Origin: Tropicibacter sp. R16_0
Lineage (GTDB): Bacteria > Pseudomonadota > Alphaproteobacteria > Rhodobacterales > Rhodobacteraceae
Direction: 5' to 3'
NCBI RefSeq assembly: GCF_017743935.1
Contig: NZ_JAGHRE010000004.1
Location: 248,001-312,000, forward strand
Length of the DNA stretch: 64,000 nt
Position 1 is the stretch's first letter; each line of letters starts with the position of its first letter. Shown in pieces: positions 1 through 64,000 of the stretch. A model generated the notes under the pieces. The model made no database searches. It had not been told where the DNA came from and was given only the letters and a program-made list of their open reading frames with translations. Position numbers and translations under genes: made by a program.

Positions 1-775
1 CGACAAAGGACGCGCCAAGCAGTGTGTCGGGGCGAGTGGTGTAGACGGTGATCGGCTCGGCGCCATCTGTGCGCTCGAATGCGAACTGCAGGCCGCGCGA
101 CTTGCCGATCCAGTTCTCCTGCATCAAACGGACCTTGGCAGGCCAGTTGTCGAGGGTATCGAGCGCCGAAAGCAGCTCTTCGGAATAATCCGAGATCTTG
201 AAGAACCACTGGGTTAACTCGCGGCGTTCCACCAAGGCGCCCGACCGCCAGCCGCGACCGTTTTCAACCTGTTCGTTGGCCAGCACGGTCATGTCGACCG
301 GGTCCCAGTTCACAACGGCGTTCTTGCGATAGACCAGACCTTTGTCCAGCATATCGAGGAACAGCGCCTGTTGTTGGCCATAATATTCCGGGTCGCAGGT
401 GGCGAATTCGCGGGACCAGTCGATGGACAGGCCCAGAGGCTTCATCTGACCGCGCATGTCGTCGATGTTGCTGTATGTCCAATCCTTGGGGTGACCACCA
501 ATGGCCATGGCAGCATTTTCAGCAGGCATCCCAAAGGCATCCCAACCCATCGGGTGCAGCACGTTGTGCCCGGTCGCCAGTTTGTGCCGCGCGATCACGT
601 CACCCATGGTGTAGTTGCGCACGTGGCCCATGTGGATGCGGCCCGAGGGGTAGGGGAACATCTCAAGCACATAATACTTGGGTTTATCCGCGCTGCGTTT
701 GGCGGTGAAGATCCCGGCCTTGTCCCAGGCCTCTTGCCATTTGGCTTCGATTTCGTTGGCGGAATAGCGCGACAT
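1..775 (-). CDS. leuS: Leucyl-tRNA synthetase (N-terminal part, cut by window edge)
   Basis: Charges tRNA-Leu with leucine in the cytoplasm. The visible N-terminal ~258 residues start [14 protein letters not shown] and contain the class I signature HMGH inside [15 protein letters not shown], followed by [16 protein letters not shown], which is typical of LeuS. The rest of the protein, including KMSKS and the anticodon-binding domain, lies beyond the left edge. It follows the DUF3576 lipoprotein gene on the same strand, but a strong hairpin terminator lies between them, so it may have its own promoter or depend on read-through. Identity is near certain. Confidence 0.97.
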
Positions 776-797
776 CAGATGCGGTCCTTGGGTAAAT

Positions 798-823
798 GAA
801 AACGCCGGGCAGGAACCCGGCGT
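798..823 (-). terminator. Rho-independent terminator after DUF3576 gene
   Basis: A perfect 8-bp stem (802-809 with 816-823, ACGCCGGG/CCCGGCGT) with a 6-nt loop is followed on the minus strand by TTTT (798-801). It sits between the DUF3576 lipoprotein gene and leuS and would stop or attenuate transcription entering leuS. Confidence 0.75.
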
Positions 824-850
824 CGTGATAGATGGTATTTCTGCGGGTTT

Positions 851-1354
851 CTAGAGTTTGTCGTCCGCAATACGTAGCTGGCGTGCACGCGAAAGAATCG
901 CATCTTCGACGGCGCGCGTGGTTCCAGCGCTGACCGGGCCGCCCCTGCTTTGCAATGCAACGTTCAGGGAACGTGCTTCCAAAGCGGGATCCTTGATGTG
1001 CACGGTTGCCCGGTATGAGCGTCCGCCGCCGGGCGGGGTGCCGTATCCAGTCACGATGACACCGGTAAAGGGATCGACCGACTGCACGGGCAAAAAGCTC
1101 AGCACATCCAGCGATGCCGCCCACAGATAACGGTTCACGTTAGCGGTCTGTTCGCTATTGTTCGGGCCGAAAACATCCCAGATCGACGATCTTTCGTAGT
1201 TTGTTGGAGCGGATTCCCGGTTGGTGGTGATCGCATCATCGGGTCCCAGCGGGCCGACCGAGCTGGTCGTGGCTGCGCGTCTGTTGCCGCATGCTGCGAC
1301 TCCCGCACACAAAGCCAGGAGCAAAGTCACTTTAATCGTCTTTTGCAGCACCAT
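851..1354 (-). CDS. DUF3576 family lipoprotein
   Basis: A 167-residue protein with a lipoprotein signal: hydrophobic stretch TLLLALCAGVAAC with the lipobox cysteine at residue 22, so a periplasm-facing, probably outer-membrane lipoprotein. The remaining sequence (RYLWAASLDVLSFLPVQSVDPFTGVIVTGYG, described here only by its start at about residue 77) matches the alphaproteobacterial DUF3576 family, whose members usually lie next to leuS. No enzymatic motif is visible. The molecular role is unknown; a link to envelope assembly is only suggested because leuS in this group is followed by lptE. Confidence 0.85.
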   Translation of the reverse strand: MVLQKTIKVTLLLALCAGVAACGNRRAATTSSVGPLGPDDAITTNRESAPTNYERSSIWDVFGPNNSEQTANVNRYLWAASLDVLSFLPVQSVDPFTGVIVTGYGTPPGGGRSYRATVHIKDPALEARSLNVALQSRGGPVSAGTTRAVEDAILSRARQLRIADDKL

Positions 1355-1666
1355 CAGGCAATCCCACCACTACTTTCTACTGCATGTCCTACCGTTGCCA
1401 GCCAAGCTGGGCAAGAGTCTAAGTGCCGCGCGCGTACGTACAGAACGTCTATGGTCGTCGCAAAATTCTGTTATCTGGCCATGAGGTGCCGGAATTTCGC
1501 CAGTGAGCAGCTTGGACTGTGGCAAAGCTGCACCATCCGTGACGACTTTGCTGAGGACCAGCACCCCAAGCCTTGCAACAAGGGGGGTAAAAGAGCGAAA
1601 CCCCTCTCCATACCCACGCTGGATTCTCCGGTTTGGGCATGTGAATAGAAAACCGAGGGAAAAACG
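1355..1666. other. Divergent intergenic region between DUF3576 gene and porin
   Basis: 312 bases without a gene. It must hold the divergent promoters of the DUF3576 lipoprotein and the porin. A small hairpin CCTTG-CAA-CAAGG (1571-1583) lies in the presumed porin leader, and GAGGG (1654-1658) is the porin ribosome-binding site. A porin operator (for example an OmpR-type site) is plausible, but I could not assign one. Confidence 0.5.
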
Positions 1667-2695
1667 ATGAAAAAAGTTCTCTTCGCAACGACTGCGCTGA
1701 TCGCTACCGCAAGCGTCGCAGCAGCAGACGTTCGTATCAGCGGCTACGGCCGTTTCGGCTTGGACTACAACGATGCCAACGACAGCAACGTCAACGGTAT
1801 CTCCAAGACCACCATCACCAGCCGTCTGCGTCTGCAGTTCGACATGTCGGCAGAATCCGACTCGGGTGTTGGCTTCGACGCTCGTTTCCGTATCCAGGCT
1901 GAAAGCCGTGACAACGTTGTTGGCGCAACCCGCCAGGCAAACGGTGCTCGCTTTGGTGTGACCTACGAAGGCTTCCGCCTGAACGTCGGCAACATCATCG
2001 GCGCGATCGAAAACACCCCCGGCACCTACCTTGAGACCCGTACCGCAGGTACCGGTATCGACGGTGCAGGCTTCGTTTCGCACGTTGGTAACGTCAACAA
2101 CGAATACTTCAACTGGGATGCATACTCGTCGGGTGGCGGCGGTGTGAACGGTGTGGAAGCACTGTACTCGGCTGGCGGCTTCACCGGTCACATCTCGTAC
2201 TCGAAGCGTAACAACAGCACCGTTAACCCGGGTGTTGGCAACGGCGCACCGAACGCAGCTGCTCGTTCGGCAATCATGCTGGCGTACAACTTCGGCGACT
2301 TCAACGTTGCTGCTTCGTACCAGGACTCCGACTTCGCGTGGGAAAAGAAAGCCATCATCACCGGTTCGTATGACGGTGGTAACTGGGGCGTTCGCCTGGC
2401 CTATGCTGACAACGACGGCATCGGCAAAGTCGGCCTGTACGGCAACTACGACATCGGCGCAGCGTCGAACATCCTGGTCTGGGTCACCAACGAAGACGCA
2501 GTTTCGGCTGCTGACGTTGCAAACGGCCGTGGCGACAACCGTGACGGTGTTGCAGGCTCGAACAACGGCGAAGGCACCTCGTACGGTATCCACTACTCGT
2601 ACGACCTGGGTGGCGGCGCATCGTTCGAAACCGGCTACCGCCGCGCGTCGAACGACAACGACACCTTCCAGGCTGGTGTGTACTTCAGCTTCTAA
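1667..2695 (+). CDS. Porin (Rhodobacter-type outer membrane channel)
   Basis: A 342-residue trimeric-porin-type beta-barrel for diffusion of small hydrophilic solutes across the outer membrane. A signal peptide, MKKVLFATTALIATASVAAA, is followed by DVRISGYGRFGLDY, the usual first strand of Rhodobacteraceae porins. The protein ends in phenylalanine, the BamA recognition residue of outer-membrane barrels. The body has alternating hydrophobic/polar strands, abundant Asn/Gly/Asp loops, and no cysteine. Codon use is strongly biased, as expected for a very abundant protein. It is monocistronic, with GAGGG upstream and a strong UUCG terminator downstream. Confidence 0.93.
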   Translation: MKKVLFATTALIATASVAAADVRISGYGRFGLDYNDANDSNVNGISKTTITSRLRLQFDMSAESDSGVGFDARFRIQAESRDNVVGATRQANGARFGVTYEGFRLNVGNIIGAIENTPGTYLETRTAGTGIDGAGFVSHVGNVNNEYFNWDAYSSGGGGVNGVEALYSAGGFTGHISYSKRNNSTVNPGVGNGAPNAAARSAIMLAYNFGDFNVAASYQDSDFAWEKKAIITGSYDGGNWGVRLAYADNDGIGKVGLYGNYDIGAASNILVWVTNEDAVSAADVANGRGDNRDGVAGSNNGEGTSYGIHYSYDLGGGASFETGYRRASNDNDTFQAGVYFSF

Positions 2696-2724
2696 GCTGT
2701 ACACCGCTTGACGGTATCGAATTT

Positions 2725-2755
2725 GGGCAGGTCTTCGGACCTGCCCTTTTCTTTT
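2725..2755 (+). terminator. Rho-independent terminator of the porin gene
   Basis: A perfect 9-bp stem, GGGCAGGTC (2725-2733) with GACCTGCCC (2738-2746), is closed by a stable TTCG tetraloop and followed by TTTTCTTTT. It is a textbook intrinsic terminator 30 bases after the porin stop. Confidence 0.93.
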
Positions 2756-2803
2756 GCTGCAACATGGTGTTTCTCTGGCTCCAAACGCTGATCGAGGAAA
2801 TCC

Positions 2804-3466
2804 ATGTCGCTGCAAGACATCTCTGCCCGTATTGCCAAAGCCGCCCAAGACGCCGGGCGTGATGCAGACTCTGTAAAGCTCATTGCCGTGTCCAAGGTGC
2901 AGCCTAACGAACGTGTTGAGGCCGTGCTGGAACAGGGGCATCGCTGTTTTGGTGAAAACAGGGTGCAAGAGGCCGCTGGCAAATGGCCCGACTTCATGCA
3001 GCGGTTTTCGGACATCGACCTGCACCTGATCGGCCCGCTGCAAACCAACAAGGCACGCCAAGCGATGGAGCTGTGCCACGCCATTCACTCAGTTGACCGC
3101 CCCAAGCTGGCCAAGACACTGGCAAGACTGGCGCAAGAGATGGGTCATTGCCCGGATCTGTTCATTCAGGTCAACACCGGCGAAGAACCTCAAAAAGCGG
3201 GCATCCTGCCTTTGGAAGCTGATGATTTCATTGCAGAATGTCGTGCTTTGGATCTGCCGATCAAAGGTTTGATGTGTATCCCGCCGGTCGAGGAAGAACC
3301 TGCATTGCACTTTGCACTCTTGGCAAGGATAGCAGCCCGCAATGGGCTAGAGGGGCTTTCTATGGGCATGAGCAGCGACTTTGAGCGGGCGATTGCTTTG
3401 GGGGCAACCCATGTACGCGTAGGCTCGGCGATCTTTGGTGAGCGGGTTAAAGCTCCGGCACAATAA
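2804..3466 (+). CDS. yggS: YggS/PLPBP-family pyridoxal-phosphate homeostasis protein
   Basis: A 220-residue cytoplasmic PLP-binding protein of the YggS/PROSC family, which keeps free PLP and amino/keto-acid balance rather than catalysing a known reaction. The PLP lysine is in LIAVSKVQP (residue 32). Other family motifs are FGENRVQE, HLIGPLQTNK, IQVNTGEEPQKAG and GLSMGMSSDFERAI, with the C-terminal VRVGSAIFG phosphate-binding loop. Length is normal (about 220-235). Its 3' end overlaps the convergent L,D-transpeptidase gene by 20 bases. Confidence 0.93.
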   Translation: MSLQDISARIAKAAQDAGRDADSVKLIAVSKVQPNERVEAVLEQGHRCFGENRVQEAAGKWPDFMQRFSDIDLHLIGPLQTNKARQAMELCHAIHSVDRPKLAKTLARLAQEMGHCPDLFIQVNTGEEPQKAGILPLEADDFIAECRALDLPIKGLMCIPPVEEEPALHFALLARIAARNGLEGLSMGMSSDFERAIALGATHVRVGSAIFGERVKAPAQ

Positions 3467-3947
3467 GTCGTGTGCCGGGCTGAACGGTGCGCGCGATCTC
3501 GTGCAGATGATCGCGGCGAAAGGCGATGCACCCTTCGGTCGGATACCCCGGCCTGCGCCACTGATGAATGAAAATGGCGGATCCCTTGCCGGGCGTGGCA
3601 TTGGGCCAGTTCCAATCCGTGATCAGCACCAGATCATAAAGCGGATCAGCGCGGCGCAGCTTTTCATGGCTGTGCGCATAGGGCATTCGAACCTGTAGGT
3701 TATAGTGCTGCTCGCCCGAGGCATCCGACCACAGATCAGCTGGGCCGATTGGGTTGGCCCAAGGCACAGGGCGCGCAATTCGGTCGGGGCGATAGAGCAT
3801 ACCCACAATCCGATGCGCTCCGACTGGAGTGGCGCCGTCGCCCTCGCGTTTGTCCCGACAAATGCCGCCTTTGCCAATCGAACAAGGGAAGAGCCGACCA
3901 CGAAACCGAACACCACGTGGCGTCAGGACCAAATCGTCAGGTGTCAC
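3447..3947 (-). CDS. L,D-transpeptidase (YkuD-domain) family protein
   Basis: A 166-residue YkuD-fold protein. The catalytic motif is present as IFIHQW (His128) and PTEGCIAFRR (Cys140), so it is probably an active cysteine L,D-transpeptidase acting on peptidoglycan stem peptides. No signal peptide is recognisable at the N-terminus (MTPDDLVLTPRGVRF), which is common for this short clade. The start is a GTG whose bases overlap the ribA stop (GTGA, 4-base overlap), so translation is probably coupled to ribA. The 3' end overlaps convergent yggS. Confidence 0.88.
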   Translation of the reverse strand: MTPDDLVLTPRGVRFRGRLFPCSIGKGGICRDKREGDGATPVGAHRIVGMLYRPDRIARPVPWANPIGPADLWSDASGEQHYNLQVRMPYAHSHEKLRRADPLYDLVLITDWNWPNATPGKGSAIFIHQWRRPGYPTEGCIAFRRDHLHEIARTVQPGTRLIVPEL

Positions 3948-5041
3948 AGCATATGACCGGACTTGGCCGCCTTGGTTGCAAGATAGTCGCGGTTGAATGC
4001 GGTTTCTCCCACCTTCAGGGGGACACGTTCGGTCACAGCGATGCCAGTACGTTCCATCATCGCGATCTTGTTGGGATTGTTGGTCAGCAGGCGAACCGAC
4101 TTGAACCCCAGTTCCTTCAGGATGTCCGAACCGAGGCGGAAATCGCGTTCATCGTCCTCAAACCCCAGGCGATGGTTGGCTTCGACAGTGTCAAATCCTT
4201 GATCTTGCAGGAAATAGGCGCGCATCTTGTTCGCCAAGCCAATCCCGCGTCCCTCTTGGTTGAGGTAGAGCAGAACACCTGTGCCCTCAGCACCCATCTG
4301 CGCCAAAGCTCCGCGCAGCTGCGGGCCACAGTCGCATTTCAAGCTGCCCATGATGTCGCCTGTGAAACAGGCAGAATGCAGGCGTGCCAGAACCGGTTTG
4401 TCGCGATCTGGGCGGCCAATCTCAACGGCGTAGTGCTCCTCTCCGCCGTCTTCTGGGCGAAAGACATGCAAACGCCCAGCCTCGGACACCTCCATCGGCA
4501 GGCGAGCAGCCGAGATAGAGTGAAGGGGGCTGCGTTCCGTCAGATGAGGCGCCGCCAGTGCGTGTTCGATCAGCGTAAGACCGTGAGCCCCCGCAAAAGC
4601 CGCGCCATCCTTGATCGGAGCAACCACTGCGGCAGGCAGCAGCCGGGCGGACTTGGCCAGAGAAATGGCAATGCGGTGCAAGCTGGCGCTGCCTTGCCGT
4701 TCGGTTTTGAGCGGCCCCTTCATCGGCGTGTTCAGGTCGTCCGAAGGGTCGGCGATCGATTGAATCCAATTCAGGTCCGCGTAGTCGGGAATCTCGATAC
4801 GGGCCAGATCTCCGTCATAGGCGCGCGCTTTCAATGTCTCGGCACGGCGCACGGTGACGGCCACAACGGGATGATCATTTGCCAGATCGCGCAGGTCCTG
4901 CAAACGCTCGGCATTCAGGGTTTCCGCCGAACAGGCCAGAACGCTCAGGCCTGCGTCGTCGGTCAGAACCACCGGAACACCCATGCGCAGATCGGACCGC
5001 GCACGCGCCAAAAGTTCGGTGATGTTTGGGACGAGACTCAT
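3944..5041 (-). CDS. ribA: GTP cyclohydrolase II (long form)
   Basis: First step of riboflavin synthesis: GTP to 2,5-diamino-6-ribosylamino-pyrimidinone phosphate, formate and pyrophosphate. It has 365 residues. The C-terminal ~190 form the GTPCHII domain, with zinc ligands Cys225, Cys236 and Cys238 (SACFTGDIMGSLKCDCG, spacing 11 and 2 as in E. coli) and the motifs LNQEGRGIGL and LLTNNPNKI. The N-terminal ~170 residues are a long extension with no zinc motif, typical of alphaproteobacterial forms. I chose ATG at 5041, with AGGG 9 bases upstream. A further in-frame start at 5173 would add 44 low-quality residues. The downstream L,D-transpeptidase gene overlaps by 4 bases. Confidence 0.93.
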   Translation of the reverse strand: MSLVPNITELLARARSDLRMGVPVVLTDDAGLSVLACSAETLNAERLQDLRDLANDHPVVAVTVRRAETLKARAYDGDLARIEIPDYADLNWIQSIADPSDDLNTPMKGPLKTERQGSASLHRIAISLAKSARLLPAAVVAPIKDGAAFAGAHGLTLIEHALAAPHLTERSPLHSISAARLPMEVSEAGRLHVFRPEDGGEEHYAVEIGRPDRDKPVLARLHSACFTGDIMGSLKCDCGPQLRGALAQMGAEGTGVLLYLNQEGRGIGLANKMRAYFLQDQGFDTVEANHRLGFEDDERDFRLGSDILKELGFKSVRLLTNNPNKIAMMERTGIAVTERVPLKVGETAFNRDYLATKAAKSGHML

Positions 5042-5204
5042 TGAGGTTACCCTAAAACGTTCGCGGCTCTTCCTATCCTCAATTGTAAGGAATGTGAAAC
5101 AATTACCCTGCGATAGACACGAGGGCGTGAGACGATTGCAGTAAATCTTGTCGAATGCGTTTATCGGTCTCAAGTGTAGGACACGGAATTAGGAGGGCGC
5201 CACG

Positions 5205-5891
5205 ATGGCTCAGCTGAAAAAGATCCTGCTGGTGGATGACGACGAAGACCTGCGCGAAGCGCTGAGCGAGCAGCTCGTGATGACCGAAGACTTCGACGTG
5301 TTCGAGGCAAACGATGGCCAAAGCGCCATGGAACGCGTCAAAGAGGCGCTGTATGATCTGGTGATCCTCGACGTTGGCCTGCCTGACACCGATGGGCGCG
5401 AGCTGTGCCGCTTGATGCGCAAACAGGGTGTCAAAAGCCCGATCCTGATGCTGACGGGTCACGATGGCGATGCCGATACCATCCTGGGTCTGGATGCGGG
5501 TGCCAACGACTACGTCACCAAACCGTTCAAATTCCCGGTGCTACTGGCCCGTATCCGTGCACAGCTGCGCCAGCACGAGCAATCTGAGGATGCCGTATTC
5601 ACGCTTGGGCCGTATACGTTCAAGCCAGCGATGAAGATGTTGATCACCGAAGACGACCGCAAGATCCGCCTGACCGAGAAAGAGACGAACATCCTCAAGT
5701 TCCTCTACCGGTCGACGGATGGCGTGGTGGCGCGTGATGTGCTGCTGCACGAGGTCTGGGGCTACAACGCGGGTGTTACAACTCACACCCTGGAAACTCA
5801 CATCTATCGCCTGCGCCAAAAGATCGAGCCTGATCCGTCGAACGCGCGCCTGCTGGTGACGGAATCCGGCGGCTACCGTCTGGTGGCCTAA
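5205..5891 (+). CDS. OmpR/PhoB-family response regulator (CenR-like)
   Basis: A 228-residue two-domain response regulator. The receiver domain spans 1-120, with acidic pocket DDDED, phospho-acceptor Asp56 in LVILDVGLPD, MLTGHD and the conserved Lys in YVTKPF. The C-terminal winged helix spans about 130-228, with LTEKETNILKFL, LLHEVWGY and THTLETHIYRLRQKIEPD. It is an orphan here: no histidine kinase is adjacent. The receiver start and C-terminus resemble the alphaproteobacterial envelope regulator CenR, but that assignment is from memory. ATG is preceded by AGGAGG with an 8-base spacer. Confidence 0.9.
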   Translation: MAQLKKILLVDDDEDLREALSEQLVMTEDFDVFEANDGQSAMERVKEALYDLVILDVGLPDTDGRELCRLMRKQGVKSPILMLTGHDGDADTILGLDAGANDYVTKPFKFPVLLARIRAQLRQHEQSEDAVFTLGPYTFKPAMKMLITEDDRKIRLTEKETNILKFLYRSTDGVVARDVLLHEVWGYNAGVTTHTLETHIYRLRQKIEPDPSNARLLVTESGGYRLVA

Positions 5892-5895
5892 GACA

Positions 5896-5909
5896 TTGAC
5901 CCAGATCAA
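5896..5909 (+). promoter_or_regulatory. FNR/FnrL-type binding box
   Basis: TTGACCCAGATCAA matches the FNR/FnrL consensus TTGAT-N4-ATCAA at 9 of 10 specified positions. It starts 5 bases after the response-regulator stop. Its centre (5902.5) would place a class II start site near 5944, just before a compact hairpin-plus-terminator transcript. The next protein gene is beyond that terminator, so the natural target is the small RNA. Confidence 0.6.
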
Positions 5910-5943
5910 AGCCGCATTGCTGCTGCATCTTTAGGGTCACCTT

Positions 5944-6017
5944 ATCCCGCACATGTCCGGGTTATGACATGTACCTCCCTGTTGGACTGGGCCGGGCCTT
6001 GCGCCCGGTCTTTTTTT
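5944..6017 (+). ncRNA. Candidate small RNA with anti-Shine-Dalgarno motif
   Basis: The intergenic segment has three parts in order: a perfect 7-bp hairpin (ACATGTC 5951-5957 with GACATGT 5966-5972), a single-stranded ACCTCCCT (5973-5980) complementary to Shine-Dalgarno sequences, and an intrinsic terminator (5990-6017) with seven Ts. This hairpin / CCUCC loop / terminator layout is shared with alphaproteobacterial sRNA families that carry anti-SD motifs (CcsR and alpha-r14 types). The 5' end at about 5944 is inferred from the FNR-type box at -41.5 and is uncertain. No open reading frame of note lies inside. It may instead be the processed 3' UTR of the response-regulator mRNA. Confidence 0.55.
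5990..6017 (+). terminator. Rho-independent terminator
   Basis: An 8-bp stem (5990-5997 with 6003-6010, one G-U pair), a 5-nt loop, then TTTTTTT (6011-6017). It ends the response-regulator transcript and/or the candidate sRNA. Confidence 0.9.
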
Positions 6018-6097
6018 GTCCGCATGGGGAGCTGTGACGGCGACAGATTCTGCGCTATCTTCTGACGCATCTGATTTTCAACACAGTGGATACCCCC

Positions 6098-6418
6098 ATG
6101 AAACGACTTTCGACTTTGTCCTTTATTGGCGCCATGCTGATTGCCGGCGCCGCTTCGGCTTGCCCGTGGGCTTCGGGCGACTATGCGTTCAGCGAGGCTG
6201 GCATCTATGGTGATTTCACCGTCAATGCCGATTGTACAGAAATGGTTTGGGATCGCTCAAGCGATGGTCCGGAAACAGCAGCGCTTGAACGCACGAAGCA
6301 CGGTTGGAAAGGTGAGCTTGAAAAGGCTGACGTTGAGTTGCTGGAGAACGGCGAAAACCTGCGCGTCACGGGCAACGGCGGTGCGATGCGGCAGGTCCGG
6401 GCCGAGCGCAAGAATTAA
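6098..6418 (+). CDS. Small secreted protein of unknown function
   Basis: A 106-residue protein with a clear Sec signal peptide (MKRLSTLSFIGAMLIAGAAS, cleavage near ASA-CPW). The mature part of about 80 residues has two cysteines (CPW near the N-terminus and NADCTEMVW) that could form a disulfide in the periplasm. I do not recognise the family. ATG 6098 is preferred over an upstream in-frame GTG (6086) because it starts directly with the signal peptide and has AGTGGA 8 bases upstream. It stands alone, with a terminator before it and a convergent methyltransferase after it. Confidence 0.7.
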   Translation: MKRLSTLSFIGAMLIAGAASACPWASGDYAFSEAGIYGDFTVNADCTEMVWDRSSDGPETAALERTKHGWKGELEKADVELLENGENLRVTGNGGAMRQVRAERKN

Positions 6419-6575
6419 ACCACGCCAGACTGTTTCTTATGGTTTCTTCCCAGCGTGGATTCTGTCTGGGCGGGCTTATGGCGGTACGTTCACCTTAGCT
6501 GTTCGGTTCATACGCGTATCGCGGCGTCGGGTATCTTGTTTGATATTGGGCCAGAGAGAGGAACTTCGAAATGAT

Positions 6576-7385
6576 TTACGGTACTTTTCGTATCAGAACG
6601 CAGTCCTGAAACTGCTTGTTGACCTTACGCCTCCAACCTCCGTTCATAATCAAAGGAGGTTGGACCCCCTGAGTATCGAGATGCGCCAAAAGCTTGCTGC
6701 GTGAGTGAGCGACAGCTGCATCAGGTACCTCGCTGTTTTCAAGTCGTGAGTCATGTGCTTGGTGCATAAAGGAAAAAGCGGCTTCTCCGCTTTGTGACGC
6801 GCGTTCTGCATCTTCGTCCCATAGAAACGCAGTGAAGTAGAAACGACCATCTGGCCTGAGGACTCGCAGAGCTTCATTCACAAAGTGGTAAAAGTCAGGC
6901 TCTTGCATGTGCGTAAAAACTGATGTTGCGAACACCAGATCAAAAGACGCATCAGGATACTCAAAAACGTACTCTGACGGAGCGACTTTTCCCGAAGGGT
7001 TATACATTGAATTGGTCAGATTTGAATAACGAAAGGAATAGTTGGGTTTGTCGACACTGAAGTGCTTGTTGGCCCAGCTGATGCAATATTTCATGACATC
7101 GAATCCCGCGTAAGTAACACTGTCGCCGAACTTTCGGTGTAAGGCGTACGCGTTTCGCGCAATTCCGCATCCGATCTCAAGAGTATCATCCCCAACCGAC
7201 AGATCGGCCAGAGAAACCAACGCCGCGATGTTTGCATCACCAACGGTTGTGAAATCGCCGCCGCCTGCAAGGTTTAGAACATTGGGCGGAGCGTCTTTGT
7301 GGGCAAAGAGTGGAGTGTATCGAATGAGCAGATCTACGGTTCTCAATGTGGTAGCGATTTTCAATGCTCGAAACTTGGAGACCAT
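6576..7385 (-). CDS. Class I SAM-dependent methyltransferase
   Basis: A 269-residue protein with a Rossmann methyltransferase core. Motif I is DTLEIGCGIARNAYAL (SAM-binding glycine loop, about residues 88-103). The later motifs are YPDASFDLVFATSVFTH and LRVLRPDGRFYFTAF, as in Methyltransf_11/25 enzymes. The substrate cannot be read from sequence. The gene and its flanks are visibly poorer in G+C than the neighbours (roughly half in sampled lines), and it lies alone between unrelated housekeeping genes, which suggests horizontal acquisition. Such enzymes often sit with surface-polysaccharide genes, but none is adjacent. Confidence 0.85.
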   Translation of the reverse strand: MVSKFRALKIATTLRTVDLLIRYTPLFAHKDAPPNVLNLAGGGDFTTVGDANIAALVSLADLSVGDDTLEIGCGIARNAYALHRKFGDSVTYAGFDVMKYCISWANKHFSVDKPNYSFRYSNLTNSMYNPSGKVAPSEYVFEYPDASFDLVFATSVFTHMQEPDFYHFVNEALRVLRPDGRFYFTAFLWDEDAERASQSGEAAFSFMHQAHDSRLENSEVPDAAVAHSRSKLLAHLDTQGVQPPLIMNGGWRRKVNKQFQDCVLIRKVP

Positions 7386-7697
7386 CTAGATGCCTTGGAA
7401 ATTGTAGCTATGGGGGTAGTTATCTATCTACCCATATCGGTAGCAGTCTTCTTTTCAAAGCATCCATCTACTTAACCACACAAGACCTGTTTCGCGTCAT
7501 TCTACCTGTACGTCACCGCGTGTTTCGGTAAGCCGCACAGCACATCTAGCGTTCAACCGGGGCTGTTGAGCGGCACTCTATGGTTTCGGACACTTCTATG
7601 ATGTCTCAAAAACACAGCCCGATCGCGCGTCATTTCCGATGGTACCTGGTGTCGCTCCGAGTTAGTTTGCGCCCATTGGGACAAAGGAAACAATCTC
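7386..7697. other. AT-richer intergenic region upstream of xth
   Basis: 312 bases between the divergent methyltransferase and xth genes. A short inverted repeat GGGTAG (7414-7419) / CTACCC (7428-7433) lies about 30 bases upstream of the methyltransferase start and could be an operator or leader hairpin. GGGACAAAGGAAAC just before xth contains its ribosome-binding site. I see no gene here. Confidence 0.4.
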
Positions 7698-8486
7698 ATG
7701 CCCTTCACGCTGGCTACTTGGAACATAAACTCGGTGCGTCTACGCGAGCCGATCGTGCTGAAACTGCTCGAGGAAGAGGCGCCCGATGTGCTCTGCCTGC
7801 AAGAGTGCAAAAGCCCGGTGGACAAGATCCCGATGGAGGGGTTTGCCGCACTTGGTTACACCCACATGGTTGCGCGCGGGCAAAAGGGCTACAACGGCGT
7901 CGCCATCCTGTCGCGTATTCCGATGGTCGAGGCCGGAAGCAAGGATTTCGCTGACCTGGGCCATGCGCGCCATATCGCGGGCACGTTGGAAAATGGCGTC
8001 ACGGTTCACAACTTTTATGTGCCGGCAGGCGGCGATGTGCCGGATCGGGAAAAGAACGAAAAGTTCGGTCAGAAGCTCGACTACCTCACCGACATGCGCG
8101 ACTGGTTCAAATCGGAGCAGATGAAAAAGTCGATCATGGTGGGCGACCTGAATATTGCCCCGCGTGAGGACGACGTTTGGGATCACAAGAAACTGCTCAA
8201 AGTGGTCAGCCACACTCCGATTGAGGTTGAGCATCTGGCCGAGACGCAGGACGCAGGTGGTTGGGTCGACATAACCCGGCAGGATATTCCTGACGGTAAC
8301 CTGTACTCTTGGTGGTCCTATCGCGCCCGTGACTGGGACGCGGCCGACAAGGGCCGGCGGCTGGATCACATCTGGGCCACGGGGGACATCTCGAACGCGG
8401 GTCATTCCAGCCGTGTCTTGCGCGATGCGCGCGGTTGGGAAAAACCCAGCGATCATGCTCCGGTCTTTGCAACCTTTGATCTGTAA
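7698..8486 (+). CDS. xth: Exodeoxyribonuclease III / AP endonuclease
   Basis: A 262-residue member of the exonuclease III (Xth/Ape1) family, which cuts DNA at abasic sites in base-excision repair. Family motifs in order: LATWNINSVRLR (catalytic Asn), LCLQECK (metal-binding Glu), GYNGVAILSR, NFYVPAGGD, MVGDLNIAPREDDVWD (catalytic Asp/Asn), WWSYRARDWDAADKGRRLDHIW and the final SDHAPV histidine. All active-site residues are present and length is normal. Confidence 0.95.
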   Translation: MPFTLATWNINSVRLREPIVLKLLEEEAPDVLCLQECKSPVDKIPMEGFAALGYTHMVARGQKGYNGVAILSRIPMVEAGSKDFADLGHARHIAGTLENGVTVHNFYVPAGGDVPDREKNEKFGQKLDYLTDMRDWFKSEQMKKSIMVGDLNIAPREDDVWDHKKLLKVVSHTPIEVEHLAETQDAGGWVDITRQDIPDGNLYSWWSYRARDWDAADKGRRLDHIWATGDISNAGHSSRVLRDARGWEKPSDHAPVFATFDL

Positions 8487-8490
8487 CCGC

Positions 8491-8524
8491 GACGCCGCCT
8501 GTTTTTTCGGCAAACAGGCGCGTC
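8491..8524 (+). terminator. Hairpin after xth, possible weak terminator
   Basis: A 9-bp stem, CGCCTGTTT (8496-8504) with AAACAGGCG (8512-8520), is extended by four further pairs (8491-8494 with 8521-8524) across one bulged base. No T-tract follows, so it could be a Rho-assisted terminator or an mRNA 3'-end stabiliser rather than an intrinsic terminator. Confidence 0.4.
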
Positions 8525-8589
8525 CCCACTTGGTTTCCAGCGCATTGGGCTGCATATAAAGGCCAAGTTTGAACCCAAAGAGGCACGCC

Positions 8590-9507
8590 ATGGACATTCT
8601 CAACGGCGCAAGCGGCGCCCCCGCCGCGGATCTGATCAAAGATGGCTCTGAGGCCACATTCATGGCTGACGTGGTCGAAACCTCGCAAGAGGTGCCGGTC
8701 ATCGTCGATTTCTGGGCCCCCTGGTGTGGTCCTTGCAAGACGCTTGGGCCCATGCTCGAGGACGCCGTGACCGCCGCCAAAGGCGCGGTCAAGATGGTCA
8801 AGATCAACGTCGACGAGGCGCAGATGATTGCGGGTCAGCTGCAGATCCAGTCGATCCCGACGGTCTATGCGTTCTTCAAGGGCCAACCCGTTGACGGGTT
8901 CCAGGGCGCGCTGCCGGGGTCCGAAATCAAGGCGTTCATCGACCGGGTGATTGCGGCTGCAGGCGGTCAATCGCCGGGTGGTCAGCTGGACGAGGCGGTC
9001 GAAGCCGCCGAAGAGATGCTGAGCAATGGTGCCGCTGTGGATGCGGCGCAGACTTTTGCCGCCATCCTTGGCGAAGACCCAAATCACGCCGCCGCATACG
9101 GTGGCCTAGTGCGTGCGCATATCGCGCTGGATGATTTGGATCAGGCCGAGGCCATCCTGAATGGCGCCCCGGCCGAAATCTCGGATACGCCCGAGCTGGA
9201 AGCAGCGCACGCGCAGCTGGAACTGGCCAAACAGGCTGCGGATGCGGGCCCCGTGGCCGAGCTGAGCGCCACGGTCGAGGCTGAGCCGGACAACCACCAG
9301 GCCCGTTTTGATCTGGCGCTGGCGCTGCACGCAAATGGCAGCGTCGAAGAGGCGGTTGCGCAATTGTTGGAGCTTTTCCGTCGGGATCGCGAGTGGGACG
9401 ATGGCGCAGCCAAGACACAGCTCTTCACGATCTTTGATGCGCTCAAGCCCAATGATCCGGTGGTTTTGAACGGGCGGCGCAAGCTCAGCTCGATGATATT
9501 TGCCTAA
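8590..9507 (+). CDS. ybbN: Thioredoxin-TPR co-chaperone (YbbN/CnoX type)
   Basis: A 305-residue protein with an N-terminal thioredoxin fold (about residues 20-125) carrying an intact redox site FWAPWCGPCK (Cys46, Cys49), then an alanine-rich tetratricopeptide region (about 140-305: AAYGGLVRAHIALDDLDQAE, QARFDLALALHANGSVEEAV). This is the CnoX/YbbN architecture, a chaperedoxin that protects substrates and hands them to GroEL. The E. coli protein has lost the CxxC; this one keeps it, so oxidoreductase activity is expected. ATG 8590 has AGAGG upstream. The upstream in-frame start at 8569 is unlikely. Confidence 0.92.
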   Translation: MDILNGASGAPAADLIKDGSEATFMADVVETSQEVPVIVDFWAPWCGPCKTLGPMLEDAVTAAKGAVKMVKINVDEAQMIAGQLQIQSIPTVYAFFKGQPVDGFQGALPGSEIKAFIDRVIAAAGGQSPGGQLDEAVEAAEEMLSNGAAVDAAQTFAAILGEDPNHAAAYGGLVRAHIALDDLDQAEAILNGAPAEISDTPELEAAHAQLELAKQAADAGPVAELSATVEAEPDNHQARFDLALALHANGSVEEAVAQLLELFRRDREWDDGAAKTQLFTIFDALKPNDPVVLNGRRKLSSMIFA

Positions 9508-9533
9508 AAAAAAATCAGAGCTACTATCGGTAC

Positions 9534-10178
9534 ATGATGCAATCCGCCGATTTGCCGGACACGATCGCGGTGTTTCCACTGCCTGGGGCGCTCTTGTTGC
9601 CCCGGTCCCGGCTGCCACTTCATATCTTTGAGCCGCGGTATCTTCAGATGCTGAACGACGCGCTGAAGACGCCGCAACGTCTGATCGGGATGGTTCAACC
9701 GAACCCGTCGCCTGCGAGTTCGGACAAGCTGCACATGATCGGCTGTGCCGGTCGCGTGACGCAGTTCTCCGAGACAGAGGACGGCCGCTACATGATCACG
9801 CTGAGCGGCGTATCGCGGTTTCGGGTCAAGAGCGAGATCGAAGGATTCACACCCTATCGCCGCTGCCAGGTGTGCTGGAACGGGTTCGATCGCGATCTGG
9901 GGCGCAGCGAGGCTGACGAACGCTTTGACCGGCCCGAGTTTCTTGACCTGTTGCACCGATTCTTTTCGGCGCGGGATCTTTCGACAGATTGGGAAACGCT
10001 CAAGGATGCGGATGACGAATTGCTTGTGAATTCCCTGTCCATGTTGCTGGATTTCGACCCCGAAGAAAAGCAGGCGCTGCTTGAGGCACCTTGTTTGGCC
10101 ACGCGGCGCGAGACACTGGTGACATTGATCGAATTTGCCCTGCGAGGCGGAGATGGGAACGAGGAAACACTACAGTGA
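9534..10178 (+). CDS. Lon-protease substrate-binding-domain protein
   Basis: A 214-residue protein made of a single LON_substr_bdg domain, without the AAA+ or protease parts of Lon. Typical motifs are [27 protein letters not shown] at the start (residues ~7-35), [31 protein letters not shown] and [10 protein letters not shown]. Free-standing versions are common in alphaproteobacteria between ybbN and a Trm112 gene, as here. Its role in proteolysis or adaptor function is unproven. Two ATGs at 9534 and 9537 are possible. The stop overlaps the next start by four bases. Confidence 0.9.
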
Positions 10179-10360
10179 GTGAACAGAACCAGGCGTTTGA
10201 CCGCCGCATGCTTGAAGTGCTGGTCTGCCCGATGAGCCAGACAACCTTGGAATATGATGCCGAGCGGCAAGAGTTGATCTCGAAATCCGCAGGGCTTGCC
10301 TATCCGATCCGCAACGGCATCCCGGTCATGTTGCAGGACGAGGCCCGCGAACTCGACTGA
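10175..10360 (+). CDS. Trm112 family protein
   Basis: A 61-residue zinc-ribbon-like Trm112 protein. The motif [16 protein letters not shown] and the later [13 protein letters not shown] are diagnostic. Eukaryotic Trm112 activates several methyltransferases; the bacterial role is open. Only one cysteine of the classical CPxCxG pair remains, as in many proteobacterial homologues. The GTG start at 10175 overlaps the preceding stop (GTGA), so it is co-translated with the Lon-domain gene. A 3' repeat element follows directly. Confidence 0.9.
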
Positions 10361-10380
10361 CCGTGTTTTTTGCTCGGGGA

Positions 10381-10571
10381 GCTCCCGCACCCGAGCGATC
10401 CTGACTTTGTCAGCACCGCTAACGGCCTTGGGCCGGGCGCCTCGCTTGTCGCTCGGCGCGGTCCCGCTTGGGGCAGCTGTTTTACCACAAGACCAAACGC
10501 CGAGCGCAGCCAGGCCCGGCCCAACGGGATGAGGGCATCTTTGATGCCTGATCGACGGGCGGGAGAACCCC
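10381..10571 (+). repeat. Structured intergenic repeat, copy A
   Basis: The first of three related elements in this window. The left module holds CTCCCGC-CCCGAGC, the small palindrome CTGAC-TTT-GTCAG and GCTAACGGCCTTGGGCCGGGC. The right module holds CGCCGAGCG, GGCCCGGCCCAACGGG and GACGGGCGGGAG. TTGGGCCGGGC (10428-10438) is the exact reverse complement of GCCCGGCCCAA (10514-10524), and the outer CTCCCGC / GCGGGAG ends are also inverted, so the element can fold into a long hairpin. It lies between the 3' ends of the convergent Trm112 and ubiH-like genes. No transposase is present; it resembles a MITE/REP-like non-coding family. Confidence 0.85.
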
Positions 10572-10598
10572 CGAGATCCAAATACGCTGTATCGCGTT

Positions 10599-11825
10599 TT
10601 AGATCGCCCGGCCTTGCATCAATTTTGGCAAGTCTCCGGTCAAACCCGCGGCTTCGCGTACAAAGCCACGTCTGAGCCCCGGCAGTGATCCAATGATCCC
10701 CATGCCAATGTCCCGTCCCAGCCGCAAAAGCGGGTTGTCGTTGGAAAACAGCCTGTTGAACGTGTCTGTCGCCAAGGCCAGCGTGGCCGTGTCGAACCGT
10801 CGCCACTGTTGATACCGCTCCAGCACCAGTTGCGAGGCCATATCCTCACCCCGCCGACCGGCGAGTGTCAGCACCTCGGCCAAGGCTGCCACATCCCGCA
10901 AACCTGCGTTCAACCCTTGGCCTGCGATTGGGTGCATGCCGTGCGCCGCATCACCAACCAGCACCAGGCGGTCTCCAACAAACGAGTTCGCCACGGTCAG
11001 GTTCAGCGGATAAGTGAACCGGTCGCCAGCAAGTTTGATCTGCCCCAGAAAGTCTCCGAACCGTGGGCGCAGCACCTGAATATAGTCCTCTGGCTCCATC
11101 GCATTGATCCGATGGGCCATCTCGGTCCTTTCGCTCCAGACAATCGAGCTGCGGTTGCCTGTCAAAGGCAGGATGGCCAGTGGTCCGGGGGGCATGAAGA
11201 ACTGATGGGCAATGCCGTGATGCGGCAGTTCATGTTCGATGGCGCAGACCAGGGCCGTTTGGCCATAGTCCCAACCGGTTCGCTTGATGCCTGCGCGCGC
11301 GGCGGTGCCGCTTTTGCGACCATCACACCCCACCAGCAGCTTGCCTGTGACCTCGGCTCCATCGTCCAGTGTAACCGAAACACCGGCCTGCAACGCCTGT
11401 TGTGCAACCACCGATTTGCCGTTGATCTGAGTGATCATCGGATCAGCCGCCATCGCATCCATGAACGCGCGGCGCAGGTGGCGGTCCTCGACCATGTAGC
11501 CCATTGGCCCTTCTTCAAGTTCGGCATGGTCGAAATGCATGAAGAAGGGCGAGGGACCTGCACCTGCGTGCCCGTCCGTGACCTTGATCTCCAACATCGG
11601 TTGGGCGTGATCTTCGACAGCCTCCCAAACGCCGATTGCCTGCAACAGCCGCTGCGAGGCCAAGGCCAAGGCATAAGAGCGCCCGTCAAAGGCTGCATTC
11701 TTGCGTGTCTTGACCGGCAGTGCGTCGATCACGGTCACGCTATGCCCGGTTGCGGTCAGGGCCAAAGCCAATGCAGGGCCATTCAGACCGCCGCCAACAA
11801 TCACGATATCCGATGTCATATCCAT
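10599..11825 (-). CDS. UbiH/UbiF-family FAD-dependent hydroxylase
   Basis: A 408-residue flavin monooxygenase of the ubiquinone-ring hydroxylase family (aromatic-ring hydroxylation in ubiquinone synthesis). Motifs: N-terminal FAD fold IVIVGGGLNGPALALAL; FDGRSYALALASQRLL; the DG motif LVGCDGRKSGTA (about residue 165); the second FAD motif LVGDAAHGMHPIAGQGLN (about residue 290). Roseobacters usually carry one such enzyme of broad regiospecificity, so UbiH, UbiF or UbiI cannot be told apart by eye. Start ATG 11825 or 11819; neither has a strong ribosome-binding site. It is divergent from the amidase gene. Confidence 0.88.
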   Translation of the reverse strand: MDMTSDIVIVGGGLNGPALALALTATGHSVTVIDALPVKTRKNAAFDGRSYALALASQRLLQAIGVWEAVEDHAQPMLEIKVTDGHAGAGPSPFFMHFDHAELEEGPMGYMVEDRHLRRAFMDAMAADPMITQINGKSVVAQQALQAGVSVTLDDGAEVTGKLLVGCDGRKSGTAARAGIKRTGWDYGQTALVCAIEHELPHHGIAHQFFMPPGPLAILPLTGNRSSIVWSERTEMAHRINAMEPEDYIQVLRPRFGDFLGQIKLAGDRFTYPLNLTVANSFVGDRLVLVGDAAHGMHPIAGQGLNAGLRDVAALAEVLTLAGRRGEDMASQLVLERYQQWRRFDTATLALATDTFNRLFSNDNPLLRLGRDIGMGIIGSLPGLRRGFVREAAGLTGDLPKLMQGRAI

Positions 11826-11910
11826 GAGGTGCAATATGCGCAGCCTTTCGGGATTGTCCATGCGGAACGCTGTCGCTACCGTCGCACCCAAAGCAGTTGG
11901 GGAGGACGAG

Positions 11911-13239
11911 ATGGGCGACTGGTTGAAGATGACGGCAAGTGATCTGGGGCGTGGGATTGCTGCGGGCGAGATTGATCCGGTTGAGTTGACGCAAACCTAT
12001 CTGGACGCCATCGATGCGCACCCTCTGCGAGACCGGATCTATGCGCGCGTAACCCATGATCGCGCGCTGGCCGAGGCGAAAGCGGCCGCAGAACGTGCCA
12101 AAGTGGGCCGCCGACTATCTCTTTTGGATGGTGTGCCGATCAGCTGGAAAGACCTGTTCGATACGGCTGGTGTCGGAACCGAAGCCGGATCCGCTTTGCT
12201 CAAGGGGCGCGTGCCCGATGCGGATGCGCTTGTGCTCAAGAACGCAACTGCGGCCGGATCGGTCTGCTTGGGCAAGACGCATATGTCTGAGCTGGCGTTT
12301 TCCGGCTTGGGCTATAACCCGATCACCGCAACGCCGCCTTGTGTGCACGATGAAGCTGCGGTGCCCGGCGGATCATCGTCCGGGGCAGGGGCCTCGGTCG
12401 CGTTTGACCTTGCGGCCTGCGGAATTGGCTCGGACACAGGCGGTTCGGTGCGCATTCCGTCGGCTTGGAACGACCTGGTGGGGCTAAAGACCACGTCGGG
12501 GCGCGTTAGCCTGGAAGGTGTTGTGCCGCTTTGTCTGCGGTTCGACACAGTCGGCCCGCTCGCCCGCTCGGTCGAGGATGCAGCGCAGATGCTGGCCATG
12601 CTCGAAGGCGGGGTGCCTGCGGACTTGCGCGGTGCGTCGCTCGATGGGCGCCGCTTTGCGGTTCTCAAGACTGTGGCTTTGGACGATCTGCGCGATGCCC
12701 CTGGCCAGGCGTTCGATGATGCTGTGCGCCGGTTGGAGGCTGCTGGAGCCACCATTGACACGATCGAGGTGCCGGAAGTGGAGCAGGCGATGGCGTTGAC
12801 GGGCGCGCTTTACACGGCCGAGGCTTATGGCCTGTGGCGCGATGTGATCGAGGCCAACCCCGATGCGATGTTCTCGGAAATTCGGGAACGGTTCCAGGCG
12901 GGGCGCAACTTTTCGGGGCCGGACTATGTGGCGGCGTGGGCGGCTTTGGAAAGCTGTCGCGCGGCTTGGGATGCGGCTGTTGCAGGCTATGACGCGGTTC
13001 TGGCGCCGACCTCTCCGATTCTGCCACCGAATCTGGCGCGGTTGGAAAGTGACCATGACTATTACGTCACCGAAAACTTACTTGCGCTCAGAAATACGCG
13101 CATCGGCAATTTGATGGGGCTTTCGGCACTGACGTTGCCCACCGGCACGCCGAGCTGCGGTATCATGCTGATGGGTCTGCCCGACTGCGAAGAGGCGCTG
13201 CTGCGGGTCGGTGCGGCGGCCGAGGCAGCGCTGACCTGA
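11911..13239 (+). CDS. Amidase-signature family amidase
   Basis: A 442-residue amidase-signature enzyme that hydrolyses a C-N amide bond, substrate unknown. The Ser-cisSer-Lys triad is intact: Lys80 in VPISWKDLFD, the cis-serine in PGGSSSGAGAS, and nucleophile Ser179 in GSDTGGSVRIPSA. It resembles GatA but lacks partner gatB/gatC nearby and is annotated in relatives only as amidase, so it is not the tRNA amidotransferase. ATG 11911 has GGAGG seven bases upstream and is much better than earlier in-frame starts. Confidence 0.92.
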   Translation: MGDWLKMTASDLGRGIAAGEIDPVELTQTYLDAIDAHPLRDRIYARVTHDRALAEAKAAAERAKVGRRLSLLDGVPISWKDLFDTAGVGTEAGSALLKGRVPDADALVLKNATAAGSVCLGKTHMSELAFSGLGYNPITATPPCVHDEAAVPGGSSSGAGASVAFDLAACGIGSDTGGSVRIPSAWNDLVGLKTTSGRVSLEGVVPLCLRFDTVGPLARSVEDAAQMLAMLEGGVPADLRGASLDGRRFAVLKTVALDDLRDAPGQAFDDAVRRLEAAGATIDTIEVPEVEQAMALTGALYTAEAYGLWRDVIEANPDAMFSEIRERFQAGRNFSGPDYVAAWAALESCRAAWDAAVAGYDAVLAPTSPILPPNLARLESDHDYYVTENLLALRNTRIGNLMGLSALTLPTGTPSCGIMLMGLPDCEEALLRVGAAAEAALT

Positions 13240-13347
13240 ATGCCACAATTGCCAATCACGGCAATGCTTTGTCTGGACGAAGCGGGGTGTGATCTGTAAT
13301 TTGGTCTCAAACGGGGCGCGAATGATCCCGGTACTGAGGCAGTTGAG

Positions 13348-14529
13348 ATGAATTTCCCCGAGCGGTTTTCGAACCTTCCGGCTTATGCATTCCCGCGTCT
13401 GCGCGCGTTGCTCGATCATCATGATCCGGGTGGCGATGTCGTGCATATGACTATTGGCGAGCCCAAACATGATTTCCCGCAGTGGGTGACGGATGTCATC
13501 ATTGAAAACGCTGCCGGGTTCCGGGGTTACCCCGACAACAACGGCATGCCCGAGTTGCGTGGTGCAATCGCGGATTGGATCGGGCGTCGGTATGGCGTGC
13601 AGATGGACGCGGACAGCCAGGTGATGGCGCTGAACGGCACGCGCGAGGGGCTGTATAACGCGGCCATGGCGCTGTGTCCCGAGACAAAGAACGGCCAAAA
13701 GCCGGTCATCCTGTGCCCGAACCCGTTCTATCAGGTCTACATGGTTGCAGCGCTGTCCGTTGCGGCCGAGCCGGTTTTTGTGCCTGCGACAGCGGCCACC
13801 GGTCATCTGCCCGACTACGCAGGCTTACCTGACGAGGTGCTCAACCGCACCACTGCGGCCTATATCTGTTCGCCGGCGAACCCACAGGGCGCGGTGGCAA
13901 GCCGCGACTATTGGGTGGAACTGATCGCGCTGGCCGAACGGTTCGATTTTCGCATTTTTGCGGACGAATGTTATTCCGAGATCTACCGCGACGAAGCTCC
14001 GGTGGGCATCCTGACCGTCGCGCAAGAGGTTGGGGCTGATCCCGAACGGATCACGCTGTTCAACTCTCTGTCGAAGCGGTCAAACCTTGCTGGTTTGCGG
14101 TCCGGTCTGATTGCAGGCGGGCCCGAGACGATCGCAAGGGTCAAGCAGTTGCGCGCCTATTCGGGTGCGCCGCTGCCGATGCCGTTGCAGATGGCAGCGG
14201 CACGGGTTTGGGCGGATGAGGCACACGTCGCGGAAAACCGCCGCCTCTATCAGGAGAAATACGCCATCGCCGATCAGGTCATGGCCGGAGTGCAGGGCTA
14301 TCAATCGCCCGAAGCGGGCTTCTTCCTTTGGTTGCCTGTTGATGATGGTGAGCAGGCGGCGTTGCAGCTGTGGCAACAGACAGGCGTGCGGGTGCTGCCC
14401 GGTGCTTATCTGGCGCAAGGCGAACCGGGGCAAAACCCGGGCGAGGCATATATTCGGGTCGCAATGGTGGCCCCAAAAACAGAATTGCAGCGCGGGTTGG
14501 AAACACTTCGCGACTGCATTTACGGATGA
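13348..14529 (+). CDS. Class I/II PLP aminotransferase (DapC-like)
   Basis: A 393-residue fold-type I aminotransferase. PLP lysine is at residue 243 in NSLSKRSNLAGLRSG; other motifs are MTIGEPKHDFP, GYPDNNGMPELR, NPFYQVY, SPANPQGAV and FADECYSEIY. The SLSKRSN lysine motif is typical of N-succinyl-diaminopimelate aminotransferase (DapC, lysine/peptidoglycan precursor synthesis), which I favour. A broad aspartate/alanine aminotransferase remains possible. It ends 15 bases before ftsK on the same strand. Confidence 0.88.
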   Translation: MNFPERFSNLPAYAFPRLRALLDHHDPGGDVVHMTIGEPKHDFPQWVTDVIIENAAGFRGYPDNNGMPELRGAIADWIGRRYGVQMDADSQVMALNGTREGLYNAAMALCPETKNGQKPVILCPNPFYQVYMVAALSVAAEPVFVPATAATGHLPDYAGLPDEVLNRTTAAYICSPANPQGAVASRDYWVELIALAERFDFRIFADECYSEIYRDEAPVGILTVAQEVGADPERITLFNSLSKRSNLAGLRSGLIAGGPETIARVKQLRAYSGAPLPMPLQMAAARVWADEAHVAENRRLYQEKYAIADQVMAGVQGYQSPEAGFFLWLPVDDGEQAALQLWQQTGVRVLPGAYLAQGEPGQNPGEAYIRVAMVAPKTELQRGLETLRDCIYG

Positions 14530-14544
14530 GGTTCGAGGGTAGGC

Positions 14545-17493
14545 ATGGCATCATATAACGCACGCGGTCGCGATCCGTTGTTGGACAGCAACATGCAGGC
14601 AGCCATTGAAAGGCGCGGCAAAGAGCTGGCAGGGATCGTTCTGGTTCTGGTCGGATTGGCCTTTGCCGCGATGCTTGGGTCGTACACGCCCGAAGATCCC
14701 AATTGGATGGTGTCCACGGACGCGCCGATCCAGAACTGGATGGGCCGCATGGGTGCCTGGATTGCCGGCGTTCTGATGCTGATCATGGGTATGGCCAGTT
14801 GGGGCATTCCCGTCTTTGCCATTGCTTGGGGCCTGCGACTGGCGCTGCATCGGGGTGAGGATCGGTTCTTCTGGCCGCTGGTTCTGTCGCCCTTCTGGCT
14901 GGTGACCATTGCCATCTACGCTGCCTCTCTGACCCCAAGCGACGAGTGGTTGGCGACGCACCAATACAGCTTGGGTGGCGCTGGCGGCGACTTTTTCCTG
15001 AGTGTCTTCCTGCTGCTTTTGCCTGTTGGCTTGCATTTCCTGGTCAAGATCGTGTCGATCCTGGCGGCGATTGCCATGGTCTCCATGGGCATTTTTGTGC
15101 TGGGTTTCAGCCGCAGCGATGTACGGTTCGGTCTGCGCCGGTTCATGATCGGCATCATCATGGCCTATGGCGCGGTGATGACGTTGCTGGGGCAGGGGGC
15201 GTCCGCCACCGTTCATGCAGCCCGCGAACGCCAGGCCCTGCGCGCGGAACGGAAGGAAGCTGCCCGTCTGGCTGCAGAACAAGCTGCCCTTGCTGCGCAA
15301 GCAGCCGAGGCCGAGGCTGTGATCGAGCCTGAACCCTATGTGGAGCCGGAACCCGCACCCGCTCCTGCAGCCGAGCCCAAGGGCGGGTTGCTGTCGCGCA
15401 TGCCCAGCCTGATCCGTCGACCCGAACCGATGCCGGAACCCGAGCTGGTCGAGCCGCAGCCCGTTGCGGGTGATCAAGCCATGCCGGGGGACGACCGGAT
15501 CAAGTCCAAGATTGCTCAGGTGGTGCGCAACCGTAAAGAAGCCGCTGGCGTTGTTCCGCCGCAGCCAGACCCTGCACGCCCACTGACCAAAGGTCGGGGC
15601 CGTGGGCCGGATCCGCTGGTTCTGGACCCGACAGCAGGTGGCAATTTCCCAGCCGAGCCGCCGCTGACAGCGTCGCAAGCGGTTGCTCCGCAAGTTCAAA
15701 CTCAACCGGTGCAGTCGCAACCGGTGTTCGTTGAAGAACCTGCACCGCAGCTGGTGCCAGAAGACTACGTGCCGATGGACTATACGGCCGAGATCGGGCC
15801 TGCGCCGGTTCCGCAACCCGGACCTGCGCCTCAGCCCGCGCCGATCGCGGCACCCATCCCTGTGGCTCAACCCCGCAAGGCGGTGGTCGAACAGCCAACA
15901 CGCAAAGCGCCACAACCGTCACGCCGCGCACAGGCCGAAGCACAGCCCACTCTGGCATTTGAAGAGGCCGCGACCCAGTTCGAACTGCCGCCGCTCAGCC
16001 TGTTGGAAAACCCGGTTGAGATTCAGCGCCATCATCTGAGCGATGAGGCATTGGAAGAAAACGCGCGGATGCTGGAAAACGTGCTGGACGACTATGGCGT
16101 CAAGGGCGAGATCGTGAGTGTTCGTCCCGGCCCCGTCGTCACGATGTACGAACTGGAGCCTGCGCCCGGCCTGAAAGCAAGCCGTGTCATCGGCTTGGCC
16201 GACGACATCGCGCGGTCCATGTCAGCCTTGTCGGCGCGTGTGTCGACCGTGCCGGGTCGTTCGGTGATCGGCATCGAACTGCCCAATGAGAACCGGGAAA
16301 AGGTCGTTCTGCGCGAAATTCTTGCGTCTCGCGACTTCGGCGACAGCAACATGAGCTTGCCGCTGGCCCTGGGTAAGAACATCGGGGGTGACTCGGTTGT
16401 CGCGAACCTGGCCAAGATGCCCCACCTGCTGATTGCAGGGACCACCGGTTCGGGTAAGTCGGTCGCGATCAACACCATGATCCTGTCGCTTTTGTATAAG
16501 CTGACACCGGATGAATGCCGCTTGATCATGATCGATCCCAAGATGCTGGAACTCAGCGTCTATGACGGTATCCCGCATCTGTTGTCGCCGGTTGTGACAG
16601 ATCCGAAAAAGGCGGTTGTGGCGTTGAAATGGACCGTGGGCGAGATGGAAGATCGCTATCGCAAGATGTCCAAGATGGGTGTCCGCAACATCGAAGGCTA
16701 CAATGGCCGCGTCCGCGAGGCGTTGGCCAAGGGCGAGATGTTCTCCCGCACCGTCCAGACCGGATTTGATGATGACACCGGCGAACCCGTGTTCGAGACG
16801 GAAGAGTTCGAACCCAAGGCGCTGCCCTATATCGTCGTCATCGTCGACGAGATGGCCGACCTGATGATGGTCGCAGGTAAAGAGATTGAGGCCTGCATTC
16901 AACGTCTGGCTCAGATGGCGCGTGCGTCCGGTATCCACCTGATCATGGCAACGCAGCGTCCGTCGGTGGACGTTATTACTGGTACGATCAAGGCAAACTT
17001 CCCCACCCGGATTTCGTTCCAGGTAACATCGAAAGTGGACAGCCGCACCATCCTGGGTGAAATGGGCGCTGAACAACTGCTGGGCATGGGCGATATGCTC
17101 TACATGGCGGGCGGCGCAAAGATCACTCGCTGCCATGGTCCATTTGTCTCTGATGAAGAGGTCGAAGAGATCGTCAACCACCTCAAGGCCTTTGGCCCGC
17201 CCGAATACATGAGCGGCGTTGTTGATGGTCCGGATGACGAAAAGGCCGACAACATCGACGCAGTTCTGGGTCTGAACACAGGCGGGAATACCAATGGCGA
17301 AGACGCACTGTACGACTCTGCGGTGGCCATCGTGATCAAAGACCGCAAATGCTCGACATCCTATATCCAGCGCAAGCTGGCGATCGGCTACAACAAAGCC
17401 GCGCGTCTGGTCGAGCAGATGGAGGAAGAGGGCCTGGTCTCGCCTGCCAACCACGTTGGTAAACGTGAAATCCTGGTGCCCGAACAACAATAA
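14545..17493 (+). CDS. ftsK: DNA translocase FtsK
   Basis: A 982-residue septum-anchored DNA pump for chromosome segregation and dimer resolution. The N-terminal ~190 residues hold four membrane segments ([57 protein letters not shown] and following). A Pro/Ala/Glu-rich linker follows to about residue 480. The motor has Walker [16 protein letters not shown] (about 632) and Walker [15 protein letters not shown], with [12 protein letters not shown]. The C-terminal gamma winged helix (about 915-982, [25 protein letters not shown]) reads KOPS sequences. Full-length. Confidence 0.97.
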
Positions 17494-17535
17494 GTTCGGG
17501 CTTTTATTCCGGTCTGGGGTGCTTATCTAGGGATC

Positions 17536-18132
17536 ATGAAACAGTTCGCTTTTGCCATTGCGGTGACCCTTGCCGCCCCGGCGGCCTGGGCAGCCGAAAA
17601 ACTGCCCCTGTCGGATATTTCGACCTATCTGAACGGTTTGAAAACCGTTCAGACCACGATGACCCAGATCAATGATGATGGGTCGCTGTCCACCGGGAAA
17701 CTGTGGCTTCAGCGTCCTGGCCGTATGCGGTTCGAATATGACCCGCCCGACAGCGCGGTCGTGGTGGCAAAGGGGGGGACGGTGATCATCCATGATCCCA
17801 AGTCGAACCAACCGCCCGAGCAATACCCGCTCAGCAAAACTCCGTTGTCGATCATTCTGGCGCGGAACGTCGATCTGGCGCGGGCTGGAATGGTTGTTGG
17901 GCACGACTTTGACGGCACATCCACCATCGTGTCGGCACAGGACCCGGAAAACCCGGATTATGGGCGGATCGATCTGCTGTTTACCGGTGATCCGGTCGAG
18001 CTGCGCAAATGGGTTGTGCACGATGGCGCAGGGTCACGGACCACGGTCATTCTGGGGCCGTTGATCAAGGGCAATAGCCTGAACCAGAACCTGTTCATCG
18101 ATGGGGAACCTGGCGTTTCATCAAATCGCTAG
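17536..18132 (+). CDS. lolA: Outer-membrane lipoprotein carrier protein LolA
   Basis: A 198-residue periplasmic chaperone that carries lipoproteins from the LolCDE complex to the outer membrane. Signal peptide MKQFAFAIAVTLAAPAAWA is followed by the LolA half-barrel, with TTMTQINDDGSLSTGKLWLQRPGRMRFEYDPP (about residues 38-70, the family hallmark including GKLW and RPGRMRFEY) and ILGPLIKGNSLN near the end. It lies 42 bases after ftsK, the usual ftsK-lolA pairing in this group. Confidence 0.94.
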   Translation: MKQFAFAIAVTLAAPAAWAAEKLPLSDISTYLNGLKTVQTTMTQINDDGSLSTGKLWLQRPGRMRFEYDPPDSAVVVAKGGTVIIHDPKSNQPPEQYPLSKTPLSIILARNVDLARAGMVVGHDFDGTSTIVSAQDPENPDYGRIDLLFTGDPVELRKWVVHDGAGSRTTVILGPLIKGNSLNQNLFIDGEPGVSSNR

Positions 18133-18140
18133 ATAGATCT

Positions 18141-18164
18141 GTGCCCCCGCGTTTGCAGGGGCAC
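18141..18164. terminator. Hairpin between convergent lolA and transglycosylase genes
   Basis: A 7-bp stem, GTGCCCC (18141-18147) with GGGGCAC (18158-18164), and a 10-nt loop in the 40-base gap between two convergent genes. Only a poor T-rich tail follows on either strand, so it is probably a weak bidirectional terminator. Confidence 0.45.
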
Positions 18165-18172
18165 CTTCATTC

Positions 18173-18763
18173 TCAGTATTTGAAACGTCCGCAGGTATTG
18201 AGCTGCTTGCGGTACATCTCGCCCCGCGCGGCGACTTGGTCGGCGGTGCGTAGAAGCCAGGATTTGCTCCGATAGGTGCCACGCGCATAGCCCGTGTGCC
18301 CATCGTGATAGGCCAGATACTGGTTGCGGGTGTCAGTCATGGCAATGCCGTTTCGTGAGTTGCTCTTGGCCATGTACCAGCCAATAAAGTCCGAAGCATC
18401 GCGCATCCGATCGCGGCGGGCACGGCGATTGCCAGTTTCCTTCTTGTACTGATCCCACGTGCCATCCAACGCTTGGCTATAGCCAAAGGCACTGCTCTGA
18501 CGGCCCATTGGCAGCACACCCAAAACGTATTTGTGCGGGGTGCGTGCGTCTGACCGATAGCGACTCTCTTGATAGATCGTCGCCATCTGGACGTGCACGG
18601 GCACGCCCCACTTGCGTTCCGTTTTCTTGAACGCCTTTATGTATTCCGGGCGCTGTTTGGCAATGCTGCAGGCATTGTCCAGATTGCGCGGAGGGGACTT
18701 CGACCCGCCGCCGCAAGCTGCCACCAGCAACACGACCATCAACACGCAAAGAGATCTGCTCAT
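18173..18763 (-). CDS. Lytic-transglycosylase (SLT-domain) lipoprotein
   Basis: A 196-residue protein with a lipoprotein signal (LCVLMVVLLVAACGGG, lipobox Cys about residue 17) and an SLT-type lysozyme fold: WGVPVHVQMATIYQESRYRS contains the catalytic Glu, and SAFGYSQALDGTWDQYKKET is the usual second motif. The tail has NQYLAYHDGHTGYARGTY. It should cleave peptidoglycan glycan strands at the periplasmic face. The position downstream of convergent lolA gives no functional link. Confidence 0.88.
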   Translation of the reverse strand: MSRSLCVLMVVLLVAACGGGSKSPPRNLDNACSIAKQRPEYIKAFKKTERKWGVPVHVQMATIYQESRYRSDARTPHKYVLGVLPMGRQSSAFGYSQALDGTWDQYKKETGNRRARRDRMRDASDFIGWYMAKSNSRNGIAMTDTRNQYLAYHDGHTGYARGTYRSKSWLLRTADQVAARGEMYRKQLNTCGRFKY

Positions 18764-18840
18764 CTGCCTCTTGCCTTTTTTGCAAGATATTAACCTATTT
18801 CAGAAGGCACGCAAATCACATTCGCGGGTGGATCGTCAGG

Positions 18841-19722
18841 TCACAGCACAAATGCCAAAACAACGGGCATCGCCAAAATCGACAACACCGTGGACGCCAC
18901 AGTCATCCCGGCAACCGAGTTGGAATCGGCCCCGAAACGCTCGGCCAGCAGATACGAGGTGACGGCGACTGGCGTTGCGAATTGCACGATCAGGACACCA
19001 GCGGCGACTTTGCCCAGCTCAAAAAACTCGGCCACGCCCCAGCCCAACCCGACACAGACGATCAGCTTGACAAGCGACAGGGCAATCGCAGGCCCGATGT
19101 TGCCGGGTGTCAGCCGGGCCACGGCCACGCCCAGGGTGATGAGCATCATCGGTACCGCCATCTGGCCCATCAGGCTCAACCCGTTGGTCAGAAAGGTTGG
19201 CGTCTCCCATCCTTGCCACAGGAACAGCGCACCCAGAATCGTCGCCCAGACCATCGGTTCACGCACGACCTTGCCGAACGAGCCCTGACCGGCGACCAGA
19301 TAGATGCCATAGGTGAATGACCACAGCGCAGTCACGGACAGAAATACCACGGCATATCCCAGCCCCGGATCGCCAAAGGCAAAGATGCAAAGGGGCAGGC
19401 CCAAATTGCCGGTATTGCCAAAGACCAAGGGCGACAAATACGTGCGCTGGTTCAAGCGCGTGAGTTTCACAAAAACCCAGAACACCACGGACAGCACCAG
19501 GTTGCCAACAACGGTCGCCAGTGTGAACACGCCCAGATCATCGCCCGAAATTTCGGTCTGCATCAGCGCTACAAAGATCAGGCTGGGTACGGCCAGCGTC
19601 ATGGCAAAGCGCGTGATGAACTGAATCCGGTATTCGAATCCCAGCTTCACCCAGGTAAATCCAACTGCGGCCAGCATAAAAACCGGGGCCACGATTTCCA
19701 GGACTGTCAAGGCAAGGTTCAC
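18841..19722 (-). CDS. AEC-family (auxin efflux carrier-like) transporter
   Basis: A 293-residue inner-membrane protein with about ten hydrophobic segments in two five-helix halves (LEIVAPVFMLAAVGFTWV near the start, GVLIVQFATPVAVTSYLLAERFG near the end, where ATPVAV is the conserved crossover motif). Bacterial AEC members export or import carboxylates or amino-acid-like compounds; the substrate here is unknown. GTG 19722 is chosen, since AGGG lies 9 bases upstream, over a TTG 27 bases further out. It is divergent from hspQ. Confidence 0.9.
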   Translation of the reverse strand: MNLALTVLEIVAPVFMLAAVGFTWVKLGFEYRIQFITRFAMTLAVPSLIFVALMQTEISGDDLGVFTLATVVGNLVLSVVFWVFVKLTRLNQRTYLSPLVFGNTGNLGLPLCIFAFGDPGLGYAVVFLSVTALWSFTYGIYLVAGQGSFGKVVREPMVWATILGALFLWQGWETPTFLTNGLSLMGQMAVPMMLITLGVAVARLTPGNIGPAIALSLVKLIVCVGLGWGVAEFFELGKVAAGVLIVQFATPVAVTSYLLAERFGADSNSVAGMTVASTVLSILAMPVVLAFVL

Positions 19723-19807
19723 AGACTGTTTCCCTAAATTTCGGTACAATTGTTGGACAAATGTGTCGCGTTAGGGGTAGTAACAGAACACGGGGGCTGA
19801 AACTGCA

Positions 19808-20134
19808 ATGCTAAAAACGCGCGCAAAATATCATTTGGGCCAAGTGGTTCGCCATAAGCGTCATCCGTTTCGCGGAGTGATTTTTGATGTCGATCCGGAA
19901 TTCGCCAACACCGAGGAATGGTATCAGGCGATTCCAGAAGACAGCCGACCGCTGAAGGACCAGCCGTTTTATCACCTTTTGGCTGAAAACGACCAAAGCT
20001 ATTACGTTGCATACGTGTCTGAACAGAACCTTGTTGCGGATTATTCCGGCGAGCCGGTGGATCATCCGGACATTCCCGACATGTTCGGACCATTTCAAGA
20101 CGGCGCGTATCCGCTTCACTTTCAGTTGAATTGA
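19808..20134 (+). CDS. hspQ: Heat shock protein HspQ
   Basis: A 108-residue HspQ/YccV-like small protein. In E. coli it binds hemimethylated DNA and acts as a specificity enhancer for Lon. The conserved motifs are YHLGQVVRHKRHPFRGVIFDVDPEF, split here around residues 8-32, then PFYHLLAENDQSYYVAYVSEQNL. The C-terminus is the short acidic-aromatic tail usual for the family. A sigma-32 promoter is expected in the 85-base divergent gap, but I could not identify one with confidence. Confidence 0.93.
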   Translation: MLKTRAKYHLGQVVRHKRHPFRGVIFDVDPEFANTEEWYQAIPEDSRPLKDQPFYHLLAENDQSYYVAYVSEQNLVADYSGEPVDHPDIPDMFGPFQDGAYPLHFQLN

Positions 20135-20169
20135 GGTGTCCCGCCCGTGACCGGGCGAGACGGACCTGA

Positions 20170-21747
20170 TCAATAGCCCAAAGCACACCCATCCTTGCGG
20201 GGATCGCTGGCACCTTCCAGGACGCCATCGTCGCGGATGCGGATGGCCTGAGCACCGCCGATGGCGGTGTCGGGGATGACGACGCTGTGCCCCATGTCTG
20301 CCAATTCCTGCCGCACCTGATCGCTGTATCCACGCTCGACCTTGGTCACTGCGCCATCCGCAAAGGCGCGCGGGGCGTCTATGGCCTGTTGCAGGTCCAT
20401 CCCAAAATCGACCAGATTGCTGAGGAACCGGGCATGTCCGTTGGGTTGATAGGCGCCGCCCATGACCCCAAACGGCATGGTGACGCGCCCGTTTTCCGCC
20501 AGCATCCCGGGAATGATCGTGTGCATCGGGCGCTTTCCGCCACCCAGTTCGTTGGGGTGTCCGGGCTGCAAGGTGAAACCTGCGCCGCGGTTTTGCAGCA
20601 AGATCCCAAACTTATCAGACGCGATACCGGATCCGAAGCCGTGGAAGATCGAGTAGATCAATGAAACAGCCATGCCATCCCGATCAACAACCGTGATGTA
20701 AATCGTGTCCTTGTGCACGGCTTCGCTGATGTCCGCAGGGGCGGCCATTGCGCGGTTCGGATCAATCAGGGCGGCCAGCTTCTTTGCCGTATCCATGGAC
20801 AGCATGTGGTCCAGACGTGACGTGTGATCGGGGTCGGCGATAAAGCGGTTGCGGGCGTCATAGGCCAGTTTTGCGGCCTCTGCCTCAATATGTGCGCGTT
20901 CGGTTCCCAGCGGTTCCATACCTGCGATGTCAAACTGGCTGAGGATATTGAGCATCAAAATCGCCGTTGCGCCTTGGCCGTTAGGCGGATGCTCAATCAG
21001 GTCCGTGCCCTTGTAAGCACCGCTGATCGGCGCGGCGGACAGGTCACATGTGGCCGCAAAATCCGCATCGGTGTGGACTCCGCCAACCGCCTGAAGGGCT
21101 GCGACCATATCATCGGCGATCTCTCCGGTATAAAACGCATCGCGCCCCTGTTGAGCGAGGCGGCGCAAAACTTCGGCCTGTCCCGGAGCGCGAAAGATCT
21201 CTCCGCGTTGGAAAGGGGCGCCATTTGACAGGTATTTTGCACGCGCGCTGCCCTGCAACGTGTCGGCATCATTGGCCCAGTCGAAAGCCACGCGTGCCGC
21301 CACAGGAACGCCGCGCTCGGCATAGTGAATTGCTGGTTGCAGAATGGCGTCCAAGCCCAGAGTGCCAACGGTTTCAGACAGGTGGCAAAACGCATCAATT
21401 GCGCGTGGAATGGTCACGGCATCCGGGCTGGTGAGGGGGATGGCACTTTGCCCTGCATCCCGCAGACGATCCGCCGACGCCCCGGCAGGCGCATGGCCCG
21501 AGCCGTTCAGGGCGTGGACCTTGCCGGATTTGGGGTCTGAGTACAAAACAAAGCAATCCCCGCCGATCCCCGTCATCTGTGGTTCGCAGATACCAAGGAC
21601 AATCGCGCCGGCAATGGCCGCATCCATGGCGTTGCCGCCGCGCTTGAGCGTGTCGATGGCCACCTGAGCCCCGAGGGGGTGCGATGTTGCACACATCCCG
21701 TTTGTCGCCAGAACCTCGGACCGGCCAGGCATGTGAAAATCACGCAT
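20170..21747 (-). CDS. ggt: Gamma-glutamyltransferase family protein
   Basis: A 525-residue member of the gamma-glutamyltranspeptidase Ntn-hydrolase family, which hydrolyses or transfers gamma-glutamyl groups (for example from glutathione). The predicted autocatalytic Thr348 lies in HKDTIYITVVDRDG, aligned to the E. coli cleavage site. Other motifs: GGNAMDAAIAG, QMTGIGGDCF, GRVTMPFGVMGG and DAPRAF. There is no signal peptide, so unlike the periplasmic E. coli enzyme this one is probably cytoplasmic, as in many roseobacter paralogues. The exact substrate is uncertain. It is convergent with hspQ. Confidence 0.9.
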   Translation of the reverse strand: MRDFHMPGRSEVLATNGMCATSHPLGAQVAIDTLKRGGNAMDAAIAGAIVLGICEPQMTGIGGDCFVLYSDPKSGKVHALNGSGHAPAGASADRLRDAGQSAIPLTSPDAVTIPRAIDAFCHLSETVGTLGLDAILQPAIHYAERGVPVAARVAFDWANDADTLQGSARAKYLSNGAPFQRGEIFRAPGQAEVLRRLAQQGRDAFYTGEIADDMVAALQAVGGVHTDADFAATCDLSAAPISGAYKGTDLIEHPPNGQGATAILMLNILSQFDIAGMEPLGTERAHIEAEAAKLAYDARNRFIADPDHTSRLDHMLSMDTAKKLAALIDPNRAMAAPADISEAVHKDTIYITVVDRDGMAVSLIYSIFHGFGSGIASDKFGILLQNRGAGFTLQPGHPNELGGGKRPMHTIIPGMLAENGRVTMPFGVMGGAYQPNGHARFLSNLVDFGMDLQQAIDAPRAFADGAVTKVERGYSDQVRQELADMGHSVVIPDTAIGGAQAIRIRDDGVLEGASDPRKDGCALGY

Positions 21748-21966
21748 GTTTGGATCTCCCTTCTCTCGGGCACGACATTAAATCGCGCGCGGCGAAGGTC
21801 AATCACGCTGACATTTTATTGGGGGGATAGTCCTCGGTGTCGCGCACTGGGTGGGGGCTGTTACGCGCAACACCGAGGGAAGCCAATTTGCAGCTACGAC
21901 TCTGTTATGCTGGCGGTTTGCGGCGCGAGTGCGGAGCGATTAAGGCGTTATTGTGGCGCGCGGCTT

Positions 21967-22407
21967 TCAGGTCAGGTCAAACCCCATGGACAAGCGATTG
22001 TGACCATTCAGCCGATCATAGCGAATGTCGCTGGTTAGTTGTCGGATCAGGAACCAACCGAATCCCCCTTCGGGCAGGTCTTGTTTGTTCTCGGTGATGA
22101 TCGCCGGGGCCCCTTCGGGCAACTCACTGGAGGGCAGGGGCACACCCTTGTCGGATATCCTGATGTCCAGGCGGCTTTGCTGGAAGGAACAGATCACCCG
22201 AATTTGACCGGGTTCCACACCTGCATAGGCGTGTTCCACGATGTTGTTGATGGCTTCTGCCAGGGCAATCTCGATATCGCCGGCGGTTTCTTCGGATACA
22301 CCTTGCAGCCGCAGTTCCTGCGCAACTGCGCAGATTCCACTGCGCGCTTCCAGCTCGGTTGCTCGAAAGGATAAGGCAAATTTGCCTCGCTTCCCAGTTT
22401 CGGTCAC
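21967..22407 (-). CDS. RsbW/SpoIIAB-like anti-sigma serine kinase
   Basis: A 146-residue GHKL ATPase domain. The N-box is IALAEAINNIVEHAY and the G-box region is RISDKGVPLP and EGGFGWFLIRQLTSDIRY. These are hallmarks of HATPase_c_2 anti-sigma-factor kinases, which phosphorylate a STAS anti-anti-sigma partner. The STAS gene lies 24 bases upstream on the same strand, so the two form a partner-switching pair. GTG 22407 is the start, with GGAGG upstream. No sigma factor or PP2C phosphatase is adjacent. Confidence 0.9.
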   Translation of the reverse strand: MTETGKRGKFALSFRATELEARSGICAVAQELRLQGVSEETAGDIEIALAEAINNIVEHAYAGVEPGQIRVICSFQQSRLDIRISDKGVPLPSSELPEGAPAIITENKQDLPEGGFGWFLIRQLTSDIRYDRLNGHNRLSMGFDLT

Positions 22408-22431
22408 GGTGCCGCCTCCGATCCGTTTGAA

Positions 22432-22773
22432 TTAATGGTCTGCGGTAGCTGCCAGAGCGTCGTCCAAAGACGGAAAAAGGTTGAACACGGTATCCATGCG
22501 CGTCAGGCGAAAGACCTTGTCGACCACGGGGGTCAGGCCGGCCAGGTCCAGAGAGCGGTTTGCCTCCAGCTGCTTCATCGAAGCAACAATCGCGCCAAGG
22601 CCGCTGGAATCGATGAACGTCACCGTGGACAAGTCCAGAATGACCCGATCTGGCCCGCCTTCGGTTTCGGTACGCATGTCTTCCTTGAACTGGATGGCCA
22701 TCGCGGCGTCAATGCGATCCGCGTTCACGGTGATGATCCGCGCGTGATCGGTTACGGTGCTTGTCAGGCTCAT
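22432..22773 (-). CDS. STAS-domain anti-anti-sigma factor
   Basis: A 113-residue STAS protein of the RsbV/SpoIIAA type. The phosphorylatable serine lies in FIDSSGLGAIVASMK (about residues 54-68), preceded by VILDLSTV. When unphosphorylated it should bind the adjacent ATPase and free its client. It is first in a two-gene operon with the kinase-like protein; GAGGA precedes the ATG. It is divergent from the thiolase gene, 93 bases away. Confidence 0.92.
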   Translation of the reverse strand: MSLTSTVTDHARIITVNADRIDAAMAIQFKEDMRTETEGGPDRVILDLSTVTFIDSSGLGAIVASMKQLEANRSLDLAGLTPVVDKVFRLTRMDTVFNLFPSLDDALAATADH

Positions 22774-22866
22774 GACTATTCCTCAGGTGGCGTTTGTCGT
22801 GGCCGTAGGTTAAGTGACAATTCTTACCAATCAGTATTCATGATCAGGACTTTAGAGGAGGAGTTC

Positions 22867-24039
22867 ATGAAAGAGGTTGTCATCGCCGGGGCCGCACGTA
22901 CGCCAATGGGTGGTTTTCAGGGCGCATTTGACGGTGTCGAGGCTGCAGAACTGGGCGGAGCAGCGATTCGCGCCGCCTTGTCCGGGGCCGGAGCAGATAC
23001 GGTGGACGAGGTTTTGATGGGCTGCGTTCTGCCAGCAGGGCAGGGGCAGGCGCCCGCGCGGCAGGCCGGATTTGCCGGGGGCTTGGGCGAAGAGGTGCCA
23101 GCGACAACCCTGAACAAGATGTGCGGATCGGGCATGAAGGCGGCGATGATGGCCTTTGATCAGATCGCTTTGGGCCACGCCGACACGATGATCGCGGGCG
23201 GGATGGAAAGCATGTCCAATGCGCCTTATCTGTTGCCAAAAATGCGCGGCGGCGCCCGCATTGGCCATGGTCAGGTGATCGATCATATGTTCCTCGACGG
23301 GCTCGAGGATGCCTATGACAAGGGCCGCCTGATGGGTACCTTTGCCGAGGACTGCGCCGAAACCTATCAGTTCACCCGTGAGGCGCAGGACGAATATGCG
23401 CTCAAGTCCCTCTCGAATGCACTCGAGGCGCAAGACAGCGGCGCGTTCGAAGGGGAAATCGCGCCCATGACACTCAAATCTCGCAAGGGAGAAGTGATCG
23501 TCGACGCAGATGAGCAGCCCAAATCGGCACGTCCCGACAAGATCCCAACGCTGAAACCGGCCTTTCGCAAGGATGGGACGGTGACCGCGGCCAACGCCTC
23601 TTCGATTTCGGATGGCGCGGCGGCGCTGGTGCTGGCCTCAGCCGAGGCGGCTGAGGAGCGGGGCCTCACCATCCGTGCGCGCATCCTGGGTCATGCCAGC
23701 CACGCTCAGGCGCCCGGCCTGTTCACGACGGCACCGGTCCCGGCCGCGCAAAAGCTGCTCGATCGTTTGGGTTGGACGACCGACGACGTCGATCTGTGGG
23801 AGGTCAACGAAGCCTTTGCTGTGGTTCCGATGGCGTTCATGCGTGAAATGGGTCTTTCGCGCGACAAGGTGAATGTGAATGGCGGCGCCTGCGCGCTGGG
23901 CCACCCGATTGGTGCCTCGGGCGCGCGGATCATGGTCACGCTACTGAACGCTCTGGAAAAGCGCGGTCTCAAGCGTGGGATCGCAGCGATTTGCATCGGG
24001 GGCGGAGAAGGCACGGCGATTGCGATCGAGCGGGTTTGA
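22867..24039 (+). CDS. Acetyl-CoA C-acetyltransferase (thiolase)
   Basis: A 390-residue thiolase, condensing or cleaving acetoacetyl-CoA. Nucleophile Cys86 is in TTLNKMCGSGMKAAM, the catalytic His in VNEAFAVVPMAFM and the second Cys in GGACALGHPIGASGARI. The size and motifs fit the biosynthetic AtoB/PhaA class (fatty-acid, PHB or ethylmalonyl-CoA supply) rather than long-chain FadA; the choice is by resemblance only. ATG 22867 has GAGGAG nearby. It is not followed by phaB, so the pathway is undefined. Confidence 0.93.
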   Translation: MKEVVIAGAARTPMGGFQGAFDGVEAAELGGAAIRAALSGAGADTVDEVLMGCVLPAGQGQAPARQAGFAGGLGEEVPATTLNKMCGSGMKAAMMAFDQIALGHADTMIAGGMESMSNAPYLLPKMRGGARIGHGQVIDHMFLDGLEDAYDKGRLMGTFAEDCAETYQFTREAQDEYALKSLSNALEAQDSGAFEGEIAPMTLKSRKGEVIVDADEQPKSARPDKIPTLKPAFRKDGTVTAANASSISDGAAALVLASAEAAEERGLTIRARILGHASHAQAPGLFTTAPVPAAQKLLDRLGWTTDDVDLWEVNEAFAVVPMAFMREMGLSRDKVNVNGGACALGHPIGASGARIMVTLLNALEKRGLKRGIAAICIGGGEGTAIAIERV

Positions 24040-24134
24040 CCCTTCTTCTCGTTTCAAATACGGCGGGGGTGAATTGAGCCTTTGGCTCAAGAGGGGGCAG
24101 CGCCCCCCGACCCCCTTCAAAAGCGGAGCACGAC

Positions 24135-24587
24135 ATGCGCGCGAATTATGACACTCTGGCCACCACAATCGCCTCTCTGACCGAGGGCGAAACAGACGAG
24201 GTCGCCCTGATGGCCACGGTGACTTGCGAGGTGCACCATTCGGACGATCGGTTCGATTGGACAGGCTTTTACCGCGTGACCGAGCCCGAGTTGCTCAAGA
24301 TCGGACCGTATCAGGGCGGTCACGGGTGCCTGGTCATCCCGTTTGCGCGGGGTGTCTGCGGGGCGGCCGCGCGGACGGGCGAGGTTCAGCTGGTTCCGGA
24401 TGTCGAGGCGTTTCCGGGCCACATCGCATGTGCCACCTCGACCCGGTCCGAACTGGTGCTGCCAGTCCACAACGCCAAGGGCGAGGTGATAGCCGTCTTT
24501 GATATCGACAGCGATCAGCCGGATGCCTTCACCCAAGAAGATGCAGATGCCCTGACATCTATCCTGTCACAGGTATTTGCCCGCTAG
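24135..24587 (+). CDS. msrC: Free methionine-(R)-sulfoxide reductase (GAF domain)
   Basis: A 150-residue single-GAF-domain protein matching fRMsr, which reduces free Met-(R)-sulfoxide. The three redox cysteines are Cys65 (GGHGCLVIPF), Cys75 (RGVCGAAAR) and Cys99 (GHIACATSTRSE), with the same 10 and 24 spacing as the E. coli enzyme, where the last is the nucleophile. The WTGFYR and ELVLPV motifs fit too. The 3' end overlaps the convergent DUF1294 gene by 21 bases. Confidence 0.93.
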   Translation: MRANYDTLATTIASLTEGETDEVALMATVTCEVHHSDDRFDWTGFYRVTEPELLKIGPYQGGHGCLVIPFARGVCGAAARTGEVQLVPDVEAFPGHIACATSTRSELVLPVHNAKGEVIAVFDIDSDQPDAFTQEDADALTSILSQVFAR

Positions 24588-24854
24588 AATCACGCCCGCA
24601 GTGATCTGAAACAACAGAATCGAAAGCAGCCATCGTGAAAATGGCTGCTTTTTTGTTTTGTGCCGGAACAGCCAGCGCGCCAGATACGCCGCCGGAGAGC
24701 CGCCCAAAACCGCCAACCACAGCAGAAAGTGTTCTGGAACGCGGCGCCACTTCCAACGCGCGCACAGCTTGTCCCAGGCAAAAAGCACCAGGGTCAAGCC
24801 ATTGACGGCCCAGACATAAATGATGGCGTTCCAGAGGAGTGAGTTCTGTTCCAT
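24567..24854 (-). CDS. DUF1294 small membrane protein
   Basis: A 95-residue inner-membrane protein with hydrophobic segments around residues 10-28, 43-60 and 75-92. The signature LFAWDKLCARWKWRRVPEHFLLWLA is split across the first loop, followed by GGSPAAYLARWLFRHKTKK, which is typical of DUF1294. Function is unknown. Start ATG 24854 (MEQNSLLWN); an upstream start would add four residues. It overlaps msrC at the 3' end and faces the XRE-cupin regulator gene across a 128-base divergent promoter region. Confidence 0.82.
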   Translation of the reverse strand: MEQNSLLWNAIIYVWAVNGLTLVLFAWDKLCARWKWRRVPEHFLLWLAVLGGSPAAYLARWLFRHKTKKQPFSRWLLSILLFQITAGVILAGKYL

Positions 24855-24896
24855 GTGCCCGCACACATGAGGCAGCAGTCAGAAAGTTTCAACACC

Positions 24897-24971
24897 CATG
24901 AAAAAACGTTTGGAATTTTCATGAGAATCTGTGATCGTGAAAATCGAGATGAAAATTTCACGAACCGTGAA
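24897..24971. promoter_or_regulatory. Clustered GTGAAA-type inverted repeats (putative operator)
   Basis: Two inverted repeats and an extra half-site lie between the divergent DUF1294 and XRE-cupin genes: CATGAAAA (24897-24904) / TTTTCATG (24916-24923); GTGAAA (24937-24942) / TTTCAC (24956-24961); and a lone CGTGAAAG (24965-24972). The repeated TGAAA word in both orientations is the kind of site an XRE-family regulator would use for autoregulation. Confidence 0.5.
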
Positions 24972-24982
24972 AGGAGCAATTG

Positions 24983-25552
24983 GTGAACACCCAGGCCCCA
25001 CAAAGCGCAACCTTGGGCGCCGATATTCGCGCGCTGCGCAAGGCGCGGGGGTTGACGCTCAGCGAGATTGCCGGGCGGCTGGGGCGCTCTGTCGGGTGGT
25101 TCAGCCAGGTCGAGCGGGACATGTCCGACCCTTCGATCTCGGACTTGCGGCAAATCGCAGAATGTCTTGGCGTTCCGATGTCGATGCTGTTTGCGCATTC
25201 TGCGGCTCCCGCGAACGAGCAGGGATATGTGGTGCGCGCAGGCTCGCGCCGCCCGATGGGTGCAGGTGACGAGGGGTTGGTCGAAGAGCTGCTTTCGCCC
25301 GATCTGACCGACGATTTCGAAATGGTGCATTCCACCTTTCGCCCAATGTCCAGAATGCAGAAGCCGGCCAATCGCCCGACGCAAGAAGTCGGCTATATGG
25401 TGTCGGGCCGTCTGGACCTGATGATCGGGGACCGCACATTCACCGTCGGTCCAGGCGACAGTTTCCGCATCAAACACGAGCCCTATCAATGGTCCAACCC
25501 CTATGACGAGCCTGCCGTGGCCGTCTGGGTCATCGCGCCCCCGGTGTACTGA
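24983..25552 (+). CDS. XRE-cupin transcriptional regulator
   Basis: A 189-residue regulator with an N-terminal helix-turn-helix of the Cro/C1 type (about residues 12-66: IRALRKARGLTLSEIAGRLG, SVGWFSQVERDMSDPSIS) and a C-terminal cupin sensor (about 105-188: EVGYMVSGRLDLMIGDR, VGPGDSFRIKHEPYQWSN). Proteins of this build often control amino-acid, polyamine or amine catabolism and bind the substrate in the cupin. GTG 24983 is preceded by AAGGAG. The stop is fused to the next ATG (TGATG), so the exporter gene is co-translated. Confidence 0.9.
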   Translation: MNTQAPQSATLGADIRALRKARGLTLSEIAGRLGRSVGWFSQVERDMSDPSISDLRQIAECLGVPMSMLFAHSAAPANEQGYVVRAGSRRPMGAGDEGLVEELLSPDLTDDFEMVHSTFRPMSRMQKPANRPTQEVGYMVSGRLDLMIGDRTFTVGPGDSFRIKHEPYQWSNPYDEPAVAVWVIAPPVY

Positions 25553-26181
25553 TGAGCTTTGAGGCGTGGACCATATTCGCGTTGTTCTGGCTGGTCTTTG
25601 TGACCACGCCGGGACCAAACGCGGTGAATTGCATTTCCAACGGGATGAGCCTGCCGTTTGCGCGGGCCATGGTCGGAGTGCTGGCGATCCTCACGCAGGC
25701 CTGTGCGTTTCTGGTCCTCTCTGCACTCGGGGTCACTGCCCTGATCGCCACTTCTCCGACCGCCTTTTTTGTGGCCAAGCTGATCGGCGCGGGTTTCCTG
25801 ATCTACCTGGGCATCCGCGGCTGGATCAACGCCAGCAAACCCGCGCCCTCCGAAGTGCGCCCGGCGCGGCAGGTCTATCTGCACGCTTTGGCCGTGGCGA
25901 CGATCAACCCCAAGAGCGTCGCGGGCTATCTTGCGGCGTTTTCGCAGTTCGTGCAGCCGGATGTGCCGATCTGGGGCCAGATGACCGTGATCATGCCAAC
26001 CGCATTGGCGCTCACCGCACTCAGCTACACGGGGTTTACCCTGCTCGGTGCGATCATGGGACGGGCCGCATTGGGGGCCGTTTTCAACACAACCGTGCGC
26101 CGTGTGATGGCCGTCTGTTTTGTCGCTTATGGGGTGCTGTTGGGGGCCAGTGGCACGCCACAAACGGGAGGGGCACGATGA
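25552..26181 (+). CDS. LysE-family exporter
   Basis: A 209-residue inner-membrane protein of the LysE/RhtB family with five to six hydrophobic helices and the family signature TTPGPNAVNCISNGMS (about residues 20-35), plus GFLIYLGIRGWI. Members export amino acids or small amines. It starts inside the stop of the XRE-cupin regulator and overlaps the GFA gene by four bases, so regulator, exporter and GFA protein form one operon. The substrate may be the effector of that regulator; it cannot be named from sequence. Confidence 0.9.
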   Translation: MSFEAWTIFALFWLVFVTTPGPNAVNCISNGMSLPFARAMVGVLAILTQACAFLVLSALGVTALIATSPTAFFVAKLIGAGFLIYLGIRGWINASKPAPSEVRPARQVYLHALAVATINPKSVAGYLAAFSQFVQPDVPIWGQMTVIMPTALALTALSYTGFTLLGAIMGRAALGAVFNTTVRRVMAVCFVAYGVLLGASGTPQTGGAR

Positions 26182-26549
26182 TCAAAGGGTCTTGTCTGTG
26201 CGGAGACATCCGCTTTGAAACCGCGGCTGCACCACAAGGTGCCTCGATGTGTCACTGCAGCCAATGCCGCAAGCAATCGGGTGGTATCTGGTCGTCGGCC
26301 TATGTGCCTGACACCGAGCTGACGATCTCCGGCGATGTCAATTGGTATCACGCCAGTGATCTGGCCAAACGCGGCAGCTGCCCGCGCTGTGGGGCGTTCC
26401 TGTTCTGGAAGGCCCACGATGAAGACACAACCAGCTTTGCGCTTGGCGCAGTGGACGGACCTACGGGCCTGAAACTGTCAAAGCACATCTTCACCGCCTC
26501 AAAGGGCGATTATTACGACATTGCGGACGGTTTGCCGCAAAAGGACTGA
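26178..26549 (+). CDS. GFA-family (CENP-V/GFA) zinc protein
   Basis: A 123-residue protein of the glutathione-dependent formaldehyde-activating enzyme fold. Zinc ligands are visible in KGSCLCGDIRF, SMCHCSQCRKQSGG and GSCPRCGAFLFW. The true Gfa function (S-hydroxymethyl-glutathione formation) is disputed, and most short homologues are uncharacterised. Its placement 12 bases before a demethylating flavoprotein that can release formaldehyde makes a C1 or thiol-detoxifying role plausible. Start ATG overlaps the exporter stop (ATGA). Confidence 0.88.
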   Translation: MIKGSCLCGDIRFETAAAPQGASMCHCSQCRKQSGGIWSSAYVPDTELTISGDVNWYHASDLAKRGSCPRCGAFLFWKAHDEDTTSFALGAVDGPTGLKLSKHIFTASKGDYYDIADGLPQKD

Positions 26550-26561
26550 ATGAGGAGCATC

Positions 26562-29009
26562 ATGTCTGATTTTCCAACCAAGGCCCGTGTGGTCATCATC
26601 GGCGGTGGCGTCGTTGGCTGCTCGTCGCTGTATCATCTGGCCAAAAAGGGCTGGACCGATTGCGTTCTGCTCGAAAAGAACGAGCTGACCGCTGGGTCCA
26701 CCTGGCACGCGGCGGGCAACGTGCCGACGTTCTCGACCTCGTGGGCGATCATGAACATGCAGCGCTATTCGACCGAGCTGTATTCGGGTCTCGCTGAAGA
26801 AGTGGATTACCCGATGAACTATCACCAGTCGGGCTCGATCCGTCTGGCGCACACCAAAGAACGGATGCAGGAATTTGAACGCGCGATGTCGATGGGCAAA
26901 TACCAGGGCATCCCGATGGAGATGTGGACGCCCGAGCAGGCCAAGGAGCACTATCCTTTCCTGGAAATCCACGATCTTGCGGGTGTTCTTTATGACCCGA
27001 CCGATGGTGACATCGACCCGGCGCAGGTGACGCAGGCGCTGGCCAAAGGCGCACGCGACATGGGTGCCAAGATCATCCGGTTCACCCCAGCCACAGATGT
27101 GACCCAGCACGAAGACGGCACCTGGACGGTTCACACCGAAAAGGGTGACATCGCCTGCGACTATGTCGTGAACGCTGCTGGCTATTATGCGCAGCGCGTG
27201 GGCGAGATGTTCAAGCCCTACGGTGGTCGCCACGTGCCCGCCATGGTGATGGAGCACCAGTACCTGCTGACCGAACAGATTCCCGAGGTCGAAGCCTGGT
27301 CCAAGGAACATGGCGGCAAGCTGCCCCTGATCCGCGACGTGGATGTGTCTTATTATCTGCGCCAGGAAAAACAGGGCTACAACCTCGGCCCGTATGAGCC
27401 GAACTGCAAAGGCCACTGGCTGACCGAAGACGATCCGATGCCGGAAGATTTCTCGTTCCAGCTGTGGCAGGAAGATCTGGACCGGATCGAAGACATCGTG
27501 ACCGATGCAATGGAGCGTGTGCCGCTGATGCAGACCTCGGGTGTCAGCAGCGTTATCAACGGCCCGATCCCGTACGCGCCCGACGGCCTGCCGATGATCG
27601 GCCCGATGCCCGGCGTCAAGAACGCGTTCGAGGCGCACAGCTTCACCTTTGGCATCGCTCAGGGTGGGGGTGCCGGCAAGGTGCTGGCGGAATGGATCGT
27701 CGATGGTCACACCGAGTGGGACATGTGGGCGGTCGATCCGCGTCGTTATACCGACTACACCGATCAGGACTACTGCAACCAGAAGGGCATGGAAGTCTAC
27801 GGCAATGAATACGCCATGCACTTCCCGCACCACGAATGGCCCGCAGCGCGCGACAAAAAGCTGTCGCCGGTCCATGCCAAGGTCAAAGAGCTTGGTGGCG
27901 TCATGGGGGTTTACAACGGTTGGGAACGTGCGAACTGGTTCGCGCAAGAAGGCGACGACACCTCGCTGGAAGCAACGCACACCTGGGGCCGCTCGGGTCC
28001 GTGGGAGCAACGCATCAAGGAAGAGTGCGAAGCCGTGCGTGATGGCGTCGGCGTGCTCGACCTGCCGGGCTTCTCGCGGTTCTATCTGAGCGGTGAAGGC
28101 GCGGCAGAGGCGCTACGCGGTCTGGTCACCGGTGGTCTGCCAAAGGTTGGCCGGATCAACCTGGTCTATATCGCTGATGGCCGGGGTCGCATTCTGACCG
28201 AGATGTCCTGCATGCGTCTGGGCGAGGATGAGTTCGTGATGATCACGGCCGCAACCGCACAGTGGCATGACCGCGATATCCTGGTGAACGCGATGCCCGC
28301 CGGTGTCACCGTTCAGGACGTCACCACCACCCGCGACACGCTGATCGTCACCGGGCCAAAGTCGCGCGATCTGCTGGCTGGCATGTCGGATGCCGATCTG
28401 TCGACCGGTTGGCTGACGCATCAGGCCGCGACTGTGGCTGGCAAGCCCGCGCATCTGGTTCGCGTGTCCTTTGCTGGCGAACTCGGCTGGGAAGTCCACG
28501 CCCTGAACGAAGACATGCCCGCAATCTACGGTGCCATTCTGGAGGCAGGCGCCAAACCGTTCGGCATGTATGCGCTGAACTCTCTGCGTCTGGAAAAGGG
28601 CTATCGCGCGTGGAAGGGCGACCTGTCGACTGACTACTCGCTGCTCGAAGGTGGCTTGGAGCGTTTCGTCAAACTCGACAAGCCGCAGGATTTCCCGGGC
28701 AAGGCCGCGATCCTGAACGAAAAGCAGCAGGGCGTGAAGAAATGCTTCGTCACGCTGACGGTTGAGGCGGGCGAGGCAGATGCGCCTTATATGTCCTGCA
28801 TCTGGTCGGGCGATGAGATTGTCGGCGAAACCACCAGCGGCGGCTGGGGCTACCGCGTCGGCAAATCCATCGCACTGGGGATGATCAAGGCCGAACTGGC
28901 AAATCCGGGCACCGAGCTGGAGGTCGAAATCTACGGCGAGAAATGCCGCGCCGTGGTACAAGAAGACCAACCGCTATGGGATCCGGCAAACGAGCGCCTG
29001 CGCGCGTGA
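26562..29009 (+). CDS. FAD/GcvT-family dehydrogenase, copy 1 (dimethylglycine/sarcosine dehydrogenase-like)
   Basis: An 815-residue two-part enzyme. An N-terminal DAO-type flavin domain (residues ~8-370, dinucleotide loop IIGGGVVGC, GSTWHAAGN with His49 where related enzymes bind FAD covalently) is followed by a linker and a GcvT tetrahydrofolate domain (about 430-815, YRAWKGDLSTDYSLLEGGL). Such proteins oxidatively demethylate N-methyl amines and pass the C1 unit to THF as 5,10-methylene-THF. Dimethylglycine is the leading candidate substrate, by family only. ATG 26562 has GAGGAG upstream. It is probably co-transcribed with the GFA gene before it and the cupin after it. Confidence 0.88.
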   Translation: MSDFPTKARVVIIGGGVVGCSSLYHLAKKGWTDCVLLEKNELTAGSTWHAAGNVPTFSTSWAIMNMQRYSTELYSGLAEEVDYPMNYHQSGSIRLAHTKERMQEFERAMSMGKYQGIPMEMWTPEQAKEHYPFLEIHDLAGVLYDPTDGDIDPAQVTQALAKGARDMGAKIIRFTPATDVTQHEDGTWTVHTEKGDIACDYVVNAAGYYAQRVGEMFKPYGGRHVPAMVMEHQYLLTEQIPEVEAWSKEHGGKLPLIRDVDVSYYLRQEKQGYNLGPYEPNCKGHWLTEDDPMPEDFSFQLWQEDLDRIEDIVTDAMERVPLMQTSGVSSVINGPIPYAPDGLPMIGPMPGVKNAFEAHSFTFGIAQGGGAGKVLAEWIVDGHTEWDMWAVDPRRYTDYTDQDYCNQKGMEVYGNEYAMHFPHHEWPAARDKKLSPVHAKVKELGGVMGVYNGWERANWFAQEGDDTSLEATHTWGRSGPWEQRIKEECEAVRDGVGVLDLPGFSRFYLSGEGAAEALRGLVTGGLPKVGRINLVYIADGRGRILTEMSCMRLGEDEFVMITAATAQWHDRDILVNAMPAGVTVQDVTTTRDTLIVTGPKSRDLLAGMSDADLSTGWLTHQAATVAGKPAHLVRVSFAGELGWEVHALNEDMPAIYGAILEAGAKPFGMYALNSLRLEKGYRAWKGDLSTDYSLLEGGLERFVKLDKPQDFPGKAAILNEKQQGVKKCFVTLTVEAGEADAPYMSCIWSGDEIVGETTSGGWGYRVGKSIALGMIKAELANPGTELEVEIYGEKCRAVVQEDQPLWDPANERLRA

Positions 29010-29030
29010 TGCCCTAAGAAAGGACAAGGT

Positions 29031-29507
29031 ATGGCCGAACGCTACACTCTGAACCGGGCCGGGGAAGGCCCGAACTATGATTGGGAGAACGACCATACCT
29101 TTGTCAAAGTCTCGTCCGAGCAATCGGGCGGGGCGTATACGCTGATGGAGGATAACCTCAAGGCCAGCTTTGCCTTGGGGTTGCACCGTCACGATACCCA
29201 TGCCGAGACGTTCTATGTGCTGGAGGGCGATATCGACTTCTATGTGGATGGTGATTGGCATCGGTGTGGGGCGGGTGCGACGTTGCATGTTCCACCGGGT
29301 GTGCCGCATGCAAGCCGCGTTGTGGATGGTGCACCAGCACGGATGCTGATGATCTTTCAACCTGCCGGGTTCGACCAGTTTCTGGCCGAGCTTTCTACTA
29401 TGTCTGAGGCGGATTTTGCCGACGAGGCCAAGATGGCCGCGCTGAACGCCAAATACGACATTGTCCAGATGGGTCCGGTGCCAGCGCACCCCGATGAAGC
29501 GGAGTGA
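29031..29507 (+). CDS. Cupin-domain protein
   Basis: A 158-residue single-cupin protein. The metal-binding motifs are LGLHRHDTHAETFYVLEGDIDFYVDGD (about residues 49-75, His-x-His-x5-Glu pattern) and VPPGVPHASRVV (the second motif's His). It could be a small dioxygenase, isomerase or sensor; no substrate can be assigned. It lies 21 bases after the FAD/GcvT gene and 4 bases before the reductase gene, in one transcription unit. Confidence 0.85.
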   Translation: MAERYTLNRAGEGPNYDWENDHTFVKVSSEQSGGAYTLMEDNLKASFALGLHRHDTHAETFYVLEGDIDFYVDGDWHRCGAGATLHVPPGVPHASRVVDGAPARMLMIFQPAGFDQFLAELSTMSEADFADEAKMAALNAKYDIVQMGPVPAHPDEAE

Positions 29508-29511
29508 GCCG

Positions 29512-30564
29512 GTGACCATTCCCGACACTATGCAGGGCGTTTACCTCACTGGCCACGGCGGGCCAGAGATGCTGGACTGGCGTGAAGACATCCCGGTGCC
29601 AACGCCCGGGGTGGGACAAGTTCTAGTGCGCGTTGCGGCGGCAGGCGTGAACAACACCGATATCAACACGCGCGTGGGTTGGTATTCGTCGGATGTGACT
29701 GGGGCGACCTCGGACGTGGATCAGGACGTCGATGCTGGCGGATGGGGCGGCGCACTGGCGTTCCCTCGCATTCAGGGCGGTGATCTGTGCGGTCATGTGG
29801 TGGCAGTTGGAGAGGGTGCTGGGTTCGAGCCGGGCCAACGCGTGACCTGCCCAATCAACCTACCGCGCCCGCGTCCGGGCAATCCGCAAGGGTTCATCGC
29901 CTTGGGGTCCGAGATGGATGGCGCCTTTGCGCAGTATTGCCTGGTTGAGGCGGATGACTTGTATGACGTATCTGCTTCCCCCCTTTCAGATCAGGAAATC
30001 GCCGCTATCCCATGTGCCTTTGGAACGGCCGAGAACCTGTTGACCCGCGCAGGCGTGACAGCCGGGCATCAGGTGCTGATCACCGGGGCGTCGGGTGGCG
30101 TTGGGCTGGCCGCGGTTCAGCTGGCGGCGCTGCGTGGCGCCACGGTGACCGGTGTGACCAGCGCATCCAAGGCCGAGATTGTTTTGGGGCAGGGGGCATC
30201 AAACACGATCGATCGTGGCGCGCCTGTCCCACATGACACCTATGATGTGGTCATTGACGTGGTCGGAGGAACGGCTTGGGCCGATCTGATCCTGGCTTTG
30301 AAGCCTGGCGGCCACTACGCCTGCTCAGGTGCCATCGCAGGGCCGATGGTACAGGCCGACCTGCGCGAGATTTATCTGCGTGACATCACGATCCATGGCT
30401 GCACCTATCAATCACCTGAGGTCTTTGGACGATTGGTCGGGCTGATGAACGCCGGAAAAATCCGGCCCTTGATCTCGAAAACATACTCGCTTCGCGATAT
30501 CGCTCAGGCCCAGGCGGAATTTGAAAGCAAGACGCTGCCGGGTAAACTGGTGCTGATCCCCTAA
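29512..30564 (+). CDS. MDR-family zinc-free alcohol dehydrogenase / quinone reductase-like
   Basis: A 350-residue medium-chain dehydrogenase/reductase. The GroES-like N-terminus has VRVAAAGVNNTDINTR. The nucleotide fold carries ITGASGGVGLAAVQLAALRGA (about residues 183-203), the NADPH-type motif of quinone oxidoreductases. Catalytic zinc ligands are not obvious. The first 18 codons depend on the start: GTG 29512 has GGAG at a good distance, ATG 29494 overlaps the cupin gene, and ATG 29530 is also possible. Role within the operon is unknown; a reductase step for a degradation intermediate is an inference. Confidence 0.85.
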   Translation: MTIPDTMQGVYLTGHGGPEMLDWREDIPVPTPGVGQVLVRVAAAGVNNTDINTRVGWYSSDVTGATSDVDQDVDAGGWGGALAFPRIQGGDLCGHVVAVGEGAGFEPGQRVTCPINLPRPRPGNPQGFIALGSEMDGAFAQYCLVEADDLYDVSASPLSDQEIAAIPCAFGTAENLLTRAGVTAGHQVLITGASGGVGLAAVQLAALRGATVTGVTSASKAEIVLGQGASNTIDRGAPVPHDTYDVVIDVVGGTAWADLILALKPGGHYACSGAIAGPMVQADLREIYLRDITIHGCTYQSPEVFGRLVGLMNAGKIRPLISKTYSLRDIAQAQAEFESKTLPGKLVLIP

Positions 30565-30576
30565 GGAGACCCTTGA

Positions 30577-31467
30577 ATGGCTGATATTACTCTTCTGGAT
30601 GGCTCGATCGGGCAAGAGCTGGTCAAGCGCAGCGGCGACCGGGCGACGCCGCTTTGGTCCACCCGCGTCATGATCGACCATCCCGAACTGGTGGGGGATG
30701 TGCACAAATCCTATTTCGACGTGGGTGCCACGGTTGCCACCACCAACACCTACGCGGTGCACCGTTCGCGGTTGGTGCGTGTCGATATGGAAGACCAACT
30801 GCCCGATCTGATCGAAACCGCCCTGTCCCAGGCCGAGCGCGTGCGACCGGGCGGCGGGCGAATTGCAGCTTCTCTGGGCCCCTTGCTGGCGTCTTACCGA
30901 CCGGACTTGAAACCTGATCCGGATGATGCCGCGGAAAAGTTCGGGGAATTGGCAGACTTGATGAAGGACCGCGTGGATCTGTTCCTGTTGGAAACGGTGT
31001 GCTCCCTGCAAGAGGCCGAAGGCGCCCTGCGTGGTGTCGAAGGTACGAACAAACCTGTCTGGTTGTCCCTGTCGGTCATGGATGATGACGGCACCCATCT
31101 GCGCTCGGGCGAGCCGTTGGCGGATATGGCGGCGCTGGTCGAGCGGTTTGATCCGGAGGCGGTGCTTATCAACTGTTCCCGCCCCGAGGCGCTCCCTGCC
31201 GCGCTGGATATCGTCAAGGGCTTTGGTCGGCCGTTTGGGGCCTATGCGAATGGCTTTACCCGCATCAGTGAGGGGTTTTTGAAAGATGCCCCGACCGTCG
31301 ATGCGTTGGAACAGCGAACCGACCTTGGACCTGAGGCGTATGCGGAACATGCTATGGGATGGGTCGCGCAGGGGGCGTCAATTGTCGGTGGCTGCTGCGA
31401 AGTGGGCCCTGCGCATATTGCAGAATTGGCGCGTCAATTGCGGGATGCAGGGCATCGGATCGTTTAG
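30577..31467 (+). CDS. Homocysteine S-methyltransferase family protein (BHMT/MmuM-like)
   Basis: A 296-residue TIM-barrel methyltransferase of the pfam Hcy S-methyltransferase family. The zinc cysteines are Cys200 (VLINCSRPEAL) and the Cys273-Cys274 pair (IVGGCCEVGP). The N-terminus DGSIGQELVKRSG is also typical. Candidate methyl donors are glycine betaine (BHMT), S-methylmethionine (MmuM) or DMSP; the neighbourhood of demethylating dehydrogenases favours betaine. This is inference, not proof. It starts 12 bases after the reductase gene. Confidence 0.88.
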   Translation: MADITLLDGSIGQELVKRSGDRATPLWSTRVMIDHPELVGDVHKSYFDVGATVATTNTYAVHRSRLVRVDMEDQLPDLIETALSQAERVRPGGGRIAASLGPLLASYRPDLKPDPDDAAEKFGELADLMKDRVDLFLLETVCSLQEAEGALRGVEGTNKPVWLSLSVMDDDGTHLRSGEPLADMAALVERFDPEAVLINCSRPEALPAALDIVKGFGRPFGAYANGFTRISEGFLKDAPTVDALEQRTDLGPEAYAEHAMGWVAQGASIVGGCCEVGPAHIAELARQLRDAGHRIV

Positions 31468-31579
31468 AGCGTTGTGAGTTACGTCTGAGGGAAACGGATC
31501 GCAAATGCCCAAATCGCGCAAAGCGCGTCAAGGTCATTGCAACGCCAGGGCTCTCAAATCGCCAAAGGGAGGCGGCGAC

Positions 31580-32563
31580 ATGGGTGGAAAGAACAAACTG
31601 CATCTGGTGTCGGACACCAATCGCCAGTGGCAATTCGATATTGTTGTGGCGGATGGCTTTGTCCTGACCGAGTTGGCGGGTGTCGTTGATGTCATCCGTC
31701 TGGCCAATCGTGTCTGCCCGACGCCCCCCTTTGCCTGGACCTATCGTTCGTTGTCGGGCGGGATGATCGAAAGCAGCTCGGGCGCGATTGTGTCGACCGA
31801 GCGGATGACCAACCAACCCAACGCGGACTATGTCTTTGTCATAGGCAACGCAGATCCGGACTGTCCCGATCTGGCTTTGGGCAGAAAAGTATCCGACTAC
31901 ACCTATCGTGGCGCACAAGTGTTCCTGTTGGCCGAGGCCGCCAGCCGCTATATCCACGACAACGGCGAGGTGGAATCCCACACCACCCATTGGGAAAACT
32001 CGGCCTTCCTGCGTGAGCGGACCGGCGCCTTTGACGCAAACTTCTCGATTGCCACTGAAAACGGCCCTGTCGTGACCTGTGCTGGCATGGGTGCAACGGT
32101 GGACGTGACGCTTGAGGTGATCGGACGTCATATCTCGGGTGCGGCGCGGATGACTGTGGCCGATATCCTGCTGCACGAGAAAATCCGAGACTTTGGCTCG
32201 CAGCAGCCGTTTTCGGGCGTCAAGACAACGACCACGGGCGACGACAAGCTGGATCAATGCATCAAGATCATGCAGGCCAATGTCGAAGATCCCGTTCCGA
32301 TCAATGAAATCGTCGCAGCACTTGGCCTGTCGAATCGCTCGTTGGAACGAAAGTTCAAGACGTATTTGGGAACGACACCGAACACGTTTTACCGCGAAAT
32401 GCGACTGGCCAAGGCCAATAACCTTCTGCTCAACACTACGATGAGCGTGCGTGAAATCGGCCTTGCTTGTGGATTTCCCAACGGGTTTTCAGCGGTTTAC
32501 AAGAGCTTTTATGGCATAACGCCCTTTGTGTTGCGCCGTCAGCGCCGCTCATTGTCTGGGTGA
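31580..32563 (+). CDS. GlxA-family AraC-type regulator (GbdR-like)
   Basis: A 327-residue regulator. The N-terminal DJ-1/PfpI (GATase1-like) sensor domain spans about 15-200 (DIVVADGFVLTELAGVVDVIRLAN, VFLLAEAA, CAGMGATVDVTLEVIGRHI), followed by a C-terminal AraC pair of helix-turn-helices (about 225-325, EIVAALGLSNRSLERKFKTYLG; REIGLACGFPNGFSAVYKSFYG). This is the architecture of GbdR/CdhR regulators of glycine betaine and carnitine catabolism, which fits its position between the methyltransferase and second dehydrogenase. ATG 31580 is preceded by GGGAGG. Confidence 0.9.
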   Translation: MGGKNKLHLVSDTNRQWQFDIVVADGFVLTELAGVVDVIRLANRVCPTPPFAWTYRSLSGGMIESSSGAIVSTERMTNQPNADYVFVIGNADPDCPDLALGRKVSDYTYRGAQVFLLAEAASRYIHDNGEVESHTTHWENSAFLRERTGAFDANFSIATENGPVVTCAGMGATVDVTLEVIGRHISGAARMTVADILLHEKIRDFGSQQPFSGVKTTTTGDDKLDQCIKIMQANVEDPVPINEIVAALGLSNRSLERKFKTYLGTTPNTFYREMRLAKANNLLLNTTMSVREIGLACGFPNGFSAVYKSFYGITPFVLRRQRRSLSG

Positions 32564-32661
32564 TTTTGGCGGATTCCCTGACGCTTTTTATGGATTTTTC
32601 GTCGCCTCGATGTGCCAATCTTGCGCATCTACAGCGTGCCGCGTTTGGTTTGATCCAAAAG

Positions 32662-32715
32662 CGGAACAGAAAACGCGTTCGAGCGAAAGCGAGAGGCAGC
32701 GTTTTTCTGTTTCCG
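32662..32715 (+). promoter_or_regulatory. Imperfect inverted repeat upstream of second FAD/GcvT gene
   Basis: CGGAACAGAAAACGC (32662-32676) pairs with GCGTTTTTCTGTTTCCG (32699-32715), leaving two bulged bases, in the 193-base gap between the GlxA-type regulator and the second dehydrogenase gene. A separate TTTGG-N6-CCAAA inverted repeat lies at 32644-32659. Either could be the binding site of the GlxA/AraC regulator, or the first a leader/terminator hairpin. No T-tract follows the long one. Confidence 0.4.
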
Positions 32716-32756
32716 ATTAGACGCGGTCACGCCCTAATTCTGAGGCGGAGAAAAAC

Positions 32757-35207
32757 ATGGCCGATCTTCCCAACAAGGCCCGCGTGGTCATCATCGGCGG
32801 CGGTGTCATTGGCTGCTCGGTGGCCTATCACCTGACCAAAAAAGGCTGGAACGACGTTGTGCTGCTGGAACGCAAGCAACTGACCAGCGGCACCACCTGG
32901 CACGCGGCTGGCCTGATCGCGCAGCTGCGCGCGACGGCGAACATGACAAAGCTGGCGAAATACAGCCAGGAGCTGTACGGCGAGCTGGAAGCGGAAACCG
33001 GCGTTGCCACCGGCTTCAAACGCAACGGTTCGATCACCGTGGCGCTGACCGAAGAGCGCAAGGAAGAGATTTACCGCCAGGCGGCCATGGCGCGCGCCTT
33101 TGGTGTAGAAGTTCACGAGATTTCGAACGAGCGCGTAGCTGAACTCTATCCCCACCTGAACGTCGAAGATGTCAAAGGCGCCGTACACCTGCCGCTTGAC
33201 GGTCAAGGCGACCCCGCCAACATCGCGCTGGCCCTGGCCAAGGGCGCGCGTCAGCGGGGCGGCATCGTCAAGGAACGCACCAAGGTCACCAATATCGTGC
33301 GTGACGGCCGCAAGGTCACCGGTGTTGATTGGGTGTCGGACGATGGTTCGGAAAGCGGACACATCGAATGCGACATGATCGTGAACTGCGCGGGCATGTG
33401 GGGCCACGAAGTTGGCCGGATGTCGAACACCAACGTGCCGCTGCATGCCTGTGAGCACTTCTACATCGTGACCGAAAGCATCGACGGTCTGACCCAGCTG
33501 CCAGTTCTGCGTGTGCCGGATGAATGCGCGTACTACAAAGAAGACGCAGGCAAGATCCTGCTCGGCGCCTTTGAACCCAACGCCAAGCCCTGGGCGATGA
33601 AAGGCATCCCCGATACCTTTGAATTCGACCAGCTGCCTGAAGATTTCGATCACTTCGAGCCGATCCTGGAAGCCGCTTGTGAGCGGATGCCGATGTTGGC
33701 AGAGGCGGGTATTCACACCTTCTTCAATGGCCCCGAAAGCTTCACCCCCGACGACGCCTATCACCTGGGTCTGGCGCCTGAGATGGACAACGTTTGGGTC
33801 GCGGCGGGTTTCAACTCGATCGGGATCCAGTCCGCCGGTGGTGCGGGTCATGCGCTGGCCGAATGGATGGACAGCGGCGAGAAGCCGTTTGACTTGGGCG
33901 ATGTGGACATCAGCCGCATGCAGCCGTTCCAGGGCAACAAACAATATCTGTTCGAACGCTCAAAAGAGACGCTGGGTCTGCTCTATGCCGACCACTTCCC
34001 GTTCCGCCAGAAGGCCACCGCGCGCGGCGTGCGTCGTACGCCGTTCCATCACCACCTGAAGGAAAATGGGGCTGTGTTCGGCGAGTTGGCAGGCTGGGAA
34101 CGCGCCAACTGGTTCGCGCGTGAGGGCCAGACGCCCGAGTATGAATACAGCTGGAAGCGTCAGAACTTTTTCGACAACGTCGCCGAAGAGCACAACGCGA
34201 TCCGCACAAACGTGGGCATGTACGACATGTCCTCTTTCGGCAAGATCCGTGTCGAAGGTCCCGATGCCTGTGCTTTCATGAACTACATCGGCGGTGGTCA
34301 GTACGATGTGCCCGTGGGCAAGATCGTTTACACCCAATTCCTGAACAGCCGCGCCGGGATCGAGGCGGACGTGACCGTCACCCGGCTCTCGGAAACCGCC
34401 TATCTGGTGGTCACACCGGCGGCGACCCGTCTGGCTGACGAAACCTGGATGCGCCGCAACCAGGGCAACTTCAACGTGGTGATCACCGATGTGACTGCGG
34501 GCGAAGGCGTTCTGGCCGTCATGGGCCCCAATGCGCGCAAGCTGTTGCAGATGGTTTCACCCAACGATTTCTCAAACGAGGTGAACCCGTTCGGCACCGC
34601 GCAAGAGATCGAGCTGGGCATGGGCCTGGCCCGCGTGCATCGCGTGACTTACGTGGGCGAGCTGGGTTGGGAGATCTATGTCTCATCCGACATGGCAGGC
34701 CATGCGTTCGAGGTGCTGCACGAAGCCGGTCAGGATCTGGGTCTGAAACTCTGCGGCATGCACATGATGGACACCTGCCGGATCGAAAAAGGCTTCCGCC
34801 ACTTTGGTCACGACATCACTGCCGAGGATCACGTGCTCGAGGCGGGTTTGGGCTTTGCGGTCAAGACCGACAAGCCGGACTTCATCGGGCGTGACGCGGT
34901 GCTGCGCAAGAAAGAAGAAGGTCTCAAGAACCGCCTGCTGCAGTTCAAACTGACCGACGCCGAGCCGCTGCTCTATCACAACGAACCGGTGATCCGGGAC
35001 GGTGAGATCGTGGGTTACCTCTGCTCCGGCTCTTACGGTCATCACCTTGGTGCCGCCGTTGGCCTGGGCTACGTGCCGTGCGAAGGCGAAACCGCCGCCG
35101 AGGTTCTGGCTTCGACCTATGAGATCGACGTTATGGGTACACGGGTCAAAGCCGAAGCCTCGCTCAAGCCGATGTATGATCCCAAGTCCGAGCGGGTCAA
35201 AGCCTGA
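32757..35207 (+). CDS. FAD/GcvT-family dehydrogenase, copy 2 (dimethylglycine/sarcosine dehydrogenase-like)
   Basis: An 816-residue paralogue of the protein at 26562, with the same domain order. The DAO flavin domain has the loop IIGGGVIGC and GTTWHAAGLIAQ with His49, the putative covalent-FAD site. The GcvT THF-binding half begins at about 430, with CRIEKGFRHFGHDITAEDH. The WHAAGL motif is closer to the animal dimethylglycine and sarcosine dehydrogenases than copy 1 (WHAAGN). The two copies are clearly divergent, so different substrates are likely (for example sarcosine versus dimethylglycine). The gene is preceded by the GlxA-type regulator and likely has its own promoter. Confidence 0.9.
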   Translation: MADLPNKARVVIIGGGVIGCSVAYHLTKKGWNDVVLLERKQLTSGTTWHAAGLIAQLRATANMTKLAKYSQELYGELEAETGVATGFKRNGSITVALTEERKEEIYRQAAMARAFGVEVHEISNERVAELYPHLNVEDVKGAVHLPLDGQGDPANIALALAKGARQRGGIVKERTKVTNIVRDGRKVTGVDWVSDDGSESGHIECDMIVNCAGMWGHEVGRMSNTNVPLHACEHFYIVTESIDGLTQLPVLRVPDECAYYKEDAGKILLGAFEPNAKPWAMKGIPDTFEFDQLPEDFDHFEPILEAACERMPMLAEAGIHTFFNGPESFTPDDAYHLGLAPEMDNVWVAAGFNSIGIQSAGGAGHALAEWMDSGEKPFDLGDVDISRMQPFQGNKQYLFERSKETLGLLYADHFPFRQKATARGVRRTPFHHHLKENGAVFGELAGWERANWFAREGQTPEYEYSWKRQNFFDNVAEEHNAIRTNVGMYDMSSFGKIRVEGPDACAFMNYIGGGQYDVPVGKIVYTQFLNSRAGIEADVTVTRLSETAYLVVTPAATRLADETWMRRNQGNFNVVITDVTAGEGVLAVMGPNARKLLQMVSPNDFSNEVNPFGTAQEIELGMGLARVHRVTYVGELGWEIYVSSDMAGHAFEVLHEAGQDLGLKLCGMHMMDTCRIEKGFRHFGHDITAEDHVLEAGLGFAVKTDKPDFIGRDAVLRKKEEGLKNRLLQFKLTDAEPLLYHNEPVIRDGEIVGYLCSGSYGHHLGAAVGLGYVPCEGETAAEVLASTYEIDVMGTRVKAEASLKPMYDPKSERVKA

Positions 35208-35235
35208 TCTGACGGATCTGAAAACCACATGGATG

Positions 35236-35268
35236 GGGCGAAATGTTCGCCCTGTCCAAAAATTTTTG
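35236..35268 (+). promoter_or_regulatory. Hairpin and palindrome in deoC upstream region
   Basis: A tight 7-bp hairpin (GGGCGAA 35236-35242 / TTCGCCC 35246-35252, 3-nt loop) is followed by the perfect palindrome CAAAAATTTTTG (35257-35268). Together they may end the dehydrogenase transcript (T-run 11 bases after the stem) or serve as a deoC operator. Neither role is proven. Confidence 0.4.
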
Positions 35269-35368
35269 CCATTTGGTCAAAAAACGCGCCGTCAGGCCCG
35301 GTGCGTCGCTTGCCAATATGCCGCACCCGTGCGATTTTGCGCCTCTAACTCCTCAGAGGATGCATCAG

Positions 35369-36376
35369 ATGGAATCGCAGAGCACCCAAAGCGCTGAGAC
35401 ACCTGTGCGCACCGCGCATCTGCCGCTTGTCACGGAACCCCGAAACCCAGGCACCGAGTTGGACCTGGATTGGGTGCGGGCCGTGCAGGCCAACACATCA
35501 GCCATCGAGCGCCGGGCCGCGACGTTGCCTGGACGTCGGTCGGTGAAGAAAGACTATCAGGCGGCCTGGCTGCTCAAGGCGGTCACCATGATCGACCTGA
35601 CCACGCTGTCGGGCGATGACACTGTGGGTCGCGTGCGCCGCCTGTGTGCCAAGGCGCGCCAGCCGGTATCGGGTGCCTTGCTCGATGCGATGGATATGCC
35701 CGCGATCACCACCGGAGCCGTCTGCGTTTATCACGACATGATCGAAACCGCTGTGGACGCGCTCAAGGGCACCGGCATTCCGGTGGCTGCCGTGTCGACC
35801 GGTTTTCCGGCAGGCCTCTCGCCCTTTCACCTGCGCGTGGCTGAGATTGAGGAAAGCGTGAAAGCAGGCGCCGAAGAGATCGACATCGTGATCTCGCGCC
35901 GCCACGTGCTGTCTGGCGATTGGCAGGCGCTATATGACGAGATGAAAGCGTTCCGCGCCGCATGCGGTGATGCCCACGTCAAAGCCATCCTGGCCACCGG
36001 AGAGTTGGGCAGCCTGCGCAACGTCGCGCGGGCCTCGCTGGTGTGCATGATGGCGGGGGCCGACTTCATCAAGACCTCGACCGGCAAGGAGAGCGTCAAC
36101 GCCACCTTACCGGTTACGCTGGTGATGATCCGGGCCATCCGCGACTACTATGATCGCACCGGGTACCGCGTCGGCTACAAACCCGCAGGCGGGATTTCCA
36201 AGGCTAAGGACGCGGTGACCTATCTGTCGCTGATCAAGGACGAGCTGGGCGACCGTTGGTTGCAACCTGACCTGTTCCGCTTTGGCGCCTCGTCGCTGTT
36301 GGGCGACATCGAACGCCAGTTGGAACACCATGTCACCGGGGCATACTCCGCCGGTTACCGTCACTCCATGGGCTGA
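35369..36376 (+). CDS. deoC: Deoxyribose-phosphate aldolase
   Basis: A 335-residue class I aldolase cleaving 2-deoxyribose 5-phosphate into glyceraldehyde 3-phosphate and acetaldehyde. The Schiff-base lysine is Lys235 in ADFIKTSTGK and the proton-relay Lys is Lys271 in VGYKPAGGI; TMIDLTTL and VAAVSTGFPAG are also present. The N-terminal ~70 residues are an extension seen in the long DeoC clade. ATG 35369 has AGAGGA 8 bases upstream. The aldehyde dehydrogenase gene begins 11 bases after the stop, giving a two-step deoxyribose catabolic unit. Confidence 0.93.
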   Translation: MESQSTQSAETPVRTAHLPLVTEPRNPGTELDLDWVRAVQANTSAIERRAATLPGRRSVKKDYQAAWLLKAVTMIDLTTLSGDDTVGRVRRLCAKARQPVSGALLDAMDMPAITTGAVCVYHDMIETAVDALKGTGIPVAAVSTGFPAGLSPFHLRVAEIEESVKAGAEEIDIVISRRHVLSGDWQALYDEMKAFRAACGDAHVKAILATGELGSLRNVARASLVCMMAGADFIKTSTGKESVNATLPVTLVMIRAIRDYYDRTGYRVGYKPAGGISKAKDAVTYLSLIKDELGDRWLQPDLFRFGASSLLGDIERQLEHHVTGAYSAGYRHSMG

Positions 36377-36386
36377 GGAAATACGA

Positions 36387-38720
36387 ATGTCTGTAAAAGA
36401 GATCTTTGAGACCATGGATTATGGCCCCGCCCCCGAAAGCGCCGCCGAAGCATTGGCCTGGCTGGTGGATCAGGGCGACCGGTTTGGTCACTTCATCAAT
36501 GGCGCCTTCACCAAACCCGGCGACGGGTTCGAAAGCCGCAACCCAGCGACGCGTGAGGTGCTGGCGACGCTGAGCCAGGCAACGCAAGCGGATGTTGATG
36601 CTGCGGTTGATGCCGCACGCAAGGCCCAACCCAAATGGGAAGCACTGGGCGGTGCAGGCCGTGCACGCTACCTCTATGCGATTGCCCGCCTGTTGCAGAA
36701 ACACTCCCGCCTCTTTGCGGTGCTCGAGTCGATGGACAACGGCAAGCCGATCCGTGAAAGCCGGGACATCGATATCCCGTTGGCGCAGCGGCATTTCTAC
36801 TATCACGCGGGCATGGCGCAGTTGATGGAAAGCGAGTTGCCTGATGCGGAAGCTTTGGGTGTTTGCGGTCAGATCATTCCGTGGAATTTCCCCCTGCTGA
36901 TGCTGGCGTGGAAGATCGCGCCCGCATTGGCCATGGGAAACACCGTGGTCCTGAAACCCGCCGAATACACTTCGCTAACCGCTCTGCTGTTCGCTGACAT
37001 CTGCACCCAAGCTGGCCTGCCCAAGGGCGTGGTCAACATCGTCACCGGCGATGGCGCCGTGGGCGAAATGATCGTGGCCTCGGACGTGGACAAGATCGCC
37101 TTTACCGGATCGACATCGGTGGGTCGTCGCATCCGCGAGGCGACAGCCGGTTCCGGTAAAGAACTGACGTTGGAGCTGGGCGGCAAGTCCGCCTACATCG
37201 TGTTTGACGACGCCGACATCGATTCAGCCATCGAGGGGCTAGTGGATGCGATCTGGTTCAACCAGGGCCAGGTTTGCTGCGCCGGTTCGCGCCTGTTGGT
37301 GCAAGAAGGGATCGCGGATCGTTTCCATAGTAAACTGCGTGCGCGTATGGATGGGCTGCGCATCGGCAACCCACTCGACAAATGCATCGACGTGGGTGCG
37401 GTGGTCGACCCGGTCCAGTTGCAGACCATCAAGGGCATGGTCGACAGCAACACCGCTGGTGAGCTGTATCAAGCCGCCTGCGACATGCCGGAAAACGGCT
37501 GCTATTTCCCGCCAACCCTGATTACGGGGTTGGAAACCAGCGATCCGCTGATGCAGGAAGAGATCTTTGGCCCGGTTCTGGTCTCATCGACCTTCCGCAC
37601 GCCCGCTGAGGCGGTCGAGTTGGCCAACAACACGCGTTATGGCCTGGCAGCCACCGTCTGGACCGAGAACGTCAACCTCGCGCTCGACATCGCGCCAAAG
37701 CTGGTTGCGGGTGTGGTTTGGGTCAATGCCACCAACCTCTTTGACGCGGCCGCGGGCTTTGGCGGTGTACGCGAAAGTGGCTTTGGCCGTGAAGGTGGCT
37801 GGGAGGGCCTGAGCGCCTATACCAAGCCCAAAGGCAAGACCAAGCCGTTGGCCAAAGTGGAAGCCATCTCAGGCGAAGGTGCCCCAGTTGACCCGATCGA
37901 TCGCACGGCCAAGATGTATGTCGGCGGTAAGCAGGCGCGGCCTGACAGCGGCTATTCCAAGCCGGTCTATGGCAAGTCGGGTCTGTTGGGCCATGTGGGT
38001 CTAGCCAACCGCAAGGACGTGCGCAACGCGGTTGAGGCCGCAGCGGGCGCCAAAGGCTGGGCCAAGGCAACGGGGCACTTGCGGGCGCAGATCCTGTACT
38101 ACATTGGCGAGAACCTCTCGGCCCGTGCGGCTGAATTCGCGCATCGGATCGATGCCATGACCGGCAAGAAAACCGGTGTGAAAGAAGTCGAAGCCTCGAT
38201 CCAACGTTTGTTCGCTGCGGCGGCCTGGGCTGACAAATACGACGGTCAGGTGCACGGCGTTCCGATCCGGGGCGTTGCTCTGGCGATGAAAGAGCCCACC
38301 GGTGTGATCGGCGCGCTGTGTGCGGACGAGGTGCCCTTGCTTGGTCTCGTGTCCGTCATGGCGCCCGCAATTGCCATGGGCAATCGGGTGGTTCTGGCCG
38401 CAAGTGAGCCCTATCCGCTGGCGGCGACGGACTTTTATCAGATCCTGGAAACCTCGGACGTGCCCGCAGGCGTTGTGAACATTCTGACCGGCAGCCATGC
38501 TGAGCTGGCGAAGCCCCTGGCCTCGCATCTGAACGTCGATGCGGTCTGGTCGTTCTCGTCCAGTGATGTGTCTGCGCAGATCGAACATGCGGCGGCGGGC
38601 AACCTGAAACGGACCTTGGTGAATAACGCCACGGCAACCGATTGGGCCGTGGACCACAGCCGCAAGTTCCTTCAGGCTGCAACCGAGATCAAGAACATCT
38701 GGGTGCCTTACGGGGAGTAG
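36387..38720 (+). CDS. Fused aldehyde dehydrogenase with degenerate second ALDH-like half
   Basis: A 777-residue protein, far longer than a normal ALDH (~480). Residues 1-490 form a complete ALDH: IIPWNFPLLMLAWKIAPALA, the NAD loop FTGSTSVGRRIREA, ELGGKSAY and catalytic Cys297 in NQGQVCCAGSRL. Residues ~510-777 resemble a second ALDH cofactor-binding domain (PTGVIGALCADEVPLLGLVSVMAPAIAMGN, described by its positions near 635) but have no catalytic Cys region, so that half is presumably structural or regulatory. Following deoC, it probably oxidises acetaldehyde. The start at 36387 has TGAGGA upstream. Confidence 0.88.
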   Translation: MSVKEIFETMDYGPAPESAAEALAWLVDQGDRFGHFINGAFTKPGDGFESRNPATREVLATLSQATQADVDAAVDAARKAQPKWEALGGAGRARYLYAIARLLQKHSRLFAVLESMDNGKPIRESRDIDIPLAQRHFYYHAGMAQLMESELPDAEALGVCGQIIPWNFPLLMLAWKIAPALAMGNTVVLKPAEYTSLTALLFADICTQAGLPKGVVNIVTGDGAVGEMIVASDVDKIAFTGSTSVGRRIREATAGSGKELTLELGGKSAYIVFDDADIDSAIEGLVDAIWFNQGQVCCAGSRLLVQEGIADRFHSKLRARMDGLRIGNPLDKCIDVGAVVDPVQLQTIKGMVDSNTAGELYQAACDMPENGCYFPPTLITGLETSDPLMQEEIFGPVLVSSTFRTPAEAVELANNTRYGLAATVWTENVNLALDIAPKLVAGVVWVNATNLFDAAAGFGGVRESGFGREGGWEGLSAYTKPKGKTKPLAKVEAISGEGAPVDPIDRTAKMYVGGKQARPDSGYSKPVYGKSGLLGHVGLANRKDVRNAVEAAAGAKGWAKATGHLRAQILYYIGENLSARAAEFAHRIDAMTGKKTGVKEVEASIQRLFAAAAWADKYDGQVHGVPIRGVALAMKEPTGVIGALCADEVPLLGLVSVMAPAIAMGNRVVLAASEPYPLAATDFYQILETSDVPAGVVNILTGSHAELAKPLASHLNVDAVWSFSSSDVSAQIEHAAAGNLKRTLVNNATATDWAVDHSRKFLQAATEIKNIWVPYGE

Positions 38721-38731
38721 GGCGTAAGGCA

Positions 38732-38756
38732 CCCCGTTTACAACGGGGAGCGTTAC
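38732..38756 (+). promoter_or_regulatory. Hairpin overlapping the SDR ribosome-binding site
   Basis: CCCCGTT (38732-38738) and AACGGGG (38742-38748) form a perfect 7-bp stem with a 3-nt loop. The right arm contains most of GGGGAG, the Shine-Dalgarno of the SDR gene whose ATG is at 38757. The stem would mask translation initiation unless opened by the ribosome finishing the upstream ALDH gene (stop at 38720) or by another signal. Confidence 0.45.
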
Positions 38757-39572
38757 ATGGATTTTTCAGGCAAGACCGTCGTTGTGATCGGCGGCACCAG
38801 CGGCATCAACCGTGGCATCGCCGAGGCCTTTGCGGCCTCGGGGGCCAAGCTGGCTGTGGCCAGCCGCTCGCAAGACAAGGTGGATGACACGGTTGCCGCA
38901 CTCAAGGCTGCGGGTGCGCAGGAGGCAATGGGCGCAGCATTTGACGTCCGAGACCCCGAGGCCGTGGCCGCGGGTCTAAAGAGCTTTCATGATGCCTTTG
39001 GGGACTTTGATGTGCTGGTGTCTGGTGCGGCGGGTAACTTTCCGGCGCTTGCCGCCGAAATGTCGATCAACGCGTTCAAGACGGTAATCGACATCGACCT
39101 GATGGGCACGATTCATGTAATGAAAGGCGCCTATGAATTCCTGCGCCGCCCAGGCGCAAGCATCATCAACATCTCGGCTCCGCAATCCTATCTGCCCTAT
39201 GAGGGGCAAAGCCATGTCTGCGCGGCCAAAGCAGGCGTGGATCAGATCACCCGGACACTGTCGATGGAATGGGGCCTGGAGGGGATCCGCGTGAACTCGG
39301 TCGTACCGGGATTCATCGAAGGGACCGAGGGGGCCAAGCGACTGGCGCCCACGCCAGATGCGGAAGAGAAGTTCAAGCGCGATGTGCCGTTGGGACGTTG
39401 GGGGCAGCCCCAGGATGTGGCCAATGCCTGCCTGTTTCTTGGGTCTGAGCTGGCTGGCTACATCAGTGGGACGGTGCTGGCTGTCGATGGCGCGCTCTAT
39501 CAGCGTGGCTCTGGCCGCCCGGGACAGATGATTGGTCAGATGCTTCGGTCGATGTCAAAGAACAACAATTGA
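38757..39572 (+). CDS. SDR-family oxidoreductase (2,4-dienoyl-CoA reductase-like)
   Basis: A 271-residue short-chain dehydrogenase/reductase. The NAD(P) motif is VVIGGTSGINRGIAEAFAASG; NNAG is replaced by VSGAAGNF. The usual YxxxK is degenerate: QSHVCAAKAGVDQIT keeps the lysine but lacks the tyrosine four residues before it, as in peroxisomal-type 2,4-dienoyl-CoA reductases. VNSVVPGFIEGTEGAKRL and LFLGSELAGYISGTVLAVDG are typical. It is third in the deoC operon by position, but a fatty-acyl substrate would not fit that pathway, so its role is unclear. The 3' gap holds repeat copy B. Confidence 0.88.
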   Translation: MDFSGKTVVVIGGTSGINRGIAEAFAASGAKLAVASRSQDKVDDTVAALKAAGAQEAMGAAFDVRDPEAVAAGLKSFHDAFGDFDVLVSGAAGNFPALAAEMSINAFKTVIDIDLMGTIHVMKGAYEFLRRPGASIINISAPQSYLPYEGQSHVCAAKAGVDQITRTLSMEWGLEGIRVNSVVPGFIEGTEGAKRLAPTPDAEEKFKRDVPLGRWGQPQDVANACLFLGSELAGYISGTVLAVDGALYQRGSGRPGQMIGQMLRSMSKNNN

Positions 39573-39586
39573 CGCAGAAAGGGAGC

Positions 39587-39817
39587 GGGGGTGCTCCCGC
39601 CCGTCGTTGACGGTCCTGACGGACCATCGCCTCCCGTTGGGCCGGGCCTCGCTTCGCTCGGCGGTTGGCGCTTGATTGCAAACTGTGTGTTTCGGAGGTG
39701 CATGTTCTGCGGTCCACTGGTCGCGGGTGGGACCGCGCCGCGCTTAGCGCGGCGCTCGGCCCAAGGCCGTTAGCGGGGCTGACGCAGTCAGGTCTGCTCG
39801 GGCGCGGGAGCCCCCCC
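39587..39817 (-). repeat. Structured intergenic repeat, copy B
   Basis: The same family as at 10381 and 51535, in reverse orientation. TTGGGCCGGGC (39637-39647) pairs with GCTCGGCCCAA (39754-39764, one mismatch). The small palindrome CTGAC-GCA-GTCAG lies at 39779-39791, and CTCCCGCCCGTCG (39594-39606) and GGGCGCGGGAG (39800-39810) form the inverted ends. The interior 39661-39740 differs completely from copies A and C. It lies between the 3' ends of the convergent SDR and M16 genes. Confidence 0.85.
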
Positions 39818-39850
39818 GGTCGCCGCGCATTCCGGAGGGAGCTTGCGATA

Positions 39851-41161
39851 TCAGTTCGTGGTCTCCAGCCCCTCGGGCTGGCCGACCACCACAAAGTGCA
39901 GTTCATCGGGTTTGAGCAACTCTCCCGCTACGCGCTTGATGTCTTCCAGCGTCACTGCATTCACCTTGTCGTTGCGGGTGGCGATATAGTCGATGGGCAA
40001 ATCCTGCATCTGCATGCCGACCATGATCCCCGCAATCCGGCCGTTGCCGTCAAATCGCAGTGGATAGGCGCCAGTTAGATAGGTCTTGGCATCCTGAAGC
40101 TCTTTTTCGGTGACACCTTCCTCGGCCATGCGGGTCCATTCGGCGCGGATCACGTCAATGGCTTCGGCAATGCGCGCATTCCCTGACGCCACACTGCCCA
40201 GATAGATCGAGGCCAGATCCTTGGGCACGAGATAGGAATAGACACCATAGGTCAGGCCGCGTTTTTCTCGGACTTCCGACATCAGGCGGCTTTCGAAAGA
40301 TCCCGCTCCCAGGATGTGGTTCAGGATGTAAGCCGCAAAGAAGTCTTCGTCATCGCGGTCGATGCCACTGTGACCGAACAGGGCCACGGATTGCGGGGTG
40401 TCGAAGTCGACCACGGTCACACCGCCGTCGATTGTCACATCGGCCTTGCCCGGGATCGGCGCGCCGGTGGCGGGCAGATCGGCCAGCAATTCATCCAGCA
40501 ACACGCCCAACTCTTCGGCGGTGATGTCGCCGACGGCCCCAACATAGATGCGGTCCAGCGCCAGAGTGTTCTTATGCGCCGCAACAATGTCGTCTCGCGT
40601 CAGGGCGGACACGCTTTCCACCGTGCCTTTGCCGTCTGTGGCGTAGGGGTGCTCGCCAAACGCCATGGTAGAAAATGTCTCGCCCGCAATCGTGTTGGGA
40701 TCCTTGGCGTCTGATTTCAGGCCCGAGACGACTTGGGCGCGCACACGGTCGATGGCGTCCTGATCAAATCGCGGCTGGTGCAGCGTTGTGCGCAACAGAT
40801 CAATCACCTCATCCCGGTTTTCGGTCAAAAACCGGGCCGAGATCGATACCGAATCGTCATCGGCATTGTAGGAGAACGTGGCCGCAAGAGACTCCAACTT
40901 GCGGGCATAAGCTCGGGCGTCCAGATCGCCTGCACCTTCTTCGATCAGCCCCATCATCAAGTTTGTAACGCCGCGCTTGCCTGGGGCATCCAGTGATGTG
41001 CCGCCACGGAAGCGGATTTCAAGCGCGGTAAAGGGGATCGAATGTTCTTCGACCAGCCAGGCGTCGATGCCGCCGGGTGACGTCACCTCATGGATTTTGA
41101 CCTCGGCCCAGACGGGCAGGGCCAGGAACATGGCGGTGAGTGTGCTCAGGAACAGTTTCAT
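39851..41161 (-). CDS. M16-family peptidase-like protein, non-catalytic subunit
   Basis: A 436-residue protein with a signal peptide (LFLSTLTAMFLALPVWA) and an M16/insulinase two-domain fold. The zinc motif HxxEH is replaced by TNLMMGLIEEGAG, so it cannot bind zinc normally and should be the regulatory half of a heterodimer. REKRGLTYGVYSYL is the conserved C-terminal substrate motif of this subunit. It starts inside the stop of the catalytic partner (4-base ATGA overlap), so the two are translated together and probably act in the periplasm. Confidence 0.92.
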   Translation of the reverse strand: MKLFLSTLTAMFLALPVWAEVKIHEVTSPGGIDAWLVEEHSIPFTALEIRFRGGTSLDAPGKRGVTNLMMGLIEEGAGDLDARAYARKLESLAATFSYNADDDSVSISARFLTENRDEVIDLLRTTLHQPRFDQDAIDRVRAQVVSGLKSDAKDPNTIAGETFSTMAFGEHPYATDGKGTVESVSALTRDDIVAAHKNTLALDRIYVGAVGDITAEELGVLLDELLADLPATGAPIPGKADVTIDGGVTVVDFDTPQSVALFGHSGIDRDDEDFFAAYILNHILGAGSFESRLMSEVREKRGLTYGVYSYLVPKDLASIYLGSVASGNARIAEAIDVIRAEWTRMAEEGVTEKELQDAKTYLTGAYPLRFDGNGRIAGIMVGMQMQDLPIDYIATRNDKVNAVTLEDIKRVAGELLKPDELHFVVVGQPEGLETTN

Positions 41162-42501
41162 TGGGTCACCTCCTGCTCGCGCATCAGCCAGCCGGTTACG
41201 GATGTTTCAGGTTGGATCACGGATTTTGCGGCTGCAATGATCTGATCACCGGTGACCGCTTGCAGGATGTCGGGCCAAGCTTGTACATCCTCGACCGTCA
41301 GGCCTGATGCCAGCGCCTGACCATAGCGATTGGCGATCCCGTCCACATTGTCACGGGCATAGATCTGCGAGGCGCGCAGTTGCATCTTGATCCGATCCAG
41401 GTCGTCTGCGTCGACGCCTTCGGCGATGAACTCGGCAATGGTGGCGTCCATGGCATCTTCGGCCTCTTGCAGCGTCACGCCTTCGCTTGGCACAACGATC
41501 AGGTCAAAGGTCGTGTCATCCAGCGACGTGCCATTGTAGAAGGCACCGACATAGACCACGGTCTGCGTTTCGAATTGCAGCTTTTCGTTCAGATAGGACG
41601 TCGTTCCGCCCCCCAGAAGCTGTGCCAACATGAACAGCGAGGCTGCGTCTTCCTGCGCGCCCGGATCGCGTTCAGGGGCCAGATACGAGCGATGGACATA
41701 GGGCTGCGCGACGCGGGCGTCCTCATAAACGATGCGGCGTGGCGCAATCTGTGGGGGCTCTTGGGCGCGGGTGCGTTCGGGCAGGTCCAGGTTGGCCGGA
41801 ATGACGCCATAGTATTCGTCAGCCAGGCGCTTGACCTCATCCGGTTCCACATCGCCCGACACGACGAGGATGGCATTGTTGGGCGAATAGTAGGTGTCAT
41901 AGAATGACAGCACGTCGTCCATATCCAGCTCTTCCATCTCATGCCGCCAGCCGATGATGGGGAAGCCATAGCGATGGTTAAGGTATTGAGAGGCGTTCAA
42001 TTGCTCGCCAAACAAGGCGCGCGGGTTACTGTCAGTGCGTTGGTTGCGCTCTTCCAGGATCACGTCGCGTTCGGTGGTGATATCGCGTTCGGTCAGGCGG
42101 ATGTTGCGCATCCGGTCGCTTTCCATCTGCATCATCAACTCAAGCCGGTCGGCGGCCACACGTTGAAAATATGCGGTGTAGTCATACGACGTAAATGCGT
42201 TGTCGCGTCCGCCGTTGGCGGCAACTGTGGCGGAAAACTCGCCCGATTCTAGCGTGTCGGTGGCCTTGAACAGCAGATGCTCTAGGAAATGGGCTACGCC
42301 GGACACCCCGACGGGTTCATCGGCAGATCCGGCGCGATACCAAACCATATGCTGAACGACCGGAGCGCGGTGATCTTCGATCACGACGACATCCATGCCG
42401 TTGTCCAGGGTAAATGTTGTTACTTCTTCGCGTTGCTCTTGCTCGGCCCACAGGGGCGTGGCGGAACAGACTGCGACGGCCAAGGCAAATGCTCGGATCA
42501 T
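41158..42501 (-). CDS. M16-family zinc metallopeptidase, catalytic subunit
   Basis: A 447-residue exported peptidase. Signal peptide MIRAFALAVAVCSATPLWA is followed by the inverted zinc motif VAHFLEHLLFKAT (His71, Glu74, His75) and the downstream third-ligand region ERDITTERDVILEE. It pairs with the non-catalytic homologue directly downstream, as in bacterial PqqL/processing-peptidase heterodimers. ATG 42501 has GGAGG 8 bases upstream; an in-frame start 30 bases earlier is not needed. Confidence 0.93.
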   Translation of the reverse strand: MIRAFALAVAVCSATPLWAEQEQREEVTTFTLDNGMDVVVIEDHRAPVVQHMVWYRAGSADEPVGVSGVAHFLEHLLFKATDTLESGEFSATVAANGGRDNAFTSYDYTAYFQRVAADRLELMMQMESDRMRNIRLTERDITTERDVILEERNQRTDSNPRALFGEQLNASQYLNHRYGFPIIGWRHEMEELDMDDVLSFYDTYYSPNNAILVVSGDVEPDEVKRLADEYYGVIPANLDLPERTRAQEPPQIAPRRIVYEDARVAQPYVHRSYLAPERDPGAQEDAASLFMLAQLLGGGTTSYLNEKLQFETQTVVYVGAFYNGTSLDDTTFDLIVVPSEGVTLQEAEDAMDATIAEFIAEGVDADDLDRIKMQLRASQIYARDNVDGIANRYGQALASGLTVEDVQAWPDILQAVTGDQIIAAAKSVIQPETSVTGWLMREQEVTQ

Positions 42502-42615
42502 CAGGCGTCCTCCGTGACGGTTGTGTGTCAACCTACGACAGGACGCTCCATGTTCAAGGAGTGCTGACGCAAAATTAAGAAAACTTCATTCCTGCGTCAG
42601 TCCATGATCACGGCA

Positions 42616-43134
42616 TCATTCACCCGCTGGTGGTGACGAAGGCGTGCCAAATCCGGAATTGCGGAATTGGTCGGTCTGTTGGTATGGGTCCAGCGATTCT
42701 TTGCGGTAGACTTGCTCGTAACGATCCACCGGGAACAGCTTGATCCGAGTCCAGCGGCCCTGACGTTTGCGGAACTCAGCATCTTCCTGCGCCAGAGACG
42801 CACGTGTATTGGCAGGTACGCCATATCGGCTGGTTGCTGCGACCAAGGCGCTGTCTGACGATGGAACACCAGTATTTTCCAGTGCAGATGCCCGACCACC
42901 CAGGGCCACGACGGCATCAGCCGTGGGATTTGGATCAGTCAAATTAGCCCCCCCCGGAGTCGGAGCAGGCAGGACGGCATAGTCCGAAGGCGCGGTCAGG
43001 GGCTTTACGGGCATGATTGCAAACTCATCCGGTCCATCCCCTGTGGACCGAATGTCTTTCAAACCGTCGCTTCGGCTGCATCCCGATGCAGCTACAACAG
43101 CGATCAATGCAATCATTCCAAGCGGCGTCCGCAT
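42616..43134 (-). CDS. DUF3035 lipoprotein
   Basis: A 172-residue protein with a lipobox (GMIALIAVVAASGCSRSDG, Cys about 19), hence a membrane-anchored envelope protein. It is Pro/Ala-rich, with FAIMPVKPLTAPSDYAVLP (about residues 38-56) and RIKLFPVDRYEQVYRKESLDPYQ, both typical of alphaproteobacterial DUF3035. Its usual neighbours are lspA and M16 peptidases, as here, but its function is unknown. The ATG has CAGGAG at a good distance. Confidence 0.85.
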   Translation of the reverse strand: MRTPLGMIALIAVVAASGCSRSDGLKDIRSTGDGPDEFAIMPVKPLTAPSDYAVLPAPTPGGANLTDPNPTADAVVALGGRASALENTGVPSSDSALVAATSRYGVPANTRASLAQEDAEFRKRQGRWTRIKLFPVDRYEQVYRKESLDPYQQTDQFRNSGFGTPSSPPAGE

Positions 43135-43184
43135 GGTTGTCTCCTGCCTGTTTGAGAGGCTTTTAACGCATTTGGCGCGCCCCG

Positions 43185-43676
43185 TCACGGGGCCTTTTTT
43201 GCTGGTGTGTTCTTGCCGTCCAGCAAGATTAGCCCGGCGGCGCCTGCAAAGATGAAAACGTCGGCGACGTTGAACACAAAGGGATTGTTGATGCCACAGC
43301 AGGACATGTTCAGAAAATCCAGCACATATCCATAAAGCAACCGGTCCACCACGTTGCCCAAGGCCCCACCGATCAGCAGTCCTCCGCTCATCAGCATCCA
43401 GCGATTGGGACTTGAGCGCGCCAGCCAAAGGAACACGCCCAGACAGATCGCAACTGACAGTCCGATCAGGATCCAGACCGAGGCCGAACTGTCGCCCTGA
43501 AACAGACCAAAGTTGATGCCGCGATTTTCGCCATATTTGAAGGTCAGCAATGGCGGCAGCACGTCGATGCCGCCGGGTTGATCAGCCACTCGCATGACAT
43601 GCACGACCAGATACTTGCTGATCTGGTCGAGCAGAAAGGCCCAGAAGGCGGCCCATATCAGGGGACCATAACGCAT
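43185..43676 (-). CDS. lspA: Signal peptidase II (prolipoprotein)
   Basis: A 163-residue inner-membrane aspartyl protease that removes lipoprotein signal peptides. Four membrane helices are visible. The catalytic Asp motifs are [20 protein letters not shown] and [12 protein letters not shown], and [13 protein letters not shown] is the conserved first loop. The start ATG 43676 overlaps the purH stop by one base (TGATG), implying translational coupling to purH. A downstream T-run at 43195-43200 simply encodes the Lys-rich C-terminus. Confidence 0.95.
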
Positions 43677-45265
43677 CAGTGGCGGAAGTGGCGCATACCG
43701 GTAAAGACCATGGCCAGCCCGGCCTCGTCCGCAGCAGCGATCACCTCGTCGTCGCGCATCGAGCCACCCGGCTGGATCACGCAAGTGCCCCCTGCAGCGG
43801 CCGCCTCGAGCAGGCCGTCTGCAAAGGGGAAGAATGCGTCCGAGGCCACGGCCGAGCCTTTGGCAAGGCTCTCGTCCAGGCCCAGTTCTTCGGCCATACG
43901 ACCGGCTTTGGCCGCGGCCACGTTGGCACTGTCCAGGCGGCTCATTTGACCTGCGCCAACACCCACGGTGGCGTTGTCCTTGACGTAGACGATGGCGTTG
44001 GACTTGACGTGCTTTGCAACTTTCCAGGCAAAGAGCAGATCTTGCAGCTGCTCGTCTGTCGGCGCCTTCTTGGTCACGACTTTCAGATCGTCGAGGCCCA
44101 CGTAACCAACGTCCTTGTCCTGCACCAGAACACCGCCCGCGACCTGCTTGTACGCGGTAATCGGCGCGCGCGGGTCGGGCAGGGCGTCCGTCAGCAGCAG
44201 ACGCAGGTTTTTCTTGGCGGCAAAGATCTCTTTCGCCTCGTCCGATGCGCCGGGGGCAATCACCACCTCGGTAAAGATCTCAACGATCTTCGCGGCGGTG
44301 TCTGCATCCAGCGGCTGGTTCAGCGCGACGATCCCACCAAAGGCCGAGGTGCGGTCGCAGTCGAACGCCTTTTGATAGGCCTCGACCAGAGTGGCGCCTT
44401 TGGCCACGCCGCAGGGGTTGGCGTGTTTGATGATCGCAACAGCGGCGCTTTCGGCCGGGTCAAACTCAGCTACAAGCTCATAAGCTGCATCGGTGTCGTT
44501 GATGTTGTTGTAGGATAACTCTTTGCCCTGCAGCTGCACGGCGGTCGCCACACCCGGACGGTTCGAGCCATCGGTGTAGAACGCGGCCTTTTGGTGGCTG
44601 TTTTCACCATAGCGCAGGGTCTGTTTGACCTCACCGGCGAATGCACGGCGGCGTGGGGTCTGTTCGCCGATTGCGCCGGCCATCCAGGTCGACACGGCCG
44701 CGTCATAAGCGGCAGTGCGGGCATAGGCGATCTGCGACAGGCGCTGGCGGAAGGCATAGGATGTCTGGCCGTCGTTGGCGTCCAACTCGGCCAGCAGTGC
44801 GTCATAGTCTTCGACGTCAGTGACCACGTTGACGAACAGATGGTTTTTCGACGCCGCACGGATCATCGCCGGGCCACCGATGTCGATGTTCTCGATCATC
44901 TCGTCATAGTCTGCACCGCGGGCCAGGGCCGCTTCGAACGGATAAAGGTTCACCACCAGCAGGTCGATGGCGCCAATGCCATGTTCGTTCATCGCGGCCA
45001 CATGGGCATCGTTGTCGCGCAGGGCCAGCAGACCGCCATGTACCATCGGGTGCAGGGTTTTGACGCGCCCGTCCATCATTTCGGGGAAGCCGGTCACATC
45101 AGACACGTCCTTGACCTCCAGCCCGGCCTCGCGCAGCGCTTTGGCGGTGCCGCCGGTCGACAGCAGTTCGACCCCACGTGCGGCCAATGCCTGCCCCAGC
45201 TCGATCAATCCGGTCTTGTCGGAAACGGAAAGCAGCGCGCGGCGCACGGGATGAAGGTCGGTCAT
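43676..45265 (-). CDS. purH: Bifunctional AICAR formyltransferase/IMP cyclohydrolase
   Basis: A 529-residue enzyme for the last two steps of IMP synthesis. The N-terminal MGS-like cyclohydrolase domain spans about 1-200 ([45 protein letters not shown]). The C-terminal AICAR transformylase spans about 205-529 ([44 protein letters not shown]). It is full-length with a normal start. Together with lspA it forms an overlapping pair. Confidence 0.97.
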
Positions 45266-45286
45266 GGGCTTGGATCCTTGTCGTGA

Positions 45287-47026
45287 TCAGTCGAATTCGG
45301 GTTCGTCCCGGTTCAGATCGCGAATGGCAACCGCAGTGTCCTGCGCCTTACTCAGCGACCACCGGATGCGCGTCGCATACTCCATTGCGCGCCCGGATAG
45401 AACGATCTGTTTTGTCGCGCGCGGCTTAAGACGGTTCTTTTCGAGGTAAACACTTGGTTCCAGTGACAATTTAAATTGACCGTCATGACGAAAAACCCAG
45501 ATCTCTCCGCTCTTGAGGGCCATGGACACGGCCGCGCCACCCAAATCCACTGCCGCATCGACGTCGGGATGCAAGTGCAAGCGGATATCGAATCCTATTC
45601 CTGCCAGCACCGTTGCATCCATCGCTTTGTTGAACTTGCGCTTGGCGTCGTCTTCCAAAGCCAGCAACATGTCTTCGCCAACCATGCCGCGGCCATCAAG
45701 CGTCAGTTCCAGCGTTCGGGCATGGGTCAGACCAAAGACAGCGGCATAGCCATCGTGCCCGCCCTGAAACCGGATGCCGTCGGGGGCCTCGGACATTTCG
45801 ATGGGAACATGTTTGGGGGCATCCACCAAAGCCTCGTAAGCTGTGCCTTTGATCGGATCGGCCAGGCGGGCGCTTGAATAGCCATCCAGACACAGTGTCG
45901 AGTGTGACGGCGTGGCCCGACCAGCGCGGCGCCAATCGACGCCAAAGGTCTCTCCCGAGCCGCAGTTGACGATCAACGGACGTCGCCCCGAGGTAAGTTC
46001 AAACGCCAGTGTCGATGCATGCGCGTTGAACGACGCTGTGCCCGATGGCGGCGGGCTCGCGTCGATCACCACGCTGGTGCGGTGGGCTGACAGGCGGGCA
46101 TAGCCCATGGCCAACCCTTCAGAGTGCAGCGGTTTGACGGGGCTGGCGGCCAATGCGTGATCCAGCCGCCCTTCCAGACCGCGACCACCACCATGAAAGC
46201 GGGCCAGACCACCATCGGCATGGCGCAAAGTGCGCAGCGTTGGCGTAATCCGCGCAATCGCGGCGGAATGCTCGGGCGGGCTGCCGCGCCCGGCTTCATG
46301 CAAGGCGGCCGAGGCCCATGTGAGCAGAGTAAAGACCTCAAGCAATTCTTCGGGGTTGCGCGTGGGCAGTCCGCCTTGCTCGTCGATCTGAGTTTGGCAG
46401 TCCAGTGCCAGAGCACGCACGGCCGGGTCGGCCAATTCCTCGCTCCCTTCCAGCGCGAGGCCCGAATAGATCAATCCGGTGAGTGCTTCGAACCGGGGCA
46501 GGCCGGGCGTTGCAGCGGGCCAGCGTTTCGACAGAAACCAGGTCTGCTGCGCCAGAGACAGAAAAAACGCATCGCTTTGTGCGGGTTCCATCCCCCGCAA
46601 CAAGAACAGCGCGTGGTTGATCCAGCGGATCAGGCGACGGCCCGCCAGTTCCGGTGTCCAGCCCGGACCACGCCCGTCGCCATGCACCTTGATCCAGCCC
46701 CAAAGCCATTTCTGCGCCTTTTCGCGAGCGGCGAAATCCCCCACGGCGGCCAGATCGTCCAGCCAGGCAAACCCGTGTCGCTCGGCATCGAAGGCGGCGT
46801 TTGGGGCTTTGACCTCCCACAATCCGCTTTCTTTGGATTCGACCAGATACCCGGCAAAGAGCAGGTTGCCCGCCACCAACTGACGGCCCCGCGCAAAAGA
46901 GCCAATGGTGCGCGGTTCAGGCTGCGAGACAAAACCGGTAAGCGATTTCCGCCGCTGGCTCAGACGCGCGTAAAGACGGTTCAGGAACCGCGTGCGTCGA
47001 CTGGCCATGGAATCTGGACTGAACAT
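45287..47026 (-). CDS. Heparinase II/III-family protein
   Basis: A 579-residue protein of the heparinase II/III-like group: an alpha-helical (alpha/alpha toroid) N-terminal part (about 60-280, LRGMEPAQSDAFFLSLAQQTWFLS) and a beta-sandwich C-terminal part (about 310-560, GYARLSAHRTSVVIDASPPPSG, ANCGSGETFG-like VNCGSGETFGVDWRRAGRATPSHSTL). Bacterial members are polysaccharide lyases or have unknown roles; there is no signal peptide, so the substrate is obscure. This gene stays between purH and rsmB in many alphaproteobacteria, suggesting a conserved envelope job. Confidence 0.85.
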   Translation of the reverse strand: MFSPDSMASRRTRFLNRLYARLSQRRKSLTGFVSQPEPRTIGSFARGRQLVAGNLLFAGYLVESKESGLWEVKAPNAAFDAERHGFAWLDDLAAVGDFAAREKAQKWLWGWIKVHGDGRGPGWTPELAGRRLIRWINHALFLLRGMEPAQSDAFFLSLAQQTWFLSKRWPAATPGLPRFEALTGLIYSGLALEGSEELADPAVRALALDCQTQIDEQGGLPTRNPEELLEVFTLLTWASAALHEAGRGSPPEHSAAIARITPTLRTLRHADGGLARFHGGGRGLEGRLDHALAASPVKPLHSEGLAMGYARLSAHRTSVVIDASPPPSGTASFNAHASTLAFELTSGRRPLIVNCGSGETFGVDWRRAGRATPSHSTLCLDGYSSARLADPIKGTAYEALVDAPKHVPIEMSEAPDGIRFQGGHDGYAAVFGLTHARTLELTLDGRGMVGEDMLLALEDDAKRKFNKAMDATVLAGIGFDIRLHLHPDVDAAVDLGGAAVSMALKSGEIWVFRHDGQFKLSLEPSVYLEKNRLKPRATKQIVLSGRAMEYATRIRWSLSKAQDTAVAIRDLNRDEPEFD

Positions 47027-47108
47027 CGAAGCTGCCTCTTACGCTCTTTGGCGTTTGAGGCAGAGGATAGCGGCACAATCCGCTCAAGTCACCGATGAAT
47101 AACGGGGC

Positions 47109-48374
47109 TCAAGCAGACTTGCGCAAACAGGCCACATAAAAACCGTCCATGCCACCAAGCTCGGGCCAATGGTCCGGGCGCAGGCGCAAACCGCCTTCTT
47201 CCGTATGCCAGGCCGCGTTGATGCCGGGACGGTTCAGCGCGGCACGATCGATCTCCATATCGGGAAACATCTCCAGCGCCTCTTCCACCTGAACCTCGCC
47301 CTCATCGGGAAGCAGCGAGCAGGTGCAGAACACAAGCCGCCCGCCGGGTTTCAAAAGGCTCCAGGCATGGGCCAGCATCCGAGCCTGAAGCTCGATCAAC
47401 TCGCCAAACTGCGAGCCGTCCTTGGCGTGCGGCAAATCGGGGTGGCGGCGAATCGTGCCTGTGGCCGAGCAGGGCGCATCCAGCAGGATCGCGTCATAGC
47501 TGCCTTGGTGCTCCAGCGCATCGCCGGTGATCAGATCGGCCTGCAACCCGGTGCGGGTCAGGTTTTCCTGCACCCGCTCCATCCGGTTTGCGCTGATGTC
47601 CAGCGCGGTGACCTTGGCCCGGGCGGCCGCCATTTGCATGGTCTTGCCGCCCGGTGCTGCGCAAAGATCGAGAATCTCTTCGCCATTCTGCGGGTTCAGA
47701 ACCTTGACCGGTAGGGCGGCGGCCGCGTCTTGGACCCACCAATCGCCAGCGTCAAAACCGGGCAGGGTCGAGACCTGTTTTGCATCGTGCAGGCGCACCG
47801 ATCCCGTGGGCAAGACGTCACCCCCCAAGGACGCAGGATCAACGCCGGGCTTTAGAGTCAAATCCAGCGGGGCACCGGACAGATGCGCCAGTTCGATCTG
47901 CAACATCGCCTCGTTGCCCCAAGCCTGCGCCAACGGGCTGCGCAGCCATTTCGGCAAACGCGGTGCACGCAATGCGGGCCATGCCTCGGGGCCTTCGGCA
48001 GCGATTTTTCGCAAAACTGCGTTTACCAGCCCCTTTAGCCGACCGTAGCGGCGGTTGCGCGATACGATGTCGACCATCGAGTTCACCACGCCATGCGCAG
48101 CTTCGCCCTGACACAGCTCGACGGTGCCTATGCGCAATGCGTTGTGCACTGATAGCGGCGGCTTCTTTTGCAGGTGCTTCTGCAGCAACCGGTCAGCGCG
48201 TTCCAACCCACGCAGCGTTTCCACCGCCAGCCGCTGTGCCCGCGCGCGATCTTCTGGCGCCAGCTTATCCAAAGCTCCGGCAGACAGACATTCGGCCAGC
48301 AAACGCTGTTCGCCCAAGACCTGATCAAGCAGGTAGATTGCGCTGCGACGGGCGCTGGTTGCTGGGTCTGACAT
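47109..48374 (-). CDS. rsmB: 16S rRNA m5C967 methyltransferase RsmB
   Basis: A 421-residue SAM-dependent rRNA cytosine methyltransferase. An N-terminal NusB-like RNA-binding domain (about 1-140, ARRSAIYLLDQVLGEQRLLAE; YGRLKGLVNAVLRKI) is followed by the Rossmann catalytic domain, with ILDLCAAPGGKTMQMA, ILLDAPCSATGTIRRHPDL (one catalytic Cys) and LVFCTCSLLPDEGE (the other). ATG 48374 with AGGAG upstream; an earlier in-frame start is unsupported. Confidence 0.95.
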   Translation of the reverse strand: MSDPATSARRSAIYLLDQVLGEQRLLAECLSAGALDKLAPEDRARAQRLAVETLRGLERADRLLQKHLQKKPPLSVHNALRIGTVELCQGEAAHGVVNSMVDIVSRNRRYGRLKGLVNAVLRKIAAEGPEAWPALRAPRLPKWLRSPLAQAWGNEAMLQIELAHLSGAPLDLTLKPGVDPASLGGDVLPTGSVRLHDAKQVSTLPGFDAGDWWVQDAAAALPVKVLNPQNGEEILDLCAAPGGKTMQMAAARAKVTALDISANRMERVQENLTRTGLQADLITGDALEHQGSYDAILLDAPCSATGTIRRHPDLPHAKDGSQFGELIELQARMLAHAWSLLKPGGRLVFCTCSLLPDEGEVQVEEALEMFPDMEIDRAALNRPGINAAWHTEEGGLRLRPDHWPELGGMDGFYVACLRKSA

Positions 48375-48464
48375 GGATCGGCTCCTGCGTGTTGAGACCT
48401 TTGGCCACCTTGCCTTGGGTCGACGCGCGCGTATATCACGGATGTACGACAAAGGAACCCGCTC

Positions 48465-48659
48465 ATGACCGAGACGCTTGCCGAACAGAACAAAGATCTG
48501 CCCCCCGCCGCGCAACGCGCGTTGGCCGAGGCCGCAGAGCGCCGCAAGGCCGCCGAAGACAAGGTCAAGGCCATGCCCAAAGAGTTGGGCGGGCGGGATG
48601 GGCCTGAGCCTGTGCGCTATGGCGATTGGGAGAAAAAGGGCCTCGCCATCGATTTTTGA
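48465..48659 (+). CDS. DUF1674 protein, SDHAF4-type succinate dehydrogenase assembly factor
   Basis: A 64-residue protein ending in PEPVRYGDWEKKGLAIDF, the hallmark of the DUF1674/SDHAF4 family, which in mitochondria helps load FAD-bound SdhA into succinate dehydrogenase. The N-terminal helix is charged and alanine-rich. Bacterial homologues are short and usually lone, as here. It is divergent from rsmB across 90 bases. Confidence 0.85.
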   Translation: MTETLAEQNKDLPPAAQRALAEAAERRKAAEDKVKAMPKELGGRDGPEPVRYGDWEKKGLAIDF

Positions 48660-48761
48660 GATGGGGGTTTCACAAATCTTGATGAATCATCTGGTCGAAT
48701 TCCATTCCCTAAACCGGGGCCGGTGACCTAAGGACATGGGGTATCATTCGGAGACCCGTTC

Positions 48762-49667
48762 ATGTCCACCCCCGCTGAACCCGCTCAGAACGTTGACACG
48801 CCGCAGGGCCTGGCCTTTGCGATCTCGGCCTATGTGCTGTGGGGGTTTCTGCCGCTCTACCTGAAAGCCGTGTCGCATATTCCAGCGGCCGAGGTTGTGG
48901 CGCATCGGGTCATCTGGTCGGTGCCTTTGGCGGGGGTGCTGCTGATTATTTTGGGGCGGACCAAGGATTTGAAGGTCGCCTTGCGCACGCCGCGCATGCT
49001 GATGATGGGTTGTGTCACGGCGGCGCTGATCTCGATCAATTGGGGCATTTATGTCTGGGCGATTGCCAATGACAACGCGATCGATGCGGCACTTGGGTAT
49101 TACATCAACCCGCTGTTCAGCATCGCGCTTGGGGCGCTGTTGTTGGGCGAGCGCCTGAACCGGGCGCAGCTGGTGGCGATCGCCTTTGCCGGCGCCGGGG
49201 TTATTGTTCTGATCGTTGAATCGGGCAGCGTGCCCTGGGTGGCGTTGAGCTTGACGCTCAGCTGGGGCTTCTATGCCTTTTTCAAGAAATCGCTGCCCAT
49301 CGGCCCGAACCAGGGGTTCTTGCTTGAGGTGTTGATCCTGACCATCCCGGCGCTTGGCTATCTGGCGTATCTGACGTCACAAGGCGCGTCGAGTTTTGGC
49401 GGCACCTGGTCTGATACAGCGCTGCTGATGGGATGCGGTGTGGTCACGGCCGTGCCGCTGATCCTTTATGCCAATGGGGCCAAGCTGCTGCGCCTGTCGA
49501 CGGTGGGCATCCTGCAATACATCGCGCCGTCGATGATTTTCCTGAATGCGGTCTTTGTGTTCGGCGAAGAGATCGGGCGCGGTCGGCTGATTGCCTTTCC
49601 GCTGATCTGGGCCGGTTTGGTGATTTATTCGCTGTCTATGATCCGAAGCATGCGGCGCGCGGCCTAA
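48762..49667 (+). CDS. rarD: EamA-family transporter RarD
   Basis: A 301-residue inner-membrane protein with about ten transmembrane helices in two EamA repeats (GLAFAISAYVLWGFLPLYLKA at residues ~12-32 and the second repeat from about 150, LTLSWGFYAFFKKSLPIGPNQGF). The KAVSHIPAAEVVAHRVIWS motif is typical of RarD, linked to chloramphenicol sensitivity or amino-acid export. Its last bases overlap the convergent GDSL hydrolase gene by four bases. Confidence 0.92.
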   Translation: MSTPAEPAQNVDTPQGLAFAISAYVLWGFLPLYLKAVSHIPAAEVVAHRVIWSVPLAGVLLIILGRTKDLKVALRTPRMLMMGCVTAALISINWGIYVWAIANDNAIDAALGYYINPLFSIALGALLLGERLNRAQLVAIAFAGAGVIVLIVESGSVPWVALSLTLSWGFYAFFKKSLPIGPNQGFLLEVLILTIPALGYLAYLTSQGASSFGGTWSDTALLMGCGVVTAVPLILYANGAKLLRLSTVGILQYIAPSMIFLNAVFVFGEEIGRGRLIAFPLIWAGLVIYSLSMIRSMRRAA

Positions 49668-50350
49668 TCGAACCGGGCAAAGATCTCATCCGCCAGCATC
49701 TGCGCCCAGATCCGATAGGCCAAGGCACTGGGATGATAGCCATCGCGCGCGGCGTAAGCTGGTTCAGGCGGGATCACCAGTTTGAAGTGGTGCACTTGTG
49801 GGAACCGGCTGGAGACCTGGGCCAAGCCCATGTCCAACCGCCGCGCCTGCGCGCCCAACACCCATGCCAGCGGATTGGGCAGGGCCGGGAAAAGTTCCAT
49901 CTGGGGCACGCCTGTCGCAAGGATCAATGAGGCGCTAAGCCGATCGGCAAGCAAGCCCATCAGCTCCGACTGACGATCAATGAACTGCTTGCGGGTCACG
50001 CATCGGGTGACATCGTTGACGCCAAGCGCGGTAACAGCCACGTCGAACGATCCGTGGAGTTCGGTCACTCTCTGGATCGTATCGCGCGTGGTGTGGCCAG
50101 TGGTGGCCTCCAGCCGCCATTCAACCGTGAAAGCCCGGCTCAAGAGCCCGACCAACTGACCACTGAGTGCTTGGGCCTGTTGGTCCACACCAACCCCTGC
50201 AGCCGAGCTGTCGCCTGTGATCAACAGCCTCAGGGTTGGGCCGGTTCCGAGACGCCCTGTGCGTGGACCCGAAGGCTCATCCAGCAACTGTGCCTTACGC
50301 CGAACACCAATCGCCTGCGCCGCCAGCACAGGGACCAGCGGCACACGCAA
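49664..50350 (-). CDS. SGNH/GDSL-family hydrolase
   Basis: A 228-residue SGNH hydrolase. The nucleophile motif is LLITGDSSAAGVGVD (GDS), block III is ALGVNDVTR and the catalytic dyad is YAARDGYHPSALAYR (Asp/His). A broad esterase role is expected; the natural substrate is unknown. The annotated TTG start at 50350 has no ribosome-binding site. A CTG at 50371 has GAGG at the right distance and overlaps the upstream stop as CTGA, and reading from it gives a longer hydrophobic N-terminus (MIAIDQILRVPLVPVLAAQ), so the true start is probably CTG. Confidence 0.85.
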   Translation of the reverse strand: MRVPLVPVLAAQAIGVRRKAQLLDEPSGPRTGRLGTGPTLRLLITGDSSAAGVGVDQQAQALSGQLVGLLSRAFTVEWRLEATTGHTTRDTIQRVTELHGSFDVAVTALGVNDVTRCVTRKQFIDRQSELMGLLADRLSASLILATGVPQMELFPALPNPLAWVLGAQARRLDMGLAQVSSRFPQVHHFKLVIPPEPAYAARDGYHPSALAYRIWAQMLADEIFARFD

Positions 50351-50367
50351 TATTTGATCGATTGCGA

Positions 50368-50778
50368 TCAGGACAGCGCCTCGCGAAACTTGAGGAAACG
50401 CGCGTCGGTCATGACCCGAGCGTTCATCGCATCACGCAGCGCGCCGATGGTCTTATAGGGGCGCATCACGACTTCGAAGGTTTCGATCAACCCATCGTCG
50501 TTCAGCGTGATCAGGTCGACGCCCACAGCGTCCAGATCACCAACCTTGCATTGAAACTCCAGCGCCCAGTCCTTGCCGACGCCCATCACGCGCCGATAGC
50601 GAAAATCGGAAAACACCTGCCCGACATGGCCCAGCACCGCAGCAACCGGTTCGCGCCCCGTCCAGGTCTTGTAATAGGTGGGCGGCATAAAGCTGACGTC
50701 GTCTGCCAGCAGCTCGTGGATCAGGCTCTCGTCGCCTTTGGCCACGACCTCCTGCATCTTGGTGATCGTCGGGTGCAT
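50368..50778 (-). CDS. SnoaL/NTF2-like family protein
   Basis: A 136-residue NTF2-fold protein (SnoaL-like). Key features are MHPTITKMQEVVAKGDESLI at the start, DDVSFMPPTYYKTWTGREPVAAVLGHV and DLITLNDDGLIETFEVVMRPY. Such proteins may be isomerases, hydrolases or small ligand binders; the sequence gives no substrate. A GAGG/AGGAG ribosome-binding site precedes the ATG. It is the first gene of a two-gene operon with the GDSL hydrolase and is divergent from the pseudouridine synthase. Confidence 0.85.
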   Translation of the reverse strand: MHPTITKMQEVVAKGDESLIHELLADDVSFMPPTYYKTWTGREPVAAVLGHVGQVFSDFRYRRVMGVGKDWALEFQCKVGDLDAVGVDLITLNDDGLIETFEVVMRPYKTIGALRDAMNARVMTDARFLKFREALS

Positions 50779-50874
50779 GATGTCTCCTCTCTCTTTCCGC
50801 AAAGGTCCGGCATCGGGGACATGGCTGCAAGGGCGACGTTGCGGGAGGCAGCGCTCTGGGGTAGGGACGCCGAC

Positions 50875-51522
50875 ATGAGCGATGATTACAATCCCCCCAA
50901 CGACCCGCTGAACGTCTTGCACGAGGATGCGCAGCTGATCGTGGTCGACAAACCCTCGGGGCTTTTGTCTGTGCCAGGGCGAGGGGAGCATCTGGCTGAC
51001 TGCCTGCTGAGTCGTGTGCAGGCGGCATTTCCGCAGGCGCTGCTTGTACATCGACTGGATCGGGACACATCGGGCGTGATGATTTTTGCCCAGACGCCGC
51101 ATGCGCAGCGGCACTTGGGGATGCAGTTTGAAAAGCGTCAGACGCGCAAGACTTATGTGGCGCGGCTTTGGGGGCGGCTTGAGCCGAAGACCGGCACCGT
51201 GGATCTGCCGCTGATCGTCGATTGGCCGAACCGACCACGTCAGATGGTGTGTCACGAGACCGGCAAGCAGGCAGTGACGGATTGGCGGGTTGCCAAATTC
51301 GAGGGTGAAACGACACGGGTGAAGCTGAGCCCAAAGACCGGGCGGTCCCACCAACTGCGCGTACACATGCTGGCATTGGGCCACCCGATCCTGGGCGATC
51401 CGTTTTACGCCGAAGGTCCCGCGCGAGACTTCCCCCGTCTTATGCTGCATTCCGAAGAGCTACGCCTGAAACATCCCGAGGGCGGCGTCTCAATCAAGTT
51501 CCGCGCCAAGGTGCCGTTTTGA
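50875..51522 (+). CDS. RluA-family pseudouridine synthase
   Basis: A 215-residue pseudouridine synthase of the RluA/TruC type, without an S4 domain. The catalytic aspartate is in LVHRLDRDTSGVMIFA; other motifs are LIVVDKPSGLLSVPGRG, RKTYVARLWG and LSPKTGRSHQLRVHMLALGHPILGDPFY. Closest by length and motifs to RluA (23S rRNA U746 / tRNA U32), but the target is not certain. ATG 50875 is preceded by AGGG. The 3' end is followed by repeat copy C. Confidence 0.92.
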   Translation: MSDDYNPPNDPLNVLHEDAQLIVVDKPSGLLSVPGRGEHLADCLLSRVQAAFPQALLVHRLDRDTSGVMIFAQTPHAQRHLGMQFEKRQTRKTYVARLWGRLEPKTGTVDLPLIVDWPNRPRQMVCHETGKQAVTDWRVAKFEGETTRVKLSPKTGRSHQLRVHMLALGHPILGDPFYAEGPARDFPRLMLHSEELRLKHPEGGVSIKFRAKVPF

Positions 51523-51534
51523 TGCAATTCGGGT

Positions 51535-51769
51535 GGGCTCCCGCGCCCGAGCGATCCTGACTGCGTCAGCACCGCTAACGGCCTTGGGCCGGGCACCGCG
51601 CTGCGCGTGGTGCGGGCGCTTATGGCTGCTGTATCGCAAGAGCCTCCGACGTTGCTTCTCCTTGGGGCGGGCATTGCAGCAGACGCCAACCGCCGAGCGA
51701 AGCGAGGCCCGGCCCAACGGGAGGAGGTTTTTCTGCCAAGAAAAATTGACGACGGGCGGGAGCGCCCCG
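51535..51769 (+). repeat. Structured intergenic repeat, copy C
   Basis: The third copy of the family also at 10381 and 39587. It has inverted ends GGCTCCCGCGCCCG (51537-51550) and GGGCGGGAGC (51753-51762), the palindrome CTGAC-TGC-GTCAG (51557-51569), and the 11-bp inverted pair TTGGGCCGGGC (51584-51594) / GCCCGGCCCAA (51707-51717). The 51600-51680 interior is unrelated in sequence to copies A and B. It sits between the convergent rluA-type and fucosyltransferase-type genes. Confidence 0.87.
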
Positions 51770-51796
51770 TTGTTTGGAAAGAGCAGGCGTCAGGGG

Positions 51797-52642
51797 TTAG
51801 GCTTCGATCCGGTGCCAGTCGGGCGGCAGAATGTCTGGGTTGGATAGCTTCGGATCACCGAACCATTTTGACGGACCCGCGACCTGTTTGCCGGGGGTTT
51901 GGTTCAGCCAGGCGGCCCACCAACTGAATGACGAGTTTCCAATGATGTTGTGGCGACACAAGCTCATCAGGCGCATGTCTTCGAAATCAGTTTCAGGACC
52001 GTTGAAGTCCACCACTACCTTTTCGACCGGCAATGGCAAGTTGTCCTTGGCCCATTGCGGATCATCCGAGAAGACAAAGACGGTTGGCGTGCTTCCTGTT
52101 CCTTCCAGAACGCGGGCCAACGCGGCTTCGTAGTACTGTTGATCGCAGAGCACATGGGCGTTCAAGCTGACATAATCTCCTCGCCTGACGTGGAGCGAGA
52201 TGGCCTGTGCTTCGCCAATGCGCGCCGCCATTTCGGCATTTTGTGTGTTTGTGAAATCGGGAAAGGTAAAGGCTGCCCGTATGTCTTCGGCAATCGGCTC
52301 GAAATACTTCTCGCTTTGCCAATAGCCATGCAGGTAACTGCCGTCTGCCCACCCTTCGATTTCAGCGTTGTAGCCCAGGCTTTGTTCACGTTGGAACTTG
52401 GGGGCGCCACCCAGTTTGCGCCATAGCGCATAGCGCAGCGGTGCGTCGGATTTCAACGGAGGCAACGGCTCGGGATCGACGAGCGGCAAATCAAACACAC
52501 GTGTCAGTACGCCTTCACCGCGCGAGATAGCACCGCGCGCGTCCAGGGCCACTTGCGTTCCAACCCGCGCCGCCAATCCAGCGGCGGCAGCATATTGGAA
52601 CATCTGATTGCCGAGGCGGCCGTGCAGGCGAGTTATGATCAT
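51797..52642 (-). CDS. Alpha-1,2-fucosyltransferase-like glycosyltransferase (GT11)
   Basis: A 281-residue GT11 family enzyme transferring fucose to glycans. The GDP-fucose-binding motif is AISLHVRRGDYVSLN (HxRRGD) and the N-terminal RLHGRLGNQMFQYAAA is diagnostic of GT11. WAADG-type inner motifs are replaced by NIIGNSSFSWWAAWLN, the conserved C-terminal block. It presumably decorates surface polysaccharide. It stands alone beside a repeat element, and GT11 genes are often acquired horizontally. Start ATG 52642 lacks a good ribosome-binding site. Confidence 0.85.
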   Translation of the reverse strand: MIITRLHGRLGNQMFQYAAAAGLAARVGTQVALDARGAISRGEGVLTRVFDLPLVDPEPLPPLKSDAPLRYALWRKLGGAPKFQREQSLGYNAEIEGWADGSYLHGYWQSEKYFEPIAEDIRAAFTFPDFTNTQNAEMAARIGEAQAISLHVRRGDYVSLNAHVLCDQQYYEAALARVLEGTGSTPTVFVFSDDPQWAKDNLPLPVEKVVVDFNGPETDFEDMRLMSLCRHNIIGNSSFSWWAAWLNQTPGKQVAGPSKWFGDPKLSNPDILPPDWHRIEA

Positions 52643-52896
52643 TGCGGGCAGTCCGTGATGAAGACGTCTGTGTCTGTTTAGGCGCTCCTGCCGGGCATGG
52701 CCAGTCATGCCGTTGACATGTGGGTCCGGGCTTCCTATTTCACCGGCTCAGGTTCGGGTCCCCTGCCGCTCGCGGCCATTTGGCTTTGGTGAAACCCGGT
52801 TTGACACATCTGACGCCCCTTTCACGGCGCGCCCGGATGGCAATGCGAGCCCCGTCCAAGTTTTCGCGTGTCCGTTTGAAAGAAACGAGGCAAATG

Positions 52897-53331
52897 ATGA
52901 CGACTGTTCAAAATATTGCTCCGGTGTCGGAGCTCAAAGCCCAGGCCAAGCGCCTGAGAGAGAAACTGCGCGGCACTGGTGTGCAACTCAGCCACAGCGA
53001 GTCGCTGGAGCTGGTGGCAACCCAGCATGGCGTGCGGGATTGGAACACCTTGCACGCGATGGCGGGAAACCGGATGTTGCTGCGGGTCGGCGACCGCGTG
53101 CGCGGCACCTATCTGGGTCAACCGTTCCGGGGAGAGGTGCGCGCCTTGTCCACGATGGGGGACGGGTCGCATCGCCGCGTGACCCTGCATTTCGATCAGC
53201 CCGTGGATGTGGTGACCTTCGACAGTTTCTCATCCTATCGCCAGCGCGTAAGCGGCGAAATCGGGTGGGATGGGCGTTCGACGCGCAAGACGTCGGACGG
53301 CCAACCGCAACTGGTCGTGATGCCGGAATGA
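52897..53331 (+). CDS. Glyoxalase_8-domain small protein
   Basis: A 144-residue protein beginning with the domain now called Glyoxalase_8: ELKAQAKRLREKLR, LSHSESLELVATQHGVRDWNTLHA, followed by a beta-rich tail (VGDRVRGTYLGQPFRGEVRAL). Homologues are annotated 'glyoxalase superfamily', but no metal-binding or catalytic residues are obvious, so the function is unknown. ATG 52897 gives the best spacing to GAGG (52887-52890); ATG 52894 is equally possible. Confidence 0.78.
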   Translation: MTTVQNIAPVSELKAQAKRLREKLRGTGVQLSHSESLELVATQHGVRDWNTLHAMAGNRMLLRVGDRVRGTYLGQPFRGEVRALSTMGDGSHRRVTLHFDQPVDVVTFDSFSSYRQRVSGEIGWDGRSTRKTSDGQPQLVVMPE

Positions 53332-53332
53332 C

Positions 53333-53370
53333 AAAAAAACGGGCCGGGCAGATTGGAACTGCCCGGCCCG
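53333..53370 (-). terminator. Strong Rho-independent terminator
   Basis: An 11-bp perfect stem (53340-53350 with 53360-53370) and 9-nt loop are followed on the minus strand by TTTTTTT (53333-53339). It ends the aldehyde dehydrogenase transcript. On the plus strand it can also terminate the Glyoxalase_8 gene, though the T-tail there is poor. Confidence 0.92.
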
Positions 53371-53393
53371 CATTCATTCGAAGTGTTCGCTGC

Positions 53394-54833
53394 TTACTCA
53401 GCCGCCCAACCGCTGACGGCTTTAACTTCCAGGAAGTCCTCGAGCCCCCACACGCCACCTTCGCGGCCATTACCCGACTGCTTCATGCCACCAAAGGGCG
53501 AACCCGCGCCGCGGCTGGTGCCGTTCATTTCCACCATGCCCGAGCGCAGGGTGCGCGCCATGCGGTTCAGGCGCTGCGGATCCTGGGTCTGGACATAGTT
53601 GGTCAGGCCATAGGGCGTATCGTTGGCGATCTCGACGGCCTCCTCTTCGGTGTCGAAGGGAATCATGGTCAGAACCGGGCCAAAGATTTCCTCGCGGGCG
53701 ATGGTCATTTGATTGTTGGCGTCGGCAAAAACGGTGGGTTTGACATAGTAACCCTTGTTCATGCCGTCCGGGCGCCCCGTGCCGCCTGCGACCAGTTTGG
53801 CGCCTTCGTCGATGCCTTTCTGGATCAGGTCCTGGATCTTGTTCCACTGCAGTTCGTTCACAACGGGGCCGATGTGGCGGCCTTCTTCCAGAGCGTTGCC
53901 AACAGAAACCATCTGCGCGACCTGACCGGCCGTTTCGACCGCTTGATCATAAACACCGCGCTGCACCAGCATCCGGCTGGGGGCGTTACAGCTTTGGCCG
54001 GTGTTGTTCATCATGTGCAGCACGCCGCGCTTGATCGCCTTTTCGTCGGCATCGTCAAAGACCACATTCGCACCTTTGCCGCCCAGTTCCAGGTGTACCT
54101 TCTTGAGCGTATCGGCGGCATTCTTGGAAATCGCCGTGCCGGCACGCGTTGAGCCGGTAAAGCTGACCATATCGACGTCGGGGTGGCCCGACAGCTGAGA
54201 GCCGACGCCGACACCGTCGCCGTTCACCAGGTTGAACACACCGGCTGGGAAGCCCGCCTCATCCATCATCTCGGCAAAGATCATCGCGTTCAGCGGGCTT
54301 TGCTCGGACGGTTTCAGAACCATGGTGCAGCCAGCAACCGCTGCCGCGCCAACCTTGAGTGTGATCTGGTTCATCGGCCAGTTCCACGGTGTGATCAGGG
54401 CCGCAACACCAACGGCCTCATGAATGATGCGGTCGCCCGGGGCATGATCGCCGAGCGGCTTTTCAAACTCGAATTTCTTGGCGGCCTTGATGAAGTTCAT
54501 CAAATGCCACGCACCTGCACCAACCTGCTGCGTGCGGGCCATGTCGATTGGTGCGCCCATTTCGGTGGACATGGCTTGCGCCAGGTCTTCGGTACGGGAC
54601 TGATACACTTCGGCCAGCTTTTCGACCAAGGCGATCCGCTCTTCAACCGGTGTTGCCATCCAGCCGGGCAAGGCGGCTTTGGCGGCGGCCACGGCCGCGT
54701 CCGTGTCGGCCTGTCCCCCCAACGAGATCACTGCGCAGGGCTCCTCGGTGGACGGGTTGATGACTTCAAAGTCGTTGGCTGCGGCTGGGGCGACCCATGC
54801 GCCGTTGATGTAAAAGTCGCGTTTTTCGATCAT
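53394..54833 (-). CDS. NAD-dependent aldehyde dehydrogenase
   Basis: A 479-residue complete ALDH-superfamily enzyme. Motifs: ALITPWNWPMNQITLKVGAA (active-site Asn), VSFTGSTRAGTAISKNAA, LELGGKGANVVFDD with catalytic Glu, and catalytic Cys in NTGQSCNAPSRMLV. The C-terminus has GSPFGGMKQSGNGREGG. The substrate is unknown; relatives act on betaine aldehyde, semialdehydes and others. ATG 54833 has AGGAG upstream. Two palindromic sites lie just upstream, suggesting tight repression. Confidence 0.92.
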   Translation of the reverse strand: MIEKRDFYINGAWVAPAAANDFEVINPSTEEPCAVISLGGQADTDAAVAAAKAALPGWMATPVEERIALVEKLAEVYQSRTEDLAQAMSTEMGAPIDMARTQQVGAGAWHLMNFIKAAKKFEFEKPLGDHAPGDRIIHEAVGVAALITPWNWPMNQITLKVGAAAVAGCTMVLKPSEQSPLNAMIFAEMMDEAGFPAGVFNLVNGDGVGVGSQLSGHPDVDMVSFTGSTRAGTAISKNAADTLKKVHLELGGKGANVVFDDADEKAIKRGVLHMMNNTGQSCNAPSRMLVQRGVYDQAVETAGQVAQMVSVGNALEEGRHIGPVVNELQWNKIQDLIQKGIDEGAKLVAGGTGRPDGMNKGYYVKPTVFADANNQMTIAREEIFGPVLTMIPFDTEEEAVEIANDTPYGLTNYVQTQDPQRLNRMARTLRSGMVEMNGTSRGAGSPFGGMKQSGNGREGGVWGLEDFLEVKAVSGWAAE

Positions 54834-54861
54834 GTCTGGCTCTCCTGATCTTACCAATAAA

Positions 54862-54877
54862 TCGACCGATTGGTCGA
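54862..54877. promoter_or_regulatory. TetR-type operator upstream of ALDH gene
   Basis: TCGACC (54862-54867) and GGTCGA (54872-54877) form a perfect inverted repeat around a 4-base spacer, 29-44 bases upstream of the aldehyde dehydrogenase ATG. Its ACCGATTGGT core is the common TetR-family operator style. No TetR gene lies in the window, so the regulator is elsewhere. Confidence 0.55.
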
Positions 54878-54925
54878 ATTTGTGGCCAATGTGTCACCAC
54901 CCCTGTTTCCGAGCAAGGGGATTTT

Positions 54926-54947
54926 GAATAATTTGATCAAATTATTC
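54926..54947. promoter_or_regulatory. Perfect 22-bp palindrome
   Basis: Half-site GAATAATTTGA is followed directly by its exact reverse complement, so all 22 bases are symmetric. It is AT-rich in a GC-rich genome, in the 276-base divergent region between the ALDH gene and the peroxiredoxin gene. It could be a repressor or activator operator for either gene; no family can be named from sequence. Confidence 0.5.
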
Positions 54948-55109
54948 GCGTGAAGCTCCTCCGCTGTCAACGCTGCGCATCGGCTCGTGCATTGCAAGCA
55001 GGATTTGTTTCCCTGTCGTCACTTTGCCCCTGTAACCTTGCGGCAGAACGACTAAGTTGAGCGGGTCAGGATGATCCGACCCGGATTTTCACACCAAAGG
55101 AGTTGAACC

Positions 55110-55760
55110 ATGGGTTTGCGCATTAACGATACAGTTCCGAATTTCACCGCAGAAACCGATCAGGGCACCATTCAGTTTCATGACTGGATTGGCGACAGCT
55201 GGGCGATTCTGTTCTCGCACCCCAAAGACTTCACCCCGGTCTGCACCACCGAGTTCTCCGCCGTTGCTCAGCTGGCCGACGAATGGGCCGCCCGCGGCAC
55301 CAAGGTCATCGGCGTGTCGGTTGACGGTGTCGAAGACCACAAGAAGTGGAAGGGTGACATCGAAAAATACGGCAACGCTGCTGCGGGTTTCCCGATCATC
55401 GCAGACGAAGGCCTGGCCGTGTCCAAGGCGTTCGACATGCTGCCTGCCGAAGCTTACCTGCCTGATGGCCGTACCCCGGCAGACAGTGCCACGGTGCGTT
55501 CGGTGTTCATCATTGGCCCTGACAAGCAGTTGAAGCTGTCGATGACATACCCGATGACCGTAGGCCGAAACTTTGCCGAGATCCTGCGCGCGCTGGACGG
55601 TCTGCAGATGTCGTCCAAGGGCGTTGCAACGCCTGCAAACTGGGTGCCGGGTGAAGACGTCATTATCCCGCCGACCGTTTCGAACGAAGACGCCAAAGAG
55701 AAGTTCGGCGAGTTCGAGACGATCTTTCCCTATCTGCGCAAAACAAAAGCGCCGAGCTGA
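55110..55760 (+). CDS. 1-Cys peroxiredoxin (Prx6 type)
   Basis: A 216-residue peroxiredoxin reducing peroxides in the cytoplasm. Peroxidatic Cys45 is in DFTPVCTTEFSA. There is no resolving cysteine at the expected C-terminal position, and the C-terminal extension (NWVPGEDVIIPP, FPYLRKTKAPS) marks the Prx6/1-Cys class. The promoter region contains a CGGGTC/GACCCG inverted repeat (55062-55067/55078-55083) about 30 bases before the ATG, possibly an oxidative-stress operator. GGAG precedes the start. Confidence 0.94.
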   Translation: MGLRINDTVPNFTAETDQGTIQFHDWIGDSWAILFSHPKDFTPVCTTEFSAVAQLADEWAARGTKVIGVSVDGVEDHKKWKGDIEKYGNAAAGFPIIADEGLAVSKAFDMLPAEAYLPDGRTPADSATVRSVFIIGPDKQLKLSMTYPMTVGRNFAEILRALDGLQMSSKGVATPANWVPGEDVIIPPTVSNEDAKEKFGEFETIFPYLRKTKAPS

Positions 55761-55783
55761 TCCTTCAGCATGGTCTGAAATTT

Positions 55784-55811
55784 TCCCGCGGCCGGTGGTC
55801 GCGGGATTTTT
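55784..55811 (+). terminator. Rho-independent terminator after peroxiredoxin
   Basis: A 7-bp stem TCCCGCG (55784-55790) / CGCGGGA (55800-55806), a 9-nt loop, then TTTTT (55807-55811). Confidence 0.85.
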
Positions 55812-55814
55812 GTG

Positions 55815-56528
55815 TCACGGCCGTTGAGGTCGCAACGAGACGCGCGCGCGGTAGACGGCGCGGTTGATCTCTCGCAAGATCTTGTTGCTGGTCGCCTTTT
55901 TCTGGATTGTTGACCCCCCCAGAGCCTCTGTGATCTCCGAGACGCCATTCGGCAGAATGGTGTGAATGGGCTGCTGTGTAATCCAATGCATTTGCAGAAA
56001 AGTATCTACGGGCCTGTCCAATTCCTCGGTCACTTTGAGCAACCGCTTGGCAGCGTTTTTCCCTACGACCTGGCAAACGGTTTGCAATCCGATCACCTTG
56101 GGCAAGAAGAGTTTGGCGCGGGTACGATCTGCAACCATTTGGGCCGGAGTTTCCCGGTGTTTGGCGGGCAGGCGAATGAACGTATCGGCGGTGGCGTGGG
56201 TTTCCACCAAATCCATTGCCTCGGCCCACAGGTCCGGTGTGATGCTCAGGTCGTCTTCGGCGATCAAGGCATAGTCCAGATCTTCGTCCACGATCTTTTG
56301 CCAGCATGCACGATGGCTCAGGAAACAACCGACCTCGCCGGCGCTGAGCGTGAACGGATATCGGGGGGCGTGAAGGTTGCCTGGCAAAGGTGTCAACGCG
56401 CCATGCTCCAGCACCTTTTTACCGATCACCGCATCGACGATTTGGGCGTTTGACAGCGTATTCAAAAGCGCTTCAGCGTTTGGTGCGCGCTTGGCGTCCC
56501 CTGGCATGTGAATGATAAAAGACTGCAT
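55815..56528 (-). CDS. Glycosyltransferase family 25 protein
   Basis: A 237-residue GT25 (LPS-type galactosyl/glucosyl transferase) protein. FTLSAGEVGCFLSHRACWQKIV is the family signature, followed by ALIAEDDLSITPDLW (the acidic metal-binding EDD). The start MQSFIIHMPGDAKRA fits the family. It should add a sugar to lipooligosaccharide or a surface protein; no partner genes are adjacent. ATG 56528 is used; a few upstream codons are possible. Confidence 0.87.
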   Translation of the reverse strand: MQSFIIHMPGDAKRAPNAEALLNTLSNAQIVDAVIGKKVLEHGALTPLPGNLHAPRYPFTLSAGEVGCFLSHRACWQKIVDEDLDYALIAEDDLSITPDLWAEAMDLVETHATADTFIRLPAKHRETPAQMVADRTRAKLFLPKVIGLQTVCQVVGKNAAKRLLKVTEELDRPVDTFLQMHWITQQPIHTILPNGVSEITEALGGSTIQKKATSNKILREINRAVYRARVSLRPQRP

Positions 56529-56560
56529 GACCCGATGCATACAGCGCCGGGTCATGCGGG

Positions 56561-56596
56561 GAAAGCGAAACTGGGGTGGGGGCTGATTTCGCTTTC
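56561..56596 (-). terminator. Hairpin downstream of outer-membrane barrel gene
   Basis: A perfect 10-bp inverted repeat, GAAAGCGAAA (56561-56570) / TTTCGCTTTC (56587-56596), with a 16-base loop lies just after the barrel gene's stop. It lacks a T-tract on the minus strand, so any termination would be Rho-assisted; it may instead protect the 3' end. Confidence 0.4.
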
Positions 56597-56601
56597 GCAG
56601 C

Positions 56602-57291
56602 TCAGAACTTGAAGCGGACGCCCAAGTTGACGCTGAAGTTGTCCAGATCGTCCTCGACGTTGCCGGTGGATACGCCCGCTGGATTGAGCCTGCTGCTCGA
56701 CGCGCCAAAGGCGCGAGAATATCGGGCGTCCACGGTCAAAGCCGTGTTGCTGTTGAGGTCATAGCTGACACCGGCAATCGCTTGGGCCGCAAAGTTGGTA
56801 TCGCTGTCGCGGATCACAACGCCCGGGCCATAAACCAGGTCATAGCTGGTCCGCTGCGCGCCCAGGCCAAAACCCAAAAACGGGGTAAAGGCGCCCTGTT
56901 GCTTGAAGTCGAACAGGACGTTGGCAAACAGCGAACTAGACGAGATGTCGCCGCTGGTGTTGACCTCGTTGCCGGGACCATTGCCGGTGAAATTCAGGGT
57001 TTCAACATCGTTGTTGCGGTAAGACAGTTCCAGTTCGACCCGGGTGCCGACGTTCGAATTGCTCCACTGTGGGATTTCGCGACCGACGGCGATCCCTATG
57101 CCGTAGCCGCCATCAAAGTCGCCAAACACCGATTGCGGCGCGCCGCCAATGGTGCCGGACAGGTTTGTGTCCTGAAGTTGATTGTAGCCCAGGAACCCCT
57201 GGACGTAATAGCCATCGGGCAGGGTTTGGGCAGATAGGGCGGTCGCTGACAGTGTCAGGGCGGCAGCGGCGATAAGAGGACGGGGACGCAT
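56602..57291 (-). CDS. Outer-membrane beta-barrel protein
   Basis: A 229-residue OmpA/OmpW-like small barrel. Signal peptide MRPRPLIAAAALTLSATALSA is followed by amphipathic strands (GYYVQGFLGYNQLQ, GYGIGIAVGREIP, VGTRVELELSYRNND, FTPFLGFGLGAQRTSYD, SVNLGVRFKF). It ends in phenylalanine, the outer-membrane insertion signal. Eight strands are likely. The role is unknown: structural or a surface adhesin-like barrel. Confidence 0.87.
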   Translation of the reverse strand: MRPRPLIAAAALTLSATALSAQTLPDGYYVQGFLGYNQLQDTNLSGTIGGAPQSVFGDFDGGYGIGIAVGREIPQWSNSNVGTRVELELSYRNNDVETLNFTGNGPGNEVNTSGDISSSSLFANVLFDFKQQGAFTPFLGFGLGAQRTSYDLVYGPGVVIRDSDTNFAAQAIAGVSYDLNSNTALTVDARYSRAFGASSSRLNPAGVSTGNVEDDLDNFSVNLGVRFKF

Positions 57292-57468
57292 CGGGTGATC
57301 CTTTGTTCAGGCATTTGATACCGGACCATTTGCCCGTCATTTGCGTGATTGAAAGGGGCGCAGCCGTCACGTCTGTTCACAGATATTTCTGCCTCGGTGA
57401 ATGAATAAAATCGGATGGGGAAAAATCCCATGATTGCCAAGGGATGCGCTTTCACAAGGGTGCGAGCG

Positions 57469-57978
57469 TCAAGCTTGACGCGGTTTGTCCAAAACGGGTT
57501 CGGCAATCAGCTCTTCGACGAAATAGCTGAGCAATTGCATCCGCCCCGAGACGCTTGCCTTGCGATAGACCGCCCCGCATTGCGCTTTGATTGTCCCCTC
57601 CTTGGTTTGACGAAGGGCGGCGATGTCTGCCACTGATAATCCCTTGAGCGCCAGCATCGCCACTTCACGTTCAGCTTTGCTGAGCTGCCATTCGTCGAAA
57701 TGATCATGGATGAGTTGTTCGAACGCGCCGGATGCCATGTCGAGCTGCCGCTGCATCTGTGCCTCGCGTTGGCCTAGTGCACGGATCTGCATCGCGGTAG
57801 CTGCGATACCAGCGAACAGAGCAAGGCTGAGCACCATTTCAAAGGCATGTATATCGCGAAAGCCCAAGGGTTCGGGCATGCCGGTCCAATCGAACAATCC
57901 GTCGACCACAAAGAAGGTGGCGCAGACAGCCTGCACCACCAACACGAGCCACAGCCAAGCCTTGCCGGAATTCTTCAA
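57469..57978 (-). CDS. Membrane-tethered LuxR-type regulator
   Basis: A 169-residue protein with two N-terminal transmembrane helices (AWLWLVLVVQAVCATFFVVDG, about 7-27; MVLSLALFAGIAATAMQI, about 48-65), a short linker and a C-terminal LuxR helix-turn-helix (about 97-160, LSKAEREVAMLALKGLSVADIA, EGTIKAQCGAVYRKASV). It would bind DNA while anchored in the inner membrane. TTG 57978 is the start, justified by AAAGGAG just upstream. The PepSY-like secreted protein gene lies 23 bases upstream and is probably co-transcribed. Confidence 0.88.
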   Translation of the reverse strand: MKNSGKAWLWLVLVVQAVCATFFVVDGLFDWTGMPEPLGFRDIHAFEMVLSLALFAGIAATAMQIRALGQREAQMQRQLDMASGAFEQLIHDHFDEWQLSKAEREVAMLALKGLSVADIAALRQTKEGTIKAQCGAVYRKASVSGRMQLLSYFVEELIAEPVLDKPRQA

Positions 57979-58001
57979 GTGGCTCCTTTCCCGGGACGCG
58001 C

Positions 58002-58274
58002 TCAGTCGTCCTCTTTCTCCATCTCGATCTCAACCACCGAGCCATCGGCCTGGCTCAGCACCAGCTCAGTTTCCACACCATCCTTGAGGACTTCAACCTC
58101 GATCTCGTCGTCCTCGAATTCGATCTCTTGAATCTGATAGCCTTGCTCTTCGAGCATGGCGCGGATGGCGGCTTCTTCAGTGCCCAAGGTATCTCCGATG
58201 TTGAAGTTGGCCATGGCGATGGCGGGGGCAGCGAGCATTGCAGTGATCAGGGTCAGGGTTTTGAAGGTGGTCAT
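58002..58274 (-). CDS. Small acidic periplasmic PepSY-like protein
   Basis: A 90-residue exported protein. Signal peptide MTTFKTLTLITAMLAAPAIAMA is followed by an acidic domain with EAAIRAMLEEQGYQIQEIEFEDDEIEVEVLKDGVE (given by positions ~34-68), a PepSY/YkwA-like strand-helix pattern, then a Glu/Asp-rich tail. PepSY domains often inhibit or sense proteases and sensors. Being next to a membrane-tethered LuxR regulator suggests a periplasmic input to it. AAAGGAG precedes the ATG. Confidence 0.78.
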   Translation of the reverse strand: MTTFKTLTLITAMLAAPAIAMANFNIGDTLGTEEAAIRAMLEEQGYQIQEIEFEDDEIEVEVLKDGVETELVLSQADGSVVEIEMEKEDD

Positions 58275-58375
58275 TGGGTCTCTCCTTTTCGGCGTTGATG
58301 ATGACATCGAGCTGGGAAGAGAGCCGGATTTTGACGATTGGTTTTTGGTTGATTTGACTGCTATTGCACCCGGGT

Positions 58376-59251
58376 TTATGCGGTTTTTACCCGTTGGGAG
58401 ACCCAATCCGCAACCAAAGGCCAGATTTCTTCGCGCGCCGGGGTAGAGGCCAGAATGCGTCCGTGTTCATAGTCCTCGGCGAAGCCCTGTTCCAAGCTGC
58501 AAAAGTGGATGGAACGGTCGGGGCTGCCAAAGGCATTGGCGAAACTTTCGCATCCCGCACGCGGTGCGATGAAGTGGTCACCGCCGGCGATCAGGCACAG
58601 CAGGGGGAAGTTCAGCGCCTTCAAGGCAGGCAGATAATCGAAGCCATCCGAGCCCAGGAACTTTCCATCCAGGTTCCAGCGGCACCATTGACGCATCAAA
58701 AGTGCGCTTTCGGGTTCCGAGCCAACGCCCAATTGACGCGGTGGAATTACATCGATGGTTTCCAAATACGCAGTCATCTCGGCGACACGTTGACGGTGTT
58801 CAGGGCGTTCCGCCGCCAGATGGGCCTGAGCCGCCATGGTCACCAGGCCCCGGATGCTGGCATTGGCCAATTCAGGATTCCGGGCTGCCCACATCCCGAC
58901 AATCAGCCCGCCGTCAGAATGCGTGACAAAGAAGGCCGAACGCTCTCTGGTCTCGGTCTGAACCAGATCCAAAACCGCCGGAATGTCCATCTTTGCTATC
59001 GTATCAAAATCAAAGGGCGTGTCCGGCATTTCGCTGCCGCCTCGCCCGCGCCAATCCATCGCCCAGACGTCAAACCCATCATCGGCCAGCCGTCGCGCCA
59101 GGCCGGTGCACCCTTCGTGACTTGAAAACGTGCCATGCACCACGATAACCGGAACACCACCAGGATTGGCAAAGCGAAAACATGCAATGCGCACGCCATC
59201 TGCGCAATGGGCAGTGTATCGGATCGGCAATATCAGAGGATCGGCCTGCAT
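58376..59251 (-). CDS. Alpha/beta-hydrolase family protein
   Basis: A 291-residue alpha/beta hydrolase with a cytoplasmic N-terminus. The oxyanion loop is VIVVHGTFSSHEGC, the nucleophile elbow is FFVTHSDGGLIVG (a THSDG variant of GxSxG) and MDWRGRGGS is present. The catalytic His is likely in the C-terminal FAEDYEHGRIL block. The substrate is unknown. It is convergent-free and alone between the PepSY gene and pnp. Confidence 0.85.
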   Translation of the reverse strand: MQADPLILPIRYTAHCADGVRIACFRFANPGGVPVIVVHGTFSSHEGCTGLARRLADDGFDVWAMDWRGRGGSEMPDTPFDFDTIAKMDIPAVLDLVQTETRERSAFFVTHSDGGLIVGMWAARNPELANASIRGLVTMAAQAHLAAERPEHRQRVAEMTAYLETIDVIPPRQLGVGSEPESALLMRQWCRWNLDGKFLGSDGFDYLPALKALNFPLLCLIAGGDHFIAPRAGCESFANAFGSPDRSIHFCSLEQGFAEDYEHGRILASTPAREEIWPLVADWVSQRVKTA

Positions 59252-59323
59252 GGCAAAATGCTAACAGGCGAATGATTGCCAGAGCACCTGAAACCCCACG
59301 TAACGATTTGTAATTCATCAACG

Positions 59324-59353
59324 AAAAAGGCCCCGACGTTTGGTCGGGGCCTT
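59324..59353 (-). terminator. Rho-independent terminator of pnp
   Basis: An 11-bp perfect stem (59327-59337 with 59343-59353) and 5-nt loop are followed on the minus strand by a run of Ts (complement of A59324-A59328). It lies about 20 bases after the pnp stop and ends the pnp transcript. Confidence 0.92.
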
Positions 59354-59373
59354 CCGAAAGATGAGACTGACGA

Positions 59374-61515
<2,142 letters not shown>

Positions 61516-61540
61516 CTAGCGTATCCTAAATGGGAGCACT

Positions 61541-61588
61541 CGCGGGCCCTCCCGCGTCTCCCGTTTGCATGGCGGCCCCATTGCCGCC
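61541..61588 (-). promoter_or_regulatory. Structured 5' leader of pnp
   Basis: Two consecutive hairpins lie 26-73 bases upstream of pnp: CGCGGG (61541-61546) / CCCGCG (61551-61556) with a tetraloop, and GGCGGC (61571-61576) / GCCGCC (61583-61588). PNPase genes in other bacteria are autoregulated through RNase III cleavage of a leader hairpin; this could serve the same purpose. No transcription start is identified. Confidence 0.45.
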
Positions 61589-61759
61589 GACCCCTGTTAT
61601 CTTCTTTCACGGTGCCAGGGTCCGGTGCACCACGTCTCAGATAGAGCGGCCCTTACATCAGTTTGGCCTCAAATGAAAGGGGAGTGATCAGGGTTCCGGC
61701 GGAATACCGGCCCCCGCCCCACAAATGGGGCGGTTTGGCTTTGGTTCTATGGCGACGCG

Positions 61760-64000
61760 CTACTGCAATTGCAGGATATCAGGCACGCAGAGCTTGCGGT
61801 TCTCTGGCATTTTCGATGCCCCGTCCGAGCGTTTCAGGCGGCGGGGGCCGTCCTTGACCTTGACCTTTGGATCGTTCAGCGACCCCTTGAGGGTAAAGGG
61901 CCAAGGGCTGCGCGACAGCGGCTTGCCAATGCGCCGAGGCTGCCCGGTAATGTCGAGTGTCTTGCCTTTCAAATTCACGTTGCCAAAGACCACCACTTGC
62001 ACCTGATCGGTTTCCACCACGATCTGCTTGGTCGAAACTTGCCCGTTCGAGAAGTACAGCGGAGCATGGGCGCAGACGATGGGGGCGGTCTTGCCGCGCT
62101 CTTTCGAGAACAGCCAAGGCAGAACACCCAGACCGGCAATGTCCAGCAACTGCGTATCTATGGTTCCGTTGCGCATCGAGACAAAGGCCGAGCCCTGCAT
62201 TGTCGCCAGGAAGTCCTGCACCGATTTGTGGTGCCCTTGCAGCTTGAACTCACCGTTGAGCACTCCGCTGGCGGGCTTTTTGAAGTTGATCGCATGCATG
62301 ATCTCGCCAAAGTCCCAACCATCTGTGGACCCTTCGACGCTGAGGATGTCGGGATCTTCGTTCATGTCCATGGACCCCGTAATGTTGAAATGACCGCCGC
62401 CATAGCTGAAATCTACCGGCCCCAACTGGGCTTTGCCCTCGGCGAATTCAAATGCGCTTTGCAGGCTGGTGGTACCTGCGTCGCCTTCAAGTTTCCGCAA
62501 ATCGATCTGCACGCTCAGATCCATGCCAGACAGCAAGATGGTGCGGCCAAGCGGTTCCAGCGTCACATCCCGCAATGGCCCGGTTTCAGGCTCTTCCTTG
62601 CTCAGGACGAGGGGTTGGACCTCATTTGTGTTGGCAGGTTCTTCTGCGGTTTCAGGCTGTGGGTTCAGCTTTGACAGTTGGAGCGCCGAGGCGGCGATAT
62701 CGCGCAGGTGATTGATCCGGATCAGATCGCTTTCAACCGTGCCGCGTACCACTGGGTGCGGGTCGGCCAGATCCATGGACATCGTCAGATCCAGTTCCGA
62801 GTCGCCCACATCCACGGCCATCGCCGTTTCCCAGGCCGTGTCCTCGCTGGTCAAGTCGATCGCCAGTTGCACCAGGCCTGTGTCGATTGGTTTCAACTCC
62901 AGCGTTTCGAGCAACTTGGCGCCAGAGGGGACATCGACCTTAACGTGCAGATCAACATCCTCGAATTTGAGCGCGTTGTGCACCGAGCCCGTTACATCCA
63001 GATGCCACAGGTCCGAGTCTTGCGATTTGGCCTGAAGCTCGCTCAGCGACAGCACCTTGGCGTTGCCCTTCAGGCGAAACCCACCAACCAGCTTGCCCAG
63101 ATCACCAGCTGCGGCAAACCCCTCGGGCGCAATCAGACTGGAGGCCGAGATCAACAGGTCGGCGCCAAAGTCGATCCCCTCCAGCCGCAGCGCATCCTCG
63201 ACGGCGCCTTCTACAACCAGAAACGGTGCATCAGGCGGGCCGATCCGCAGGACGGCGTTGCCTAGGCGCAGTAACCCGTCGGGTGTGCGTGAGATGCCAG
63301 AGACCTCAACCGGGGGCGGGCCTTCGCCGGTTGTGTCCAGGACAAACCCATTGGTGGCGATCACCATGCCTCGTTTCGGAATGCCATTTGGTTGCGCCTC
63401 GAGGGTCATGTCGACCCCCACCAGTTTCAGGTCACGCCGCAGTGTCGCGGGGGGCGGCACAGCGTCATCTGGATAAAGGCGAATGCGCGTGTCGAGCGAG
63501 ACATCGGCTGCATTTCCCATCTCCCCCAACTCACCCGTCACCGTGAGGCTTTGTCCGGTGTCCAGTGCCACGGCAACGTTCACATCCGTCACCCGCGCCG
63601 GACCGTCCGAGGTGTGCAATTTGGCGCTGATCTTGCCGGTGCCCGAGATCGGTTTTTGCAGCTTCAGCGCGTCCAGCAACTGCCCCAGCTCTTGGATCTC
63701 GGCGCTGACCGAGGTGACGTATCCGCCGTCTGTAGGATCCCCAGACAGGTCGACGTGCATCTGGTCAAATCGGAGATTGGCGGAAAACGGATCCCCTTGG
63801 GCAAATGTGCCGTCCAACTCAAACGTCTCCCCGTTCACTGCGCCGCTGCCCGTTAGGGTCAAGGGCGCAGAGGGTGTGTTTTGGGTCAGGCCAAAGGTGC
63901 TGATCTGCACATCCAGATCCAGGCCGTTCCGCGCGTCTTGATACAGAACACTGCTGTCGGACAGTTGGATCCCTTGACCGGACAGCAAGCTCAGCGGATT
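61760..64000 (-). CDS. AsmA-family protein (C-terminal part, cut by window edge)
   Basis: About 746 C-terminal residues of a large AsmA/YhdP-type envelope protein. It has repeated beta-strand motifs (LDVQISTFGLTQNTPSAPLTLTGSG; FNITGSMDMNEDPDIL) and the AsmA-like C-terminal region (GVLNGEFKLQGHHKSVQDFLATMQGSA, LDIAGLGVLPWLF). AsmA proteins are inner-membrane-anchored and are linked to lipid transport to the outer membrane. The reading frame runs through the right edge, so the N-terminus and membrane anchor are missing. It is upstream of pnp on the same strand, where other genomes often keep rpsO. Confidence 0.87.
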   Translation of the reverse strand, partial: NPLSLLSGQGIQLSDSSVLYQDARNGLDLDVQISTFGLTQNTPSAPLTLTGSGAVNGETFELDGTFAQGDPFSANLRFDQMHVDLSGDPTDGGYVTSVSAEIQELGQLLDALKLQKPISGTGKISAKLHTSDGPARVTDVNVAVALDTGQSLTVTGELGEMGNAADVSLDTRIRLYPDDAVPPPATLRRDLKLVGVDMTLEAQPNGIPKRGMVIATNGFVLDTTGEGPPPVEVSGISRTPDGLLRLGNAVLRIGPPDAPFLVVEGAVEDALRLEGIDFGADLLISASSLIAPEGFAAAGDLGKLVGGFRLKGNAKVLSLSELQAKSQDSDLWHLDVTGSVHNALKFEDVDLHVKVDVPSGAKLLETLELKPIDTGLVQLAIDLTSEDTAWETAMAVDVGDSELDLTMSMDLADPHPVVRGTVESDLIRINHLRDIAASALQLSKLNPQPETAEEPANTNEVQPLVLSKEEPETGPLRDVTLEPLGRTILLSGMDLSVQIDLRKLEGDAGTTSLQSAFEFAEGKAQLGPVDFSYGGGHFNITGSMDMNEDPDILSVEGSTDGWDFGEIMHAINFKKPASGVLNGEFKLQGHHKSVQDFLATMQGSAFVSMRNGTIDTQLLDIAGLGVLPWLFSKERGKTAPIVCAHAPLYFSNGQVSTKQIVVETDQVQVVVFGNVNLKGKTLDITGQPRRIGKPLSRSPWPFTLKGSLNDPKVKVKDGPRRLKRSDGASKMPENRKLCVPDILQLQ

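Follow-up and report, generated by a model that had tools for sequence, protein, structure and literature searches.

The window, which is the whole 64-kb stretch of the Tropicibacter sp. R16_0 genome that was analysed, was scanned against the Rfam models. The sole match above threshold was SorX (RF02784), which was matched over its full length (model positions 1–73 of 73) at window positions 5944–6016 on the plus strand and scored 92.1 bits, where the gathering score is 46.6 (E = 1.2e-21). The element is SorX, a known stress-response sRNA. It is situated between the ORF of an OmpR-type response regulator and the next likely ORF (6098–6418), and an earlier note, made on this DNA from the sequence alone, had correctly placed an sRNA gene between two protein genes here. 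The parts of the locus are as follows.

5205–5891, plus strand: OmpR-type response regulator gene, the SorX host gene (RSP_0847-like), with stop codon TAA at 5889–5891
5896–5909, plus strand: FNR-type box TTGACCCAGATCAA, centre 5902.5, at −41.5 from 5944
5932–5937, plus strand: candidate −10 element TAGGGT, separated from the box by 22 bp and matching TATAAT at 3 of 6 positions
5944–6017, plus strand: SorX sRNA; the first model position and the predicted transcription start both fall on 5944
5951–5972, plus strand: 5′ hairpin of 7 bp with a loop of 8 (arms 5951–5957 and 5966–5972)
5973–5987, plus strand: anti-Shine–Dalgarno seed ACCTCCCTGTTGGAC, left unpaired by both the MFE and the centroid fold
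5989–6017, plus strand: intrinsic terminator (stem 5989–6011, seven Ts at 6011–6017)

The FNR-type box, the perfect 7-bp hairpin, the exposed anti-Shine–Dalgarno motif and the intrinsic terminator with seven Ts had all been described in the earlier note, and all are present. The box scores 9/10 to TTGAT-N4-ATCAA, as had been stated, and 10/10 to TTGAY-N4-RTCAA. The regulator contains Response_reg and Trans_reg_C domains; its stop codon ends at 5891, 53 nt before 5944.

Upstream of the regulator, between it and a divergent ribA-like gene (approximately 5085–5204), conserved blocks were recognized by eye in an alignment of 45 panel loci (TGAAACA; ACACG...GCGTGA, an inverted repeat; GCAAatCTTG). 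These blocks may hold the promoter of the host gene.

Comparison with known sRNAs

SorX of Rhodobacter sphaeroides, formerly RSs2461 (PMC5036791), is reported as a 75-nt RNA processed from the 3′ UTR of the mRNA of an OmpR-type regulator, with RNase E processing and Hfq binding. Singlet oxygen and superoxide induce it in dependence on RpoHI/RpoHII, and its target is potA, which encodes a polyamine transporter subunit (PMC6238624, PMC8625941, PMC9438474, PMC8307010, PMC5036791, PMC3320616). SorX is a standard example of a 3′ UTR-derived sRNA and has been reviewed as such (PMC9438474).

In genome G051 SorX was located at 2598225–2598299, one base from the published position 2,598,224, and the corresponding locus (L019) was therefore taken to be that of R. 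sphaeroides 2.4.1. The regulator upstream of SorX at this locus and that of the window are 86.8% identical. The two RNAs have the same kind of host gene, the same seed and the same terminator. The regulator gene in the window is thus the counterpart of the published SorX host gene, which ties SorX to its neighbour here and leaves the earlier statement that the RNA is `not tied to any neighbour gene' unsupported.

CcsR1–4 and alpha-r14, the families to which the RNA had been likened, carry a CCUCC anti-Shine–Dalgarno motif. A permissive cmscan of 5800–6120 listed 10 families up to E = 5, among which neither CcsR nor alpha-r14 was found, and on this listing the assignment was rejected (for CcsR, provided that Rfam has a model of that name). 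FnrS was not among the 10 families either. SorY (RF02651) ranked second at the locus with 33.1 bits, far short of its gathering score of 111. CcsR1–4 are reported to derive from the 3′ UTR of ccaF1, and SorY of R. sphaeroides to be transcribed from its own promoter (PMC6238624, PMC8625941, PMC9438474, PMC8307010, PMC5036791, PMC3320616). CcsR1–4 resemble SorX in their 3′ UTR origin and in the CCUCC motif but differ in the host gene and in having no match up to E = 5, whereas SorY shares the core UACCUCCCUGUUGGACU and the terminator with the SorX of the window but differs in its own promoter and fits another locus of the source genome better (L002, 59.5 bits). FnrS of enterobacteria, an sRNA reported to be under direct FNR control (PMC4263372), is comparable in its control only.

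The RNA at L002 (1501–1587, minus strand; C22:246623-246709) follows a LysR-type ORF of the same orientation. Its SorY score of 59.5 bits is below the cutoff of 111 and its SorX score of 51.1 bits is above the cutoff; no FNR box better than 8/10 was found within 250 nt upstream. At L003 (1501–1565, minus strand; C22:320047-320111) a third RNA-like element was observed; it contains CTTCCTCCCTGTTAGAC as well as a terminator and scores 34 bits with SorX, below the cutoff.

Structure of the RNA

The fold of the SorX sequence of the window gave z = −1.78, with nine of 200 shuffles folding equally well, so that for this single sequence it is only mildly unusual. In the alignment of 27 SorX sequences, 99.5% of the cells of the two helices pair. 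Changes on both sides were found in 10 of the 15 pairs (shuffled mean 3.7), including all seven pairs of the 5′ hairpin. The CCUCCC stretch lies between the two helices and takes part in no pairing in either the MFE or the centroid structure; CCTCCCTGTTGGA is invariant in the 27 sequences.

Conservation of the FNR-type box

Four FNR sites with at most one mismatch are present in the window, against 1.84 expected, and 13 of 100 shuffles reach four; within the window alone, the box is not above chance. The whole source genome contains 38 perfect TTGAYN4RTCAA sites compared with five for the reversed control pattern. It is only by comparison with relatives that the SorX box rises above chance.

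SorX was matched at E ≤ 0.001 in 141 of 149 genomes of the family and above the cutoff in 117. A panel was drawn from 90 of these 117, mostly with one genome per genus; three without the regulator and four duplicates (the named copies of which carry boxes of 8, 9, <8 and <8 of 10) were removed, leaving 83. A larger set of 170 loci was reduced to 140 distinct regulator–SorX gaps by removing three without a regulator in the stretch (L034, L223, L224), 21 without a seed and six duplicates. For the 21, a seed search over 400 nt that allowed up to two mismatches gave no match; all belonged to 80 named loci found via the regulator protein alone, and some lie near contig ends. In the other 59 of these 80 loci the SorX seed was found within 400 nt behind the stop codon.

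A box of at least 9/10 is present between the regulator and SorX in 32 of the 83 panel genomes (shuffled gaps: mean 1.18, maximum 5) and a perfect box in 27 (mean 0.07, maximum 2), which upholds the proposed link between an FNR-type box and the sRNA. Control stretches of equal length contained a box of at least 9/10 in none of 83 cases inside the regulator gene and in one of 76 behind the terminator. The 140 gaps include 52 in which the box reaches at least 9/10, 41 of these being perfect. The check on close relatives proposed in the earlier note came out in its favour: in a genome of the same genus (G073, locus L014) the 14-base box is identical and the motif is present, and 32 panel genomes have a good box. 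Even so, 51 of the 83 panel loci lack a box that scores 9/10 or more. An own promoter is thus not general, and in those loci processing or another promoter must suffice.

Of the 52 loci with a box, 43 have its centre 71–78 nt from the seed, whereas the distance from the stop codon to the box ranges from −4 to 91. Conservation of the box on account of the coding end of the regulator was ruled out by this variation.

Geometry of the proposed promoter

The box centre lies at −41.5 from the 5′ end of SorX and the candidate −10 element begins 22 bp behind the box, which is the spacing of a class II promoter; the start predicted from the box, 5944, is the first base of SorX. In Dinoroseobacter shibae, nosR2 and hemA3 are reported to have FNR-type sites at a distance of 41.5 bp from the start (PMC5398030). 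When the box centre was set to −41.5, a TA beginning at −13, −12 or −11 was found in 30 of the 32 panel loci with a box (1000 shuffles: mean 5.9, maximum 15), with a peak at −12 (TA at −12/−11) in 20 of 32. A box of at least 8/10 together with a TA at −13 to −11 occurs in 37 of the 83 panel loci, R. sphaeroides included (shuffles: mean 1.16, maximum 5). TAGGGT itself is a poor −10 element, and no promoter was listed at TAGGGT or 5944 in a scan with the σ70 consensus.

The window has a strong box (10/10) at class II spacing from the 5′ end of SorX. In R. sphaeroides, by contrast, the gap contains only TTGCGTGAGATCAA (8/10), which overlaps the regulator stop codon, is followed after 22 bp by TATAAA and lies about 29 nt further upstream of SorX. 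The start predicted from this FNR-like site is position 1472 of L019; the published precursor end, 2,598,182, corresponds to position 1458. The two do not coincide, which, like the weakness of this site, counts against the promoter.

SorX might instead arise solely by processing of the 3′ UTR of the regulator transcript, with the box serving otherwise, for example as a roadblock or a relic. The published biogenesis in R. sphaeroides agrees with this explanation, as do the 51 panel loci without a good box, in which SorX is made otherwise. Neither a roadblock nor a relic, however, needs a box whose spacing is held constant relative to SorX but varies relative to the stop codon of the regulator, or a TA at −10 spacing in 30 of 32 loci, and we consider the explanation improbable.

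Candidate regulators at the box

The source genome encodes FnrL (455.7 bits against a cutoff of 300). The 14 bases of the SorX box also occur at C36:99720-99733, directly before the fnrL match (98970–99689, minus strand). A ChIP-seq study of FnrL in R. sphaeroides under anoxygenic photosynthetic growth reports binding in the presumed promoters of RSs0019 and of SorX (RSs2461); an effect of FnrL on the two RNAs was not established because they were absent from the array (PMC4263372). Beyond this report, nothing on an FNR promoter at SorX was found in the accessible text of the open-licence literature, and the word SorX is absent from a survey of Ruegeria pomeroyi sRNAs (PMC4809877).

The box alone cannot separate FnrL from other Crp/FNR regulators. 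An own promoter could be real yet used by another member of this family (Dnr, NnrR or a CrpK-like protein): the source genome encodes further Crp/FNR-type proteins, FnrL and CrpK are reported to have many sites in common in R. sphaeroides (PMC4263372), and one panel locus, L190, has a perfect box, while no full FnrL match was found in its genome (84% complete). The binding reported at RSs2461 by ChIP-seq is nevertheless that of FnrL (PMC4263372), and a box is missing from three of the four panel loci whose genomes gave no full match to FnrL, L190 being the fourth, although this sample is very small. L224, also from a genome without FnrL, has no regulator in the stretch and was left out of this comparison. 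Use of the promoter by another regulator is judged a little less probable still than production by processing alone.

Distribution and lineage variants

Among 190 genomes from the class, 30 match SorX at E ≤ 1e-6 and three score above the cutoff, all three from the Rhodobacteraceae. SorX-like matches of 36–45 bits, below the cutoff, were seen in 27 genomes from other families of the class and perhaps represent a wider set of CCUCC sRNAs. Two adjacent above-cutoff matches on one strand, suggestive of a tandem arrangement of SorX, were observed in each of three genomes, at G148:C3:795407-795620, G022:C183:9526-9823 and G170:C3:381885-382107.

In L085 and L087 a perfect box lies only 45–46 nt before the seed, and no 5′ hairpin was found in a stem search allowing no mismatch. 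As read from the sequence, L085 has a TA at −12/−11 and a predicted start about 4 nt before the seed, while the nearest TA in L087 is some 3 nt further on. The 5′ hairpin appears to have been dropped in L085, whose RNA would then begin some 4 nt ahead of the seed.

A single origin of the box was not supported on a tree of the regulator with 82 rows, from which L023 of the panel was left out for its shortness: the box label needs 24 changes, against a shuffled mean of 25.4–25.5, with 146–160 of 500 shuffles as low. Since 38 of the 79 inner branches are open and the starred branches force only five changes, the value of 24 is no count of gains and losses. One starred branch, with R. sphaeroides among its 12 rows, lacks any box that reaches 9/10.

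A pattern search in the 88 gaps without a good box listed 12 rows, nine of which were seen by eye to have TTATTG followed after exactly 17 bp by TA (L072, L102, L103, L109, L113, L171, L181, L186 and L025). This is possibly another promoter.

Candidate targets

Four potA-like genes score above the cutoff in the source genome. Pairing of SorX with one of them, L158, was calculated at −16.3 kcal/mol; three of 50 window genes were as good or better, and the pairing thus does not stand out from that of other genes of the window.

The ten-base complement of the seed, AACAGGGAGG, occurs 12 times in the source genome, three times within the sRNAs themselves. Six of the other nine sites lie 5–9 nt before ORFs of more than 200 amino acids (L146, L150, L152, L153, L155 and L156; 204–498 amino acids or more). 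GGAGG is itself the ribosome-binding motif, and these sites are therefore candidate targets and not evidence of targeting.

Discussion

The RNA belongs to the SorX family, its gene lies behind an OmpR-type regulator gene, and the FNR box with a TA at −12/−11 is conserved in many relatives. From the arrangement of these elements we infer that SorX is probably made by two routes: from the processed tail of the regulator mRNA and from an own class II FnrL promoter. A chance box beside a chance hairpin and terminator, for which the 1.84 boxes with at most one mismatch expected in the window could be cited, is next to negligible as an explanation, being refuted by the relatives through the full-length SorX match and the conserved box and spacing.

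By the first of the two routes, the tail of the regulator mRNA would be processed to SorX as in R. sphaeroides. By the second, FnrL, active at low oxygen, would bind at −41.5 and RNA polymerase would use TAGGGT; the primary transcript would then start at 5944 and would already have the 5′ end of mature SorX. With either origin, the exposed CCUCCC would be expected to pair with the Shine–Dalgarno regions of target mRNAs and to block their translation.

A broader proposal, which we hold to be evenly balanced, is that the same SorX 5′ end can be supplied by processing (stress input) or by a class II FnrL promoter (low-oxygen input), and that lineages across the Rhodobacteraceae have repeatedly switched between the two. 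In that case an oxidative-stress RNA would be stocked before oxygen returns.

The sRNA SorX is known; an own FNR-type promoter with the geometry to give the mature RNA directly was not found settled in print. If many genera use an FNR promoter that gives the mature 5′ end, the locus would offer a testable case of how mRNA tails that are processed and sRNA genes that stand alone turn into each other. A functional reading would then also be gained for the binding of FnrL at SorX seen by ChIP in 2014, for which no effect had been measured, and the low-oxygen and photo-oxidative stress programmes would be linked.
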